64,000 nt of DNA, from assembly GCF_016925615.1 (NCBI RefSeq), contig NZ_CP070499.1:3782001-3846000 (forward strand), read 5' to 3'. The notes beneath the pieces were generated by a model. That model saw only the letters and a program-made list of their open reading frames with translations. It had not been told where the DNA came from and made no database searches. Made by a program: the position numbers and the translations under genes. Source of the DNA: Natronosporangium hydrolyticum. GTDB lineage: Bacteria; Actinomycetota; Actinomycetes; Mycobacteriales; Micromonosporaceae. Below, piece by piece: positions 1-64,000 of this stretch (positions are counted from its first letter, which is position 1; each line of letters begins with the position of its first letter).

Positions 1-1339
1 CCGGCAGCTGCCCCAGACTGGCCTGCAGCATGCCCAGGCCGGTCGCCAGATCACCGGCGGCGAACGCGTACCCGACCGCGCCGCTGACGCCGGTCGCAAC
101 CAGCAGCAGCAGCGTCCCGGCGCCGGCGATCAGCGCGTGGCTGCCGAGCCAGGTCGCCCGGCTGACCGCGGTGGCAAGCACCGACTCCAGGTGCCCGGCC
201 GCCTCCTCAGCCCGCATCCGCAGCAACGCCTGCACCGTGTAGCCGGCCGCCGCGATCCCCAGGAAGCCGGTGAGGAAGCCGAAGAAGAGATCGACCAGGT
301 CCGCCCCGGCCGCCTGCGCGACGATCAACTGCTCGAACTGGTCGCTGATCCCGACGAAGTCGTCGACGCTGTCGCCGACCGCGCCGAAGGCGGCCCCGAC
401 GATGACCAACCCGACCAGCCACGCCAGCAGGATGCCCCGCTGTAGCCGCCACGCCAACCCGAGCGGGCTGAGCAGTGCGGCCGGCGCTGTGGCCGGGCCG
501 CGGCGATCCGCCAGCAGCCCGGAGCCGAGGTCGCGCCGGCTGGTCAGCGCGAAAGCCACCGCGACCAGGATCGCAAACAGCCCGCCGAAGAGCCCCAGCA
601 CCTCCCAGTTGTCCTGGTAGAACGGGCGCAGCTGCTGGCCCCAGCCGATCGGCGACAACCAGGAGGGCCAGGCGCTGACCAGCTCGACCTGGTTCGCCGC
701 GACCTCGCCGGCGGCGTCACCCACCGCCCGCAGCAGGAAAGCCGCCCCGAGCACCGCCATCGCCAACCCGTTCGCGCCCCGCTGAGTGGTCGAGAGCTGG
801 GCGGTGACCGCGGCTACCCCGGCGAAGGTGAGCCCGGTCGCCGCGACCGCGGCCCCGCCCGCGAACGACCCCGCGACCGGCAGGTCGTTGGCGATCAGCG
901 CGCCCGCGACCGCCCCGGTCAGCAGCAGATTGGCCACCAGCGCGAGCAGCAGCGCGGCGGCCAGCCGGGCGTACCGGCCGATCGCGGCGGCGCCGAGCAG
1001 CTCAGCCCGACCGGTCTCTTCGTCCTGCCGAGTGTGGCGGACCACCGCCTGGGCGCTCATGATCGCCGCTAGCACAGCGAGCAGCCAGTACGACTCGACC
1101 ATGGTCATGGCGCCGAGCGAGCTGCCCGACGCCGGGCCGTCGAAGATCCGCGCCGCGACGTTCGCGGCGCTGAACGCCGCCGCCTGGCTGCGCTCCTCGG
1201 CGCTGGTGTAGAGGGCGGACACGCTGGAGACGACCGCGACCGCGAGCCCGCTGATGGCGACCAGCCAAACCGGCAACAACACCCGATCGCGCCGGACCGC
1301 CAGCCGGAACAGTCGGCCCGTGCCGGTGAGGTGAGTCAT
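1..1339 (-). CDS. ABC-2 type exporter permease (antibiotic-exporter family), C-terminus cut by window start
   Basis: The reading frame opens with MTHLTGTGRLFRLAVRRDR and stays open to base 1, giving about 446 residues. The N-terminus is present; roughly the last hundred residues lie outside the window, as relatives are usually about 530 residues. It contains many hydrophobic segments, in two halves, each led by an R-rich segment (the second is LAWRLQRGILLAWLVG). This is the layout of the large actinobacterial permeases annotated as polyketide-antibiotic exporters. The start ATG overlaps the stop of the upstream ATPase gene (ATGA), so the two are translationally coupled. The substrate is unknown; drug export under TetR control is inferred from family and context. 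Confidence 0.85.
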   Translation of the reverse strand, partial: MTHLTGTGRLFRLAVRRDRVLLPVWLVAISGLAVAVVSSVSALYTSAEERSQAAAFSAANVAARIFDGPASGSSLGAMTMVESYWLLAVLAAIMSAQAVVRHTRQDEETGRAELLGAAAIGRYARLAAALLLALVANLLLTGAVAGALIANDLPVAGSFAGGAAVAATGLTFAGVAAVTAQLSTTQRGANGLAMAVLGAAFLLRAVGDAAGEVAANQVELVSAWPSWLSPIGWGQQLRPFYQDNWEVLGLFGGLFAILVAVAFALTSRRDLGSGLLADRRGPATAPAALLSPLGLAWRLQRGILLAWLVGLVIVGAAFGAVGDSVDDFVGISDQFEQLIVAQAAGADLVDLFFGFLTGFLGIAAAGYTVQALLRMRAEEAAGHLESVLATAVSRATWLGSHALIAGAGTLLLLVATGVSGAVGYAFAAGDLATGLGMLQASLGQLP

Positions 1340-2268
1340 GCCGCACCGCCGGTGGTGGTGAGGTCGGCGGTGCCGAGCTGCGCCAACTCGTCCCCATAGT
1401 GCCGCAGAAACAACTCGGCGAGGGTCGGCGGAGTCGCCGTCAAGCTTTGCACCTCGAACGGCAGCAGGTGCCGCAGCACCGGGTCCATCGCGTCGCTCGC
1501 CACCTCGCAGACCAGCTCGCTCCCGCGTACCTGCGGGTCGTGGACCCCGGGCAGGTCGGATAGGCCGGTCACCGGGCGCGCGGTCACCACCCGGATGGTG
1601 GTACGGGTCAGGTGGCGCAGTTCGGCGAGGCTGCCCGACTCGACGATCCGCCCGGAGCGGATGATGCTGAGCCGGTCACACAGGCTCTCTGCCTCGGCGA
1701 GCACATGGCTGGAGAGCAGCACGGTGCCACCGGCCGCGACCTGCTCCCGGACCGTCTCCTGAAAGACCGTCTCCATCAACGGGTCGAGGCCCGAGGTGGG
1801 CTCGTCGAGGACGAGTAGCTCCACACCGGACGCGAGCGCGGCGACCAGCGCCACCTTCTGCCGGTTGCCCTTGGAGTAGCTGGCACACCGCTTGGTCGGA
1901 TCGAGCTGGTACCGCTCGATCAGCTCGTCGCGGCGGCGGCGGCCGATCCCCCCGCGCAAGTCGCCGAACAGGTCGATCGCCTCCCCTCCCGACAGGTTCG
2001 GCCAGAGCCGCACATCTCCGGGGACATAGGCGAGCCGACGATGCAGCGCCACCGCGTCCCGCCACGGGTCGCCTCCCAGCACCGTAACCCGGCCGGCGTC
2101 GCCGCGGAGCAACCCGAGCAGGATCCGGATAGTGGTGGACTTGCCAGCCCCGTTCGGGCCGAGGAAGCCGTGGACTTCGCCGGTGGTGACGCGCAGGTCC
2201 ACCCCGTCGAGGGCCTGGGTGGCTCCGAACCGCTTACGCAGGCCGTCGATCATGATCGCCTGACTCAC
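1336..2268 (-). CDS. ABC transporter ATP-binding protein (drug exporter type)
   Basis: A 310-residue nucleotide-binding subunit that would power the adjacent permease. Walker A is FLGPNGAGKSTT and Walker B is LLVLDEPTSGLDP. The signature is SKGNRQK instead of LSGGQ, a variant common in this exporter subfamily. A C-terminal extension of about 90 residues follows the ATPase core, as in DrrA-like proteins. I chose the GTG at 2268 (VSQAIMIDGL) because GGGAGC lies about 7 bases upstream; the frame extends further but runs into the divergent promoter region. ATG at 2253 is an alternative. It is divergent from the TetR gene, with an operator-like palindrome between them. Confidence 0.9.
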   Translation of the reverse strand: MSQAIMIDGLRKRFGATQALDGVDLRVTTGEVHGFLGPNGAGKSTTIRILLGLLRGDAGRVTVLGGDPWRDAVALHRRLAYVPGDVRLWPNLSGGEAIDLFGDLRGGIGRRRRDELIERYQLDPTKRCASYSKGNRQKVALVAALASGVELLVLDEPTSGLDPLMETVFQETVREQVAAGGTVLLSSHVLAEAESLCDRLSIIRSGRIVESGSLAELRHLTRTTIRVVTARPVTGLSDLPGVHDPQVRGSELVCEVASDAMDPVLRHLLPFEVQSLTATPPTLAELFLRHYGDELAQLGTADLTTTGGAA

Positions 2269-2349
2269 GACAACGCTCCCGTACTGGTGACGGCGGACGC
2301 AGCGCCCGCACAAACTGAAAGTAACTCCCAGATCCAGTAGACACCTTTT

Positions 2350-2379
2350 GAAAGTAACTGTCAAGCGACAGTGGCTTTC
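2350..2379. promoter_or_regulatory. Operator-like palindrome between the ABC exporter and TetR genes
   Basis: Left arm GAAAGTAACTGTC and right arm GACAGTGGCTTTC are separated by AAGC. Eleven of the 13 paired positions are complementary. A second left-arm-like copy, GAAAGTAACT, lies at 2317-2326, nearer the exporter gene. The site lies just upstream of a likely -10 element (TATGCT, 2387-2392) for the TetR gene. The placement is that of a TetR operator repressing both divergent units. Confidence 0.75.
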
Positions 2380-2398
2380 AGGGCGCTATGCTGGCGGC

Positions 2399-2992
2399 GT
2401 GGATCGTGAGATGGGCCTACGAGAGCGCAAACGCCTCGCCGCGATGCGCCGCATCCAGGAGGTGGCGCTGGAGCTGTTCGACCTGTACGGCTACCAGCAG
2501 GTCCCGATCGAGCGCATCGCCGACGCCGCCGAGGTCTCCCCCAGCTCGGTCTACCGCTACTTCGGCACCAAGGAGCAGATCGTGCTTTGGGACGAGTACG
2601 ACCCGATCGCGATCGAACGCATCGCCAGCGAACTGCTCAGCCAACCCCCGATCGAAGCCGTCCGGCGAGTAATGGACGAGACCATCGGCGAGATGATGCG
2701 GGTCGACGAGCAACGCGTGCGGCGCCGGATCCACCACATGATGCAGGAACCGGCGATCGCCGCCGCCACCGCCGTCCAGGCCCACGAAGTGGCCACAATG
2801 ATCATCGGCCGGTTCGCCGAACAGCTCGGCCGCGATCCGAACGACCTGGAACTCCACGTCTTCGCCCACGGCTTCGTAGGGGCGATCATCGGGGTGATGC
2901 GCTACTGGTACACAATCGACTTCCGGCAGCCATTGCCCGCGCTCGTCGACCAGGTGATCACCTCATTCGAACGCGGCTTCTCGTTCCCCTGA
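2399..2992 (+). CDS. TetR family transcriptional regulator
   Basis: A repressor of about 197 residues. The N-terminal helix-turn-helix is ERKRLAAMRRIQEVALELF followed by IERIADAAEVSPSSVYRYFGTKEQ, typical of TetR DNA-binding domains. The C-terminal ligand domain contains FAHGFVGAIIGVMRYWY near its end. GTG at 2399 sits seven bases after a TATGCT -10 element, which suggests a leaderless transcript; ATG at 2411 is the alternative start. It is divergent from the ABC exporter and probably represses it and itself through 2350-2379. Its 3' end overlaps the convergent StrR/ParB-like gene by 30 bases. Confidence 0.9.
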   Translation: MDREMGLRERKRLAAMRRIQEVALELFDLYGYQQVPIERIADAAEVSPSSVYRYFGTKEQIVLWDEYDPIAIERIASELLSQPPIEAVRRVMDETIGEMMRVDEQRVRRRIHHMMQEPAIAAATAVQAHEVATMIIGRFAEQLGRDPNDLELHVFAHGFVGAIIGVMRYWYTIDFRQPLPALVDQVITSFERGFSFP

Positions 2993-4093
2993 CCCCGCCC
3001 GTACCCGCCCGGTCAGCTCATCGGCGAGCGACTGCCACGCCGCCGCGTACGCCTGCGCCACCTCGATGATCGAGTAACTGCTGTGCAGCGGCACCTCTGC
3101 CGCCACCTGGCGGCAATCGGCCGGATCGACAAAGTGCGCACCGAGCCACCGCAGCACCTGCCGGCCGCGTTCCGAGTAGCGCAGCGCCGGGTCCTGCTGC
3201 AGCACCTGCATTACCGAGAACACTCCGCGCTCATCGTTCCCCACCGACGGGGCGCCGTGCCGACCCGCCGCTGGCGCGCCATCATGCCGCCCCTTGGCCG
3301 CCGCCGCGGCGTGATGCGTCACCGAACGCCCGGCCCGGGCCTCGGATCCGCCGCGGCCCAGGGACACCGTACGGACCTCGGCGACCGATGGCGCCGCGGC
3401 TGAACGGGCGCCGCGCGGCACCACCTCTTCGCCGTCGCGGAGCCGCCGCCGGACATCACGGGCTGTCCCCACCGAAACCCCCGCGAGCCGGGCGACCTCC
3501 CGAAGCGAGGCATCCGGCCGCGAAGTGATCACCGACGCGGCGAGTCGCCGCCCCTGCGCCGGATCCAACGGCCGGACCCGGCCATCCCGCCCCACCCGGG
3601 CGGCCACCGGCGGCTGGTGACCGCCCTGCGCCCGCACCGACTGCACCGTCCCCGGCGCCAACCCGGTCACCGCCGCCACCGCCCGGTCCGACCAAGCGGG
3701 AAAGTTCATGAGGATCCGCCGCGCGGCCGCCCGCCGATCCGGCAACGGCAGCCCGTGGGCATTGTTGGCGCGCACCGCCACCACGAACGCGTCGTCGTCG
3801 CTGCCCTCAAAGTAGACCGCCCGAATCGTCCGATCCCCTCGCCACTGCGCCGCCCGGACCCGGTGCGCACCATCGATCACCCGGTTCGTCGGACGATGCA
3901 CCAGGATCGGCGGCAGCGAGACCCCCGGCTGCTCCGCCAGCAGCGCCACATGCGCCGCATCCTCCCCCGCCGATCGCGGCGAGCCGGTCGACACCAGCGA
4001 ATCCAGCGCCAACTCCACCACCCTGGGCCCACCCGCCGAGTGTCCCCCGTTGGCCGCCAGCGCCTCCGCCATGGTCCCGCCCGGCACCCGCAT
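2963..4093 (-). CDS. ParB-N domain regulator of the StrR/NovG type
   Basis: A 376-residue protein. The N-terminal ParB/Srx-like domain spans roughly residues 25-130 and carries the motif LPPILVHRPTNRVIDGAHRV. Helix-turn-helix segments follow at about 135-215 (DRAVAAVTGLAPGTVQSVR and LREVARLAGVSVGTARDVRRRL). A conserved C-terminal block includes LRYSERGRQVLRWLGAHF. This layout is that of StrR-like activators of antibiotic clusters, not of chromosomal ParB, which lacks that C-terminus and sits beside parA. ATG at 4093 has GGGAGGG seven bases upstream. No biosynthetic cluster is visible next to it, so its target is elsewhere or it is an orphan. Confidence 0.8.
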   Translation of the reverse strand: MRVPGGTMAEALAANGGHSAGGPRVVELALDSLVSTGSPRSAGEDAAHVALLAEQPGVSLPPILVHRPTNRVIDGAHRVRAAQWRGDRTIRAVYFEGSDDDAFVVAVRANNAHGLPLPDRRAAARRILMNFPAWSDRAVAAVTGLAPGTVQSVRAQGGHQPPVAARVGRDGRVRPLDPAQGRRLAASVITSRPDASLREVARLAGVSVGTARDVRRRLRDGEEVVPRGARSAAAPSVAEVRTVSLGRGGSEARAGRSVTHHAAAAAKGRHDGAPAAGRHGAPSVGNDERGVFSVMQVLQQDPALRYSERGRQVLRWLGAHFVDPADCRQVAAEVPLHSSYSIIEVAQAYAAAWQSLADELTGRVRAGSGEREAAFE

Positions 4094-4259
4094 CGCTACC
4101 CTCCCAGGTGAAGTCCGATCCGTTCAGACGATGCCGCAGCCGACTCTCCGATCGCTGTCGAATCACTGTCATGGCAGGTAGAGGGCGCACGGGGCCGCCC
4201 CGCGGCCGGGGTCGGGGCAGGTCGAGCACCGCGATGGCGGCGAACGTGATCAGTTCGCG

Positions 4260-4706
4260 CTAGCCCCGTGCCTCGTGCAAGCCTTTCGCGGCGAGCTGGT
4301 CGGCGCGTTCGTTCTCGACGTGCCCGGCGTGGCCCTTCACCCAGTGCCAGGTCACCTCGTGCTGGCTCGCCGCGGCCGCCAGCCGACGCCAGAGGTCAGC
4401 GTTCTTGACCGGCTGCCGGCCAGCCGTCTGCCAGCCGTTGCGCTGCCAACGGGGCAGCCACGAGGTGATGCCGTTACGCACGTACGTGCTGTCGGTGTGG
4501 ACCCGGACCTGGGCCGGCCGGGTCAGGCTCTCCAAGGCCATGATCGGCGCCAACAGCTCCATCCGGTTGTTGGTGGTCGCCCCGGACTCGCCACCGAAGA
4601 TCTCCCGCTCGTGGTCGCCGTACCGCAGCAACGCCCCCCAGCCGCCCGGGCCGGGATTGCCGCTGCACGCGCCATCGGTGAAGATGTCGACCAGCTGCTC
4701 CGCCAT
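4260..4706 (-). CDS. rnhA: Ribonuclease HI
   Basis: A 148-residue enzyme that cleaves the RNA strand of RNA-DNA hybrids. All catalytic positions are visible: D11 in [18 protein letters not shown]50 in NNRMEL, D72 in [11 protein letters not shown], and H126 and D136 in [16 protein letters not shown]. The length matches the bacterial family. The frame continues upstream to ATG 4718 and ATG 4772, but the domain begins immediately after MAEQLVDIF, so ATG 4706 is preferred. It is divergent from the beta-galactosidase gene. Confidence 0.95.
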
Positions 4707-4799
4707 GCCCGCCACCATAGCGGCGCCGACCACAGAGCCCTCCCCCGCCGCCGCGATCATGGGGTTAGGCACCGAGAACGGCTCCGATCAGGTACCTAG

Positions 4800-7737
<2,938 letters not shown>

Positions 7738-7760
7738 GAGAATCGCGGTAACGTAGCGCG

Positions 7761-8711
7761 ATGGTGGACTTCAGTGGTGGCCCGGTCGCCGGAGATCTCG
7801 ACGTACGGTGGATCCACGGGTCGCGGTCGAAGGCAGACAGTGCCGATCCGTTGCTTCAGGTCCACCGGTACGACGAGCACACATACATCCTGCGGCAGAG
7901 CATGACCGTCAGCCATGAGGCACCGTTCCTGTATCTGCTCTTCGGTAACGACCGCGTGCTCCTGCTCGATACCGGTGCGACGAAAGACCCGGCGACCTTC
8001 CCCTTACGCGCGACCGTCGACGAGCTGGTCTCGGCTTGGCTGGCCAGCCACCCCCGAGCCGACTACGCGCTGGTGGTGGCCCACACGCACGCACACGGCG
8101 ACCACATCGCCGGTGATGAGCAGTTCGCGGACCGCCCGCTCACCACAGTGGTGCCCTCGGACCTGGACTCAGTGCAGTCGTTCTTCGGCATAGCTGACTG
8201 GCCGGAGCAGGTGGTCAGCTTCGATCTTGGCGGACGCGTCCTCGACCTCGTCGGCGCTCCCGGCCATCACCCGACCTCGCTGGCGTTCTTCGACCCGTGG
8301 ACGGGTTTTCTGCTCACTGGCGATTCGGTCTATCCGGGCCGGCTGTACGGGTTCGACATGCCAGCATTCGTGGCGAGCCTGGACCGGCTGGTCGAATTCG
8401 CCGAGGCACGCCCGGTCACCCATGTCATGGGCTGCCACATCGAAATGTCGCGCATGCCCGGTCGGGACTATCCGCTCGGCACAAAGTACCAACCCGACGA
8501 GCCGCCGCTGCAGATGACGATGGCGCAGCTACGCACGGTTCGAGACGCGGCCCGCGCGGCCGAGGCCAAGCCGGGCGTGTATGTCCACGATGACTTCGTC
8601 ATCGCGAGTGGTATGGGGATCCGGAGCATCCTGCGGCTGCTGGTTCGGTCTTTCGGCCAGCGGCTCGGCGTCCGACGGGCGAGCCTCGGCGAGAAGGCGG
8701 CCCAGGCATGA
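7761..8711 (+). CDS. Metallo-beta-lactamase-fold hydrolase
   Basis: A 316-residue MBL-fold protein. The metal motif H110-x-H112-x-D114-H115 lies in VVAHTHAHGDHIAGDEQF, and later metal ligands are likely in APGHHPTS and LLTGDSVYPG. The substrate is not deducible; relatives include lactonases and glyoxalase II-like hydrolases. It starts at ATG 7761 with no clear ribosome-binding site. Its stop overlaps the next gene's start (ATGA at 8708), so it forms a coupled pair with the SDR gene. Confidence 0.88.
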   Translation: MVDFSGGPVAGDLDVRWIHGSRSKADSADPLLQVHRYDEHTYILRQSMTVSHEAPFLYLLFGNDRVLLLDTGATKDPATFPLRATVDELVSAWLASHPRADYALVVAHTHAHGDHIAGDEQFADRPLTTVVPSDLDSVQSFFGIADWPEQVVSFDLGGRVLDLVGAPGHHPTSLAFFDPWTGFLLTGDSVYPGRLYGFDMPAFVASLDRLVEFAEARPVTHVMGCHIEMSRMPGRDYPLGTKYQPDEPPLQMTMAQLRTVRDAARAAEAKPGVYVHDDFVIASGMGIRSILRLLVRSFGQRLGVRRASLGEKAAQA

Positions 8712-9520
8712 TCCTCAAGGGCAAGGTCGCGGTGGTCTTCGGCGCCGGCGGCTTCGTCGGGAGCGCGGTCGCCCGGTCGTTCGCACAGGAAGGCGCGAAG
8801 GTCTACCTCGGTGGCCGTACCATCGAGAAGCTCCAACGGGTAGCCGACGACATCACCGACGCCGGCGGCGACGCCACGGCGGTCGCCGTCGACGCGACGG
8901 ATGAATCGGCGGTGGACCAACAGGTGGCGGCGCTCGCCGCCGACGCCGGTGGCCTCGACATCACCTTCAACGCCATCTCCTACGGCGATGTCCAGGGCGC
9001 GCCGCTGTCTGAACTGCCGCCTGAGCATGTGCTCGGCCCGGTCGACTACGCCCTCCGGACCCACCTCTACACCGTTCGGGCCTGCGCCCGCCACATCGTC
9101 CAGCAGGGCTCGGGCGCGGTGATGACGGTGACCGGATACGGGCCGCCCTTCCCCGAACTCGGTAGCACCGCCATCACCTGGCACGCGGTCGAAGGTCTCT
9201 ACCGGCAGTGGGCCGCCGAACTCGGCCCCCACGGGGTGCGAGTCTGCTGGCTACGCACGGGCGGGTTCCGGGAATCGGTGCTGGGCGCCGCGGCGTACGA
9301 CTCGTTGTTCATGTTCAGCGACGGCGACCTGGTGCCGCTCTCCCGGCTCAGCGGCGACACCGCCGAAGCTGACCTGGCCGGCATCGAGCAGGAGACCATG
9401 CTCAAACGGCTCCCCTCGCTGGCGGAGGCGGGAGCCACCGCGGCCTTCCTCGCCTCCGATCATGCCCGGTCGATCACCGCGACCGCGGTGAACCTCACCA
9501 GCGGCGCGGTCGCCGACTGA
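8708..9520 (+). CDS. SDR-fold protein lacking the usual catalytic Tyr/Lys
   Basis: A 270-residue Rossmann protein of the short-chain dehydrogenase family. The nucleotide-binding motif is VVFGAGGFVGSAVA near the N-terminus, followed by GGRTIEKLQ. Where classical members have Ser...Tyr-x-x-x-Lys, this one reads MTVTGYGPPFPELG then STAITWHAVEGLYRQW: no Tyr or Lys at the expected spacing. It may be a non-canonical reductase or a binding protein. It is coupled to the MBL-fold gene by a four-base overlap, so the two probably act on related compounds. Confidence 0.82.
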   Translation: MILKGKVAVVFGAGGFVGSAVARSFAQEGAKVYLGGRTIEKLQRVADDITDAGGDATAVAVDATDESAVDQQVAALAADAGGLDITFNAISYGDVQGAPLSELPPEHVLGPVDYALRTHLYTVRACARHIVQQGSGAVMTVTGYGPPFPELGSTAITWHAVEGLYRQWAAELGPHGVRVCWLRTGGFRESVLGAAAYDSLFMFSDGDLVPLSRLSGDTAEADLAGIEQETMLKRLPSLAEAGATAAFLASDHARSITATAVNLTSGAVAD

Positions 9521-9658
9521 GCAGGCGGGCTAGCCGGTGAGTCGATACTCCCAGCCTTCGGCCGCCACAGCGCCTAACTCTTCCTGCTCCAGAAAAACAC
9601 GGCCCGGTAGCGAAATACAAGACTTGTTCGACGCTGCACGCTCCTCGACACTGACGTA

Positions 9659-10411
9659 GTGAACTCAGCAGAACGAGAGACGACAGTCCGGTCAGTGCGC
9701 AGGCGACTGGCCGCCGAAGGGCCACCGTGGACCCGAGACTACGAGCGGGACTTCGAGACGGTCGCCATGCCTGAGCACGACTGCGACCTGCTCCGCGACC
9801 TGTTGATCGCCGAACGCGCCGAGACCGTAGTGGAGATCGGCCTCGCCTACGCCAGCTCCGCGCTCGCCATCGGCGAAGCACTTGTTACCACCGACCCACC
9901 CCGGCCGCGGCACGTCATCATCGACCCGTACCAGGAACGCGCCTTCGGCAATGTCGGCTGGGGCCTGATCTGCGATGCCGGACTGGACCCGATCACCACG
10001 CTGATGCCGGCCTGGTCATCGATCGCGCTGCCGCAACTGGTCACCGACGGGCTGGTCGCCGACGCGGCCTTCGTCGACGGCAGCCACCGGTTCCACGAAG
10101 TCTTCGTGGACCTCTACTTCCTCCGTAAGACCGTCCGACCCGGTGGCCTGGTCGTCCTCGATGACCATTGGACACCGTCGGTACGCACCGCGGTCCGCTA
10201 CTTCGAACTCAATCTGGGGTGGACGGCGCTCCCCGACGCCTTCGCCACCGGCAGCACGACGCCGATCGGCGGTGACCCACAGGCCGAGCCGGTCCCGCGC
10301 TGTCGGGCCTTCCGGCTACCCGACGCCCTCACCGAGCCAGCCTTCGAGGACTTCCACGAATTCGCCGCCGATCATGAGCGTGTTTACAGACACGCCGGGC
10401 GTGTCGGCTAA
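9659..10411 (+). CDS. Class I SAM-dependent methyltransferase
   Basis: A 250-residue methyltransferase of the Methyltransf_24 (CmcI-like) kind. Motif I is VVEIGLAYASSALAIGE, the acidic residue of strand 2 is in HVIIDPYQ, and a DGSHRFHEVFVDLYFL block precedes PGGLVVLDDHW. The substrate is unknown. It starts with GTG at 9659. No Shine-Dalgarno sequence is apparent, so it may be leaderless. The last codons and stop lie inside the long palindrome at 10367-10427. Confidence 0.85.
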   Translation: MNSAERETTVRSVRRRLAAEGPPWTRDYERDFETVAMPEHDCDLLRDLLIAERAETVVEIGLAYASSALAIGEALVTTDPPRPRHVIIDPYQERAFGNVGWGLICDAGLDPITTLMPAWSSIALPQLVTDGLVADAAFVDGSHRFHEVFVDLYFLRKTVRPGGLVVLDDHWTPSVRTAVRYFELNLGWTALPDAFATGSTTPIGGDPQAEPVPRCRAFRLPDALTEPAFEDFHEFAADHERVYRHAGRVG

Positions 10412-10427
10412 CACGCTCATGATCGGC
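10367..10427. terminator. Long nested palindrome covering both convergent gene ends
   Basis: An 18-bp outer stem pairs 10367-10384 (ending ATGAGCGTGTT) with 10410-10427 (beginning AACACGCTCAT). Inside it, GACACGC and GCGTGTC (10389-10405) form a second stem around CGG. The stop codons of the methyltransferase (10409-10411) and of the convergent response regulator (10417-10419) both lie in the right arm. There is no U-tract. It fits a bidirectional terminator, or a palindromic repeat element inserted there. Confidence 0.7.
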
Positions 10428-11082
10428 CGGGGAAAGCGAGTCCGTGTTGGTAGGCCCAGATGACGGTCTGCACCCGGTCCCGCGTTCCCAATTTGGACAT
10501 CACCCGGCCGAGGTGTGATTTCACGGTGCTGGTCTCCACGAAGAGCTCCCGGGCGATCTCGGCGTTGGACATGCCCTGGGCCAGCAGCCGCACGATCTCG
10601 CTCTCCCGGGCGGTGAGTAGCTGCGCCGCCCCGGCCGCCGGGTCCGGGGCCCGCCGCCGCCGGGCAAATTCGGCGATGACCCGCCTGGTCACCGATTGGT
10701 CGACCAAGCCGTGACCGGCGGCGAGCTTCCGGATCGCCCCGATCAGCTCCTCCGGGTCGCAGTCTTTCAGGATGAACCCGCTCGCGCCCGCCTCCAGCGC
10801 GCCGAACACGTAGTCGTCGAGGTTGAAGGTGGTCACCACCAGGATGGCTGGGGGGTGCCCGGCCGGGTCGGCGACGATCTCCCGGGTTGCGGCGATCCCG
10901 TCGCCGCCCGGCATCCGGACATCCATGCAGACCACATCCGGCCGGAGCCGGCGCGCCGCCGCCACCGCCGCGGGGCCGGTGGACGCCTCCCCCACGACCT
11001 CGATGTCTCCCGCCTCCGCTAGCAGGACCTGAAATCCGGCGCGGACCACCGCCTGGTCGTCCACGAGCAGCACTGTGATCAC
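10417..11082 (-). CDS. NarL/LuxR-type response regulator
   Basis: A 221-residue response regulator. The receiver domain begins MITVLLVDDQAVVRAGFQ, and the phosphoacceptor is D54 in VVCMDVRMPG. The C-terminal LuxR helix-turn-helix reads LLTARESEIVRLLAQG then SNAEIARELFVETSTVKSHL. It overlaps the upstream histidine kinase gene by four bases and forms an operon with it. The signal and targets are unknown; the adjacent serine hydrolase gene, in the same orientation upstream, is a candidate target. Confidence 0.95.
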   Translation of the reverse strand: MITVLLVDDQAVVRAGFQVLLAEAGDIEVVGEASTGPAAVAAARRLRPDVVCMDVRMPGGDGIAATREIVADPAGHPPAILVVTTFNLDDYVFGALEAGASGFILKDCDPEELIGAIRKLAAGHGLVDQSVTRRVIAEFARRRRAPDPAAGAAQLLTARESEIVRLLAQGMSNAEIARELFVETSTVKSHLGRVMSKLGTRDRVQTVIWAYQHGLAFPGRS

Positions 11083-12431
11083 CGGTTGCCACCTCCGGTC
11101 GTGGCCGCGGCGCCCGGCCGGTCGTCATCCCGGCCGACGTTGCTGACCGGCAGCTCGAGGGTAACCCGCCAGCCACCAGCGTCGGTGGGGCCGGCGACCA
11201 GCTCGGCCCCGACCAGGTCTGCTCGTTCCCGCATGCCGGCGAGCCCGGTGCCGCCGGGAGATGTCTCGGCCGGCCCGGGCCTCGCAGCCGCGGGCCCGTT
11301 CTCGACCTCGAGGGTGACCCGGCGGACGCCGTAGGTCAGCTCGATCCGCACCGGTGCACCCGGGGCATGCTGCCGGGCGTTGGTCAGCGACTGCTGCGCG
11401 ATCCGGTAGCACGAGATGTCCGCCAGCGGCGGCAGCGGCGTCGCGCTGCCCTGCTGCCGGAGATCGACCTCGGCGCCGAGCGCCCGGGCGGTCTCGACCA
11501 GCTGCCCGAGCGCGGCCAGGCCCGGCACCGGGGCATGGTCGGCGGCGTCCGCCCCTGCGGTGGGTCCAGGGGTGCCCGCCCGGTCCCGTAATAGCCCCAC
11601 CACCTGCCGGAGATTGTCGAGCGTCTCCTTGCCCTGCCGCCGCAGCCAGGCCGCACCGGCACGGGCCGCCGCCGGGTCGCGCTCTACCAGCCGTTCTACC
11701 GCAGCCGCCTGGACCACCATGCCGGACAGGTGGTGGGCGGCGACGTCGTGCAGCTCCCGGGCGATCTGGGACCGTTCCGCGGTGACCGCGGCCGACAGCC
11801 GCGCCCGCTGGGCCCGCTCGGCTTCGGCCGCCTGCGCCCGCACCAGCTGCCGGTAGCGACGCCGGGTGGCCACGAACACCCCGATGAACGCGGCGACCAG
11901 GTAGCTCAGGGCGCTGGAGGCGACCTGGCCGGCGGCCCCGGCCAGCGTCCCGGTCGACGGCGGCATCGCCACCACCGCCGCGGCCAGGGTCTCCACCAGC
12001 ACCGCCGCACCGATCACCGCCGTGGTCCGCCGTACCGTCGTCAGCGTGGCGATCGTGTACGCCGCGACCAGCGGGGCGAGCAGCCGGACGCTGTCGCCCG
12101 GGACCGCGACGATGATGCCGACTTGGCAGGCCACCACAACGGCCAGGCACAGCAGCGGCCGCACCCGCCGCAGACACAGCGCCAGCGACTGGCCGGTCGC
12201 GGCGGCGATCAGCCACCAGACCTGGGCGCTCGCCAACGGCACCCGCAGCTCGTGCGAGAGCAACGGCAGGAACACACCGAGTACGGCGAGGCTGGCCACG
12301 GTCACCGCCGCCGCCAGCACCACGTCCCGGCCGAACCTGCCGGCTACACCGCACTGGGTGAGCCGCCGGTCGAGCCAGCGCTGGAGCCGCTGCGGCGCCA
12401 GCGCCACCCGGCCGGGGTCATGGTCGATCAT
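11079..12431 (-). CDS. NarL-family sensor histidine kinase
   Basis: A 450-residue membrane kinase partnered with the response regulator. About five hydrophobic segments fill residues 36-190, with little extracytoplasmic domain, suggesting intramembrane sensing. The HisKA_3 dimerisation box is ERSQIARELHDVAAHHLSG with H228. The ATP-binding domain ends in GGTGLAGMRERADLVGA. The class resembles DesK- or LiaS-like kinases that often respond to envelope stress. It starts at ATG 12431, 73 bases downstream of the serine hydrolase gene. Confidence 0.93.
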   Translation of the reverse strand: MIDHDPGRVALAPQRLQRWLDRRLTQCGVAGRFGRDVVLAAAVTVASLAVLGVFLPLLSHELRVPLASAQVWWLIAAATGQSLALCLRRVRPLLCLAVVVACQVGIIVAVPGDSVRLLAPLVAAYTIATLTTVRRTTAVIGAAVLVETLAAAVVAMPPSTGTLAGAAGQVASSALSYLVAAFIGVFVATRRRYRQLVRAQAAEAERAQRARLSAAVTAERSQIARELHDVAAHHLSGMVVQAAAVERLVERDPAAARAGAAWLRRQGKETLDNLRQVVGLLRDRAGTPGPTAGADAADHAPVPGLAALGQLVETARALGAEVDLRQQGSATPLPPLADISCYRIAQQSLTNARQHAPGAPVRIELTYGVRRVTLEVENGPAAARPGPAETSPGGTGLAGMRERADLVGAELVAGPTDAGGWRVTLELPVSNVGRDDDRPGAAATTGGGNR

Positions 12432-12504
12432 GGGCCAATCCTTACCGGTCTCGGTGCGCTGGTGACGGTGGCTGGGCCACCGTCACCAGCATGCGGCAGT
12501 CGGG

Positions 12505-14517
12505 TCAGTAGGAGATGCTCGGTGCCAACAGTTGGAAGGCCAGCGCGAACCAGGCCACGCCCGACAGCGCGAGCAGGAGCAACCCGCCGGCGGCGATCGG
12601 CCGCCAACCCGCGCGGTGGCGGACCGCGCCTGCCAGCCACATCGCCGCCGGCACCAACCCGGCCACCCCGAGCAGCTGCAGAGCCTGCAAGAACCGCAGC
12701 CCAGCCGGCGGCACCGCCTGGAAGTCGATCACGGCGGCGAGGACCGTCGCCCAGCCGCCCAGCGCGACCACCGCGCAGGCCGCACCGACCAGGGCCAGCC
12801 GCCGCAGGATCCGGGCCGGCGCAGCCGGGAGGGGACGGCCGCGGCGGCGGCGCAACACCGCCCCGACCGGCCAGGCGACGAGTCCGACCACCAGCACCAC
12901 CACCGAGCCGATCAGCACCGGCAGCCCCAGCCGGTGGGCCGGACCGGCCGGCAGCAGGGCGAGCGCAGAGTCGTGCCCGATCGCGGTCACCTCCCCGTCG
13001 GCGGTCCGTACCGCGATCGTCTGATCGCCGTGCACCTCCCGCCACACCGACTCCGACACCTGCTCGTACACCGCCGGCTGGTAGCTCTGCGGGCCGGGTT
13101 CGAACAGCAGCCGACCATCGTCCAATGCGGTCACCCGGGTCTGGTCGGCGAGCGCGTACACCGACAGGAAGGTGCTGTGGAAATTGCGCGAACTCACGTA
13201 GCTGCCGGCGATCAGGTCGGCGTTCTCCCGCATCGTCGCCTCAGCCACCGTACCGGCCGGCGGTGTGGTCGCCGGGAAATAGCGGTCGGTGAATCCCTCG
13301 AGCAACGTTTCCCGAAGGGCCAACGTGTCGTACGGCACCTCGCCGGTGCTGTTCAGCGAGACGAAGACGCCGGCTCCTTCATCCGGGTAGAGCTGCATGT
13401 GCGAGTGGAAGTGGCGGGTGTCGCCACCGTGGCCCAGGATCCGTTGCCCGTTACGGCTCTCGTCGAACAGCCCGAGGGACATCCGCGGCGCGTCCGCCAG
13501 CGCCCCGAGGGTGTCTTCGCCGAACGCCGGAGTGAACATCAGGTCGCGGGTACCGTCATCGAGCAACGCTGGGCCGAAGGGTTCCTCCCCCAGCTGAGCG
13601 AGCATGTACCGGGCCATGTCCGCCGCTGACGTGGTGAGCGACCCTGCCGGTGGTACCCCTACCCGTTCGAACTCCTCCGGCGGATCCGAGGCGGTCCGGT
13701 AGCCGTGGGACATGCGCTGCCGCAGCGGGTCGGGCAGCGGTTGCCGGAAGGTCGACGATGTCATCTCCAGCGGCTCGAAGACGTGCCGGTCCAGGTAGTC
13801 GTCGAACGGCATGCCGCTGACCCGCTCCACGAGGTAGCCGGCCAACGCATAGCCGTAGTTCGAGTACGCCGGGGTGGTACCCGGTTCGTAGATCTGCTCC
13901 GGCGGGTCGTTCACCACCGCGGCGCGCAGGTCGACCGGCTCGTCGCCGGTGCCGATGATGCCGGCCAGCTGCTCCTCGAACCCCGCGGTGTGCGCCAGCA
14001 AATGCCGCATGGTGATGTCGGCGTCGTAGCGACGCGGCAGGTCGAAGTCGAGGTTATGGTCGATGTCGGCGTCGAGGTCGAGCTGGCCCGCCTCGACCAG
14101 CTGCATCGCCGCCGCCGCGGTCACCACTTTGGATACTGAGCCGATCCGGAACAGCGTCTGCTCACCGTCCACCTCGACCGGTTCGGCTCCCCCGTGGCCG
14201 GTGTCGGCGTACCCGTACCCACGGGTGGTGAGAACGTCGCCGTCGTGGACCACCGCCACGGTCGCGCCGGCGATTCCCGCCCGGTTTAGCGCGGCCGGTA
14301 GCAGCCCGTCCAGCCAGCTTTCCACGTCGGCCGCGGTCAACACGCCGGGCTGCGGCGCGGCGACCGGCGGCACGGTGGCCGCCTCGCCGGCTGCTCCGGC
14401 GGCTCCGGCGCAGCCAGCGCCGGCCAGCGCAAAGGCCGTTGCCGCGGCGGTGGCGGCCAGCTTCGCCGCGGCCCGGCGCGGTCGTCGCCGCGGCGCGACG
14501 ACGTTGACGTGGGTCAT
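12505..14517 (-). CDS. Class C beta-lactamase-like serine hydrolase with C-terminal membrane domain
   Basis: A 670-residue protein. The N-terminus is an Arg-rich stretch plus a hydrophobic signal ending near LAGAGC; the lipobox fit is poor, so lipidation is uncertain. The serine hydrolase domain carries S127-V-S-K130 in FRIGSVSKVV, Tyr-x-Asn in PAYSNYGYALAGYL, and HGG in RILGHGGDTRHFHS. Four hydrophobic segments follow near the C-terminus. The active site should face outside. Such proteins act as D-aminopeptidases, esterases or peptidoglycan-related enzymes. It lies upstream of the two-component genes in the same direction. Confidence 0.88.
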   Translation of the reverse strand: MTHVNVVAPRRRPRRAAAKLAATAAATAFALAGAGCAGAAGAAGEAATVPPVAAPQPGVLTAADVESWLDGLLPAALNRAGIAGATVAVVHDGDVLTTRGYGYADTGHGGAEPVEVDGEQTLFRIGSVSKVVTAAAAMQLVEAGQLDLDADIDHNLDFDLPRRYDADITMRHLLAHTAGFEEQLAGIIGTGDEPVDLRAAVVNDPPEQIYEPGTTPAYSNYGYALAGYLVERVSGMPFDDYLDRHVFEPLEMTSSTFRQPLPDPLRQRMSHGYRTASDPPEEFERVGVPPAGSLTTSAADMARYMLAQLGEEPFGPALLDDGTRDLMFTPAFGEDTLGALADAPRMSLGLFDESRNGQRILGHGGDTRHFHSHMQLYPDEGAGVFVSLNSTGEVPYDTLALRETLLEGFTDRYFPATTPPAGTVAEATMRENADLIAGSYVSSRNFHSTFLSVYALADQTRVTALDDGRLLFEPGPQSYQPAVYEQVSESVWREVHGDQTIAVRTADGEVTAIGHDSALALLPAGPAHRLGLPVLIGSVVVLVVGLVAWPVGAVLRRRRGRPLPAAPARILRRLALVGAACAVVALGGWATVLAAVIDFQAVPPAGLRFLQALQLLGVAGLVPAAMWLAGAVRHRAGWRPIAAGGLLLLALSGVAWFALAFQLLAPSISY

Positions 14518-14775
14518 GTCTACTCCTTGTGCTCCGGTTCGACGGATACGCGACCAGGTCGATGCCCGATCGGCTACGGCAATGCTCCGCTGGCACCGGG
14601 AGCGCCCGCGCCTGCCGCGGGTCGGAAGTTCGCTTACGACCTTTGGTGGAGGCCGGCCACAGGAGACGGCGGTGGGCTTATCCCTACCTCGGATACGGGG
14701 CCTGGACCCAGCGACCCGACGCCCGCTCGCGTGGTCCGCTTAGCTCCTGCGACCGAATCCTCGGGAGGATTGATC

Positions 14776-15747
14776 ATGCGACCACGGACCGCCGGTGTAC
14801 CGGTCTTCCTGCTCCTCGCCTTCGGGTTGGCGTGGGGCGGCATCTTCGGTGCGCAGGCGCTGGGCCTGTCCCTGGCTAATCCGCTCGTGCAACTCCCGAT
14901 AGCGTTCACGCCAGCGATCGCCGCGGTCATCGTCCGCGCCTTCATCACTCGGGAGGGTTTCCGCGACGCGGGGCTCGCTCCCCGCCTAGGGCCCGCCCGG
15001 CGGTACTACCTGCTGGCGTGGCTGGGTCCCGTGCTGGTGCTCGGCGCGGCGGTCGCGCTCGGCGTAGTCACCGGGCTGTACCGGCCGGACCTCGCGGCAC
15101 TGCGCGGGTCGCTCGGCACCGAGTTCCCCGTACCCGCCGCCCTGCTCCTATTCCTCGGGCTGCCGCTGCTACTGGTGCCGGTCTTCTGGGGGGAGGAGTT
15201 CGGCTGGCGTAGCTACCTTCAACAACGCATCAGCCGTCGCCCGGTCACCGCCACGCTCATCACCGCGGTGGTGTGGATGGTCTGGCACTACCCGCTCGTG
15301 TTCACCGACTACGTCGACTACGCCGACCCACTCCTAGGGATCGTTACCTGGACACTCCTGGTGTTCCCGGTGGCGATCATCCTGGCATGGCTGTTCCTGC
15401 GGTCAGGCAGTGTCTGGGTAGCCTGCCTCGCCCACGCCGGCAACAACATGATCCTCGGGGTGGGCGCGTACGCCCTCTTCGTCGAGGACGGCGGCCTCGA
15501 CTCCTCGATCTCGGACCTGCTCACCTTGGCACCGATGGCCGCCATCGCCCTGTGGATCCTCCTCACCGGCCGGCTCACCGCCGCCAGCACTCCAGATCTA
15601 CCGACCGGGCGTTCAGCCGTCGTCGGTCGGCCAGGGGTAGCCGGGGTCGGTGACCTGCCCGATGAACCGTTCCAGCCAGGAGATGTCGTGGCGGGTCTGG
15701 GACGCGACGAACTCGGCCTCGACCATGAAGATCGGCGCGAGCCCTGA
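14776..15747 (+). CDS. CPBP-family intramembrane glutamic endopeptidase
   Basis: About 323 residues with seven to eight hydrophobic segments. The family motifs are present: EExxxR in FWGEEFGWRSYLQQR, WHYP in VVWMVWHYPLVF, and HAGNN in ACLAHAGNNMI. These proteases (CAAX/bacteriocin-processing) cleave within the membrane; the substrate is unknown. ATG 14776 is chosen because GGGAGG lies just upstream and the hydrophobic region starts at once. The last 45 residues are hydrophilic and lie antisense to the convergent padR gene (135-bp overlap), so the tail may be a read-through product of stop-codon loss. Confidence 0.88.
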   Translation: MRPRTAGVPVFLLLAFGLAWGGIFGAQALGLSLANPLVQLPIAFTPAIAAVIVRAFITREGFRDAGLAPRLGPARRYYLLAWLGPVLVLGAAVALGVVTGLYRPDLAALRGSLGTEFPVPAALLLFLGLPLLLVPVFWGEEFGWRSYLQQRISRRPVTATLITAVVWMVWHYPLVFTDYVDYADPLLGIVTWTLLVFPVAIILAWLFLRSGSVWVACLAHAGNNMILGVGAYALFVEDGGLDSSISDLLTLAPMAAIALWILLTGRLTAASTPDLPTGRSAVVGRPGVAGVGDLPDEPFQPGDVVAGLGRDELGLDHEDRREP

Positions 15748-16176
15748 GGTCTCGACCGAGCGCTCCCACTCCTCCGCGCGGCGGGTGAGCGCGTCGATGC
15801 GGGCCCGCAGCGTCGCGATGGCGGTGGCCCGGTCCAGGATGCCCACGTAGGCGAGGGCGGTGATGAACCTGGTGGCGTTGGTCGGGTCGGGGTCGGTCAG
15901 ATCGGCGACGACCCGGCGCTGGAACTCCGCCCTTCCGGCGGGGGTGACCTGGAAGGCAGTGGGCCCGGGCTGCTCTCCGGTCGACTCCTCCTCGACCGGT
16001 TGGATCCAGCCGGCCTCCCGGAGCGAGCCGACCAGCGTGTAGACCGAGCCGGTCCGCACCCGCCGACCATATCGGGCGCGTAAGTCGGTGAGCAGGGCGT
16101 ACTGGTGCCGGGGCTGCTCCAGCAGCAGCCCGAGCAGGGGCAGCACGAGCGGGTTGTCAGTGGCGCGGAGTGGCAT
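15613..16176 (-). CDS. PadR family transcriptional regulator
   Basis: A 187-residue regulator. The winged-helix DNA-binding domain is VLPLLGLLLEQPRHQYALLTDLR... with TGSVYTLVGSLREAGWIQ, and the C-terminal helical domain is typical of the longer (VirC-like) PadR members. It is divergent from the UvrA-like gene across 54 bases that hold a perfect 26-bp palindrome. It probably represses that gene and itself, with release by a toxic ligand; the ligand is unknown. Confidence 0.92.
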   Translation of the reverse strand: MPLRATDNPLVLPLLGLLLEQPRHQYALLTDLRARYGRRVRTGSVYTLVGSLREAGWIQPVEEESTGEQPGPTAFQVTPAGRAEFQRRVVADLTDPDPTNATRFITALAYVGILDRATAIATLRARIDALTRRAEEWERSVETSGLAPIFMVEAEFVASQTRHDISWLERFIGQVTDPGYPWPTDDG

Positions 16177-16190
16177 GGCCCCATGCTACA

Positions 16191-16216
16191 TTCGTATACG
16201 ACTAGTCGTATACGAA
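16191..16216. promoter_or_regulatory. Perfect 26-bp palindrome, probable PadR operator
   Basis: The arms TTCGTATACGA and TCGTATACGAA are joined by CT-AG. The whole 26 bases equal their own reverse complement, and each arm contains the smaller palindrome TCGTATACGA. It lies between the start codons of padR and the UvrA-like gene. It is AT-rich for this genome and probably overlaps both promoters. Confidence 0.85.
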
Positions 16217-16230
16217 CACTGGAGCCAGCC

Positions 16231-18684
16231 ATGTCTGAGACCGCATCCTGGATCGAGCTCTCCGGCGTGCGCACCCACAACCTGCGCGACATCGATCTCC
16301 GGATCCCGCACGGCCGGATCGTCGCGTTCACCGGGGTGAGCGGGAGCGGCAAGAGCTCCCTGGTAATGGACACCCTGCACGCCGAGGCCCAGCTGCGATT
16401 CGTCGAGGGGTTCGACCCCTATGTTCGTTCATTTCTCACCCCGCGGGACCCGCCCCAGGTAGACCGAGTCCGTGGCCTCACCCCGACGCTCGCCGTCGAC
16501 CAGCGCAACGCCAACCGGAACCCGAACTCCACCCTGGGCACGCTCACCGGCGTCGACGCATACCTGGGACTGGTCTTCGCCCGCCTGGCGCCGCTGACGA
16601 CCGGGAGCACTTGGCCCGCCTCGCTGCATCCGGCGCACTTCGACCCCTGGACCCGCGACGGCATCTGCCACACCTGCCTCGGCGCCCGCGAGCTCGCCCA
16701 CGCCGAACCAGACCTGATCGTGACCCGCCCGGAACTGCCGCTGACCTCTGGCGCCTCGGCCTGGTTCGACCCGCAACTCTCCGGTGAGGCGACCTTCCTC
16801 CCCTCGCTCGCCGAGCACCACGGCACCGACCTGACCCGTCCCTGGCAGGCGCAGCCCGAAGCCTTCCGGCTGGCCGCACTGCACGGCACCGGCGACGAGG
16901 CGATCGAGATCGTCCTCACCAGCAGCGACCACAAGCGAGGAACCGAGGTCACCTACAAGACCACGCGGGCCCTCGTCGGCGCCGTCGCCGAGATCGAGCG
17001 TGCATACGCTGCGGCCGAGACCGAGCAGGCCAAGGCGCGCTACCATCCCTTCCTCACTCGACAGCAGTGCCCCGCCTGCGACGGCACCGGCCTCGGAGAG
17101 ATCGCGCGAACCGTCACGCTCGGCGAAGAGACCTTTCGTGACGTCACCGAAGCCCAGGTCAGGCGGGTCCGAGCCTGGCTCGACATGATCGAAGCCGACC
17201 TGAACCAAGCGCAGCGAAGCGTCGGCGCCGTCCTCGTCCCCGAGCTCCGCGGCCGCCTCGACCTACTGATCCGGCTCGGCCTCGGACACATCGAACTGTG
17301 CCGGACCGCGCCGACACTCTCCGGTGGTGAGCTGCAGCGAGCACGACTATCGGCCCAGATCGGCACCGCACTGACCGGGCTGACCTACGTCTTCGACGAG
17401 CCGGGCGCCGGCCTGCACCCGGCCGACAAGCACCACGTGCTCGACATCCTGCGTGAGCTGCGGGACGCGGGCAACAGCGTGCTGATCGTCGAGCACGATC
17501 CAGACCTGATCGCGCACGCCGAGTGGGTCATCGACCTGGGACCGGGCGGCGGCAGTGCTGGCGGCCGGATCCTCGCCGCCGGCGCTCCCGGCGCGATCGC
17601 CGCACATCCTGAATCAGTCACCGGCCGCTATCTGAACCAGCAGCACTACCTGTTCAAGCGCGCGCAGCGGCCGCCGGACGACCGCACCGGATGGCTGACC
17701 CTGCGGCACGCCGCCGCGCACAACGTCACCGCGCGCGAGGTGCGCATTCCGTTGCATCGGCTCACCTGTCTGACCGGCGTCAGCGGCAGCGGCAAGAGCA
17801 CCCTGCTCAACCAGATTCTCGCCGACTCGGTATCAGCCGCGCTGGCGAAACGACCTCACCCCGCGGTAGAAGAGCTGACCGGAGTGGACGGACTCGGCTG
17901 GGTCAGCGTTGTCGACCAGAGCCCCATCGGCCGGTCGCCACGCTCCAATCCCGCCACATACACCAAAGCCTTCGACCAGATTCGCAAGCTCTTCGCCGCC
18001 ACCGGCGCCGCTCGCGCCCGTGGGCTGAGCGCCTCGGTCTTCTCCTTCAACTCCTCCGGCGGCCGCTGCGAGAACTGCCAGGGCCTCGGCCAGGTCAAGC
18101 TCGACCTGCACTTCCTGGGCGACACCTACCTGACCTGCGGGTCCTGCGATGGCCGCCGCTACCAGCCCGACGTGTTGGCGGTGACCTACCGAGGGCTGGC
18201 CATCGACGAAGTGCTGGCACTCACCGTGAGCGAGGCCGCCCGCCTCTTCGAGGAACCCGACCCGCTGGCCGCCCTGTTGACCGCACTGGAGGCTATCGGG
18301 CTGGGCTACCTGACGCTCGGCGAGAGCGGCACCGCACTCTCCGGCGGCGAAGCCCAGCGGATCAAGCTCGCCAGGGCGACGCTGCGGGGCCGCCGGGGCC
18401 GCCCGGCCGGGCTGCTCATCCTCGATGAGCCGATCACCGGCCTGCACCCTGACGACGCCCAGCGACTACTCTCCACCCTCGACCTGCTGCTCGCGCGCGG
18501 GCACACGATCGTCATCGCCGAACACGACCTCCACGCCGCCGCCAGCTCGGACTGGATCCTCGATCTCGGGCCCGGCGCCGGAGCCGCCGGGGGCCGGATC
18601 ATTAACGCCGGCACCCCTGCGCAGGCGGCCGCCGGCACCGGCCCCACCGCCCCTTATCTCCGCAGACTGCTCGCGCAGAACTGA
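16231..18684 (+). CDS. UvrA-like ABC ATPase (UvrA2/DrrC type)
   Basis: An 817-residue soluble ABC protein with two ATPase halves. Walker A motifs are FTGVSGSGKSS (residues 34-43) and LTGVSGSGKST. Signatures are LSGGELQRARLSAQ and LSGGEAQRIKLA. Zinc-type Cys pairs occur in CHTCLG, CPACDG and CENCQG...CGSCDG. It is about 130 residues shorter than housekeeping UvrA, mostly at the UvrB-interaction region, so it probably does not do normal excision repair. Such paralogues are linked to resistance against DNA-binding drugs. A PadR regulator is divergent. ATG 16231 follows GGAG and excludes the upstream palindrome. Confidence 0.9.
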   Translation: MSETASWIELSGVRTHNLRDIDLRIPHGRIVAFTGVSGSGKSSLVMDTLHAEAQLRFVEGFDPYVRSFLTPRDPPQVDRVRGLTPTLAVDQRNANRNPNSTLGTLTGVDAYLGLVFARLAPLTTGSTWPASLHPAHFDPWTRDGICHTCLGARELAHAEPDLIVTRPELPLTSGASAWFDPQLSGEATFLPSLAEHHGTDLTRPWQAQPEAFRLAALHGTGDEAIEIVLTSSDHKRGTEVTYKTTRALVGAVAEIERAYAAAETEQAKARYHPFLTRQQCPACDGTGLGEIARTVTLGEETFRDVTEAQVRRVRAWLDMIEADLNQAQRSVGAVLVPELRGRLDLLIRLGLGHIELCRTAPTLSGGELQRARLSAQIGTALTGLTYVFDEPGAGLHPADKHHVLDILRELRDAGNSVLIVEHDPDLIAHAEWVIDLGPGGGSAGGRILAAGAPGAIAAHPESVTGRYLNQQHYLFKRAQRPPDDRTGWLTLRHAAAHNVTAREVRIPLHRLTCLTGVSGSGKSTLLNQILADSVSAALAKRPHPAVEELTGVDGLGWVSVVDQSPIGRSPRSNPATYTKAFDQIRKLFAATGAARARGLSASVFSFNSSGGRCENCQGLGQVKLDLHFLGDTYLTCGSCDGRRYQPDVLAVTYRGLAIDEVLALTVSEAARLFEEPDPLAALLTALEAIGLGYLTLGESGTALSGGEAQRIKLARATLRGRRGRPAGLLILDEPITGLHPDDAQRLLSTLDLLLARGHTIVIAEHDLHAAASSDWILDLGPGAGAAGGRIINAGTPAQAAAGTGPTAPYLRRLLAQN

Positions 18685-18814
18685 CCGGTCGGCCGCCGGT
18701 CACGCCTGACGCTGCTGCGCCAGAGATCAGAGGATCTCGCCAGGGTGCCGATTCGCCGCCGGGGGTGAACATGCCGGGCCGACCGGCGTCGCCCGCTGTC
18801 TACACCCCGCCTGC

Positions 18815-18830
18815 GTAACGGAACAGAAAC
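18815..18830 (+). promoter_or_regulatory. GlnR-type box upstream of the urease operon
   Basis: GTAAC-GGAACA-GAAAC matches the actinobacterial GlnR half-box pattern GTnAC-N6-GAAAC exactly. It ends 51 bases before the ureA start codon. GlnR is the nitrogen regulator of actinomycetes and is known to control urease genes in Streptomyces. A second adjoining box is not evident. Confidence 0.7.
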
Positions 18831-18881
18831 CTGCCGCTGCCATACTCCGGCCAGCCACCCGTTGACGACAGGGAGGTCGGG

Positions 18882-19184
18882 GTGCTTCTCACGCAGCACG
18901 AACAGGAACGGCTGATGGTCCACGTCGCCGCCGACGTCGCCTGGCGACGGCACGAGCGGGGGCTCAAGCTCAACTACCCGGAGGCCGTCGCGGTGATCAC
19001 CGCGTTCCTGCTCGAGGGCGCCCGGGACGGCAACTCGGTCGCCGAGCTGATGGAGACCGGGCGTCGGGTGCTGGCCCGCGACGATGTGCTGGAGGGCGTC
19101 CCGGAGATGCTGCCGCAGGTGCAGGTCGAGGCGACGTTTCCGGACGGGACGAAGCTGGTGACCGTGCACGACCCGATCCCATGA
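18882..19184 (+). CDS. ureA: Urease subunit gamma
   Basis: 100 residues, full length for the family. It forms the (UreABC)3 urease that hydrolyses urea to ammonia and carbamate in the cytoplasm. Typical segments are [43 protein letters not shown] and [20 protein letters not shown]. It starts with GTG at 18882, with GGGAGG six bases upstream. It is the first gene of ureABCFGD and probably the first cistron under the GlnR-type box. Confidence 0.97.
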
Positions 19185-19230
19185 CCCGGCTCCGCCACGC
19201 CCGCCTCTCCCACCACCGCAAGGAGCCCCG

Positions 19231-19548
19231 ATGATCCCCGGCGAGCTGCTGCCGGCCGCCGACCCGGTGCCGTTACACCCCGGCCTGCCCACCGCGACGG
19301 TCACCGTCACCAACACCGGCGACCGGCCGGTCCAGGTCGGCTCGCACTACCACTTCGCCGAGGCGAACCCCGCCCTGGAGTTCGACCGCCGGCTCGCCTG
19401 GGGGCACCGGCTGGCGGTTCCGGCGGGCACCGCGGTGCGGTTCGAGCCGGGCATCGTCCGAGACGTGACCCTGGTGCCGTTGGGCGGCGCCCGGGTGGTC
19501 GCCGGGCTCCGCGGGGAGTGCGCCGGGCCGCTGGACCGTCCGGCGTGA
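19231..19548 (+). CDS. ureB: Urease subunit beta
   Basis: 105 residues, normal for bacterial UreB. Conserved segments are [56 protein letters not shown] and [14 protein letters not shown]. Structural subunit of urease. ATG 19231 has AAGGAG upstream. Its stop codon overlaps the GTG start of ureC. Confidence 0.97.
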
Positions 19549-21266
19549 GCGACGCCGAGGGTCGGCTGGAGCGCCGGAGGTACGCGGCGCTGTTCGGTCC
19601 CACCACCGGTGACCGGATCCGGCTCGCCGACACCAACCTGTTCATCGAGGTCGAGGCCGACCACTGCGGCTACGGCGACGAGGCGGTCTTCGGCGGCGGC
19701 AAGGTGATCCGGGAGTCGATGGGGCAGTCCCGCGCCACCCGGGAGCAGGGCGCCGCCGACACCGTCATCACCGGCGCGGTCGTGCTGGACCACTGGGGCG
19801 TCGTGAAGGCCGACGTCGGGATCCGGGACGGCCGGATCACCGCGCTCGGCAAGGCCGGTAACCCGGACACTATGGACGGTGTCCACCCCGACCTGGTGAT
19901 CGGTCCGAGCACCGAGATCATCGCCGGTAACGGCCGGATTCTCACCGCCGGGGCGGTCGACACCCACGTCCACCTGATCTGCCCGCAGCTACTGGAGGAG
20001 GCGCTCGCCTCCGGCATCACCACCATCGCCGGCGGCGGCACCGGACCGGCCGAGGGCAGCAAGGCCACCACCGTCACTCCCGGCGCCTGGCACCTTGCCC
20101 GGATGCTCGAGGCGCTCGACCCGTGGCCGGTAAACGTGCTCCTGCTCGGCAAGGGCAACACCGTCTCCACCGAGGCGCTCTGGGAACAGTTGCGGGGCGG
20201 GGCCGCCGGTTTCAAGCTGCACGAGGACTGGGGCACCACCCCGGCCGCGATCGACGCCTGCCTGAGGGTCGCCGACGCATCCGGGGTCCAGGTGGCGATC
20301 CACACCGACACCCTCAACGAGGCCGGCTATGTGGAGAGCACACTCGCCGCGATCGCCGGGCGCACCATCCACACGTACCACACCGAGGGTGCCGGCGGTG
20401 GGCACGCGCCGGACATCATCACCGTCGCCGGCCTGCCGCACGTGCTGCCCTCCTCCACCAACCCCACCCGCCCACACACCCGCAACACGCTCGAGGAGCA
20501 CCTCGACATGTTGATGGTGTGCCACCACCTCAACCCGAGCGTGCCGGAGGACCTGGCCTTCGCCGAGAGCCGCATCCGGCCCTCCACCATGGCCGCCGAG
20601 GACGTGCTGCAGGACCTGGGCGCGATCTCCATCATCGGCTCCGACTCCCAGGCGATGGGCCGGATCGGCGAGGTGGTGCTGCGGACCTGGCAGACCGCGC
20701 ACGTGATGAAGGCCCGGCGCGGGTCGCTGCCGGGTGACGGCGCCGCCGACAACCACCGGGCCCGGCGGTACATCGCGAAGTACACCATCTGCCCGGCGGT
20801 CGCGCACGGGCTGGAGCGAGAGATCGGTTCGGTCGAACCGGGCAAACTCGCCGACCTGGTGCTCTGGGAGCCGGCCTTCTTCGGCGTCCGGCCGCACGCG
20901 GTACTCAAGGGCGGCATGATCGCCTGGGCGGCGATGGGCGACGCCAACGCCTCCATCCCGACCCCACAGCCGGTGCTGCCGCGGCCGATGTTCGGCGCCT
21001 ACGGGGCGGCCCCGGCGGCGACGAGCGTCGCCTTCGTCGCCCCGGCCGCGGTCGAGGACGGGCTGGCCGACCGGCTGGCCGTCAACCGGCCGCTGGTCCC
21101 GGTCGCCGACGTCCGCCGGCGCGGCAAGGCCGACCTGCCGGGCAATGACGCCCTGCCACGGATCGAGGTGGCGCCCGACACCTTCACAGTCACCGTCAAC
21201 GGCGAGACCATTGAACCGGCCCCGGTCGACACGCTGCCGATGGCCCAGCGCTACTTCTTGTTCTAG
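19545..21266 (+). CDS. ureC: Urease subunit alpha (catalytic)
   Basis: 573 residues; it carries the di-nickel active site. Metal and catalytic motifs are visible: [10 protein letters not shown], the carbamylated K224 in [24 protein letters not shown], the flap-region MVCHHLNP, and [13 protein letters not shown]. The frame is open further upstream, but GTG 19545 overlaps the ureB stop and gives the expected N-terminus ([23 protein letters not shown]), so it is chosen. All catalytic residues I can identify are intact, so the enzyme should be active once nickel is loaded. Confidence 0.97.
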
Positions 21267-21270
21267 CGTC

Positions 21271-21933
21271 ATGCCCGTGCCACCGACCGACCCGCTCACC
21301 ACGCTGCTAGTGCTCGCGGACTCCCGGCTACCGGCGGGCGGCCACGCCCACTCCGGCGGTCTGGAGCCGGCGGTGGCGGCCGGCCGGGTGACTGACCTGC
21401 CGAGCCTGGCCGGGTTTCTCCGGGGCCGGCTAGCGACCGCCGGCCGGATCCAGGCCGCATTCGCCGCCGCCGGCTGCGCCCACCCCGGCCGGGCCACCGC
21501 GCTCAATCGGGGACTCGACGCCCGTACCCCCTCGCCGGCGCAGCGCCGGGCCTCCTACGCCCAGGGCCGGGCCCTGCTCCGGGCCGGCCGGGCGCTGTAT
21601 CCGGGCCTGACCACGCCGCCTCCCCATCACCATCCGGTGGCGGTCGGACTGGTCGCCGCCGCGGCCGGGCTACCGCCGGGGCAGGCCGCCGCGATCGCCG
21701 CGTACGGCGCGGTCTCCGGCCCGGCCAGCGCCGCGGTGCGGCTGCTGGGCCTCGATCCGTACGGGGTCCACGGCCTGCTCGCCGCCCTGGCGCCGGAGTG
21801 CGATGCGGTCGCCGCCGAGGCAGCCGCCGACGCCGACGCCCCGGTGGCCGATCTACCGGCCGGCAGCGCCCCGCTGCTCGACCTGTCCGCCGAGCTCCAC
21901 GCCGACTGGGAGGTTCGTCTCTTTGCTTCCTGA
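21271..21933 (+). CDS. ureF: Urease accessory protein UreF
   Basis: 220 residues, mostly helical. UreF joins UreD and UreG on apo-urease and gates GTP-dependent nickel insertion. Recognisable segments are [54 protein letters not shown] and [12 protein letters not shown]. The start is ATG 21271, four bases after the ureC stop. The C-terminus overlaps the probable TTG start of ureG. Confidence 0.93.
21908..21913 (+). promoter_or_regulatory. Ribosome-binding site that fixes the ureG start
   Basis: GGGAGG inside the end of ureF lies nine bases before the TTG at 21923. No ATG or GTG occurs in the ureG frame between this site and the conserved domain, so the site supports the TTG start. Confidence 0.6.
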
Positions 21934-22603
21934 CACTCTTGACCCCGACGACCACACGCATCCGCACCCGCACAGCGACCCGCACGAGCCGCTTCCGGCC
22001 GCCCGCCGGGCGGTCCGGATCGGCATCGGCGGGCCGGTCGGCTCCGGCAAGACCGCCCTGGTGGCGGCGCTGTGCCGGCAGCTGCGGGCCGAGTTGCCGC
22101 TGGCGGTCGTGACCAACGACATCTACACCACCGAGGACGCCGACTTCCTGCGCCGCAACGCGGTCCTGCCGGACGAGCGGATCGTCGCGGTGGAGACCGG
22201 CTGCTGCCCGCACACCGCGATCCGGGACGACATCTCCGCCAACCTCGACGCCATCGAGGAGCTCGAGCACCGGCTCGGCCCGCTGGCGCTGGTGCTTGTG
22301 GAGAGCGGCGGGGACAACCTGACCGCTACCTTCAGCCGCGGCCTGGTGGACCGGCAGATCTTCGTGGTGGACGTGGCCGGCGGCGACAAGGTCCCCCGCA
22401 AGGGCGGCCCCGGCGTCACCTCCGCCGACCTGCTGGTGATCAACAAAACTGACCTGGCCCCGCAGGTCGGCGCCGACCTGGAAGTGATGGCCCGCGACGC
22501 CGCCGCTCGCCGGGGCGACGCCGCCACAATCTTCCTCTCGCTCACCGACGACCCCGCCGCCGCCAAGGTGGTCGACTGGGTACGCGGCTGCCTGGTCGAC
22601 TGA
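21923..22603 (+). CDS. ureG: Urease accessory GTPase UreG
   Basis: About 226 residues; a GTPase that drives nickel delivery to UreC. The P-loop is [39 protein letters not shown] and [14 protein letters not shown] follow, and NKTDLAP is the G4 motif. The N-terminal tail [15 protein letters not shown] is His-rich and probably stores or passes nickel; this matters because no ureE gene is present. A TTG start at 21923, within ureF, is inferred from the ribosome-binding site at 21908. Confidence 0.93.
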
Positions 22604-23379
22604 TGCGGGCCCGGGCCCGGGTGGTGGCCGAGCGCGGCCCCGGCGGCGCCACCCGCCTGTCGGTGCTGCGCAGCGAGTCGCCGCTGCTGCTGCGCCGGAC
22701 CGGGCCGCCCGGCGGCGACGGCCGCGCTGCCGAGGTGCACCTGGTCGGCGGGGCGGCCGGCCCACTCGGCGGGGACGACCTGCGGCTCAGTGTCGAGGTC
22801 GGACCCGGCGCCCGGTTGTGCCTGCGGACGGCGGCGGCGGCGCTCGCACTGCCCGGAGCCTCCGGCGCCGCCTCCGGGATGGCGGTCGAGGTCACGGTCG
22901 CCGCCGGCGGCCACCTGGACTGGCTGCCGGAACCGCTGATCGCCGGTCGCGGCTGCCGCCACCGCGCCACCGCCCGGGTACGCCTGGCCGCCGGGGCTTC
23001 GCTGTGCTGGCGGGAGGAGCTCATCTGCGGCCGCCACGGCGAGCAGCCCGGCGACGCCAGCACCAGGCTGACCGTCAGCTACGACGACCTGCCGCTCTAC
23101 GACCAGGAGCTGGCGGTCGGCCCGGACGCACCGGGCTGGGCCGGCCCGGCGGTGCTGGCCGGCGCCCGCGCCACCGGATCGCTGCTACGGGTCGACCCGG
23201 CCTGGCTGACCGGTGCGCCCCCGCCGGAGCACCACGGTCCGGAGGCGGTCACCATGCCGCTCGCCGGCCCGGCCGTCGTCACCACCGCGGTCGGCGCCGA
23301 CGCCGCCCGGCTCCGACGCCGGCTGGACGCTCAATGTCCATACTCGGGCGGCGTGAAGCACTCCGCCACCCTGGCGTGA
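22603..23379 (+). CDS. ureD: Urease accessory protein UreD (UreH)
   Basis: 258 residues; a scaffold that binds apo-urease together with UreF and UreG. Typical parts are TRLSVLRSESPLLLRRTGP, LVGGAAGPLGGDDLRLSVEVGPGARLCL, LDWLPEPLIAGRGC and LCWREELICGR. It begins in the ureG stop (TGATG), so it is translationally coupled. It is the last gene of the operon. The order ABCFGD without E is usual in actinomycetes. Confidence 0.94.
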   Translation: MRARARVVAERGPGGATRLSVLRSESPLLLRRTGPPGGDGRAAEVHLVGGAAGPLGGDDLRLSVEVGPGARLCLRTAAAALALPGASGAASGMAVEVTVAAGGHLDWLPEPLIAGRGCRHRATARVRLAAGASLCWREELICGRHGEQPGDASTRLTVSYDDLPLYDQELAVGPDAPGWAGPAVLAGARATGSLLRVDPAWLTGAPPPEHHGPEAVTMPLAGPAVVTTAVGADAARLRRRLDAQCPYSGGVKHSATLA

Positions 23380-23468
23380 ACGCAGCGCCGCCCGCCACGT
23401 CGCCCCGCCCCGGCGACAGCTCAGTCTTAGTTAGGTCCCGTTCGCATGGGGACATCAGCACGCTCTCC

Positions 23469-23543
23469 TGGTGGGCGCGGCAGGTTTCGAACCTGCGACC
23501 CCCCGCTTGTAAGGCGGGTGCTCTCCCGCTGAGCTACGCGCCC
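23469..23543 (-). tRNA. tRNA-Val (anticodon UAC)
   Basis: On the minus strand a cloverleaf folds from GGGCGCG (5' acceptor strand) to CGCGCCC followed by A and an encoded CCA. The anticodon arm is CCCGC-CTTACAA-GCGGG, giving anticodon UAC (reads GUA/GUG Val codons). The T arm carries GGTTCGAAACC. It is 75 bases including CCA and stands alone between ureD and the DUF3052 gene. Confidence 0.97.
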
Positions 23544-23645
23544 GCAATCACACGCGCCCCAGGAAGCCCGCAGCGCGCCGCCAGCTTACCCCACGAGCTC
23601 GCCGGGCCGGGTGCGCGCAGGTCGCCCCGGCCGGCGATCACTGGG

Positions 23646-24080
23646 TCAGCGCTTACCGCGGGACTTGGGGGCGACCAGGCGGGCACCGCTCCAGTCTTTG
23701 CCGGCGCTGATAGTGGAGGTCTGCTGGAGACCGGCGGTGGGTGCCGCCTCGGTGATCTCTCCCGGCTCGACGTGGCCCTCTCGCCCCGCCTTGGGGGTCA
23801 GTAGCCACACCACGCCGCTGTCGGCGAGCGGGCCGAGGGCGTCCACGAGCAGATCAACCAGGTCACCGTCGCCGTCGCGGTACCACACCAGGACCGCGTC
23901 GACCACCTCGTCGGTGTCCTCGTCGACTAGCTCGCCGCACTTTTCGATCAGGAGTTCACGCAGGTCGTGCTCGACATCTTCGTCGAAGCCCATCTCCATC
24001 ACGACCATCCCGGACGTCAAGCCGAACCGGTCCGCCGGGTGGCGCTGGCCCTCGGCGGCCTGACCTGCGGTCGCGCTCAC
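23646..24080 (-). CDS. DUF3052 family protein
   Basis: 144 residues. The conserved core (VMEMGFDEDVEHDLRELLIE, DEVVDAVLVWYRDGDGDL and DSGVVWLLTPKAGREGHVEP) is that of the actinobacterial DUF3052 family; the mycobacterial member Rv2239c also lies near aceE, as here. The function is unknown. The acidic middle and the basic tail (APKSRGKR) are typical. It is transcribed away from aceE, with an FAD monooxygenase, TetR and YjbQ genes between. Confidence 0.88.
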   Translation of the reverse strand: MSATAGQAAEGQRHPADRFGLTSGMVVMEMGFDEDVEHDLRELLIEKCGELVDEDTDEVVDAVLVWYRDGDGDLVDLLVDALGPLADSGVVWLLTPKAGREGHVEPGEITEAAPTAGLQQTSTISAGKDWSGARLVAPKSRGKR

Positions 24081-24184
24081 GGTGTGCTGCCTCCTTCGCT
24101 GGGACTGTTGAGGCTAGCTTCTCACGTGGACCACGACCAGCGGAGCCACCCCACTCACCTATCCGGCCGAGCGTAGATACCCGG

Positions 24185-25249
24185 TCAGTTTGGTGGACCA
24201 CCGACCCGCAGCGCCACCCGGACCGCCGTGTCCCGCAACCGGGTCAGCTGGCGGGCGTGGGCGAGTCGACCCACCCGGCGGGACATCGCCGCCAGCCGTT
24301 GGGTGGGGCGGCGGCGCAGCCGGTCGTACTCGGCGAGGGCGGCCGCCGGGTCGCCGCCGGCGCCGAGCTGGCGGGTGAGGGTGACCGCGTCGATCAGCGC
24401 CTCGCAGGCGCCGCGACCCAGGTCCGGGCTCATCGCGTGGGCGGCATCGCCGATCAGCGCCACCCGCCCTCGCACGTACGACGGCAGGCGCGGAGCCAGC
24501 TCGTACAGGTCGTGGCGGAGCAGGCTGGCGTCGTCGAGCTGGGCCAGCACCTGCCCGACGGCAGCGTGCCAGTCGCCGAACCGGGCACGCAGCGCCGCCA
24601 GGTCGCCCTCCGGGAACACCTGGCCGGCGGGTGCGGGGGCGGCGGCGAACCAGTTGGTACGCCCGCCCTCCTGCGGGGTGATCCCGAACCGCATCCCTTC
24701 ACCCCAGGTCTCGGTGAAGGTGTCGGTCGGCGTGTCGAGCACGCCACGCCATGCGGTGGTGCCGAGGTGGCGGGCCCGGTAGGCGGGCCCGAACAGGGCT
24801 CGGCGGGTCGCGCTAAAGATCCCGTCGGCGGCGATGACCACGTCGTACGCGTCGGTGAGGGCGGCCAGCTCGGCCCGGTGGCCGAACCGCACCGTGCCTT
24901 CAGGTAACGCGGCCAGGAGCAGGTCCAGCAGGGCCGGGCGGGACAGCAGGTAGACCGGGTCACCGGTACGCCGCTCGAGCGCCACGGTGTCGATGGCGGC
25001 GATCCGGGCTCCGTCGGCGCGCAGGAAGGCGCCGCTGCGCTGCCGTGCTGCCTGGGCACGCACCGCCCGGCCCAGGTCGAGTTCGTCGAGCGCGGCCAGC
25101 GCGGCGGGCCACAGCCCGAGGGCGGTGCCGGCTCCGGCCGGGCCGGGTTCCCGCTCCAGGACGGTCACCTCGGCGCCGCCGCGAGCGGCCCCCACCGCGG
25201 CGGCGAGCCCGCCGATACCGCCGCCGATGATCCCCACTCGTAGGTTCAT
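24185..25249 (-). CDS. FAD-dependent monooxygenase (class A flavoprotein hydroxylase)
   Basis: About 354 residues. The FAD-binding Rossmann motif is VGIIGGGIGGLAAAVGAARGG with LEREP at the end of strand 2. The second FAD motif is RVALIGDAAHAMSPDLGRGACEAL. This is the fold of single-component aromatic hydroxylases and TetX-like enzymes; the substrate is unknown. ATG 25249 is used, GTG 25255 being the alternative. It is divergent from a TetR gene with a 14-bp palindrome between the two, so it is probably induced by its substrate. Confidence 0.9.
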   Translation of the reverse strand: MNLRVGIIGGGIGGLAAAVGAARGGAEVTVLEREPGPAGAGTALGLWPAALAALDELDLGRAVRAQAARQRSGAFLRADGARIAAIDTVALERRTGDPVYLLSRPALLDLLLAALPEGTVRFGHRAELAALTDAYDVVIAADGIFSATRRALFGPAYRARHLGTTAWRGVLDTPTDTFTETWGEGMRFGITPQEGGRTNWFAAAPAPAGQVFPEGDLAALRARFGDWHAAVGQVLAQLDDASLLRHDLYELAPRLPSYVRGRVALIGDAAHAMSPDLGRGACEALIDAVTLTRQLGAGGDPAAALAEYDRLRRRPTQRLAAMSRRVGRLAHARQLTRLRDTAVRVALRVGGPPN

Positions 25250-25261
25250 ACCCACGAGCCT

Positions 25262-25275
25262 ACTACAGGTGTAGT
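25262..25275. promoter_or_regulatory. 14-bp palindrome, probable TetR operator
   Basis: ACTACA-GG-TGTAGT lies in the 47-base gap between the FAD monooxygenase and TetR starts. The six-base arms are perfectly complementary. It is placed to cover both promoters. Confidence 0.7.
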
Positions 25276-25296
25276 GAGACCGATAGGCTCCGGACC

Positions 25297-25875
25297 ATGA
25301 GCGAACGCCGGGAGCAGGTCGTGGACGCGGCGATCCGGGTGCTCGGCGGCCGCGGCCTACGCCAGCTCACCCACCGCGCGGTCGACGCCGAGGCCGGACT
25401 GCCGGCCGGGTCGACCTCCAACTATCTGCGTACCCGGGAGGCGATGATCCGGGCGATCGTGGCCCGGATCGGCGAGCTGGAACAGGCCCAGTGGCGCCAG
25501 CTCACCGACGCCGGCCCGCCGCAGCCGGACCAGCTCGCCGCCCAGCTCAGCCAGGTGGTCGCCGCCGCCACCGGCGCCCAGCGGCAGCTGACCCTGGCCC
25601 GGCATGCGCTGTTCGTCGAGGCCGCCCACGATCTGCGGTTACGCGAGCCGCTGATTGCCGGATGGACCGAGGTCCACAATTGGGCCACCGGGTGGTTAGC
25701 GCAGCTGGACATCGCCGAACCGGCACAGACCGCTCGGCTGCTGCTGGAGTATCTCGACGGGTTGATCTTGCATCAGCTGGCGCTCGCCGAACCCACGGAC
25801 CCGACCAGCCGGATCGACCGGCTCCTCGCCGGGCTGGGCCTCGCGCCCGCCGCGGCCCGGCGGACGATGACTTAG
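25297..25875 (+). CDS. TetR family transcriptional regulator
   Basis: 192 residues. The DNA-binding helix-turn-helix is QVVDAAIRVLGGRGLRQLTHRAVDAEAGLPAGSTSNYLRTREAM. The C-terminus is a helical ligand-binding domain (LLLEYLDGLILHQLA). It is divergent from the FAD monooxygenase and most likely its repressor, acting at 25262-25275. Its last four bases overlap the convergent YjbQ gene. Confidence 0.92.
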   Translation: MSERREQVVDAAIRVLGGRGLRQLTHRAVDAEAGLPAGSTSNYLRTREAMIRAIVARIGELEQAQWRQLTDAGPPQPDQLAAQLSQVVAAATGAQRQLTLARHALFVEAAHDLRLREPLIAGWTEVHNWATGWLAQLDIAEPAQTARLLLEYLDGLILHQLALAEPTDPTSRIDRLLAGLGLAPAAARRTMT

Positions 25876-26276
25876 CCGGCGAGGAACGAGAAGCGCACCT
25901 GCCGGGTGGCGTTGTCCCGGTTGGTGTCGACCAGGCAGATCGACTGCCAAGTGCCGAGCAGGAGCTGCCCGTCCCGGACCGGGAAACTGGCGTACGGCGG
26001 GACCAGCGCCGGCAGCACATGATCGCGGCCGTGGCCGGTCGATCCGTGCCGGTGCCGCCAGCGGTCGTCGCTGGGCAGCACCTCCTGCAACGCCGCCAGT
26101 AGGTCCGGCTCGGTGCCCGACCCGGTCTCGATCACCGCCAGGCCGGCGGTGGCGTGCGGCACGAAGACGTGCAGCAGCCCATCCCCCTCGCCGGCCACGA
26201 ACTGCTGCGCCTCGGCGGTGATGTCGCGCACCGTCTCGGCCGACCCGGTCTGCACGGTGATCACCTCAGTGCGCAT
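25872..26276 (-). CDS. YjbQ/UPF0047 family protein
   Basis: 134 residues, the full single-domain length. The family motifs are FVPHATAGLAVIE, HGRDHVLPALVPPYASFPVRDG and LGTWQSICLVDTNRDN; His and Asp residues in these build a metal site. E. coli YjbQ has weak thiamine-phosphate synthase activity and the true role is unsettled. It overlaps the TetR gene end-to-end and stands between that gene and aceE. Confidence 0.9.
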   Translation of the reverse strand: MRTEVITVQTGSAETVRDITAEAQQFVAGEGDGLLHVFVPHATAGLAVIETGSGTEPDLLAALQEVLPSDDRWRHRHGSTGHGRDHVLPALVPPYASFPVRDGQLLLGTWQSICLVDTNRDNATRQVRFSFLAG

Positions 26277-26386
26277 ACCCCGAGTGTGCCCCGGCGCAGT
26301 TCAACGGTTCACAGCAGGGTGAGGTGACGCGCGGTGGTCGGGCTTGGCAGGATAGAAGTGCGACCCATGACGACTGAGGAGTTCCC

Positions 26387-29140
26387 GTGGCCACTGAACC
26401 CACCCGTGCCACCCCGCGCCGGCCGGTCATCAGCGATGGCCTACCCAGCCAGCTGCCGGATATCGACCCGGAAGAGACCGGTGAATGGGTCGAATCGCTC
26501 GACGGCGTGATCGACGCTGGCGGCCCCAAGCGCGCCCGTTACGTGATGTTGCGGCTGTTGGAGCGGGCGCGGGAGCGTCAGGTCGGAGTGCCGCCGCTGA
26601 CCACCACCGACTACCTCAACTCGATCCCGCCCGAGCGGGAGCCATGGTTCCCCGGCGATGAGCACACCGAACGCCGCATCCGGGCGTACATCCGGTGGAA
26701 CGCCGCGATGATGGTGCACCGGGCGCAGCGGCCGGACGTGGGTGTCGGAGGTCACATCTCCACCTATGCGTCGGCCGCCGCCCTCTACGAGGTCGGGTTC
26801 AACCACTTCTTCCGCGGCAAGCAGCACGCCGGCGGCGGTGACCAGATCTTCTTCCAGGGCCACGCCTCCCCCGGCATCTACGCCCGGGCGTTCCTGGAGG
26901 GGCGGCTCTCGGAGCAGAAGCTCGACGGGTTCCGGCAGGAGCTGTCCCACCCGGGCGGTGGCCTGTCCAGCTACCCGCACCCGCGGCTGATGCCCGACTT
27001 CTGGGAGTTCCCCACGGTCTCGATGGGGCTGGGCGCGATCAACGCGGTCTACCAGGCCCGGTTCAACCGCTACCTGCACCACCGGGGCGTCAAGGACACC
27101 TCTGACCAGCAGGTATGGGCCTTCCTCGGCGACGGCGAGATGGACGAGCCGGAGTCGCTCGGCGCGGTCGCCATGGCCGCCCGCGAGGAGCTCGACAACC
27201 TGACCTTCGTCATCAACTGCAACCTGCAGCGCCTCGACGGCCCAGTGCGCGGCAACGGCAAGGTCATCCAGGAGCTGGAGTCGTTCTTCCGCGGCGCCGG
27301 CTGGAACGTGATCAAGGTGATCTGGGGTCGGGAGTGGGACCCGCTGCTCGCCGCCGATGTCGACGGCGCCCTGGTCAACCTGATGAACAAAACCCCCGAC
27401 GGCGACTACCAGACCTACAAGGCCGAGTCCGGCGCCTATGTACGGGAGCACTTCTTCGGTCGCGACCAGCGCACCCGCAAGATGGTCGAGGACATGACCG
27501 ACGACGAGATCTGGGGCCTCAAGCGGGGTGGTCACGACTACCGCAAGCTGTACGCGGCGTACCAGGCGGCGGTCAACCACACCGGGCAGCCGACGGTGAT
27601 CCTCGCCAAGACCATCAAGGGGTGGACGCTCGGCTCGCAGTTCGAGGGGCGCAACGCCACCCACCAGATGAAGAAGCTGACCCTGGATGATCTGAAGACC
27701 TTCCGGGACCGGCTCTACCTGGACATCCCCGACTCGGCGCTGGAAGACAACCCGTACCTCCCGCCGTACTACCGGCCGGAGGAGGGCTCCGACGAGCTCG
27801 CCTACCTCAAAGAGCGGCGGGACGCGCTGGGCGGCTCGGTGCCCACCCGCAACACCACCACGATCCCGCTGTCGCTGCCCGGCCCGAAGCCGTACGACTC
27901 GATCAAGGGCGGCTCCGGTAAGCAGTCGGTCGCCACCACGATGGCCTTCGTCCGGCTGCTCAAGGAGCTGATGAAGGACAAGAACATCGGCGCCCGCTGG
28001 GTGCCGATCATCCCCGACGAGGCCCGGACCTTCGGGATGGACTCGCTCTTCCCGACCGCCAAGATCTACTCCCCGCACGGGCAGAACTACACCCCGGTCG
28101 ACCGGGAGCTGTTCCTGTCCTACAAGGAGGCGACCGCCGGGCAGATTCTCCACGAGGGGATCACCGAAGCCGGGTCGGTGGCGTCGTTCACCGCCGCCGG
28201 TTCCGCGTACGCCACCCACGGCGAGCCGATGATCCCGATGTACATCTTCTACTCGATGTTCGGGTTCCAGCGCACCGCCGACGCCCTGTGGGCCGCCGCC
28301 GACCAGCTCGTCCGCGGGTTCATGCTCGGCGCCACCGCGGGACGCACCACGCTCAACGGTGAGGGGCTGCAGCACGAGGACGGGCATTCGCTGCTGCTGG
28401 CGGCGACCAACCCGGCGGTGGTCACCTACGACCCCGCCTTCTCCTACGAGATCGCTCACATCGTCGAGGACGGCCTGCGCCGGATGTACGGCGAGGAGCA
28501 GGAGAACATCTTCTACTACCTCACCGTCTACAACGAGCCGGTGCCGCAGCCCCCGCAGCCGGACGACCTCGACGTCGCCGGGCTGCTGCAGGGCCTCTAC
28601 AAGTGCCGCCCCGCCGAGGTCTCCGGACCGCGGGCGCAGCTGCTCGCCTCGGGCACCGGCATGCAGTGGGCACTGCGGGCGCAGGAGCTGCTAGCGCAGG
28701 ACTGGGGAGTCGCCGCCGACGTCTGGTCGGCCACCTCGTGGACCGAGCTGCGCCGGGAGGCGGTCGACTGCGAGGAGCACAACCTGCTGCACCCGGACGC
28801 CGAGGCCCGCACCCCGTATGTGACCCGGGCGCTGTCCGACGCGCCGGGCCCGAAGGTGGCGGTCTCGGACTTCATGCAGGCGGTGCCGGACCTGATCGCC
28901 CGCTGGGTGCCGGGTTCCTACACCTCGCTGGGCACCGACGGCTTCGGGCTCTCCGACACCCGCGGGGCGCTGCGCCGCCACTTCCACGTCGACGCCGAGT
29001 CGGTGGTGGTGGCGACCCTGCGCCAGCTGGCCCTCGCGGGTGAGGTGCCGGCGACGGTGGCGGCCGAAGCGGCGGCGAAGTACGCCATCGGCGATGTCAC
29101 CGCCGCCCCGGTCGGGGAGACCGCCGGCTCGTCCGAGTGA
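26387..29140 (+). CDS. aceE: Pyruvate dehydrogenase E1 component, homodimeric
   Basis: 917 residues, the usual length. It decarboxylates pyruvate with thiamine diphosphate and passes the acetyl group to E2 lipoyl domains. The ThDP motif runs from [15 protein letters not shown] to [17 protein letters not shown]. Other conserved parts are [21 protein letters not shown] and [12 protein letters not shown]. It starts at GTG 26387 with GAGGA six bases upstream. As in other actinomycetes it is not in an operon with E2/E3; instead it overlaps the alditol oxidase gene (GTGA). Confidence 0.97.
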
Positions 29141-30405
29141 GCGTCAGCAACTGGGCGGGCAACGTCACCTTCGGCGCCGGCCGGGTCCACCGGCCGGCGA
29201 CCGTCGGTGAGCTGCGGCGGCTGGTCGCCGGTGCCGACCGGGTCCGCGCCCTCGGCACCGGACACTCGTTCAACCGGATCGCCGACACCACCGGCGACCT
29301 GGTCTCGGTCGCCGGGTTGCCGGCCACGATCGAGATCGACCGGGAGCGGGCAGCAGTCACGGTCGCGGCCGGGGTCCGCTACGGCGAGCTGGTGGCGGAG
29401 CTGCACCAGGCCGGGTTCGCGCTGCCGAGCCTCGCCTCGCTGCCGCACATCTCGGTCGCGGGGGCCTGCGCCACCGGCACCCACGGTTCCGGCGACGGTA
29501 TCGGCAACCTGGCCACCCTGGTCTCCGCGCTGGAGCTGGTCACCGCCGACGGCGAACTGGTCGAGTTGCGCCGCGACGTCGACGGGGACCGGTTCTCGGC
29601 CGCCGTGGTCGGGCTGGGTGCGCTCGGGGTGGTCACCAGCCTCACGCTGGACCTGGTCCCGACCTTCCAGATCCGGCAGTACGTCTACGAACAGCTGCCC
29701 CACCAGACGCTCGCCGACCGGTTCGACGAAGTGTTCCGGGCCGCGTACAGCGTCAGCGTCTTCACCGGCTGGGACGGGCCGCACGCCCGGCAGGTGTGGC
29801 ACAAGCACCGGCTGCCCGACCCCGACGATGCGCCGGCGGCCGCTGCGGCCCCGGAGTGGCTCGGTGCCCGGCTCGCCGACGGTCCCCGGCACCCGGTGCC
29901 CGGGGCGTCGCCGGTGCACTGCACCGACCAACTGGGCGAGCCCGGCCCGTGGCACCTGCGGCTGCCACATTTCCGGCTGGATTTCACCCCCAGCAGCGGC
30001 CAGGAGCTGCAGTCGGAGTATTTCGTCGCCCGCCAGCGGGCACCCGAGGCGCTGGCGGCGCTCGAGCGGATCTCCGACCGGATCGCACCGGTGCTGCAGA
30101 TCAGCGAGGTTCGCACGATCGCCGCCGATGAGCTGTGGCTCAGCCCGTGTTATCGGCGCGACAGCGTCGCCTGCCACTTCACCTGGATCGCCGACACCGA
30201 GGCAGTGACACCGGTGGTGGCCGCGGTCGAGGAGCAGCTGGCGCCGTTCGCGGCCCGCCCGCACTGGGGGAAGGTCTTCGGCATGCCCCCCGCGACGCTG
30301 CGGGGGCGCTATCCGCGACTGCCGGAGTTCGCGGCGCTCGCCCGTGAGTTCGACCCGGCGGGCAAGTTCCGGAACGACTTCCTCGACCGGTATCTCCCCG
30401 GCTGA
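29137..30405 (+). CDS. Alditol oxidase (xylitol/sorbitol oxidase), FAD-linked
   Basis: 422 residues, resembling Streptomyces AldO closely: NWAGNVTF at the start, the FAD-attachment region [11 protein letters not shown] with H43, [39 protein letters not shown] and [13 protein letters not shown] near the end. AldO oxidises terminal hydroxyls of alditols with O2, giving aldoses and H2O2. D-arabinono-lactone oxidase is the related alternative, but the C-terminal motifs fit AldO better. The GTG start overlaps the aceE stop, so translation is coupled to pyruvate dehydrogenase E1. Confidence 0.88.
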
Positions 30406-30580
30406 CTACCTCGCCGACTGATCCGAACGGTTTGGGGATGGGCGTGGTGGCGCTGGCAACCACAGCCATCCCGCCCTCTCGCCGATCGCGGGTCGCCGGC
30501 CGAAGTTCGCTCGCATTCATCCGGCAACTGGTGTAGACAGGTATAGCGGAAAGTATCGGGGAGGCGGCGGAGCGTAGAGG

Positions 30581-33500
30581 ATGACTACTGACGGCGGGCC
30601 GGCGACCCAGGCTCCGCCCATCCGACCGGTCCGGGTGGAGGTGCTCCACGAGAGCGAGCGCACCCGGGTCACCCGGCTGCACCTGCCACCGGACGGCACG
30701 GCGCCGCGGCGGCTGATCCGGAAGGAGCCCCGCGGGCCAGGGGCCGGCGATCGCCTCCGCCACGAACAGGCGATCCTGAGTCGGCTCGACGACGTGGCCG
30801 GGGTCGCCCACCTCGCCCCCAGCCAGCCGTACCCGGGGTCGCTGCTGCTCACCGACGCCGGCGCCCAAGTGCTCGCCGCGGTCGCCACCCCGATGGAGCC
30901 GGTGGGGCTGGGCCGGCTCGCGCTCGCGCTCGCGCGGGCGGTCGCCGCCCTGCACCGGGCCGGGGTGGTGCACCGGGACATCAATCCGGCCAACATCGTG
31001 CTCGGGGAGTCCGCCGCCACCGGCGGCGACCCCGCCCCGAGTCTGATCGACTTCACGCTGGCCACCACCGCCTCGGAGGTGCGGCCCGCGTTCACCCACC
31101 TCAACGAGATCATCGGCACCCTGCCCTACCTGGCGCCGGAGCAGACCGGTCGGGCCGGTCGCCCGGTCGATCAGCGAGCCGACCTCTACGCACTGGGCGC
31201 CACCCTCTACGAGTTGGCGACCGGCTCGCCCCCCTTCGGCTCCGGCGATCCGCTCCGGCTCAGCCACGACCACCTGGCTAAGGTGCCGACGCCGCCGCGG
31301 GAGGTCAATCCGGCGGTCTCGGCGGACCTCTCCGGCGTGATCATGCACTTGCTGGAGAAGGAGCCAGACAATCGGTACCAAACCGCCGATGGGTTGGTGC
31401 ATGACCTGGTTCAGCTCACCGACGGCCACCCCGGGCCGCTGCGCATCGGAGAGCGCGACTATCCACTGCGGATCCGGCCACCGTCCCGACTGGTCGGGCG
31501 GGAAGCAGAACTCGACAGCCTGGCCAAGGCGCTGCGGGAGACCATCGCCGGCTCCCCACGTAGCGTGCTCATCGACGGTGTTCCCGGCGTCGGCAAGAGT
31601 TCGCTCATCGACGAACTGCGCCCGGTGGTCACCGCCCACAACGGCTGGTTCGTCGCCGGCAAGTTCGACCCGTACCGTCGCGACCAGGAGTTCGAGGCGT
31701 CCTGGCAGGCGTTCCGGCAGCTCGGCCGGTTGCTGTTGGCGGAGTCCGAGGAGACCCTCGCCGACCTGCGGCCGCGGCTGCTGACCGCGATGGGGCCGAA
31801 CGCTGGGCTGTTGGCGGCGCTGCATCCGGAGTTCGCCACACTGCTCAACGTCTCCCCGGACCCGAACGTAGAGGATCCGCTCGCCACCTCCGCCCGGCTG
31901 CAGCGGATGGGGGTGGAGTTGCTACGCGAAATCGCCTCGCCGGCGCGGCCGGTGGTGTATGTGGTGGACGACCTGCAGTGGTCTACCCGGATCACGCTGT
32001 CCTTCCTGGACACGCTGCTGACCCAGGAGTCAGTCCCGGGGCTGCTGGTCGTCGCCGCCTACCGCTCCGACGGGGTCGATGTCGCCCACCCGCTCACCGG
32101 CCTACTCGACCGGTGGCGCCGGCAGCCTGCGCCGCCGGCGGAGCTGCACCTGCGGAACCTACCCACCGGCGAGGTCGCCGAACTACTCGCCGACGTCCTC
32201 CGCGCCAGCCCGGCCCAGGCCCGGGAGCTGAGTGCGCTGCTGCGCCCGTACACCGGCGGCAACCCGTTCGACACGGTGGAGCTGCTCAACTCGCTGCGCC
32301 GGGAAGGGCTGCTCGTCCCGGGCGATCAAGGATGGCGCTGGGACACCCCGGCGATGCGGCACCGGTTGGCCGGCGCGGCCGTCTCCGACCTGGTGGGCGA
32401 TCGGGTCGAGACGATGCCGCCAGCGACCCGGGCACTGCTACAGGCGATGGCGTGTCTGGGCGGGCGAGCCGAGCTGGGGGTGCTGCGGGTCGCCACCGGG
32501 CTGACTGTGCAGGCGGTCGAGCGGCAACTGGAGCCCGCGATCGACGACGGGTTACTGGTGATGGAGCCGGGCCACCAGGACACCGTCCGGTTCCGCCACG
32601 ACCGGGTCCAGCAGGACATCCTGCGCCGGCTGCGGCCCCGGCGGGAACGCGCACTGCGGCTGCGGCTGGCCCGCCGGCTCGCCTCCCGGCCCGGTCTGTT
32701 CGCGGTCGCCGCCGAGCAGTACCTGACCGTCACCGACGCGGTCGAAGAGGAACCGGAGCGGCATCAGGTGGTCGACCTGCTGCGCCGCGCCGCCGACCAG
32801 GCCATGCTGCTCTCGAACTACCTGCTCGTCGAGCGCTGCCTGGCGGCGGCGGCCCGGCTGGTCGACCCGGCCGACACCGACGCCCTGGTGGAGATCCACA
32901 CCGGTCGGCATACGGCCCTGTACAGCCTGGGCCGGCTGGACGAGGCCGATCAGGCGTACCGGGCGGTGGTCGAACTCACGCCCGACCCGGTGGCGGTCGC
33001 CCCGGTGACGATGAACCAGATCAGCAGCCTCACCAACCGGAACCGGCCGCACCGCGCGCTCGCCCTCGGGCAGGAACTGCTCGCCCGGCTCGACCATCCG
33101 CTGCCAGCGCCGGAACAGCTGGAGAGCGAGATCGAGCAGGGCCTGGACCTGCTCTATCAATGGTTCGCCGAACCCGACCCGGCGGCAGACACCGCACCGG
33201 AGATCACCGACCCGACCCTGCTCGCGGTCGGCGGGGTGCTCAACCGGATGATGCCCCCGGCGTACTTCAGCGACCAGGCGGTCTTCTCGTGGCTGGCGCT
33301 GCTCGCCGGCCGGCTCTGGAGCGAGCGCGGCCCCAGCGCTAACCTGGTAGGGCCGATCAGTCACCTGCCGTACGTGCTGGTGCTGCGCCGCGACGACTAC
33401 CGGTTCGCCTACCAGCTGTCGCAGCACATCCTGACCGGCTCCGATGGGCGGGGCTGGGAGCCGGCGACCTCACACGCCAAGTTTCTCCACGCACTCGGGG

Positions 33501-35554
33501 CGTGGAGCCGGGAGCCGATCGAAGAGTGCGCCCGGCAGGCCGCGCAGGCCCGCGAAGGGCTGCTACGCGGTGGCGACCTGCAGAACGCCGGCTTCAGCTA
33601 CGTCGTCACCGTCTGCAACCTGCTCGACAGCGCACCCACGCTCACCAGTTATCTGGGCGAAGTCGAGGCGGCGATGGCCTTCACCCGCCGGACCGGTAAC
33701 GATCTGTCGACCGAGACTTTCTCGATCTACCGGCGGCTGGTCGCGACGCTGCGGGGCGAGCCGGAGCCGGCCGAGACTATGAGCCCCAGCCTCACCGAGC
33801 CGTACACCAACAACCAGAGCCTTTTGGTCCCCCACCACCTGGTGCGGGCGATCCTGGCGGCGCTGTTCGGAGAGGCGGAGGAGCTGGATCGGCACACCGC
33901 GCCGCTGCTGGAGCTGATTCCGAGAGTGACCAACACCTACTCGGCGGCGATTGCGGTGATCCTGCGGGCGCTGGCGCTGGCCGAGCAGGCCCGGACCGCG
34001 CCGGCGGCGGAGCGGCCGGCGCTGCTCGCCGACCTGGACCAGCTGATCGAGTGGGTGGCGGCGCGCGCCGCCGACGCGCCGGAGAACTTCCTGCACCTGC
34101 TGCGACTGTTGGAGGGCGAGCGGGCCTGGGCGACCGATGATTTCCGGACCGCCAGTTACGCGTTCGACCTCGCGACCCGGGAGGCCGCCTCCCGGCAGCG
34201 ACCGTGGCATCAAGCGCTGATCCGCGAGCAGGCGGCCCGGTTCCAGCTCTCCTACGGCCTGGAGCACGCCGGGCAGTCGTTGCTGGCCCAGGCCCGCCAG
34301 TCTTACGTCGACTGGGGCGCCGAGGCCAAGGTGCAGCAGCTGGACTGGGCGTACCCGGCGCTGCAGCACACCCTGACCATGCCGAACACCGAGTGGCTGC
34401 CGCCGCCGGGGGGGTTGCCGGATCTGAGCTCCCACCGTTCCAGCATCATGCCGGGCACCATCGATCTGCTGGGGATTCTCGCCGCCTCGCAGGCGCTCAG
34501 CTCGGAGACCAACGTCGACGGCCTCCGGGAGCGAGTCGCCGAGGTGCTCAGCGCGATGACCGGCGCCACCGCGGTCCGGCTGCTGATCTGGGGCGAGGAG
34601 GAGCAGGGCTGGCTGCTGACCGAGCCCGGCAGCCCGGGCGGCCGGCCGCTGCCGCTGGCTGAGGCGGGCCGGGAGGAGCTGGTGCCGGTCTCGGTGGTCC
34701 GGTACGCCGAACGCACCGGCGAGCCGCTGGTGGTCGCCGACGCCACCCGCGACGACCGGTTCGCCCGGGACCCCTACCTGGCGCAGCTGGACGCCTGCTC
34801 GCTGCTGGCGGTGCCGATCCGCAGCCGGGGCGAGCTGCAGGCGCTGCTTCTGTTGGAGAACCGGCTGCTCCGCGGCGCGTTCACTGCCGACCGGCTCGAC
34901 GGGGTGTTGCTGATCGCCGGCCAGCTGGCGGTATCCCTACGCAACGCCCTGGTGTACTCCTCGCTGGAGCGTAAGGTCGCCGAACGCACCGAGGAGCTGG
35001 CGTTGGCGAACACCCGGCTGGAGCGGCTGAGCGTGACCGACGCGTTGACCGGGCTGGCCAACCGGCGGCGCCTGGAGGAGGTGCTCGCCGGGGAGTGGGA
35101 CCGGGCCCGCCGGGCGGAGCGGCCGCTGGCGCTGGCGATGGTAGACATCGACCACTTCAAACTTTACAACGACCACTTCGGGCACGCCGCCGGCGACCGG
35201 TGCCTGCAGCGGGTCGCCACCCTGCTGCGCCGCCAGCTCCGCGGGGCCGACCTGGTGGCCCGGTACGGGGGCGAGGAGTTCGCGGTGGTGATGCCCGGCA
35301 CCGACCTGGAACCGGCGCTGCATGCCGCGGAGCGGCTACGGGCGGCGATGGTGGCGCTGGCCGAGCCGAACCCACTGGTCAGCGAGCGGGTGGTGACGGT
35401 CAGCGTGGGAGTGGCCGCGATGATCCCCGGCCAGCAGGGCCGGGTGGGGCAGCTCTCGGAGTTGGCCGACGTGGAGCTCTACCGGGCCAAGCGCGCCGGC
35501 CGCAACCGGGTGATGCCGGAGTCGCCCGAGCTGGCGCCACCGCCGGTGGAGTGA
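30581..35554 (+). CDS. Kinase-like/AAA/GAF/GGDEF signalling protein
   Basis: 1657 residues. Residues 1-280 are a protein-kinase-like domain with VHRDINPANIV (about 130) and APEQTGRAGRPVDQRADLYALG (about 185); the DFG motif reads DFT. An AAA ATPase follows, with Walker A DGVPGVGKSSL (about 332) and Walker B VVYVVDDLQW (about 459). Helical, TPR-like sequence fills 700-1290. A GAF domain (about 1296-1450) and a short coiled linker lead to a C-terminal GGDEF domain with DALTGLANRRRLEE, RYGGEEF (about 1563) and an inhibitory RGAD site five residues before it. It should make cyclic-di-GMP in response to a cytoplasmic signal. Confidence 0.92.
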   Translation: MTTDGGPATQAPPIRPVRVEVLHESERTRVTRLHLPPDGTAPRRLIRKEPRGPGAGDRLRHEQAILSRLDDVAGVAHLAPSQPYPGSLLLTDAGAQVLAAVATPMEPVGLGRLALALARAVAALHRAGVVHRDINPANIVLGESAATGGDPAPSLIDFTLATTASEVRPAFTHLNEIIGTLPYLAPEQTGRAGRPVDQRADLYALGATLYELATGSPPFGSGDPLRLSHDHLAKVPTPPREVNPAVSADLSGVIMHLLEKEPDNRYQTADGLVHDLVQLTDGHPGPLRIGERDYPLRIRPPSRLVGREAELDSLAKALRETIAGSPRSVLIDGVPGVGKSSLIDELRPVVTAHNGWFVAGKFDPYRRDQEFEASWQAFRQLGRLLLAESEETLADLRPRLLTAMGPNAGLLAALHPEFATLLNVSPDPNVEDPLATSARLQRMGVELLREIASPARPVVYVVDDLQWSTRITLSFLDTLLTQESVPGLLVVAAYRSDGVDVAHPLTGLLDRWRRQPAPPAELHLRNLPTGEVAELLADVLRASPAQARELSALLRPYTGGNPFDTVELLNSLRREGLLVPGDQGWRWDTPAMRHRLAGAAVSDLVGDRVETMPPATRALLQAMACLGGRAELGVLRVATGLTVQAVERQLEPAIDDGLLVMEPGHQDTVRFRHDRVQQDILRRLRPRRERALRLRLARRLASRPGLFAVAAEQYLTVTDAVEEEPERHQVVDLLRRAADQAMLLSNYLLVERCLAAAARLVDPADTDALVEIHTGRHTALYSLGRLDEADQAYRAVVELTPDPVAVAPVTMNQISSLTNRNRPHRALALGQELLARLDHPLPAPEQLESEIEQGLDLLYQWFAEPDPAADTAPEITDPTLLAVGGVLNRMMPPAYFSDQAVFSWLALLAGRLWSERGPSANLVGPISHLPYVLVLRRDDYRFAYQLSQHILTGSDGRGWEPATSHAKFLHALGAWSREPIEECARQAAQAREGLLRGGDLQNAGFSYVVTVCNLLDSAPTLTSYLGEVEAAMAFTRRTGNDLSTETFSIYRRLVATLRGEPEPAETMSPSLTEPYTNNQSLLVPHHLVRAILAALFGEAEELDRHTAPLLELIPRVTNTYSAAIAVILRALALAEQARTAPAAERPALLADLDQLIEWVAARAADAPENFLHLLRLLEGERAWATDDFRTASYAFDLATREAASRQRPWHQALIREQAARFQLSYGLEHAGQSLLAQARQSYVDWGAEAKVQQLDWAYPALQHTLTMPNTEWLPPPGGLPDLSSHRSSIMPGTIDLLGILAASQALSSETNVDGLRERVAEVLSAMTGATAVRLLIWGEEEQGWLLTEPGSPGGRPLPLAEAGREELVPVSVVRYAERTGEPLVVADATRDDRFARDPYLAQLDACSLLAVPIRSRGELQALLLLENRLLRGAFTADRLDGVLLIAGQLAVSLRNALVYSSLERKVAERTEELALANTRLERLSVTDALTGLANRRRLEEVLAGEWDRARRAERPLALAMVDIDHFKLYNDHFGHAAGDRCLQRVATLLRRQLRGADLVARYGGEEFAVVMPGTDLEPALHAAERLRAAMVALAEPNPLVSERVVTVSVGVAAMIPGQQGRVGQLSELADVELYRAKRAGRNRVMPESPELAPPPVE

Positions 35555-35581
35555 CCGGGGCCGCCTCGTACCCTGGAGGGT

Positions 35582-36991
35582 GTGACGGTACGCGTACGAG
35601 TTGCCCCATCTCCCACTGGCCTGTTCCATGTCGGCACCGCCCGGATCGCGCTACAAAACTGGATCTTCGCGAAGCAGCACGGCGGGGTGCTGGTGCTGCG
35701 GGTGGAGGACACCGACGCCAGCCGCAACCAGCCCGAGTGGGTCGACGCCATCTACTCGGCGATGTCCTGGCTCGGGATCACCCCCGACCAGTACGAGGGG
35801 CCGTACCTGCAGTCGTCGTACGCCGCCGAGCACCACGCCGCCACCGAGAAGCTCGCCGCCTCCGGGCAGACCTACTTCTGCGACTGCACCCGGGATATGG
35901 TGCAGGCCCGCACCGGCAGCCAGCATCAGGGGTACGACGGGTTCTGCCGGCAGCGGGGATTGACCGCCGGCCCCGGCCGGGCGCTGCGGTTCCGCACCCC
36001 GGACAGCGGCGAGACCCGAATCGTGGACCTGATCCGCGGTGAGCCGGCGTTCGACAACGCGCTGATGGAAGACTTCGTCATCGCCCGCGCCGACGGCTCG
36101 GCGGTCTTCCTGCTCGCCAATGTGGTCGATGACGCCAGCATGGGGATCACCCATGTGATCCGGGGCGAGGACCACCTCTCCAACACCCCGAAGCAGCAGC
36201 TGCTGTGGCAGGCGCTCGGGTACGAGCCGCCGGTCTGGGCGCACCTGCCGCTGATCGTGAACGAGCAGCGGCGCAAGCTGTCCAAGCGCCGCGACAAGGT
36301 GGCGCTGGAGAGCTACCGGGATGAGGGGTACCTCCCCGAGACCATGCGCAACTATCTGATGCTGCTGGGGTGGGCGCCCTCCGGTGACCGGGAGATCGTG
36401 CCGTGGTCGGTGATCGAGGAGGAGTTCCGGATCGAGGACGTCAACCCCTCCCCCGCCTTCTTCGACCTGCAGAAGCTGCGAGCTTTCAACGGCGAATATC
36501 TGCGGGCGCTGCCAGTGGAGCAGTTCGTCGCCGCCTGCCAGCCGTGGCTGGTCGGCACCGAGACCATCCCGGCGCCGCCGTGGCAGCCGGCAGACTTCGA
36601 CCCGGCGGCGTTCGCGGAGGTGGCGCCGTTGGCGCAGAGCCGGGTGGCGGTGCTCGCCGAGATCGTGCCGAACGTGGACTTCCTCTTCCTGGCCGAGCCG
36701 GTCACCGACGAGGGTTCCTGGTCGAAGGCGATGAAGGCGGGCTCGGCGGAGCTGCTCGACGACGCGATCGAGGCGTACCAGGAGCTGTCGCCGTGGCGGG
36801 CGGAGGAGCTGAAGGCCACCACCGAGCAGGTCGGGGCCGCGCGTGGGCTGAAGCTCGGTAAGGCGCAGGCGCCGATTCGGGTCGCGGTGACCGGCCGGAC
36901 GGTCGGGCTGCCGCTCTTCGAGTCGATGGCGGTGCTCGGCCGGGAACGGACCCTGGCGCGGTTGCGCGCCGCCCGGTCCCGGCTGAGCTGA
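35582..36991 (+). CDS. gltX: Glutamyl-tRNA synthetase
   Basis: 469 residues, a class I synthetase that charges tRNA-Glu (and often tRNA-Gln in actinomycetes, followed by amidation). The HIGH motif appears as [20 protein letters not shown], and KMSKR as [10 protein letters not shown]. Cys residues in [10 protein letters not shown] and GFCRQRG make a zinc-type site. The C-terminal anticodon-binding domain is helical. GTG 35582 follows GGAGGG by three to four bases, a tight spacing. It is 27 bases after the GGDEF protein gene, so the two may be cotranscribed. Confidence 0.96.
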
Positions 36992-37017
36992 GTGCCGCAG
37001 CTCCCGCCCTCGGTCGG

Positions 37018-37587
37018 TCAGCCAGTCCGGCGACGCCGCACCAGCACCACGGCGGCGGCACCGGCGGCGGCGACCGCTAGCGCGAGCAACAGCCAGGTCC
37101 AGCCGGGTACGCCAGCAGAGTCGGTGGCCTGCGCCGCCGGCTCCGCGGTGGCGGGTTGCTCGGTCTGCGCGGGCGGGGCGGTGGTCGCGGGCGGCGCCGG
37201 GGTGGGCGATGGCTGGGTACCTTCGGTGACGGTGAACTCGATCGTGCCGTCGACCCAGTGGCCGTCGTTGGAGAGCACGTCGTAGCTGATCTCGTACTCG
37301 CCGGCTAGCGCGGCGTCGATCGGGACCTGCACCTGGCCGCCGTCGAAGTCCGGGTCACCGGCGACGACCGACGCCCCGTCCGGACCGGTGACCTGGAGAT
37401 CGGCATTGTCGGGGTCGAGGCTGGACAGGAAGCTCAGGGTCACCTCGTCCGGACCCTGCGCCATGGTGGCGCCGTCGGCGGGGTCGCTGTCGGTGAGCAC
37501 GTTGTGGGCCATCGCGGGGGCCGCACCCCCCACAATCACCCACAGCGACACCGCCAACACCAAAAGTAGGTTTCTGCCCTTACTCAC
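37018..37587 (-). CDS. copC: CopC-like copper-binding protein with C-terminal anchor
   Basis: 189 residues. A signal peptide ends in APAMA, and the mature chain starts with His (HNVLTDSDPADGATM), a copper ligand in CopC proteins. The second His is in NDGHWVDGTIEF. A Pro/Thr/Ala-rich spacer (PSPTPAPPATTAPP) and one membrane segment with an RRRR tail follow, so it is anchored outside the membrane. No CopD partner is adjacent. It is convergent with gltX and divergent from the next gene. Confidence 0.9.
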   Translation of the reverse strand: MSKGRNLLLVLAVSLWVIVGGAAPAMAHNVLTDSDPADGATMAQGPDEVTLSFLSSLDPDNADLQVTGPDGASVVAGDPDFDGGQVQVPIDAALAGEYEISYDVLSNDGHWVDGTIEFTVTEGTQPSPTPAPPATTAPPAQTEQPATAEPAAQATDSAGVPGWTWLLLALAVAAAGAAAVVLVRRRRTG

Positions 37588-37668
37588 GTGGCTGTCCTCC
37601 CCACGAACGGGTTCTCAACGTTAGGATGCCGATCACGACACCTGTCCGGATAGGTGGTCGGGTAGCGG

Positions 37669-37685
37669 CCGGGAGTAGTTCCCGG
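37669..37685. promoter_or_regulatory. 17-bp inverted repeat before the 37700 gene
   Basis: CCGGGA-GTAGT-TCCCGG lies directly before the GGGAGGGAG ribosome-binding region of the next gene, in the gap shared with copC. It could be an operator or a leader hairpin that limits ribosome access. Confidence 0.4.
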
Positions 37686-37699
37686 GAGGGAGATAGCGG

Positions 37700-38347
37700 A
37701 TGAGTCGCGGGACCCCCCGGCGGCCGCTGGCGGGCATCAGGGCCCGGTTCGCGGTGGCCGTGATCGCAACGGCCACAGTGGTTGCCACCGGGGTGGTGGC
37801 GACACCGGCGCTCGCCGACGGACACGACTACGCCACGGTCAGCGGCGACAACCTCGCCAACCCACTCACCGTGACCGCCGACGACCACCCCGACCACTAC
37901 GCCACCCTGCGCCGGGAGGTCATCTGGCTGTTCAACCGCGAAGGCGACGGCTCCGAGCCGGACCCCGACGAGCTGGGGCCGCAGTACGCGCTGCAGTTGT
38001 TCATCGCGGGCGAGGAGCAACACCGGTTCGAACTGTATCCGCTCGCTGGCGGCGGCCCCAGGGTGTTCCGGCCCGCCGACCAACCCGGCGATAGTGACCT
38101 CGATGAGGCGTGGTTCCTGGCCCGGCTCAGCCTGCCGGAGACCCTCACGGAACTCGGCATACCGCTGACCGACGCGCCCACCAACGGCGGCGTCGCCGGG
38201 GAGGAACCGGTGGCCACCGAGGAGGCGACCGGACCGCTCGGCTTCCTCGACGAGTGGCGCGAGGGCATGCTGCTCACCATGGCGCTGGCCGTCGCGGTGC
38301 TGGCCGGGCTGGCCAGCGTCTCGCTGCTGCTGCGCCGGGATCGCTGA
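37700..38347 (+). CDS. Secreted, membrane-anchored protein of unknown function
   Basis: 215 residues that I do not recognise. It has an N-terminal signal (FAVAVIATATVVATGVVATPALA), an acidic extracytoplasmic region of about 150 residues (DGHDYATVSGDNLANPLTV, DELGPQYALQLFIAGEEQHRFELYPL), and a C-terminal membrane helix (MLLTMALAVAVLAGLASVSLLL) ending RRDR. It has a strong ribosome-binding site and ATG 37700. It is divergent from copC, so a shared role at the cell surface, perhaps in metal handling, is possible but not shown. Confidence 0.8.
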   Translation: MSRGTPRRPLAGIRARFAVAVIATATVVATGVVATPALADGHDYATVSGDNLANPLTVTADDHPDHYATLRREVIWLFNREGDGSEPDPDELGPQYALQLFIAGEEQHRFELYPLAGGGPRVFRPADQPGDSDLDEAWFLARLSLPETLTELGIPLTDAPTNGGVAGEEPVATEEATGPLGFLDEWREGMLLTMALAVAVLAGLASVSLLLRRDR

Positions 38348-38358
38348 CCCGGATCGGG

Positions 38359-38898
38359 TCACAGCATGCGGGCCACGAACTCGTCCGCGACGATCGTCAC
38401 CTCGCCCAGCAGCCGAGCCGAGTCCGCCAACCCGGGCAGCATCAACGAATGATCAGCTCCGGGCACCTCATGGACGTGCCGGCTCAACGACCGGGCCCGG
38501 TCGCCGTCCCAGTACGGGTCGGCGGTCCCCCCGATCAGCAACGCCGGCGCGGTGGCCGCGGCCAGCCCATCGGTCACCGCCTCGGCGACCAGCACCGGGG
38601 TGAACCAGACCGCCGGCAGACCGGCCCCCGCCACCAGCGGCGCGGCGAAGCTTCCCAGCGACTTACCCACCACCAGGTCGATCCGGCCCGCCGCCGCTAG
38701 CTGCGGGCCCACCTGTTCGGCGACCCACTCGGCCGCGGCCGGCCAGTCGTCCCGGCGGATCTGCTCCGGCGGAGACCAGTCCAGCGAGCGGACCGTGATC
38801 CCCCGCCGGCGCAGCGCCGCTTGCAGAAAGTAGAGCAACGGGCCGTGGCTGGGGTAGCCACCGCCCGGCAGCAACAGCGCGGTCCTGGTGTCGGCCAT
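38359..38898 (-). CDS. Small alpha/beta hydrolase
   Basis: 179 residues. It begins TALLLPGGGYPSHGPLLYFLQ. The nucleophile elbow is GKSLGS with S80, the acid is probably Asp in IGGTADPYWDG, and the His is in GADHSLMLPG. It resembles the KANL3/Tex30-like hydrolase group; the substrate is unknown. The frame continues upstream to GTG 39024, but ATG 38898 (MADTRTALLL) places the first strand at the start and is preferred. It is divergent from fasR. Confidence 0.85.
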   Translation of the reverse strand: MADTRTALLLPGGGYPSHGPLLYFLQAALRRRGITVRSLDWSPPEQIRRDDWPAAAEWVAEQVGPQLAAAGRIDLVVGKSLGSFAAPLVAGAGLPAVWFTPVLVAEAVTDGLAAATAPALLIGGTADPYWDGDRARSLSRHVHEVPGADHSLMLPGLADSARLLGEVTIVADEFVARML

Positions 38899-38975
38899 AC
38901 CGGGCAGTGTGGCACGCTCCGGACCGGCCGCCACCCGGGGGCGCACCCTCGGCGTACTGCTGGCAGGCTGGGGTG

Positions 38976-40202
38976 ATGAGCGGCGCCGCACCCGATGGGG
39001 CCGGTGACCCGGCGGCCGGGCCACCGCCCAACGGGCTGACCGCCACCCTGCCCCGGATCGAGCGGGCCGCTGGCACCCTCGCCACCGCCAGCGTCGCCCG
39101 GATGGACGAGACCCTGCCCTGGTTCCGCAGCCTCCCCGCCGACCAGCGCTCCTGGGTGATGCTGGTGGCGCAGGCCGGCGTGCAGTCGATGGTCGAGTGG
39201 CTGCGCCACGGCGGGCGGGAAGGCAACCGGGTCTCCGACGGCATCTTCAACGCCGCCCCGCGGGCGCTCGCCCGCTCGATCACCCTGCAGCAGACGGTCG
39301 CGCTGATCCAGGCGACGATCGACGTCGCCGAGGAGCATGTGCCGAGCCTCGCCGCCCCCGGGGAGGAGGAGGCCCTGCGTAACGCGGTGCTCCGGTTCTC
39401 CCGGGAGGTGGCGTTCGCGGCCGCGCTGGTCTATGCCCGCGCCGCCGAGTCCCGCGGCGCGTGGGACGCGCGGCTGCAGGCGCTGCTGGTCGACGCGCTG
39501 CTCCGGGGCGATTCGTCCGATGTGTTGGCCAGCCGGGCCGCCGCGCTCGGTTGGGTGGACGCGCCGCCGGTGGCGGTGGCGGTGGGGCGCAGCCCGGGCG
39601 GCGAGAGCGCGGCGGTGCTGCATGAGCTGTACCGGGCGGCCCGGCGGATCAGCGTGGAGGCGATCGGCGGCGTCCACGGTGACCGGTTGGTGGTGGTGAT
39701 CGGCGGCGCCACCGAACCGCTCTCGGCCGCCGGTAAGCTGCTGCCCGGCTTCGGCGACGGCCCGGTGGTGGTCGGCCCATCGATGCCCAGCCTGGACGAG
39801 GCCACCGAATCCGCGCGGGCGGCGCTGTCGGGCTTCCGCGCGGCCGCCGCCTGGCCGCAGGCCCCCCGCCCGGTGGCCGCGGCGGAGCTGCTGCCGGAGC
39901 GGCTACTCACCGGCGACTCCGAGGCCCGCCGGGCCCTGCGGCAACAGGTGTACGGCGGGCTGACCCGCGCCGGCGGTGAACTGCTGGACACGTTGGACGC
40001 CTTCTTCGCCGCTGGCGGGGTGTTGGAGAGCGCCGCCCGCTCGCTCTACGTCCACCCGAACACGGTTCGGTATCGACTGCGGCGGATCACCGACGTGACC
40101 GGGCTAGCCCCCACCAACGCCCGCGACGCGTACGCACTGCGGTTGGCGCTCAGCGTCGGCCGGCTGGACCCGCCGGACGGGGTGAACTCGGCCGCCTTGT
40201 GA
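38976..40202 (+). CDS. fasR: PucR/CdaR-type regulator, FasR-like
   Basis: 408 residues. The N-terminal region is RsbR-like and helical (PWFRSLPADQRSWVMLVAQAG), followed by a GGDEF-like core and the C-terminal PucR helix-turn-helix (FFAAGGVLESAARSLYVHPNTVRYRLRRITDVTGL). In Streptomyces the regulator of this kind, FasR, lies immediately upstream of fabD and activates fabDHPF. Here the fab operon begins 2.7 kb downstream in the same direction, so FasR identity is inferred from architecture and neighbourhood. ATG 38976 is used. Confidence 0.82.
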   Translation: MSGAAPDGAGDPAAGPPPNGLTATLPRIERAAGTLATASVARMDETLPWFRSLPADQRSWVMLVAQAGVQSMVEWLRHGGREGNRVSDGIFNAAPRALARSITLQQTVALIQATIDVAEEHVPSLAAPGEEEALRNAVLRFSREVAFAAALVYARAAESRGAWDARLQALLVDALLRGDSSDVLASRAAALGWVDAPPVAVAVGRSPGGESAAVLHELYRAARRISVEAIGGVHGDRLVVVIGGATEPLSAAGKLLPGFGDGPVVVGPSMPSLDEATESARAALSGFRAAAAWPQAPRPVAAAELLPERLLTGDSEARRALRQQVYGGLTRAGGELLDTLDAFFAAGGVLESAARSLYVHPNTVRYRLRRITDVTGLAPTNARDAYALRLALSVGRLDPPDGVNSAAL

Positions 40203-40241
40203 CGGGATGCCCTCGGGTGGCCGTGCTCCATACCGTTCGGG

Positions 40242-41000
40242 TCAGGCTCCGCCGGTCACCGGGATCACCTGTCCGGTGATCCCGGTGTTGGCGGCCGACC
40301 CCAGGTACACCACCGGGCCGGCGACCTCGGCCGCGGTGAGCAGCCGGCCGATCGGCGCTAGGGCGCTGAACTGCTGCTCGATCGGCTCGGTGATGATGTG
40401 TGCGTTGGTCTCGGTGCGGGTGAGGCCCGGCATGACCACGTTGGAGAGAATGTCGCCGCTGCGGCCGAGACTGAACGCCACCGCCCGGCTGAACCCGTGC
40501 AGCGCCGCCTTGGCGGCGGCGTAATACTCGGCACCCGCCATACCGGCCACCGCGATACTGGATGACAAGTGCACCAGCCGGCCCCAACCGCGTTCGCGCA
40601 TCAGCGGTGCCACCGCCCGGCTGAGCTGCACCGCTCCTTCGACGTTGGTTCGTAGCCCCATCGACCAGGTCGGCTCGGGCACCGCCTCGAAGGGTCGGCC
40701 AGGATCGGGCGCGTCACCGCCCCAGTGGACCGCATTATTGATGAGCACATCGATCCGGCCGGTCCAGTCGCGGGCCGCGGCCACCAGGTCGGCGGCCGAG
40801 TCGGAGTCGCCCAGCACGTACTGGGTCGCCAGGGCCCGACCATCAAACTCCGCCGCCAGCTCCTTCGCCTCGCCACCGCGTTGATGGTAGGTCAGCACCA
40901 CGTTCGCCCCCTCGGCGGCGAACCCGCTGGCGATGTGTCGTCCGATGCCACCGGTCGCGCCGGTGACGATGACGGTCCGGCCAGCTAGTCCCAGGTCCAT
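40242..41000 (-). CDS. SDR family oxidoreductase
   Basis: 252 residues, a classical short-chain dehydrogenase. The cofactor motif is VTGATGGIGRHIA, NNA is present in DVLINNAVHW, the catalytic Ser is in VHLSSSIAVAG, and Y-x-x-x-K is in EYYAAAKAALHGF. The substrate is unknown; it resembles FabG-like reductases. It is divergent from the MmyB-like regulator gene across a perfect palindrome, a pairing common in actinomycetes. Confidence 0.92.
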   Translation of the reverse strand: MDLGLAGRTVIVTGATGGIGRHIASGFAAEGANVVLTYHQRGGEAKELAAEFDGRALATQYVLGDSDSAADLVAAARDWTGRIDVLINNAVHWGGDAPDPGRPFEAVPEPTWSMGLRTNVEGAVQLSRAVAPLMRERGWGRLVHLSSSIAVAGMAGAEYYAAAKAALHGFSRAVAFSLGRSGDILSNVVMPGLTRTETNAHIITEPIEQQFSALAPIGRLLTAAEVAGPVVYLGSAANTGITGQVIPVTGGA

Positions 41001-41091
41001 AGTTGCTCCTCGGTAAGGTCTCGGCCCGCCGGTCGGCGGGCCAACTGCGAGACTGCCCCGTCCGGAGCCGGGCGGGGAGCGGACGGCTGAG

Positions 41092-41112
41092 ACTGGTACC
41101 GCCGGTACCAGT
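41092..41112. promoter_or_regulatory. 21-bp palindrome, probable MmyB-type operator
   Basis: ACTGGTACC and GGTACCAGT flank GCC, with perfect nine-base arms. It lies between the SDR and MmyB-like starts. Intergenic palindromes between MmyB-like regulators and SDR genes have been described as the likely binding sites of this family. Confidence 0.8.
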
Positions 41113-41156
41113 CACAACGGCGGCCATCGGCACAAGCCCAACGGCATAATTGGCGG

Positions 41157-41987
41157 ATGGAACGGACCGAGCTAGCGAGCTTCCTGCGCACGCGGCGCGA
41201 GCGGGTGCTCCCCCAGCAGGTGGGGTTGGCGGCCGGGCCGGGTCGGCGCACGCCGGGTCTGCGTCGGCAGGAGGTGGCGCAGCTCGCCGGGATCTCTGTG
41301 GACTACTACATCCGGTTGGAGCAGGCCCGCGGACCCCACCCGTCGACACAGGTGCTGGAGGCGCTCGCCCGGGCGTTGCGACTCTCCGGCGACGAGCGCG
41401 CCCACCTGTTCCATCTGGTCGGCACCGCGCCGCTGCCGACCGCCGGGGCACACCGCGAGGTGCCGGTCGGGATCCGGCAACTACTGGAACGGCTCGATGA
41501 CACCCCTGCGATCGTGGTGGACCCCGGCTACGTTCTGCTCGCCTGGAACCCGATGTGGGCCGCACTGACCGGCACCGACCCGGCTACCCTGCCGGCGGAG
41601 CAGCGTAGCGCGCTGCACGGATTCTTCAGCGAAGACGGTGCCGGCTGCCCGGCCGAGCACGCCCGAGACGTGGTCGCCGACCTGCGGGCGGCGACCGCCC
41701 GCCACCCGACCGACCCGGCACTGGCGCAGCTGGTGGCCGACTTGTCCGCCCGCAGCCCCGCCTTCCGCCAACTGTGGGCCACGCACGAGGTGGCGGTCCG
41801 GCGCGACACCAGCAAGCGGCTGCGCCATCCGCTGGTCGGCGAGCTGACCCTGGACGTGCAGACGCTGCAAGTTCCGGGCGAGGAGCAGCGGCTGATGCTG
41901 TTCACCGCCGCGCCTGACAGCCCGTCCGCCCAGGCGTTGCAGTTGCTCAAGGTGGTCGGCCTGGAGGAGTTCGCGGACCACAGCTAA
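41157..41987 (+). CDS. MmyB-like helix-turn-helix regulator
   Basis: 276 residues. The N-terminal XRE-type helix-turn-helix starts RTELASFLRTRRERVLPQQVG and contains RTPGLRRQEVAQLAGISVDYYIRLEQARG; the MmyB-like ligand domain includes AIVVDPGYVLLAWNPMWAAL, KRLRHPLVGELTLD and LQVPGEEQRLMLFTA. This PAS-like C-terminal domain is known in relatives to hold fatty-acid-like ligands. It probably controls the divergent SDR gene and itself. Confidence 0.93.
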   Translation: MERTELASFLRTRRERVLPQQVGLAAGPGRRTPGLRRQEVAQLAGISVDYYIRLEQARGPHPSTQVLEALARALRLSGDERAHLFHLVGTAPLPTAGAHREVPVGIRQLLERLDDTPAIVVDPGYVLLAWNPMWAALTGTDPATLPAEQRSALHGFFSEDGAGCPAEHARDVVADLRAATARHPTDPALAQLVADLSARSPAFRQLWATHEVAVRRDTSKRLRHPLVGELTLDVQTLQVPGEEQRLMLFTAAPDSPSAQALQLLKVVGLEEFADHS

Positions 41988-42375
41988 GCGACAATGCAGC
42001 TCGGAGCAGCTCTTCCCATGCGATTGTCGATCTTGGAGTGGGAGTATGAGCGGGCCGGCTGGCACCCGCTACGCGGCCTACGAGAGCTGCGAGCACAGAC
42101 GGTGCAGAGCGGAGGGAGCTCGCCCTCGGCCGCGACCGGCTCCCTCGCGGCCGGGGTGACCGATTGGCGGGTTAGGGGCACCCGACCTGCCAGGTCGACC
42201 CAGGTTCGGGACCTTAGTAGACCACCATTCAACCCACCAAGATGCCACGGCCCGTCCACCGGATAGGCGGCCGAACTGCTCCGTCTACGCTCGCAGCTCT
42301 CGTAGGCCAGGCAGCTGGACCTGAGTCGACCCACCCATGGTCGATCCAAGATTGCCAAAGGAGCCGCCATCGGCG
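41988..42375. other. Intergenic stretch without a convincing gene
   Basis: About 390 bases between the MmyB-like gene and the small membrane protein. Open frames exist on both strands, but none shows a recognisable domain or a good ribosome-binding site, and the composition is less GC-rich at third positions than in the neighbours. The stretch may be remains of inserted DNA. I see no tRNA, terminator hairpin or mobile-element end in it. Confidence 0.5.
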
Positions 42376-42816
42376 ATGGAGCGACGGGAAGCTCGACTAC
42401 GGACGGTAGAGTTTCGACCATGCCACAGTTACCGCCAGCACGGGCGGAGTCGGGTCGCGTCGGGTCGCGTCGGGTCCGACGGGACCCGGCCCCGGGCCCG
42501 CAGAGCGCTGGCGTGGGGTTTGGCTGGCGCCAGCGCCGCGGTCGCGGCGTACGTGGGAATCCTGCTCGGAAGCCTGCACGGCGCCGCGGCCGAAGGGCTG
42601 ACGGTCTCGCCGGAGCGAGGCTGGCAGGCGGCTCTCTCATACCTGATACTGGCCGCCGTGGCGACGCCTTCGCTGTTTCTCGTTGGCGGACTACTGACGA
42701 TCGCCCGACCGACCCGCGCATTCGCGCTCGGCGTCGTGTTCGGGACCGCGTTCGGAGGGGTCGTGGTCAGCGCGATCCGACTCCGCATACAGAACGCAGT
42801 GGAACACTCTGTGTGA
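42376..42816 (+). CDS. Small membrane protein with uncertain start, frame crossed by a tandem repeat
   Basis: The convincing part encodes about 115 residues from WGLAGASAAVAAYVG to the end, with three hydrophobic segments (AAVAAYVGILLGSLHG, LSYLILAAVATPSLFLVGGLLTI, FALGVVFGTAFGGVVVSAI). The in-frame ATGs at 42337 and 42376 give a long, basic, poorly coding N-terminus. ATG 42420 follows a TAGAGT -10 element (42407-42412) by seven bases and looks like a leaderless start, but it is out of frame; removing one 10-bp repeat at 42450-42469 brings it into frame. The function is unknown. Confidence 0.5.
   Translation: MERREARLRTVEFRPCHSYRQHGRSRVASGRVGSDGTRPRARRALAWGLAGASAAVAAYVGILLGSLHGAAAEGLTVSPERGWQAALSYLILAAVATPSLFLVGGLLTIARPTRAFALGVVFGTAFGGVVVSAIRLRIQNAVEHSV
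42407..42412 (+). promoter_or_regulatory. Possible -10 element for a leaderless start at 42420
   Basis: TAGAGT fits TAnnnT and lies seven bases before ATG 42420. No clear -35 is visible, as is frequent in actinomycetes. Confidence 0.35.
42450..42478 (+). repeat. 10-bp tandem repeat that shifts the reading frame
   Basis: TCGGGTCGCG occurs twice in tandem (42450-42459, 42460-42469), followed by a partial third copy, TCGGGTCCG. The unit is not a multiple of three. With one unit less, ATG 42420 reads straight into the membrane protein. Confidence 0.8.
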
Positions 42817-42858
42817 CGCCGGCGCACTGTCCGACTCCACCCGGCCGCCGCTTGGAGG

Positions 42859-42884
42859 ATCTCTACAAGATTCTTGGTGGAGAT
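42859..42884. promoter_or_regulatory. Imperfect palindrome upstream of fabD
   Basis: ATCTCTAC and GTGGAGAT bracket an A/T-rich centre; eight of 13 half-site positions are symmetric. It ends 52 bases before the fabD start in an otherwise very GC-rich leader. It is a candidate site for the FasR-like regulator or part of the fab promoter. Confidence 0.4.
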
Positions 42885-42936
42885 TGGTGGCTGTCGGCAG
42901 CGGTTCTACCCGCCCTGACCGAGGACAGTCGTAACC

Positions 42937-44136
42937 GTGCTTGCTCTCCTCTCACCCGGCCAGGGCGCTCAGAAGCCGGGCTTCCTGGACCCGTGGCTGC
43001 AGGCCATCCCCACCGCCGAGGCGCGACTGCGCTGGTGGTCGGTGCTGGCCGGAGTAGACCTGGTCACGCTCGGCACTACCGCCGACGCGGATGAGATCAA
43101 GGACACCGCCAAGACCCAGCCGCTATTGGTCGCCGCCGCGCTGCTCACCGCCGAGTGCCTGCCGGGGGTGGGCGCCCCCACCGCCGAACGGATCGACGAG
43201 GTCTCCGTGGTCGGCGGGCACAGCGTCGGCGAGCTCGCCGCCGCAGCCCTCGCTGGGGTGCTCCCCGCCGAGACGGCGATCGCCCTGGCCGGGTTGCGCG
43301 GCCGGGAGATGGCCGCCGCCTGCGCCCTCGAACCTACCGGGATGGTGGCGGTCCTCGGCGGCGAAGAGTCCGACGTGCTCGCCGGCATCGAGGCGGCCGG
43401 AGTCCACCCGGCGAACCGCAACGGGGCCGGGCAGATGGTCGCCGCCGGCACCGTCGAAGGCCTGGAGAAGCTCGCCGCCTCGCCGCCGGAAGGAGCCCGG
43501 GTCCGGCCGCTCCCGGTAGCCGGCGCGTTCCACACCCCGTACATGGCCCCGGCCGAGCAGGCGCTCGCCAGCGCCGCCGGCGGCATCACCCCGGCCGACC
43601 CCAGCCGGATTCTGCTGTCGAACCTCGACGGCGCCTCGGTCGACGATGGCCAAGAGTTCCTGCGCCGCCTGGTCACCCAGGTCACCGCCCCGGTCCGCTG
43701 GGACACCTGCATGCGGACGTTGGTCGAGCTCGGCGTTACCGGGGTGATCGAGCTGCCGCCCGCCGGCACCCTGGCCGGGCTGCTCAAACGGGAGCTGAAG
43801 GAGCACGGCTGCCCGGAGATCGTCGCGATCAAGACGCCGGACGACCTGCCCGCCGCCCGGGACCTGATCGCCCGCCACGGCGGCGCCCCCAGCCATGAGC
43901 CGAGCCCGCAGTTTCGGGTATCGGTCGCCGCCGCCGCCGGCACCTTCGAGCCCGCCGCCGGGCTGGCCGAGGGCGACGAGCTCCGCGCCGGCCAGGTGAT
44001 CGGGCACGTCGCCACCCGACAAGGCCCGGTCGATGTCACCGCCCACGACGCCGGTGTCCTGGTCGAGTGGCTTGCCCACCACGACGACCCGGTGGCTCCG
44101 GGCCAGCCGCTCGCCCGGATCGGAGGACACCAGTGA
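42937..44136 (+). CDS. fabD: Malonyl-CoA:ACP transacylase with biotinyl/lipoyl-like C-terminal tail
   Basis: 399 residues. Residues 1-300 are the acyltransferase: LLSPGQGAQKPGF, the catalytic S96 in GGHSVGEL and H199 in AGAFHTPYM. It loads malonyl groups onto ACP. Residues 326-399 form an extra domain resembling a biotinyl/lipoyl hammerhead (GLAEGDELRAGQVIGHV, TAHDAGVLVEWLAHHDDPV, PGQPLARIGG), but the modified Lys of the MKM motif is replaced (TRQ at 360-362). It starts at GTG 42937. It is the first gene of fabDHPF and overlaps fabH (GTGA). Confidence 0.93.
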   Translation: MLALLSPGQGAQKPGFLDPWLQAIPTAEARLRWWSVLAGVDLVTLGTTADADEIKDTAKTQPLLVAAALLTAECLPGVGAPTAERIDEVSVVGGHSVGELAAAALAGVLPAETAIALAGLRGREMAAACALEPTGMVAVLGGEESDVLAGIEAAGVHPANRNGAGQMVAAGTVEGLEKLAASPPEGARVRPLPVAGAFHTPYMAPAEQALASAAGGITPADPSRILLSNLDGASVDDGQEFLRRLVTQVTAPVRWDTCMRTLVELGVTGVIELPPAGTLAGLLKRELKEHGCPEIVAIKTPDDLPAARDLIARHGGAPSHEPSPQFRVSVAAAAGTFEPAAGLAEGDELRAGQVIGHVATRQGPVDVTAHDAGVLVEWLAHHDDPVAPGQPLARIGGHQ

Positions 44137-45083
44137 CGATCACCGGTAGTCGCATTGTCTCGCTCGGCCATTACCAACCCAGCCAGGTCATCACCAACGA
44201 CCAACTCGCCCAGATCGTCGACACCAACGACGAGTGGATCCGCAGCCGGGTAGGGATCGCCGAGCGCCGGGTCGCCGGCGACGAGACGGTCGCCGACATG
44301 GCCGCCGCCGCAGCCGAGAAGGCGCTCGCCAGCTCCGGGTTCACCGCCGCCGACGTGGACCTCGTGGTGGTCGCCACCTGCACCTCGGTCGACCGCTGTC
44401 CCAACGTCGCCACCCGCGTCGCGGCGAAGCTCGGGGTCGCCTCCCCCGCCGCCTACGACGTCAACACGGCCTGCTCCGGTTTCTCCTACGCGCTCGCCAC
44501 CGCCGACCACGCGATCCGCGCCGGGGCCGCCACCACCGCGATCGTGATCGGGGCGGAGAAGCTCACCGACTTCACCGACTGGACCGACCGCAAGACCTGC
44601 ATCCTGTTCGCTGACGCCGCCGGGGCGGCGGTGGTCACCGCCACCCGCGACGGCGAGGAGCCGGGGATCGGTCCGGTGCTGTGGGGGTCGGTTCCCGAGC
44701 GCGGCGAGGTTGTGGTGATCGAAGGTTGGCGGCCGTACGTCTCCCAGGAGGGCCAGACCGTGTTCCGCTGGGCGACCACGGTGCTGCCGGACCTGGCCCG
44801 GCAGGCCTGCGAGAAGGCCGGGATCTCCCCGTCGGAGCTCGCCGCTTTCGTCCCGCACCAGGCCAACCTGCGGATCATCGAACCGCTCGCCCGCCGGCTC
44901 GGCGGTGACCAGGCGGTCGTCGCCAAGGACATCGTCGAGTCCGGCAACACCTCCGCCGCCAGCGTCCCGCTGGCGTGGTCGAAGCTGGTGGAGCGCCGTG
45001 AGATCCCGACCGGCGCACCGGTGCTGCTGTTCGGGTTCGGCGGTGGCCTCACCTACGCCGGCCAAGTCGTCCGGTGCCCCTGA
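44133..45083 (+). CDS. fabH: Beta-ketoacyl-ACP synthase III
   Basis: 316 residues; it condenses an acyl-CoA primer with malonyl-ACP to start fatty acid synthesis. The catalytic triad is C114 in NTACSGFSYA, His in FVPHQANLRII and Asn in ESGNTSAAS. The C-terminal GFGGGLTYAG is typical. GTG 44133 overlaps the fabD stop codon; longer in-frame starts would lie inside fabD and are rejected. In actinomycetes this enzyme usually accepts branched primers; the sequence alone does not show the primer preference. Confidence 0.96.
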   Translation: MTITGSRIVSLGHYQPSQVITNDQLAQIVDTNDEWIRSRVGIAERRVAGDETVADMAAAAAEKALASSGFTAADVDLVVVATCTSVDRCPNVATRVAAKLGVASPAAYDVNTACSGFSYALATADHAIRAGAATTAIVIGAEKLTDFTDWTDRKTCILFADAAGAAVVTATRDGEEPGIGPVLWGSVPERGEVVVIEGWRPYVSQEGQTVFRWATTVLPDLARQACEKAGISPSELAAFVPHQANLRIIEPLARRLGGDQAVVAKDIVESGNTSAASVPLAWSKLVERREIPTGAPVLLFGFGGGLTYAGQVVRCP

Positions 45084-45148
45084 GCACGACTTCACAACTG
45101 TCCTGTGGCTCACTGCCGCAGTCACCCCGATAGAGGAAGGAACCACCC

Positions 45149-45394
45149 ATGACCCGTGACGAAATCACCGCCGGCCTCGCCGAAATCCTAGAAGAGGTCG
45201 CCGGGGTTAGCCCCGACGACGTGGCCCCGGAGAAGTCGTTCACCGACGACCTGGACGTGGACTCGCTCTCCATGGTGGAGGTCGTGGTGGCGGCCGAGGA
45301 GAAGTTCGGCGTGAAGATCCCCGACAACGAGGTGCAGAACCTGCGCACCGTCGGCGACGCCATCGGCTACATCGAGACCAATTCGGAAGCGTGA
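45149..45394 (+). CDS. acpP: Acyl carrier protein
   Basis: 81 residues, acidic, four-helix ACP. The phosphopantetheine attachment site is S39 in DLDVDSLSMVEVV. ATG 45149 has GAGGAAGGA upstream, a strong ribosome-binding site that fits the high ACP demand. It sits 65 bases after fabH and 85 before fabF, in the usual fabDHPF order. Confidence 0.97.
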   Translation: MTRDEITAGLAEILEEVAGVSPDDVAPEKSFTDDLDVDSLSMVEVVVAAEEKFGVKIPDNEVQNLRTVGDAIGYIETNSEA

Positions 45395-45479
45395 GCGAGG
45401 CCCACGGGCGAACGCCCCATCACGCGGCAACGAGTGACCGCAGCTTGCGAGGACCGCACCGACTGGTCGGGAGTGCCAG

Positions 45480-46721
<1,242 letters not shown>

Positions 46722-46742
46722 CCCTTGCCCTGTGAGGACGCC

Positions 46743-48158
46743 ATGACCACCGTCTCCGCTCCGTCCGACACCACCCCGTCGGTTGATCACCGCGACCCTG
46801 AGCTCCGGCTCCGGACGCTCTTCGACCCCGGCACCCTCCGGCTGCTGATCCCCCGGGACACTTCGGGCGTCCTGTACGCCCGGGGGGAGATCGACGGGGT
46901 GCCGGCGATCGCGTACGCCACCGATGCCACCAAAATGGGCGGTGCCATGGGGTACGAGGGGTGCCGGCACATCGTCGACGCCATCGACACCGCGGTCCGG
47001 GAGCGGATTCCGGTGCTCGGGCTGTGGCACTCCGGCGGGGCGCGGATGCCCGAAGGGGTGGTCGCGCTGGACGGGGTGGGTCAGGTGTTCGCGGCGATGG
47101 TGCGCGCCTCCGGCCGGGTGCCGCAGCTATCGGTGGTGCTCGGCCCGGCCGCCGGGGGCGGGGCGTACGGCCCGGCGCTGACCGACATCGTGATCATGAG
47201 CGGGACCGGCCGGATCTTCGTCACCGGCCCGGAAGTGGTCCGCTCGGTCACCGGCGAACAGGTCGACATGGAACGGCTCGGCGGCCCGGAGGCGCACGGC
47301 CGCCGCTCCGGAGTCGCCCACGTCACCACGAAGGACGACGAATCAGCGATCAGCACCGCGCGGCAGCTGGCGGCGCTGCTCGGCCAGCAGGGCCGGCTCT
47401 CGCCCGCCGATGTCACCGACGACACCGACCTGGGGTCGTTGCTGCCACCGGTCGCCAACCGGGCGTACGACGTCAAGCCCGTGGTGAAGAACCTGCTCGA
47501 CGCACCTGGTGTGGAGCTGCACGCCAAGTGGGCGCCGAACGTCGTCACCACCCTGGGCCGGCTGGCCGGCCGGACCGTCGGGGTGATCGCCAACAATCCG
47601 ATGCGGCTCGGCGGCTGCCTGGACTCGGCCAGCGCCGAGAAGGCGGCCCGGTTCGTACGGATGTGCGACTCGCTCGGGGTGCCGCTGGTGGTGCTGGTCG
47701 ATGTCCCCGGCTACCTCCCCGGCCTGGGGCAGGAGTGGGACGGGGTGGTGCGCCGCGGCGCGAAGCTGCTGCACGCCTTCGCCGAGGCGGTGGTGCCGCG
47801 GGTCACGCTGGTCACCCGCAAGGCGTACGGCGGGGCGTACATCGCCATGAACTCGCGGGCGCTCGGCGCGACCGCCGTCTTCGCCTGGCCGGGCGCCGAG
47901 GTGGCGGTGATGGGTGCTAGCGCCGCCGTGAACGTGCTACACCGTAAGAAGCTGGCGGCGGCCGCCCCGGAGGAGCGGGAGTCGCTCCGCACCGAGCTGA
48001 TCGAGGAGCAGACCCGGGTCGCTGGCGGAGTGAACCGCGCGCTGGAGATCGGCGTGGTGGACGAGGTGATCGAGCCGGGCAAGACCCGCCGCCGGCTCGC
48101 GGACGCGATCGCGGCGGCCCCGGCCGCCCGCGGCGCCCACGGCAACATTCCGCTCTGA
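46743..48158 (+). CDS. accD: Acyl-CoA carboxylase carboxyltransferase (beta) subunit
   Basis: 471 residues of the AccD/PccB family, which moves CO2 from biotin to acetyl- or propionyl-CoA. Typical features are SGGARMPEGVVALDGVGQVF and GPAAGGGAYGPALTDIVIM in the N-half, and VDVPGYLPGLGQEWDGVVRRGAKLLHAF and AYGGAYIAMNSRALGA in the C-half. ATG 46743 is preferred over the in-frame GTG/ATG starts upstream because the upstream codons overlap the fabF end. It supplies malonyl-CoA for the preceding enzymes. The alpha/biotin subunit is not in the window. Confidence 0.93.
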   Translation: MTTVSAPSDTTPSVDHRDPELRLRTLFDPGTLRLLIPRDTSGVLYARGEIDGVPAIAYATDATKMGGAMGYEGCRHIVDAIDTAVRERIPVLGLWHSGGARMPEGVVALDGVGQVFAAMVRASGRVPQLSVVLGPAAGGGAYGPALTDIVIMSGTGRIFVTGPEVVRSVTGEQVDMERLGGPEAHGRRSGVAHVTTKDDESAISTARQLAALLGQQGRLSPADVTDDTDLGSLLPPVANRAYDVKPVVKNLLDAPGVELHAKWAPNVVTTLGRLAGRTVGVIANNPMRLGGCLDSASAEKAARFVRMCDSLGVPLVVLVDVPGYLPGLGQEWDGVVRRGAKLLHAFAEAVVPRVTLVTRKAYGGAYIAMNSRALGATAVFAWPGAEVAVMGASAAVNVLHRKKLAAAAPEERESLRTELIEEQTRVAGGVNRALEIGVVDEVIEPGKTRRRLADAIAAAPAARGAHGNIPL

Positions 48159-48163
48159 CGGCG

Positions 48164-48178
48164 GCGACCACCGGTCGC
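48164..48178. terminator. Short hairpin between the convergent accD and DUF3145 genes
   Basis: GCGACC-ACC-GGTCGC forms a six-pair stem just after the accD stop. There is no U-tract; it could serve as a weak terminator in both directions. Confidence 0.4.
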
Positions 48179-48218
48179 GACCACCGCCCGGGTCACGGCC
48201 GGGCCGCCGAGTCGATGG

Positions 48219-48707
48219 TCAGCCGACCCGGGTCAGTGGGACCGGGGCGCCGTCGGCGGCGTGCCGGTAGGGCTCCAGGTCGTCGTCCCAGTCGGTGCCG
48301 AGCGCAGTATCCAGCGCGTGCGCCAGCGCCTCCGGCCCGCGGGCCGCCGCCATCAGCGCGCGCAGCTGATCCTCGCCCACCTGGATGCCGCCGGCGGCGC
48401 CGGTTGCGGCCCGAAACAGCCCACGACCGGGGACATGCATGAACCGCTCCCCGTCCGACCCCGGGCTCGGTTCCTCGGTGATCTCGAAGCGGATCATCTT
48501 CCACTGTTTCAGCTCAGCGGCGAGCCGCGCCCCGGTGCCGGGGCGCCCGGTCCAGCTGCACTCGGCCCGTCGGGCGCTGGGATCAAGTGGCTGCGGATTC
48601 CATTGCAGGCTCACTGGGGCCGCCAGCGCACGGGCGATTGCCCACTCGACGTGCGGACAGACGGCGAGCGGGGTCGAGTGCACGAACACGATGCCATGTG
48701 TGGGCAC
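48219..48707 (-). CDS. DUF3145 family protein
   Basis: 162 residues. The conserved parts are GIVFVHSTPLAVCPHVEWAIARAL, VSLQWNPQPLDPSARRAECSW, FEITEEPSPGSDGERFMHVPGRGLF and DWDDDLEPYRHAADGAPV. This family is found in actinomycetes, often next to the fab cluster as here, and its function is unknown; the neighbourhood suggests a link with lipid synthesis. It is convergent with accD. Confidence 0.9.
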   Translation of the reverse strand: MPTHGIVFVHSTPLAVCPHVEWAIARALAAPVSLQWNPQPLDPSARRAECSWTGRPGTGARLAAELKQWKMIRFEITEEPSPGSDGERFMHVPGRGLFRAATGAAGGIQVGEDQLRALMAAARGPEALAHALDTALGTDWDDDLEPYRHAADGAPVPLTRVG

Positions 48708-48993
48708 GGATGACCTCCCGGAGACGACAGGTGCGCCTTCCCCTACGGCCTGCGCGTCTCACTGGTTGGTCGGTCCAGTGCCCGGAGGACCATGATGACG
48801 TAGCCGGGCGGGCAGCGCTAGCCAACCGCGCCGAGCCGACTGAAAATTCCGACCGAACGGGTCCCGCGAGGTGACCCCCGATCGGAGGATCTGCCCTACG
48901 GCGGCGCCGGGACGACGCTTGTCGGGTCGGGTACGATGGCGACGGCGTCCTCCACGCCGAGTCCCCAGACCTCGCGTTTACTCAGGAGTTTCC

Positions 48994-49326
48994 GTGGCGA
49001 GCAACACTTCGAAGACCGCGCGCGCATCGGTCCGGGCCGGGCAGGCCGGCCAGAACGGTGCCCTGAGCGTGCTCGGCGAATTCAAGTACCTGATCCCGCT
49101 CAACCGGGGCAAGCACGCCTATGTGCGCAACCTCACCAACGGCAAGACCACCCACCTGGCCACCGACTCGGAGGCGTTCGTCACCGAGATCCGGGCGCTG
49201 AGCCAGGCCGGGCACGCCGCCAAGATCCGCGCCGAAATCACCGCACTCGCCGAGTCGCACCCGGCGCACGGTTGGGACACCACCGAGAAGCGGCTGGTCG
49301 AGGCCGGGGCCTTCGAGGCTCAGTGA
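48994..49326 (+). CDS. Small basic protein of unknown function
   Basis: 110 residues that I do not recognise. It starts with GTG 48994, with CAGGAG six bases upstream. An N-terminal flexible, basic, Ser/Ala-rich stretch precedes GEFKYLIPLNRGKHAYVRNL and NGKTTHLATDSEAFVTEIRAL, then helical sequence ending VEAGAFEAQ. There is no signal peptide or membrane segment. Codon use is like that of the neighbours, which supports a real gene. It stands alone, with 286 bases of non-coding sequence before it in which I see no clear promoter or hairpin. Confidence 0.7.
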   Translation: MASNTSKTARASVRAGQAGQNGALSVLGEFKYLIPLNRGKHAYVRNLTNGKTTHLATDSEAFVTEIRALSQAGHAAKIRAEITALAESHPAHGWDTTEKRLVEAGAFEAQ

Positions 49327-49475
49327 TCGACACAGACCGCCGTCACGACGGTGGTCTGATCCTCGCGGGCACGGAGCGCGCGGCGGCAGCACACCGGCGC
49401 CAGAGCGGCTCGGTCCTTTCGTCGCGCCTTCGCCCCGCTGGCATTCTCCCCCTGGGTTGAGCGCCGGGCGTTGAC

Positions 49476-49494
49476 AGTCACCCCCGGGTTGACA
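49476..49494. promoter_or_regulatory. 19-bp palindromic site upstream of the HTH gene
   Basis: AGTCACCCCCGGGTTGACA matches TGTC-N2-CCC-N-GGG-N2-GACA at all but the first base. It overlaps TTGACA hexamers at 49471-49476 and 49489-49494. A weaker relative (CCC-T-GGG-TT-GA) lies just upstream at 49444-49462. Confidence 0.75.
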
Positions 49495-49522
49495 GATCCT
49501 GGGTCAGGTGAAGAGTAGTTCC

Positions 49523-49939
49523 ATGGCCAGCGGCCCCAGCTGGGACGACGTGCTCGCGCACCGGCCACCCGAAACCCGGGGGCCGGTCCGCGAGCGGTTC
49601 GAGTCCGTCGGCGTCACCCCGGCACAGGTCCAAGAGGTGCTCGAGGACGGCGGAGACCGGCTCCACCAGGCGTCCAGCAGCGGCACCGCCGACTGGGCCA
49701 CGCCGTACGGCGGGCTGTTGGCCGTGGCCCTGCTCGCCGCCGAGGTGGGCGCGCTCACCGCTCACCTGACGTCGCGTAGTTCGCAGGTCCGTGCCCTGGC
49801 CGTCGAGAATCTTCTCGACGACTTCAGCGCGGTGGCCGTGGCCGGCCGGCTCGGTGTCTCCCGACAGAAGGTCTACGACATCGCCCGTGCCGACACCACC
49901 AAAGACTTCATCGACCGCGTGCCCTGGAGGATGCCGTGA
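49523..49939 (+). CDS. Helix-turn-helix protein, probable regulator of the local exporter unit
   Basis: About 138 residues. The first part is helical (RERFESVGVTPAQVQEVLEDGG) and the C-terminal part holds a helix-turn-helix: NLLDDFSAVAVAGRLGVSRQKVYDIARAD. I cannot assign it to a named family. ATG 49523 (MASGPSW) is preferred; GTG 49508 is the alternative. Its stop overlaps the next gene's GTG start. A 19-bp palindrome directly before it also occurs twice before the ABC exporter at 52191 and 52244, so it likely binds all three sites. Confidence 0.78.
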   Translation: MASGPSWDDVLAHRPPETRGPVRERFESVGVTPAQVQEVLEDGGDRLHQASSSGTADWATPYGGLLAVALLAAEVGALTAHLTSRSSQVRALAVENLLDDFSAVAVAGRLGVSRQKVYDIARADTTKDFIDRVPWRMP

Positions 49940-50628
49940 CCGACATGGAAGAGACCGTAGCCCTGCCCGACCCCGACACCACGCCACTGGTCCACCCGCT
50001 CGACCTGCCCGAGGCGCGACCACTGTTCCGTACCGGATGGCTGGTCGGTGCGGTGACCAGCGTGCCGGTGGCCGCGCTGCTCGCCGCGATCGTCGGGTAC
50101 ACCGGCCGCACCATCGCGGTCCCGGTCATCGTCTTCGTCGTCCTGGTCGGCGTTGGTGCCCTAGCCAGCCGCTGGCTCACCAGCCGCGCCTGGGATTACA
50201 TCCCGCGTCGCCGCCAGGACCGCGACCGCCCGCTGCCCCCGCTGTGGGAGATCGCATCCGCCAGCATTCTCGCTCTGCTGCTGGGGGCGGCCCTGGTGCT
50301 TGTCGTGTTCCGGCTCGGGCGCGACGACGTACCCGCCGATGTCCGCGCCTTCACCTTCGGGATGTGTGTGGTGGTCGCGCTGCTGGTGGTCGCGCAGGCA
50401 GTGGGCGGCCTGCTCCGGCCGGCCCGCCGGCGCCAGGCCGCTGCCCGGCTGCCCGGTGCCGCGGTGGTGGCCGGTGCGACGATCCTGGCGTACTCGATGT
50501 GGTTCGACGGTGACGCCGATGTCACGTTGCTGCTGTGGGGGGCGGCCGCGATGGCCGGCACCGCCGCGGCGGTCGGTGCGGGTCAGCGCGGTGTTCGCCA
50601 GCGCAGCCGCCCAGCCGATAGAGGCTAG
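49936..50628 (+). CDS. Polytopic membrane protein of unknown function
   Basis: 230 residues with about six hydrophobic segments in pairs (LVGAVTSVPVAALLAAIVGY, VPVIVFVVLVGVGALA, IASASILALLLGAALVLVVF, GMCVVVALLVVAQAVGGLL, and two more before the basic tail). It begins with a Pro-rich cytoplasmic part. GTG 49936 overlaps the HTH gene stop, so the two are made together. It may be a sensor that works with the HTH protein or a partner of the nearby exporter; neither is shown by the sequence. Confidence 0.78.
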   Translation: MTDMEETVALPDPDTTPLVHPLDLPEARPLFRTGWLVGAVTSVPVAALLAAIVGYTGRTIAVPVIVFVVLVGVGALASRWLTSRAWDYIPRRRQDRDRPLPPLWEIASASILALLLGAALVLVVFRLGRDDVPADVRAFTFGMCVVVALLVVAQAVGGLLRPARRRQAAARLPGAAVVAGATILAYSMWFDGDADVTLLLWGAAAMAGTAAAVGAGQRGVRQRSRPADRG

Positions 50629-50698
50629 CCGTCACCGCGCCGCGCCGCTGTACCGCCGGCGACGAGACAAACCGCTGCCTCCACGAACTCACACCGGC

Positions 50699-51436
50699 TC
50701 ACTTCCACCGGAAGATGCGCGCGGCCACCAGCGCGAACAGCCCTGCGTACCCGACCAGCACCGCCACCTGGAGCCACGGCATCGGCTGGCCGTACCAGGC
50801 GGCGGTCAACGCCTGCGACGCGGCGCCCAGCGGGGTGTAGCCAGAGATCAGCCGGAGCATCTCGGGCATCATCGGGCCCGGCGTCCACACGCCAGCGGTG
50901 AACATCGAGCCGGTGAACAGCAGCACGCCGAGCCCGTTGGCGGCCTGGCCACTGCGGATCCGGGCGGCGATGACCGCGCCGAACGCCAGCAACTGGACGG
51001 TGCCCAGCAGGAAGGCCAGGCAGACCAGGAACAGATTGCTGGGGGTGGTCGCTCCCAGCAGGAGTACGGCCGTGGCGATCGCGACCGCGGCCCCAGCGGT
51101 CAGGGTGACCGCACTGACCGTCAACTGCGCGAGCAGGACCCGGTGGGCACCGACCGGCGTGGCGCCGAGGCGCCGGAGCACCCCGGTCTCGCGGTAGCCG
51201 CAGATCGCTGATGGGAAGTTGGTCAGGCTGACGCTGGCCATCGCGACCGTCAGCGCTATGGGTACGAACAGGTCGATGACCCGCAGACCGGCGAAGTCAG
51301 GACCGGCGTCCTCGATCATCGAGTCGGTGCCTGGAATGACGAACCCTTGCAGCATCAGCAGCGCGGTCGGGAAGATCAGCGCCATGAAGATGCTCGTCGG
51401 GTTGCGGGCGAATAGTGTGACCTCGATCCGGGTCAT
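50699..51436 (-). CDS. ABC-2 type transporter permease
   Basis: 245 residues with six hydrophobic segments, DrrB/NodJ-like. Features include TLFARNPTSIFMALIFPTALLMLQGFV, CGYRETGVLRRLGATPVGAHRVLLAQL (the coupling-helix motif of this family), and RLISGYTPLGAASQALTAAWYG before the last segment. ATG 51436 lies five bases after the stop of the ATPase gene. With that ATPase it forms a half-size exporter; the substrate is unknown. Confidence 0.9.
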   Translation of the reverse strand: MTRIEVTLFARNPTSIFMALIFPTALLMLQGFVIPGTDSMIEDAGPDFAGLRVIDLFVPIALTVAMASVSLTNFPSAICGYRETGVLRRLGATPVGAHRVLLAQLTVSAVTLTAGAAVAIATAVLLLGATTPSNLFLVCLAFLLGTVQLLAFGAVIAARIRSGQAANGLGVLLFTGSMFTAGVWTPGPMMPEMLRLISGYTPLGAASQALTAAWYGQPMPWLQVAVLVGYAGLFALVAARIFRWK

Positions 51437-51441
51437 CGTGC

Positions 51442-52188
51442 CTAGCGCGCTGATGGTTCCTCTCCCTTCACGGCGGCCCGATGGCGATCGAGCGTGTGCA
51501 GGTATGCCTCTTCGAGGTTGTCCGCACCGGTGGCGGCGATCAGCTCCGCCGGGGCGGCGGTGGCGACGGTGTGACCGTGGTCGATGATGGTGACCCGGTC
51601 GGCGAGCTTGTGGGCCTCGTCGAGAAAGTGGGTAACCAGCACGATGGTCACCCCCGAGTCGCGGATCTCCCGGATGAGGCCCCAGGTGTCCCGCCGCCCT
51701 TCCGGGTCCAGGCCGGTGGTGAGCTCGTCGAGCACGGCGACCCGCGGGTTCCCCACCAGCGCCAGCGCGATGGAGAGGCGTTGCTTCTGGCCCCCGGAGA
51801 GCTTCCCGAACGCGGTCTTCCGTTGCCGGGTGAGACCGACCACCTCGAGCAACTCGCCACCGTCCCGCGGCTCCGGGTAGAAGGAGGCGAACATCGTCAC
51901 CGCCTCGTGTACCCGCAAGGTCCGCGGCAGCGCCAGCGTCTGCAACTGGTAGCCGACCAGCCCGAAGAGTCGCCGGCCGTGCTCGCGGGGGGCCCGGCCG
52001 AGGATCCGGATCTGCCCGGCGTTGTATGGCTCCGCAGCGGTTATGCACTCGACGGTGGTGGTCTTTCCGGCGCCGTTGGGGCCGAGCACGCCGAGAATCT
52101 CGCCCTCCTCGACGGAGAAGCTCACATCGGCGACGGCCACGGTGGAGCCGAAGGTCTTACGGAGGTGGTGAACCTCGATCATTGCCAT
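51442..52188 (-). CDS. ABC transporter ATP-binding protein
   Basis: 248 residues. Walker A is VLGPNGAGKTTTVE, the signature LSGGQKQRLSIALAL, and Walker B VAVLDELTTGLDPEG (Glu after Asp retained, Leu in place of the usual Pro-side residue). H-loop: VTHFLDEAHKLAD. It powers the downstream permease. The start ATG 52188 is three bases from a 19-bp palindrome (52191-52209), with a second copy at 52244-52262, so the operon is almost certainly controlled by a factor that binds these. Confidence 0.93.
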   Translation of the reverse strand: MAMIEVHHLRKTFGSTVAVADVSFSVEEGEILGVLGPNGAGKTTTVECITAAEPYNAGQIRILGRAPREHGRRLFGLVGYQLQTLALPRTLRVHEAVTMFASFYPEPRDGGELLEVVGLTRQRKTAFGKLSGGQKQRLSIALALVGNPRVAVLDELTTGLDPEGRRDTWGLIREIRDSGVTIVLVTHFLDEAHKLADRVTIIDHGHTVATAAPAELIAATGADNLEEAYLHTLDRHRAAVKGEEPSAR

Positions 52189-52190
52189 TG

Positions 52191-52209
52191 TGTCACCCCT
52201 GGGTTGACA
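52191..52209. promoter_or_regulatory. 19-bp palindromic site next to the exporter start
   Basis: TGTCACCCCTGGGTTGACA fits TGTC-N2-CCC-N-GGG-N2-GACA perfectly. It lies between the ATPase start codon and a second copy, a position where a bound protein would block transcription or translation start. Confidence 0.8.
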
Positions 52210-52243
52210 GCTTGGCCCTCAGAATGACACCCCCGCCCCTCGC

Positions 52244-52262
52244 TGTCAACCCGGGGGCGACA
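52244..52262. promoter_or_regulatory. Second 19-bp palindromic site upstream of the exporter
   Basis: TGTCAACCCGGGGGCGACA fits the same pattern. Its centre is 53 bases from that of the first site, close to five helical turns, which would put both on one face of the DNA. Confidence 0.8.
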
Positions 52263-52387
52263 CCGACCCCTAACCTCCCTTAGCCGTCCCCTCACCCCGC
52301 TCTCGGCACCACGCCGGGCGGCCACCGGGCGCTAGCCTCCGCTATGTCCGCTGCCCCACGAGCCCGCGGAGAAGGAGACGTACCGAC

Positions 52388-53368
52388 GTGAAGATCCTGG
52401 TCACCGGCGGCGCCGGCTTCATCGGGTCACACTTCGTGCGCCAACTCCTCACCGACGCCTACCCGGCGTTCGAAGGTGCCGAGGTGACCGTGCTGGACCG
52501 GCTCACATACTCGGGAAACCGCGCCAACCTCGACCCGGTCGCGGGCAGCCGGCGGCTACGGTTCCTGACCGGCGACATCTGCGACCCGGCGGCGGCCGAC
52601 GAGGCGACGGCCGGCCGCGAGCTGGTGGTCCACTTCGCGGCTGAGTCGCATGTCGACCGCTCGATCGCCAGCGCTGAACCGTTTGTCCGCGCCAACCTGG
52701 TGGGGACCCAGGTGTTGCTGGATGCGGCGCTGCGGCACCGGGTAAGCAGGTTCGTCCATGTCTCCACCGACGAGGTCTACGGCTCGATCGACATCGGCTC
52801 ATGGCGGGAAGACCAACCAGTCGCGCCGCGTTCACCCTACTCGGCGAGCAAGGCTGGCTCCGATCTACTGGCCCTGTCCTATCACCACACCCACGGCCTG
52901 CCGGCGCTAGTCACCCGGTGTTCCAACAACTACGGGCCGTACCAGTACCCGGAGAAGGTCATTCCGCTATTCATCACCAACCTCCTCGATGGCCGGCCGG
53001 TGCCGCTCTACGGCGACGGCGGCAACGTCCGCGACTGGTTGCATGTGGACGACCACTGCACCGGCATCGCACTGGCGGCCCAGCGGGGACAACCCGGGGA
53101 GCTTTACCACATCGGCGGCGGGGTGGAGCTGACCAACAAGGAACTCACCGGCCACCTGCTCGACGCCTGCGGCGCCGGGTGGGACATGGTGCGACACGTC
53201 GACGACCGCAAGGGTCATGACCGCCGTTACTCGTTGGACACCACGAAAGCCTGCTCCGAGCTCGGATACCGGCCGCGGACCGCCTTCCCGGACGGGCTCG
53301 CCGCGACCGTCCGCTGGTACCACGACCATCGCCGCTGGTGGGAGCCACTACGCTCGCTAACCCAGTGA
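52388..53368 (+). CDS. rfbB: dTDP-glucose 4,6-dehydratase
   Basis: 326 residues of the extended SDR family; it converts dTDP-glucose to dTDP-4-keto-6-deoxyglucose. The NAD motif is VTGGAGFIGSHFV, the active-site Asp/Glu pair is in HVSTDEVYGS, and Y-x-x-x-K is in SPYSASKAGSD. NNYGPYQYPEKVIPLFI is characteristic. ATG/GTG choice: GTG 52388 with GAGAAGGAG upstream. Its 3' end overlaps rfbA by 12 bases in convergent orientation, unlike the usual co-directional operon. rfbC and rfbD are not in the window. Confidence 0.95.
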   Translation: MKILVTGGAGFIGSHFVRQLLTDAYPAFEGAEVTVLDRLTYSGNRANLDPVAGSRRLRFLTGDICDPAAADEATAGRELVVHFAAESHVDRSIASAEPFVRANLVGTQVLLDAALRHRVSRFVHVSTDEVYGSIDIGSWREDQPVAPRSPYSASKAGSDLLALSYHHTHGLPALVTRCSNNYGPYQYPEKVIPLFITNLLDGRPVPLYGDGGNVRDWLHVDDHCTGIALAAQRGQPGELYHIGGGVELTNKELTGHLLDACGAGWDMVRHVDDRKGHDRRYSLDTTKACSELGYRPRTAFPDGLAATVRWYHDHRRWWEPLRSLTQ

Positions 53369-54229
53369 GTGGGCGATCTCCATGAGGTAGCGACCGTACT
53401 CCGAGTTCCGCATCTCGGCGCCGAGTTGATAGCAAGCGTCCTGGTCTATGTACCCCATCCGGAGCGCGATCTCCTCCAGACAGGCCACCCGGATGCCTTG
53501 CCGGGCCTCGATCACCTGCACATACTGGCTGGCGGCGTGGAGCGAGTCGGGGGTGCCGGTGTCGAACCAGGTGAAGCCGCGCCCGAGCTGGGTGAGCTGA
53601 GCCCGGCCCTGGTGCAGGTAGGACCGGTTGACATCGGTGATCTCCAGCTCGCCACGCGCGGAAGGGGTCAGCCCGCGGGCGATCTCGACGGCCTCGGAGT
53701 CGTAGAGGTAGAGCCCGGTGATCGCGTTGTGGGAACGCGGCCGATGCGGCTTCTCCTCGATCGACACGAGCTCGCCCTGGTGGTTCAGTTCGCCGATGCC
53801 GTAGCGTTCCGGGTCCGACACCGGGTAGCCGAAGAGCGTGCAGCCGGCCAACTGGGCCACGGAGTCGCGCAGCAGCTGCGGGAAACCCGCGCCGTGGAAG
53901 ATGTTGTCGCCGAGAATGAGCGCAGTCGCGTCACCACCGATATGGTCGGCGCCGATCAGCAGGGCCTCGGCGATCCCCCGCGGCTCAGGCTGTGGCGCGT
54001 AGGAGATGCTGATGCCCAGCTGTGAGCCGTCGGCCAGCAGCGCTCGCAGCGACGGGAGGCTCGCCGGGGTGGAGATCACCAGTATCTCCCGCAGCCCGGC
54101 CAACATTAGGATGGAGAGCGGGTAATAGACCATCGGCTTGTTGTATACCGACAGCAGCTGCTTGGAGGTCGCGATCGTCAGCGGGTACATCCGGGTGCCG
54201 GTGCCCCCGGCGAGGAGTATCCCCTTCAT
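53357..54229 (-). CDS. rfbA: Glucose-1-phosphate thymidylyltransferase
   Basis: 290 residues; it makes dTDP-glucose from glucose-1-phosphate and dTTP. The N-terminal nucleotide-binding motif is GILLAGGTGTRMYPLT, with SKQLLSVYNKPMVYYPLS, GDNIFHG and GFTWFDTGTPDSL. Full length. It provides the substrate for RfbB. A possible -10 (TATAGA read on the minus strand, at 54274-54279) precedes it. End products could be rhamnose or deoxysugars for the cell wall or for a glycosylated metabolite; the UGT-like glycosyltransferase at 61651 is a possible user. Confidence 0.96.
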   Translation of the reverse strand: MKGILLAGGTGTRMYPLTIATSKQLLSVYNKPMVYYPLSILMLAGLREILVISTPASLPSLRALLADGSQLGISISYAPQPEPRGIAEALLIGADHIGGDATALILGDNIFHGAGFPQLLRDSVAQLAGCTLFGYPVSDPERYGIGELNHQGELVSIEEKPHRPRSHNAITGLYLYDSEAVEIARGLTPSARGELEITDVNRSYLHQGRAQLTQLGRGFTWFDTGTPDSLHAASQYVQVIEARQGIRVACLEEIALRMGYIDQDACYQLGAEMRNSEYGRYLMEIAHSLG

Positions 54230-54692
54230 GCGGCGTCACCGTCCTGTCTGGCCCAGCCGCTCGGCGGAATCAATCTATAGTGGAGGCGCGGTGCGGCGGG
54301 AGCTGTCCCCGCAGCACGCTACTGGAAGAAGCGCCGGAGGTCATCGCCGAGCACCGCCGCCGGCCCCCCTGTACCACCCCGCTTACGACCGGTGATAGGG
54401 GGGAGAGCCGACGGCCACTCACCGCAAGCTTGGAAGAATATGCACCCAACCTACTGAAAATGCAACATCGCGGGCCGGGGGCCGGAGTCGCTAGTGAGAT
54501 GCGGGGAGGCCCAGCCACGCCGATGCGGTCACGCCGATGCCCATAACGAGAGAATAGCCGAGAGCCAGCGATCGCACCTCCGCCCCGCTATCGATCTCCG
54601 CCGGGTCCGCCCGGCGTACGCTCGCTGAGGTTCGCCGCCGCCACGCGCGCCACCACCGCTGTCCCCGAGGGTTCGACCGGGAGGCCCCCACC
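54230..54692. other. Long divergent intergenic region between rfbA and the HelD-like gene
   Basis: 463 bases, more AT-rich than the surroundings in part. It should carry the promoters of both genes; a TATAGA element for rfbA is at 54274-54279 on the minus strand. A 72-codon minus-strand frame at 54491-54709 has a hydrophobic C-terminus but lies partly antisense to the HelD-like gene and has no good start. No riboswitch or rifamycin-associated element was recognised. Confidence 0.5.
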
Positions 54693-56807
54693 GTGACCAG
54701 CCAGACCACCCTGAGCAGAGAGATCGCTACCGAACAGCGCTATCTGGACCGGGTGTACGCACGACTCGCCCAGCTGCGGGCCGCCGCCGAAGGCGCCGAG
54801 CGGGATGGTTACCGGTTGGCTGGGGTCGGCAACTACGGCGCGTTGGTAGAACGAGACGCGATGGTCTTCCACGCCGCCAAGCGCCGGGCGGCGCTCGACG
54901 CCGAACACGAAGGGTTGGTCTTCGGTCGGCTCGACCGTCGCGACGGCAGCGTGCAGTACGTCGGCCGGCTCGGCATCCGGGACCACGACACCACCCCGCT
55001 GGTGATCGACTGGCGCGCCCCGGCCGCGGCCGACTTCTATCAGGCCACCGCCGCCGACCCCCGCGACGTGGTCCGGCGCCGGATGATCCGTTCCCGCGGC
55101 GAGACCGTCACCGGCGTCGACGACGACCTGCTCGACCCCTCCGCCGATGTGCCGGTGGTCGGCGACGGTGCCCTGCTCGCCAGCCTCAACCGGGCCACCG
55201 CCACCGGCATGCGCGACATCGTCGCCACCATCCAACGAGAGCAGGATGCCGCGATCCGCTCCCCCGCCTCCGGCGTCACCCTGGTAGAGGGCGGCCCCGG
55301 TACCGGCAAGACGGCGGTCGCGCTGCACCGCGCCGCGTACCTGCTCTATCGCGACCGGTCCCGGTTCGCTGGCGGCGGGATCCTGGTGGTCGGGCCGTCG
55401 CCGGTCTTCATCGGCTACATCGCCACGGTGCTGCCGTCGCTGGGTGAGCACAGCGCCACCCTCAAGTCGCTCGGCGACCTGGTGCCGGGGGTGAGCGCCG
55501 GCCGGCTGGACCCGGCACCAGTGGCGACGGTAAAGGGCTCGCTGCGGATGTTGACGGTGCTCCGCCGGGCGGCCCGGGAGCAGCTCCCGGACGCGCCGAC
55601 CGAGCTGCGGCTGACTTGGCGGGGCAGGTTGCTGCGAGTCGACGCGGCGATGCTGGAGCGGATCCGCCGCCGGGCGCTGCCCCGGGGGCGCCGCCGGAAC
55701 GAGGTCCGCCGGGCCGCGTTCGACGGCGTCTTCGACGCGCTCTGGCAGGACCTGCTCGACCAGCAGCCCGCACCGGATCGGCCCCGGCCCGAGTTCGAGG
55801 AGGAGCTCAGCGACCGTTCTGACTTCCGGGACTTTCTGCGCGCCTGGTGGCCGCTGCTGCGCCCGGCACAGGTGTTGGGCTCGCTCGCGGACCGGCGGCG
55901 GCTGGCCCGCCTCGGCTCCGGCGTGCTCAGCTCGGCGGAGGTGACGGCGCTGGCCGAGTCGTTCGGCGAGCTGGCGGAGCGGGGCCCCACCGTGGCCGAC
56001 GTGGCGCTCCTCGACGAGCTGGACCAACTGCTCGGCCAACCGCCCCGGCCGAAGCGGCGCCGACGCGACCCGTATCAGGTGGCGCCGGGCGTCTCGGAGG
56101 TGACCACCTACGCCGACCGGCGCGCGGCGGCCAGAACCGCAGAGCGGGAACGTCCGGCGGATTATCGCGACTACGCCCACGTGGTGGTGGACGAAGCCCA
56201 GGATGTCTCGCCGATGCAGTGGCGGATGCTGGGGCGGCGTGGCCGCTCGGCGTCCTGGACGGTGGTGGGCGACCCGGCGCAGACCGCCTGGAACGGCGAC
56301 GAGGCCGAGTTGGCCCGCGCCCGCGACGGTGCGCTGCGGGGCCGCCGAGACGAGCACACGCTTACCACCAACTACCGCAACTCGAAGGAGATCTTCGAAC
56401 TGGCGGCCGGGGTCATCCGGACGGTGGCGCCGACCGCGCCGCTGCCCACGCCGGTCCGCAGCACCGGGGTGCCGCCGGAGGAGCTGCTGACCTCACCCGC
56501 CTCGCTCGACGCGACCATCGCCACGGCGGTCGACGCCCTGCTCGAGCAGGTCGAGGGCACGGTCGGCGTGATCACCCCGCTCGGGTCGCGAGAACGGGTC
56601 GCGGACGGGCTCGCCGAGCGCCCGGCCAGCGACGGCCGGGTCCAGGTGGTGACGAGCCTGGAGGCCAAGGGTATGGAGTACGACGCGGTGGTCCTGGTGG
56701 AGCCGCACACGATCAGCGCCCAGAGCGGTGTCCGCACGCTGTATGTGGCGCTGTCGCGGGCCACCCAGCGGCTGACGGTGGTGGCCACCGAACCGTGGCG
56801 GGAGTGA
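54693..56807 (+). CDS. HelD/HelR-like RNA polymerase-associated ATPase (UvrD superfamily)
   Basis: 704 residues. The N-terminus is a coiled-coil (LSREIATEQRYLDRVYARLAQLRAAAEGAE) as in HelD, which inserts into RNA polymerase. The split helicase core has Walker A VEGGPGTGKTAVALHRAAYLLY, Walker B VVVDEAQDVSPMQWRML, TNYRNSKEI and VTSLEAKGMEYDAVVLVEP. HelD-type proteins remove or recycle stalled polymerase; HelR members give tolerance to rifamycins. GTG 54693 has GGGAGG nine bases upstream. Confidence 0.9.
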   Translation: MTSQTTLSREIATEQRYLDRVYARLAQLRAAAEGAERDGYRLAGVGNYGALVERDAMVFHAAKRRAALDAEHEGLVFGRLDRRDGSVQYVGRLGIRDHDTTPLVIDWRAPAAADFYQATAADPRDVVRRRMIRSRGETVTGVDDDLLDPSADVPVVGDGALLASLNRATATGMRDIVATIQREQDAAIRSPASGVTLVEGGPGTGKTAVALHRAAYLLYRDRSRFAGGGILVVGPSPVFIGYIATVLPSLGEHSATLKSLGDLVPGVSAGRLDPAPVATVKGSLRMLTVLRRAAREQLPDAPTELRLTWRGRLLRVDAAMLERIRRRALPRGRRRNEVRRAAFDGVFDALWQDLLDQQPAPDRPRPEFEEELSDRSDFRDFLRAWWPLLRPAQVLGSLADRRRLARLGSGVLSSAEVTALAESFGELAERGPTVADVALLDELDQLLGQPPRPKRRRRDPYQVAPGVSEVTTYADRRAAARTAERERPADYRDYAHVVVDEAQDVSPMQWRMLGRRGRSASWTVVGDPAQTAWNGDEAELARARDGALRGRRDEHTLTTNYRNSKEIFELAAGVIRTVAPTAPLPTPVRSTGVPPEELLTSPASLDATIATAVDALLEQVEGTVGVITPLGSRERVADGLAERPASDGRVQVVTSLEAKGMEYDAVVLVEPHTISAQSGVRTLYVALSRATQRLTVVATEPWRE

Positions 56808-56822
56808 GCCCGCCCACCAATA

Positions 56823-56841
56823 GTGAACATATTGCAATGTC
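56823..56841. promoter_or_regulatory. AT-rich imperfect inverted repeat before the CDF gene
   Basis: TGAACATATTGCAATGTCA contains ACAT-N6-ATGT and ends three bases before the ATG. Its position and A/T content resemble sites of ArsR/SmtB metal sensors; no such regulator gene is adjacent. Confidence 0.45.
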
Positions 56842-56844
56842 AGC

Positions 56845-57852
56845 ATGAGTCGGCTACGCTGGCCGCCGTACCTGGGTGAGCTGGAGGAGGCCGGCGTGGG
56901 GCACCAGCATGGTGGCCAGCAACAAGGTGGGCATCATCACCACGGCGGCGGGTTAGCGGCCGGGCACAGCGGACTGCGCCACCGCAACCGGCTCTGGATA
57001 GCGTTTGCCCTGCTCGCCAGCTTCATGGTGGTGGAGGGGCTGGCCGCCTGGTGGACCGGGTCGCTGGCCCTGCTCTCCGACGCCGGCCATCTCGCCACCG
57101 ACGTGCTCGGGATCGGCATGGCGCTCGCCGCGATCCACGCCGCCGCCCGGGCCGCTCGAGCCGGCACCAGCACCGCCCCGCACCGCACCTTCGGCCTTTA
57201 CCGACTGGAGGTGCTCGCCGCGCTCGGCAACGCCGTGCTGCTCTTCGGAGTAGCCGGCTTCGTGCTCTTCGAGGCGGCGCGCCGACTCGGCGATCCGCCC
57301 GAGATCCTGGCCGGGCCGATGTTGCTCGTCGCCGCCGGGGCGCTGGTCGCCAACCTGATCGCGCTCAGCCTGCTCCGGGCTGGCGCCAGCGAAAGCCTGA
57401 ACGTCCGGGGGGCCTACCTTGAGGTCCTCGGCGACCTGCTCAGCTCGGTCGGGGTGCTGATCGCCGCGGTGATCATCCTGCTGACGGACTGGTGGTATGC
57501 AGACCCGTTACTCGCCGTCGCGGTGGCGTTGTTTATCATCCCCCGCACCGCGCTGCTGGCCCGGGCCGCCATCCGGGTGCTGGTACAAGCCGCACCCCGA
57601 CACCTGCCGGTGGCCGAGGTGTCCGCCGCCCTCGGGCAGGTGCCCGGCGTGCGGGACGTCCACGACCTGCACGTCTGGACGCTGACCTCGGGGATGGATG
57701 TCGCCTCCGCCCACCTCACCATCGCCGACGCCGACCAACTCGGCCAGGTCCTCGCCGACGCCCGGACCGCGCTACGCGAAAAATACGGAATCGAGCACGC
57801 CACCCTGCAGGTCGAACCGGCACAGGACTCCGACTGTCAGCCGGAGTGGTGA
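56845..57852 (+). CDS. Cation diffusion facilitator (zinc-type exporter)
   Basis: 335 residues. A His-rich N-terminus (GHQHGGQQQGGHHHHGGG) is followed by six membrane segments. The metal sites are HxxxD in LLSDAGHLATDVLGI (segment 2) and the DxxxD-type LEVLGDLLSSVGV (segment 5), and a C-terminal cytoplasmic domain with HDLHVWTLTSGMDVASAHL follows. This matches ZitB/CzcD exporters for Zn, Co or Cd. ATG 56845; GTG 56896 is a shorter alternative that would drop part of the N-terminus. An AT-rich inverted repeat lies directly upstream. Confidence 0.92.
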   Translation: MSRLRWPPYLGELEEAGVGHQHGGQQQGGHHHHGGGLAAGHSGLRHRNRLWIAFALLASFMVVEGLAAWWTGSLALLSDAGHLATDVLGIGMALAAIHAAARAARAGTSTAPHRTFGLYRLEVLAALGNAVLLFGVAGFVLFEAARRLGDPPEILAGPMLLVAAGALVANLIALSLLRAGASESLNVRGAYLEVLGDLLSSVGVLIAAVIILLTDWWYADPLLAVAVALFIIPRTALLARAAIRVLVQAAPRHLPVAEVSAALGQVPGVRDVHDLHVWTLTSGMDVASAHLTIADADQLGQVLADARTALREKYGIEHATLQVEPAQDSDCQPEW

Positions 57853-57887
57853 CCGGATCAATCAGCGTCTGGTCAGCGGGCGTTAGG

Positions 57888-58331
57888 TCAGCCCAGGCCG
57901 TCAGCGACCCCGGCGGGCTCTCGGAGCACCACCGGTTCGCCGAAGCCGGCCGGCTCCCGGACCGGCGCCGGCTCCCGGATCATCGCCGGCTCGGCTGGGC
58001 CGGGCCCATCCGCCGGCTCCGGCGCCCCGAAGAGACCGAGTAGCCCGGTCACCCAGAGCTGCCGATGCACGAACCGGCTGGGCTCGGTCACGATGAGCTT
58101 CACCCCGCCGACCTTGGCTGCCTGGAAGCCCGCCACCAACGCGCTGATCCCGACCGAGTCGATGAAGCTGACATGCCGGAGGTTCAAGTTGATCTGCGTG
58201 GGCGGGTTGTCCTTCATCACCGCAGCCACTGCTTCTCGCACCTCGTGCGCTGTGTCAACGTCGATCTCTCCGCGTGGGCTGATCTCCACTTCTCCAGTGA
58301 ACGACTTGGTCGTCCCGATCGACAGACTCAC
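57888..58331 (-). CDS. STAS-domain anti-sigma factor antagonist-like protein
   Basis: About 147 residues. The STAS domain occupies residues 1-105; the phosphorylatable Ser is S59 in VSFIDSVGISALV. The tail is a run of REPA/GEP-type repeats (MIREPAPVREPAGFGEP...), unusual for the family. GTG 58331 is chosen because GGAGGTG lies seven bases upstream; the frame is open further but the upstream residues are not STAS-like. No anti-sigma kinase or sigma factor is adjacent. Confidence 0.87.
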   Translation of the reverse strand: MSLSIGTTKSFTGEVEISPRGEIDVDTAHEVREAVAAVMKDNPPTQINLNLRHVSFIDSVGISALVAGFQAAKVGGVKLIVTEPSRFVHRQLWVTGLLGLFGAPEPADGPGPAEPAMIREPAPVREPAGFGEPVVLREPAGVADGLG

Positions 58332-58535
58332 GCCAGCACCTCCGCCCGCCCGTTCGGACTTACCGGTATTAGGGCCGCAACTGAGCGTATGCCCTGTCGC
58401 AGACTTCTGCCAAGTGGTTACGCGAACTGTCGCGTGAACCTCAGTTATCGAACCCTCGCCCTCCGGCACCGGCCATGCTAGCCGGCTGAACGGCTGACCG
58501 AGAACCCTCCGTTCGGGCAATGGTGGTGACGAACA

Positions 58536-59231
58536 TCACTCTCTGGCCGCCCACAACAGACCTCGCTCGGTCAACTGCCGCACCGCCGGCACCGCCAGAT
58601 CCGCCGGTCGATGACCCACCGTGGAGACGAAGACTCGGCCCGCTCCCCACTGACGGGTCCAGACCGCCGGCATCACGACCTCCCGACGCCACGGGGTCTC
58701 CCCGTCCGGATCATCGCCCGGCTGGTCCGGCGGAAACGTGACCGTCGCCAGCACGTCACACAACGCATCGGTGAGCACCCAGTACTTTTCCGTGTGCAAC
58801 GGCACCGTCTCGATCCCGGTCACGATCGGGTGATGCTGCCGGCCCGGCACCACGGTCAGGTCGTGCTCGACGAACCCGGGCGGGTGATAAACGAACCGCC
58901 CGCCGGTCAGCTGTTGATAAGGCTCCGAATCGAAGGACGCGACGATCCCGCCGTGCCACCCGGCGAAGCCGGTACCAGCCCGGACCGCCGCCGCCAGCCC
59001 CTGGGCCTGCTTCTCGGTGATCTCGCCCATCGACCAGCACTGCACCACGAGATCGGTCGCCGCGAGCCGACCCGGGTCGGCGTAGACCGAGAGATCCTCA
59101 CAGATCGACACCTCGAAGTTGTGTTCCCGCAGAAAGGGCAGGAACCGCTCAGTGCACTCGACCGGGGCGTGACCGTCCCAACCGCCCCGAACCACTAACG
59201 CCTGTCGTACGCTGCTCACGCCGCCGCTCAC
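58536..59231 (-). CDS. ThuA-like family protein
   Basis: 231 residues with the class I glutamine amidotransferase-like fold of ThuA. Typical parts are ALVVRGGWDGHAPVECTERFLPFL, DLVVQCWSMGEITEKQAQGL, GFAGWHGGIVASF and YHPPGFVEHDLTV. The family is linked to trehalose and other sugar metabolism, and the exact reaction is not settled. It is a single gene without sugar genes beside it. Confidence 0.9.
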   Translation of the reverse strand: MSGGVSSVRQALVVRGGWDGHAPVECTERFLPFLREHNFEVSICEDLSVYADPGRLAATDLVVQCWSMGEITEKQAQGLAAAVRAGTGFAGWHGGIVASFDSEPYQQLTGGRFVYHPPGFVEHDLTVVPGRQHHPIVTGIETVPLHTEKYWVLTDALCDVLATVTFPPDQPGDDPDGETPWRREVVMPAVWTRQWGAGRVFVSTVGHRPADLAVPAVRQLTERGLLWAARE

Positions 59232-59372
59232 CCCACGAATCGATGCCGGTGACGGAAGTCGCCCGGTGCGGGACCGGACTCGCGCACCACCGCCACCATG
59301 GTCATATCATCCCACGCACCGTTGCGGCGACAGAGAGTCGCTGTCAACAACCCGACTGCGACAATCACTCGC

Positions 59373-59714
59373 ATGACCGCATCGCTGAGCCACTTGTTCA
59401 TGCGAGTGGCGGACCTGCCGGCCGCCCGCACCTTCTGGGTCGACCAGCTCGGGTTACTGGTCCTGCACGAGGAGGCCGCCGGATATCTCCGGGTGGGCGG
59501 CCGTGACGGCTTCCACCTCGGCATCGAACAGGGCGACCCGGGACCGCCGAACGCACTGGAGATCGCGGTCCAGGTCGCCGATGTCGACGACACCTATCAG
59601 GCCCTGATCGCCGCCGGGGTGCCGGCGGACACCGCACCCGCTGATCAGCCGTGGGGCCGCCGCCATGCTTGGGTTCGAGACCCGGACAATCGCCGCATAT
59701 CGATCTTCAGCTAA
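59373..59714 (+). CDS. VOC (glyoxalase/bleomycin resistance) family protein
   Basis: 113 residues, one VOC module with two beta-alpha-beta-beta-beta units: LSHLFMRVADLPAARTFWVDQLGLLVL and ALEIAVQVADVDDTYQALIAAGV, ending in WGRRHAWVRDPDNRRISIFS. Such proteins act as dimers that bind a metal or sequester a drug; the substrate is unknown. ATG 59373 (MTASLSHL) is preferred over in-frame starts upstream because the domain begins there. Its 3' end overlaps the convergent RNB gene by eight bases. Confidence 0.88.
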   Translation: MTASLSHLFMRVADLPAARTFWVDQLGLLVLHEEAAGYLRVGGRDGFHLGIEQGDPGPPNALEIAVQVADVDDTYQALIAAGVPADTAPADQPWGRRHAWVRDPDNRRISIFS

Positions 59715-61488
59715 GCTCGCCGGAGCCCAGTCTCGCCCAGAGGTCGGCGGCTGCCGCGGCCTTCGCCGCCGCCTTGGTGGCCCCCTCACCAGCACCGACC
59801 AACTGCTCACCGGTTATTGGGCGCTCCGCGGTGACCTGACACCGGTGCACCGGTTCATGGGCCGCCCCGGCCGCCGTGAACGACCAACACACCGCCGTGA
59901 GCTCACCCAACTGTGCCAACTCGTTGATCGCCATCGCTGGCGGATGCTCCGGAGGGATGATCCGCGCTGGCGGGCCAGGCGCCGCCGGCGCCGCCACATC
60001 GGCCGAAACATCCGGCAGCTCGGCCAACCCGGCGACGAGCGCCAGGGCCGCCTGCTGTCGCGCCGCCCGCTTCGACGACGCCGACCGCGCCGGGGAGCGA
60101 TGCTCCCCCAACTGCGCCCGAACCTGGAAGCGTGGCCAGCTCGGACTCCCCACGGACTCCTCCTGCCACCGGACCTCCTCGCCGAACTCACGCTGGCCGT
60201 AGAGGGAGAGGACGGTGACCGCGTGGGCGGGCTCCCGGGCCAGCCACCGCAGCAGCCCGTCCCGCACCGGCCGCCACCTCGGCTCGTGCCCGGCGAACAG
60301 CATCATGGCGGCGTCCCGCGGCAGCAACTGGCCGGCGTCGGCCCGCCGCTGCAGCTCCGCCCCCAACTCCGGATTGAACCGCCCCTCGGTCACCGCGAGC
60401 TTTACCACTTTGCCGAAGGTGCCGTCGTCGAGCTGCCGGTAGTCATCCGTGACCAGCTGCGCCCGGGTGGTCGCCTGCGCCGCCGCCCGGTGGTACGCCG
60501 AGCGCCGTACCCGCTGGGCCTCGAACCTCAGATTCAGCGTGGCGGCCATCTCCGCCACGGTGTCCAGTTGGTACGGCGCCGGGGCACCGGCCACCGCGGC
60601 GAAGAGCATCCGTTGTGTAACCAGATCCGGATAGCGGCGCAGGGGGCTGGTCGCATGCGTGTAGGCCGGCAGGTTCAGCCCAAAGTGGCCACCGGCCCAC
60701 GGCTCGTAGACGGCTGGCCGGAGCATCGAGGCCAGCTGCTGCGCGGCCGGGAGCAGCTGCGCCCCGGGCGTCGCGGTGGTCACCTCGGACAGCTGTTCCG
60801 AAACCTCCTCCCGACTGGCGGCGCCGGGCCGGTGATTGCGGAACAACAATGGCACCTCACGGGCGACCGCCCACCGCGCCGCCGCCTCGTTCGCCGCGAT
60901 CATCAACTCCTGGACGATCAGGTAACCCGCGTTGCGCTGCGCCGCCGCCAGGCTGACGAGCCGACCATCCTCGTCAGTGGCCCACCCGCGGTGCAGATCG
61001 TAGACGGCGAGCGCACCAGCCGCCCGGCGGCGCGCCAACAGCACCTGGGCCAGCTCATAGGCGTCGACCAGCATGGAATGCAGCCGGTGCGCGGGGTCGG
61101 CGAGCGCCGCGGCCGCCTCCTGATAGGTGGTGGCCACCGGCTCGGTCAACACCCCACGACTGATCACCGTCTCGACTGGCTCGCCGGTCGAGGTCACGGT
61201 GATCTCGAACCGGCACACCGGCGCCGGCCGGCCGGTCCGCAGCGTGGCCTGCGCCAACTCCTCTGGGGGTAGCATCGGGATGGTCCGGTCCCCGGTGTAG
61301 ACGGTGCGAATCCGCCGCAGCGCCGCCACATCGGCGGGGCTGCCGAGCCGGACCACCTTGGCGACATCGGCGACGAAGACCGACACCCGCCACCGGTCAC
61401 CGGCCCGGACCACCCACACCGCATCATCGCGGTCTGTCGAGCCAGGTTGGTCGATCATTACGCCGACCGGCCACTCGTCGTTACTCAC
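59707..61488 (-). CDS. RNB-domain exoribonuclease with two C-terminal dsRBD-like segments
   Basis: 593 residues. The RNB active site is complete: D13, D19, D21 and D22 in MIDQPGSTDRDDAVWV. HATSPLRRYPDLVTQRML and AAMMLFAGHEPRWRPVRDG are further RNase II-type parts. There are no N-terminal cold-shock domains; RNB begins at once. Instead of an S1 domain, the C-terminus holds two dsRNA-binding-like segments (about 425-490 with ASSKRAARQQAALALVAGL, and about 520-590 with GEGATKAAAKAAAAADLWARL). GTG 61488 follows GGGGGAGG by about ten bases. Confidence 0.85.
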   Translation of the reverse strand: MSNDEWPVGVMIDQPGSTDRDDAVWVVRAGDRWRVSVFVADVAKVVRLGSPADVAALRRIRTVYTGDRTIPMLPPEELAQATLRTGRPAPVCRFEITVTSTGEPVETVISRGVLTEPVATTYQEAAAALADPAHRLHSMLVDAYELAQVLLARRRAAGALAVYDLHRGWATDEDGRLVSLAAAQRNAGYLIVQELMIAANEAAARWAVAREVPLLFRNHRPGAASREEVSEQLSEVTTATPGAQLLPAAQQLASMLRPAVYEPWAGGHFGLNLPAYTHATSPLRRYPDLVTQRMLFAAVAGAPAPYQLDTVAEMAATLNLRFEAQRVRRSAYHRAAAQATTRAQLVTDDYRQLDDGTFGKVVKLAVTEGRFNPELGAELQRRADAGQLLPRDAAMMLFAGHEPRWRPVRDGLLRWLAREPAHAVTVLSLYGQREFGEEVRWQEESVGSPSWPRFQVRAQLGEHRSPARSASSKRAARQQAALALVAGLAELPDVSADVAAPAAPGPPARIIPPEHPPAMAINELAQLGELTAVCWSFTAAGAAHEPVHRCQVTAERPITGEQLVGAGEGATKAAAKAAAAADLWARLGSGELS

Positions 61489-61650
61489 GCCGCGGGTCCT
61501 CCCCCAGGCGACACCACCTGCACAACGGGGCACGCCACTTCTGCGTCGGAGCTTAGCGCGATGTCACAACTGCCGGAGGGCGCCGTAATGTTACTGGCGA
61601 GGACGTTGCGACAGCGATGACACATCGATACTCGGAAGGAGGGTGTGCCG

Positions 61651-62778
61651 ATGCGGGTTCTGGTGGTCACCGCGCCGCTGCTGGGGCACGCGTACCCGCT
61701 CGTACCGTTGGCCTGGGAGCTACGGACGGCCGGTCACGAGGTGCTACTGGCGACGGCAGGGGAGGCGGTCCGGGTCGCCGATTCGGGCCTGCCGGTGGCC
61801 AACATCGCCCGCAGCTTCGACCTTGCCCGGGCCCGGCGTCGAATGACGCTGCGCAATCCGTTACTCGCCCGGGCAGTGCAGACTGGCCGGGCCGGGCCCC
61901 GGGGCGTCATCACCCTCTTCGGGGAGATCAACGACGAACTCGCCGATGGCGCCGTGGCGGTAGGCGACGAGTGGCGGCCGGAGCTGGTCATCCACGATGC
62001 GCTGGCGCCGGTCGGCGCGCTGGTGGCGGCCCGCCGCGGCGTGCCCGCGGTGCTCTGCGACCCCACCTTCTACGACGGCCACCACCTCAGCTTCGCCGCC
62101 ACCGGGCACCTGAGCTACGCCTGCGGCCGGCACAGCGTCCCAGCGCCGGCGCCGCCGAGCGCGGTGATCCGGCTGGCGCCGCCGAGCATGGTCGGCGACC
62201 GGCCAGGGTGGCGGATGCGGTATGTCCCCTACGACGGTGGCCTGGTCACGGCTGGCTGGTTGGACGAGCCCCCTCGCCGACCTCGCATCGTGGTGGTGGC
62301 GAGCCATCCGGCCGATACCGACCCGGCGTTGATGCGCGCGGTGCTCCGGGCCGCCCCGCATGTGGACGCCGAGTTCGTGCTGGTCCGACCCGACCTGGGG
62401 ATGGGGCCACCGCTGCCGGAGAACGTCCGGGTGGTGGAGTGGACCCCGCTGAGCCGGCTGCTGCCGACCGCTCGGGGAGTGGTACACCACGGGGGCGCGT
62501 CCATGGTGCTCACCGCGCTGGTCCACGGCGTTCCGCAGCTGGTCGTCCCCGACGCCGGCGAGCGCCGGCACAACGCCGGGCTGGTCTACACGCGGGGGGT
62601 CGGGCTGGTCGGCGCCCGCCGCAACATCACCCCCACACTGCTGCGCCGGCTGGTCGGTGAGGATTCCCTCGCCGCCGCGGCCGCCGAGGTCCGGACCGAA
62701 CTCACCGGGGCGCCCTCCCCCGCCGACGTGACCACCCGGCTGCTCAAGCTCGCCGACGACCCGGAAGCGGCGGCGTAA
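61651..62778 (+). CDS. UGT/MGT-like glycosyltransferase (GT1, GT-B fold)
   Basis: 375 residues. The N-terminal acceptor domain starts RVLVVTAPLLGHAYPLVPLAWEL, and the C-terminal donor motif is VVEWTPLSRLLPTARGVVHHGGASMVLTALVHGVPQLVVP, as in EryCIII/DesVII-like and macrolide-type transferases. It moves a sugar from a nucleotide donor, often dTDP, onto a small molecule. ATG 61651 has AAGGAGG about seven bases upstream; GTG 61645 is the alternative. rfbA/rfbB lie 8 kb away. No aglycone-making genes are in the window. Confidence 0.9.
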   Translation: MRVLVVTAPLLGHAYPLVPLAWELRTAGHEVLLATAGEAVRVADSGLPVANIARSFDLARARRRMTLRNPLLARAVQTGRAGPRGVITLFGEINDELADGAVAVGDEWRPELVIHDALAPVGALVAARRGVPAVLCDPTFYDGHHLSFAATGHLSYACGRHSVPAPAPPSAVIRLAPPSMVGDRPGWRMRYVPYDGGLVTAGWLDEPPRRPRIVVVASHPADTDPALMRAVLRAAPHVDAEFVLVRPDLGMGPPLPENVRVVEWTPLSRLLPTARGVVHHGGASMVLTALVHGVPQLVVPDAGERRHNAGLVYTRGVGLVGARRNITPTLLRRLVGEDSLAAAAAEVRTELTGAPSPADVTTRLLKLADDPEAAA

Positions 62779-62837
62779 CAAGGTACGGAGTTTCGCTGCC
62801 GGACGATCTCCGGCAACTCACGATGACCGGCCGCCCG

Positions 62838-62874
62838 TGACCAGGGCTACTGACCAGGGCTACTGACCAGGGCT
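62838..62874 (+). repeat. 13-bp tandem repeat, nearly three copies
   Basis: TGACCAGGGCTAC occurs at 62838-62850 and 62851-62863, with a partial copy to 62874. It lies between the glycosyltransferase stop and a hairpin. Confidence 0.85.
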
Positions 62875-62884
62875 GAAGCCAACG

Positions 62885-62916
62885 GGGCCGGTGTTGCCTG
62901 CGGGCAGCACCGGCCC
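62885..62916. terminator. Strong GC hairpin after the glycosyltransferase gene
   Basis: GGGCCGGTG pairs with CACCGGCCC, continued inside by TGCC and GGCA around a TGCG loop. There is no U-tract, usual for actinomycete terminators. It is placed to end glycosyltransferase transcription before the next gene. Confidence 0.6.
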
Positions 62917-63043
62917 TCGTCGTAACCCTGCGGCGGGTCTCGCCGCCTGCGCACCGGTTGCGAGGATCAGGTACCTTGCGGTGGGTGCCGCTTGCACCCG
63001 ATACCCCCGGCCCCGCCGTCCCCCTTGCGCTAGGAGACCTTCG

Positions 63044-64000
63044 ATGAGCTGGAAGTTCAACCCGCCCCCAGGGTGGCCTCAGCAGCCGGAGGGCTGGGTG
63101 CCCCCGCCGGGTTGGACGCCGGACCCGAGCTGGCCCGCACCACCGGCCGGCTGGCAGTTCTGGGTGCCAGCCAGCGCCGGGCCGACCAGTGCGCCGCCGG
63201 CCGGCAACGCGCCGGCCAGCACCCCGCCGGCCGCTGCTCCCGGTGCCGGCTCCCCACCGAGCAGCGGTGCGGGGCAGGGTGCGGACACTCCGGGGGCGCC
63301 GCCGACCCCCGCCCAACCCAGCAGCGGGGCGGGGCAGCCGACCGGTTTTCCCGGCTCCGTTCCGGTCCAGCCTTCCGCCACCGGGACCCCCGCATATACC
63401 TCGCAGTCGGGGTTCGGGGGCGGCGGTCCCGCGTTCAGCAGCGGCCAGCCGGCCTTCGCCGGCGCCACGCCCCACCAGCCGGCCGGCGACCAGGGCAAGG
63501 CCTGGTTCGCCCACTGGTGGGCGATCCTGGTGCTGGCGGTGCTGCTGGTGCTCGGCCTGGCCGCCGGTTTCGGCGGCACCCGGGTCGCGCTGGATCTAGC
63601 CGCGGAAGAGTCGACCACCGAGCCGACCGCCAGCGGCAGCGAGCAGACCCCGACCGCCGCACCCGAGCCGTCGCCGACCGACCTACCGTTCGTGCCGAGC
63701 GAGCCCCCGATCGAGCCGCCCAGCGATACCGGCGGCATGAGCGAGGTCTGCGGTGAGGTGGCGGTCATCTTCCTCGGCGTGACCGCCGCCGGCATGGAAG
63801 AGGTCGACGACCTCGACGAGTACCTCGACGGGGTGGTCGAAGCCCGCCGCGACGCCGCCGCGGAGCTGCGGGACGTGGCGACTGACGACTCCGACGAGCG
63901 GGACGGGCTGGACACGCTCGCCGACGAGCTCGACGACGCCGCCCAACAGTTGGACGACAACCGGCGCGACATCGACGAGATCGACGCCTCCTTCGAGAAG
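63044..64000 (+). CDS. Proline/tryptophan-repeat membrane protein, C-terminus cut by window end
   Basis: 319 residues are visible. It begins with PPGW-type repeats (PPPGWPQQPEGWVPPPGW, TPDPSWPAPPAGWQFW), continues with a Gly/Pro/Ser-rich spacer, one membrane segment (HWWAILVLAVLLVLGLAAGFGG), a Thr/Glu/Pro-rich linker, and an acidic, probably coiled-coil exterior part (MEEVDDLDEYLDGVVEARRDAAAELRDV...). ATG 63044 has AGGAGA upstream. The cytoplasmic PPGW repeats occur in many actinobacterial envelope proteins and may bind partner proteins. The function is unknown. Confidence 0.82.
   Translation, partial: MSWKFNPPPGWPQQPEGWVPPPGWTPDPSWPAPPAGWQFWVPASAGPTSAPPAGNAPASTPPAAAPGAGSPPSSGAGQGADTPGAPPTPAQPSSGAGQPTGFPGSVPVQPSATGTPAYTSQSGFGGGGPAFSSGQPAFAGATPHQPAGDQGKAWFAHWWAILVLAVLLVLGLAAGFGGTRVALDLAAEESTTEPTASGSEQTPTAAPEPSPTDLPFVPSEPPIEPPSDTGGMSEVCGEVAVIFLGVTAAGMEEVDDLDEYLDGVVEARRDAAAELRDVATDDSDERDGLDTLADELDDAAQQLDDNRRDIDEIDASFEK

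Follow-up and report, generated by a model that had tools for sequence, protein, structure and literature searches.

The DNA analysed here, referred to below as the window, is a stretch of 64,000 nucleotides from Natronosporangium hydrolyticum (contig NZ_CP070499.1). The features of the locus are collected in Table 1. It contains a gene for an HTH regulator, a gene for a six-helix membrane protein coupled to it, and the two genes of an ABC exporter facing the opposite way, and in these respects it agrees with the preliminary description of this DNA. A gene for a small protein of about 110 residues (48996-49326), with no match in Pfam or NCBIfam, is found before the regulon. The promoter boxes were inferred from the sequence; the -10 boxes are weak and were picked by a rule that asks for A as the second and T as the sixth base.

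Table 1. Genes, promoter boxes and operators of the locus, numbered from the first nucleotide of the window.
Feature	Position	Strand	Remarks
-35 box TTGACA of the HTH-membrane operon	49471..49476	+	invariant in upstream alignment of 10 homologs
Inferred -10 box GATCCT of the HTH-membrane operon	49495..49500	+	18 bp past the -35 box; homologs have a similar hexamer there
Operator O2, AGTCACCCCCGGGTTGACA	49476-49494	.	fills the 18-bp -35/-10 spacer; matrix score 30.4
HTH regulator, 143 aa	49508..49939	+	GTG 49508 as start codon, message probably leaderless; HTH in residues ~88-140
Six-helix membrane protein, 230 aa	49936..50628	+	start overlaps the HTH stop codon (GTGA)
ABC-2 type permease	50699..51436	-	Pfam ABC2_membrane 54.6 bits, cutoff 26.9; start ATG 51436
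ABC ATPase	51442..52188	-	Pfam ABC_tran 91.2 bits, above cutoff
Exporter operator B	52191-52209	.	just past the inferred transcription start (near 52214) and 2 nt short of the ATPase start codon
Inferred exporter -10 box CATTCT	52221..52226	-	17 bp past the -35 box
Exporter operator A	52244-52262	.	end holds the exporter -35 box TTGACA (52244-52249, minus strand)

The HTH gene probably starts at GTG 49508, which is 15 bases further upstream than ATG 49523, the start first assigned to it, because the homologs begin at the equivalent position and, in each of the 15 listed HTH promoters, the inferred -10 box stands 6-7 nt ahead of the start codon. The protein model is all-helical, with a conserved N-terminal helical domain of about 85 residues, a conserved helix at residues 70-84 and the HTH at the C-terminus. 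The best Pfam match, HTH_23, and the other HTH models are all below cutoff, no naming match was found in NCBIfam, and nothing significant was found in PHROGs. Fold comparison of residues 88-140 returned generic HTH matches only, with Z up to 6.4, while comparison of the N-terminal part and of the membrane protein returned nothing of note; neither result is evidence for a new fold. No domain of sigma factor regions 2 and 4 was found in the protein by Pfam, and the resemblance of its HTH part to sigma region 4 (Z 5.6, rmsd 3.1 over 57 residues) is generic only. A literature search on the half-site or on a regulator of this kind found nothing relevant. In one homolog (G184; L025, 7634-8176) a low-complexity insertion of about 38 residues follows the N-terminal domain.

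The model of the partner membrane protein consists of six long helices, and no match to a transporter, enzyme, immunity or other family was found for it. The pair formed by a regulator gene and a following gene for a multi-pass membrane protein is present in every homolog checked. Among 201 genomes of the host family, the membrane protein occurs in the same nine genomes as the HTH gene, together with one marginal match. In G129 (L021, about 8220-8723) the HTH gene is intact, but the membrane-protein gene matches over the first ~100 residues only and has probably been disrupted.

The palindrome TGTCNNCCCNGGGNNGACA occurs without mismatch at exporter operators A and B and with one mismatch at O2. 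These are the three main copies of the preliminary description, and they are the only matches with at most one mismatch in the whole 5.7-Mb genome. With up to two mismatches the window contains five matches, compared with 0.87 expected from shuffled sequences, and none of 100 shuffles attains the observed count. This result, and the conservation of the palindromes at fixed spacing across genomes, make chance palindromes in GC-rich DNA an extremely improbable explanation, even though the pattern itself is GC-rich. A weight matrix made from 33 promoter sites of 12 genomes gives the three sites scores of 27.7-30.5, while the next best 19-mer of the window scores 7.0. The three sites were included in the matrix and their scores are not independent; the absence of others genome-wide is independent. 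The refined consensus is TGTCA-M-CCC-S-GGG-K-TGACA. Two further candidates were rejected. The first is the degenerate fourth copy proposed at 49444-49462, TTCTCCCCCTGGGTTGAGC, which has a matrix score of -10.7. The second is an operator at 49458, the position of O1 in other species, which is absent in the window (score -8.8).

Strong HTH homologs were found in nine of the 201 sampled genomes of the host family, to which Actinoplanes belongs. In the genus of G190 the gene is present in 9 of 68 genomes, two of them new, and in the family of Pseudonocardia acidicola (G625) in 5 of 297. A class-wide search of 395 genomes, in which 10 candidates per genome were scored, gave no further carrier, and the HTH family was found in none of the plasmids. 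The predicted control circuit is not confined to the window: fifteen further actinomycete genomes have it, site by site, and in one of them the exporter lies on another contig than the HTH gene. The exact motif is present in seven of nine HTH carriers and in two of the 192 other host-family genomes (Fisher p = 5e-10, a guide only, since related genomes are not independent events). In 16 carrier genomes the refined pattern with at most two mismatches gives 45 sites, while its reversed control gives one. Those off-promoter matches that were inspected fall within predicted coding frames. The check suggested at the outset, a search of the genome and its relatives for the 19-mer, thus found the motif to be rare away from such genes and nearly absent where the HTH gene is lacking. 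On comparison of these sequences, the palindrome is real, specific and conserved.

Two copies outside the carriers should be mentioned. In G072 an exact, good-scoring palindrome lies between tuf and rpsJ (L032, 1490-1530) within a longer hairpin (GGGTGGCTGTC...GACAGCCACCC); no HTH gene was detected in this genome, and the copy is taken as chance. The copy in G141, which also lacks the HTH gene, scores 15.1, under all known sites, and was rejected. Both look like chance occurrences. The copy between tuf and rpsJ, and the ability of the palindromes to form hairpins, could be read as signs of RNA hairpins or of sites for another, more general regulator that stand near these genes by accident. This is very unlikely. 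Across genomes the motif occurs together with the HTH gene and is nearly absent elsewhere in the carriers, it is fixed relative to the promoter boxes on linked and unlinked targets, and the spacer sites are not transcribed from their own promoter.

Every HTH homolog examined has palindromes on its own promoter, in three slots relative to the -35 box, which is TTGACA, or TTTACA in two cases. Slot O1 has its end in the -35 box, O2 occupies the whole 18-bp spacer, and O3 is located shortly past the inferred start, within codons 3-9 of the HTH gene, in a message that is probably leaderless. The distance from O1 to O3 is 54-56 bp. The O2 position is common to most of the Actinoplanes-type homologs, and it alone is kept in the HTH promoters of the window, G146 and G190. 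Four Pseudonocardia-family relatives, identified once the matrix had been built, have O1 and O3 at 54-56 bp, and two of them combine diverged half-sites with a TTTACA -35 box. In these two (L082 and L084, from G683 and G759) the half-site is altered in parallel with the box (GTTTACA / TGTAA), and the recognition helix SRQKVYDIAR is unchanged. In the multi-operator clade (L018, L020, L021, L023, L025, L040, L042) one palindrome lies inside HTH codons 3-9, so that the operator sets part of the N-terminal sequence of the protein, mostly S-Q-P-G-G-D.

The exporter is a drug-type ABC-2 system and resembles DrrAB exporters in having tandem, separate genes for ATPase and permease with ABC_tran and ABC2_membrane domains. 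The best NCBIfam match of the ATPase is drrA (TIGR01188), but its 192 bits are below the cutoff of 312, which places it outside the subfamily by NCBI's rule, and here control would be exerted by an unclassified regulator. Orthologs of the exporter (E below 1e-88) were found in three of the 201 host-family genomes, all of them HTH carriers (Fisher p = 6e-5, likewise a guide only, as related genomes are not independent). The exporter genes face the HTH operon in the window and lie directly downstream on the same strand in G190. In Actinoplanes sp. DH11 (G146) the exporter is found on contig C166 and the HTH gene on C224, and both palindromes are kept at the exporter. In all three exporter promoters a pair of palindromes is spaced 53-56 bp apart; the first ends in the -35 box TTGACA and the second lies just before the start codon, while the closest paralogous exporters examined, 57-59% identical, are without palindromes. 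The three exporter carriers form one clade, with support of 0.96 in the tree of the concatenated pair and 0.95 in that of the HTH protein, which suggests a single recruitment of the exporter into the regulon.

No exporter was found under the motif in eight of 11 host-family carriers or in the Pseudonocardia-family carriers, and most carriers show no promoter under it besides that of the HTH-membrane operon. Candidates for further regulon members were sporadic matches with poor cores only (12 carrier genomes at one mismatch or fewer; 16 with the refined pattern at two or fewer). According to these scans, the detectable regulon consists of the HTH-membrane operon everywhere and, in one clade, of the exporter in addition. 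The self-contained regulon proposed in the preliminary description is strongly supported, by the near absence of the motif from genomes without the HTH gene and by its presence at the exporter of DH11, which lies on another contig than the HTH gene. Control of export as its purpose, proposed at the same time, is partly supported: three carriers have the exporter under the motif, but the constant target is the HTH-membrane operon. Export is probably an added output, since that operon is the sole target in most carriers, and the membrane protein is probably the core partner, as sensor or effector.

Comparison of the genomes establishes the association of the sites with the HTH-membrane pair, their specificity, conservation and fixed positions, the pairing of the two genes and the presence of sites at an unlinked exporter. 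The HTH protein, as the only member of the pair with a DNA-binding domain, is the presumed binder of the palindrome, as a dimer; co-occurrence alone does not formally decide which of the two always-linked proteins is the cognate factor. Sites over the -35 box, the spacer or the early transcribed region are typical of repressors. The sites described here overlap core promoter elements or the start, and for this reason we infer that the HTH protein represses.

It might instead be an activator that turns on its own operon and the exporter upon a signal and that is inhibited by the membrane protein, on the pattern of LytTR systems. We regard this as unlikely. O2 does occupy the spacer, the binding place of MerR-type activators. 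However, the operator of MerR activators occupies an over-long spacer of 19-20 bp, whereas the inferred spacers here are 18 bp at the HTH promoter of the window and 17-18 bp at the exporters, whose sites are not in the spacer, and no MerR DNA-binding model of Pfam or NCBIfam matches the HTH protein. The LytTR systems BrsRM and HdrRM (PMC6193735) are similar in the two-gene operon with a DNA-binding regulator followed by a multi-pass membrane protein, in the sites on the own promoter, and in the linkage of ABC transporters in some cases. However, the LytTR sites are direct repeats placed some 10 bp ahead of the -35 box (PMC6193735), and those described here are palindromes that cover parts of the core promoter, namely the -35 box, the spacer or the region just past the start. 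In addition, no LytTR domain was found in the HTH protein by Pfam, and the autoregulation predicted here is negative, not positive.

As a repressor, the HTH protein would be comparable to the autoregulated efflux repressors of the TetR, PadR and MarR families. The features in common are the small HTH regulator, the tiny local regulon, and operators over the core promoters (with boxes inferred here) of the regulator and of a nearby exporter. The system differs from them in that no TetR, PadR or MarR model of Pfam or NCBIfam matches the protein, whose HTH is C-terminal and whose family is without a model in either collection. It also has a constant multi-pass membrane partner, and most genomes have no exporter in the regulon. 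The predicted working is that of efflux repressors and the gene order is LytTR-like, yet the protein lacks the defining domain of the former, and the system differs from the latter in both domain and sites. The kind of system is thus known, while the regulator family is new.

The evidence as a whole makes it fairly likely that the HTH protein is a dedicated autorepressor of its own HTH-membrane operon and, in one clade, of a recruited ABC-2 exporter, with the membrane partner as the likeliest sensor or antagonist. As a local repressor, the protein would bind the 19-bp palindrome TGTCAMCCCSGGGKTGACA, probably as a dimer, and would block RNA polymerase at its own promoter, where one operator fills the -35/-10 spacer, giving negative autoregulation. 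In the clade of the window it would also block the promoter of the two-gene exporter, which is bracketed by operators, one on the -35 box and one just past the start. A compound or envelope stress would relieve the repression, and the six-helix partner would most likely serve as sensor or as sequestering antagonist. Exporter and membrane protein would then rise together.

The part played by the membrane protein allows a different assignment, in which a membrane-active compound is sensed directly by the N-terminal helical domain of the HTH protein, the partner is a protective or transporting output, and the exporter was added later. This is a possible reading to which we give somewhat less than even weight. 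It fits most genomes equally well: in most carriers the membrane protein is the sole product under the motif besides the regulator, and the conserved domain of about 85 residues could bind a ligand. However, the membrane protein matches no transporter, enzyme or immunity family, and the strict one-to-one pairing fits a sensor too. Because of this pairing with the regulator, the membrane partner as receiver of the signal is placed slightly ahead of the partner as original effector. With the partner as receiver, the pair may tentatively be seen as a new class of two-gene membrane-to-DNA signalling unit, in which an unclassified HTH repressor would be checked or released by its constant six-helix partner and would use operators at up to three places (-35 box, spacer and coding sequence) of a leaderless promoter. 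Such a unit could gain outputs, for example an ABC exporter.

These results assign to an unnamed regulator family a candidate operator sequence together with a partner and a target. Comparison between clades that have the exporter and clades that lack it shows how an efflux pump can be brought into an existing circuit and retain its operators where the regulator gene is located elsewhere. Should the membrane partner be the receiver of the signal, the pair would represent a further design for membrane-to-gene signalling, beside the two-component, sigma/anti-sigma and LytTR systems.
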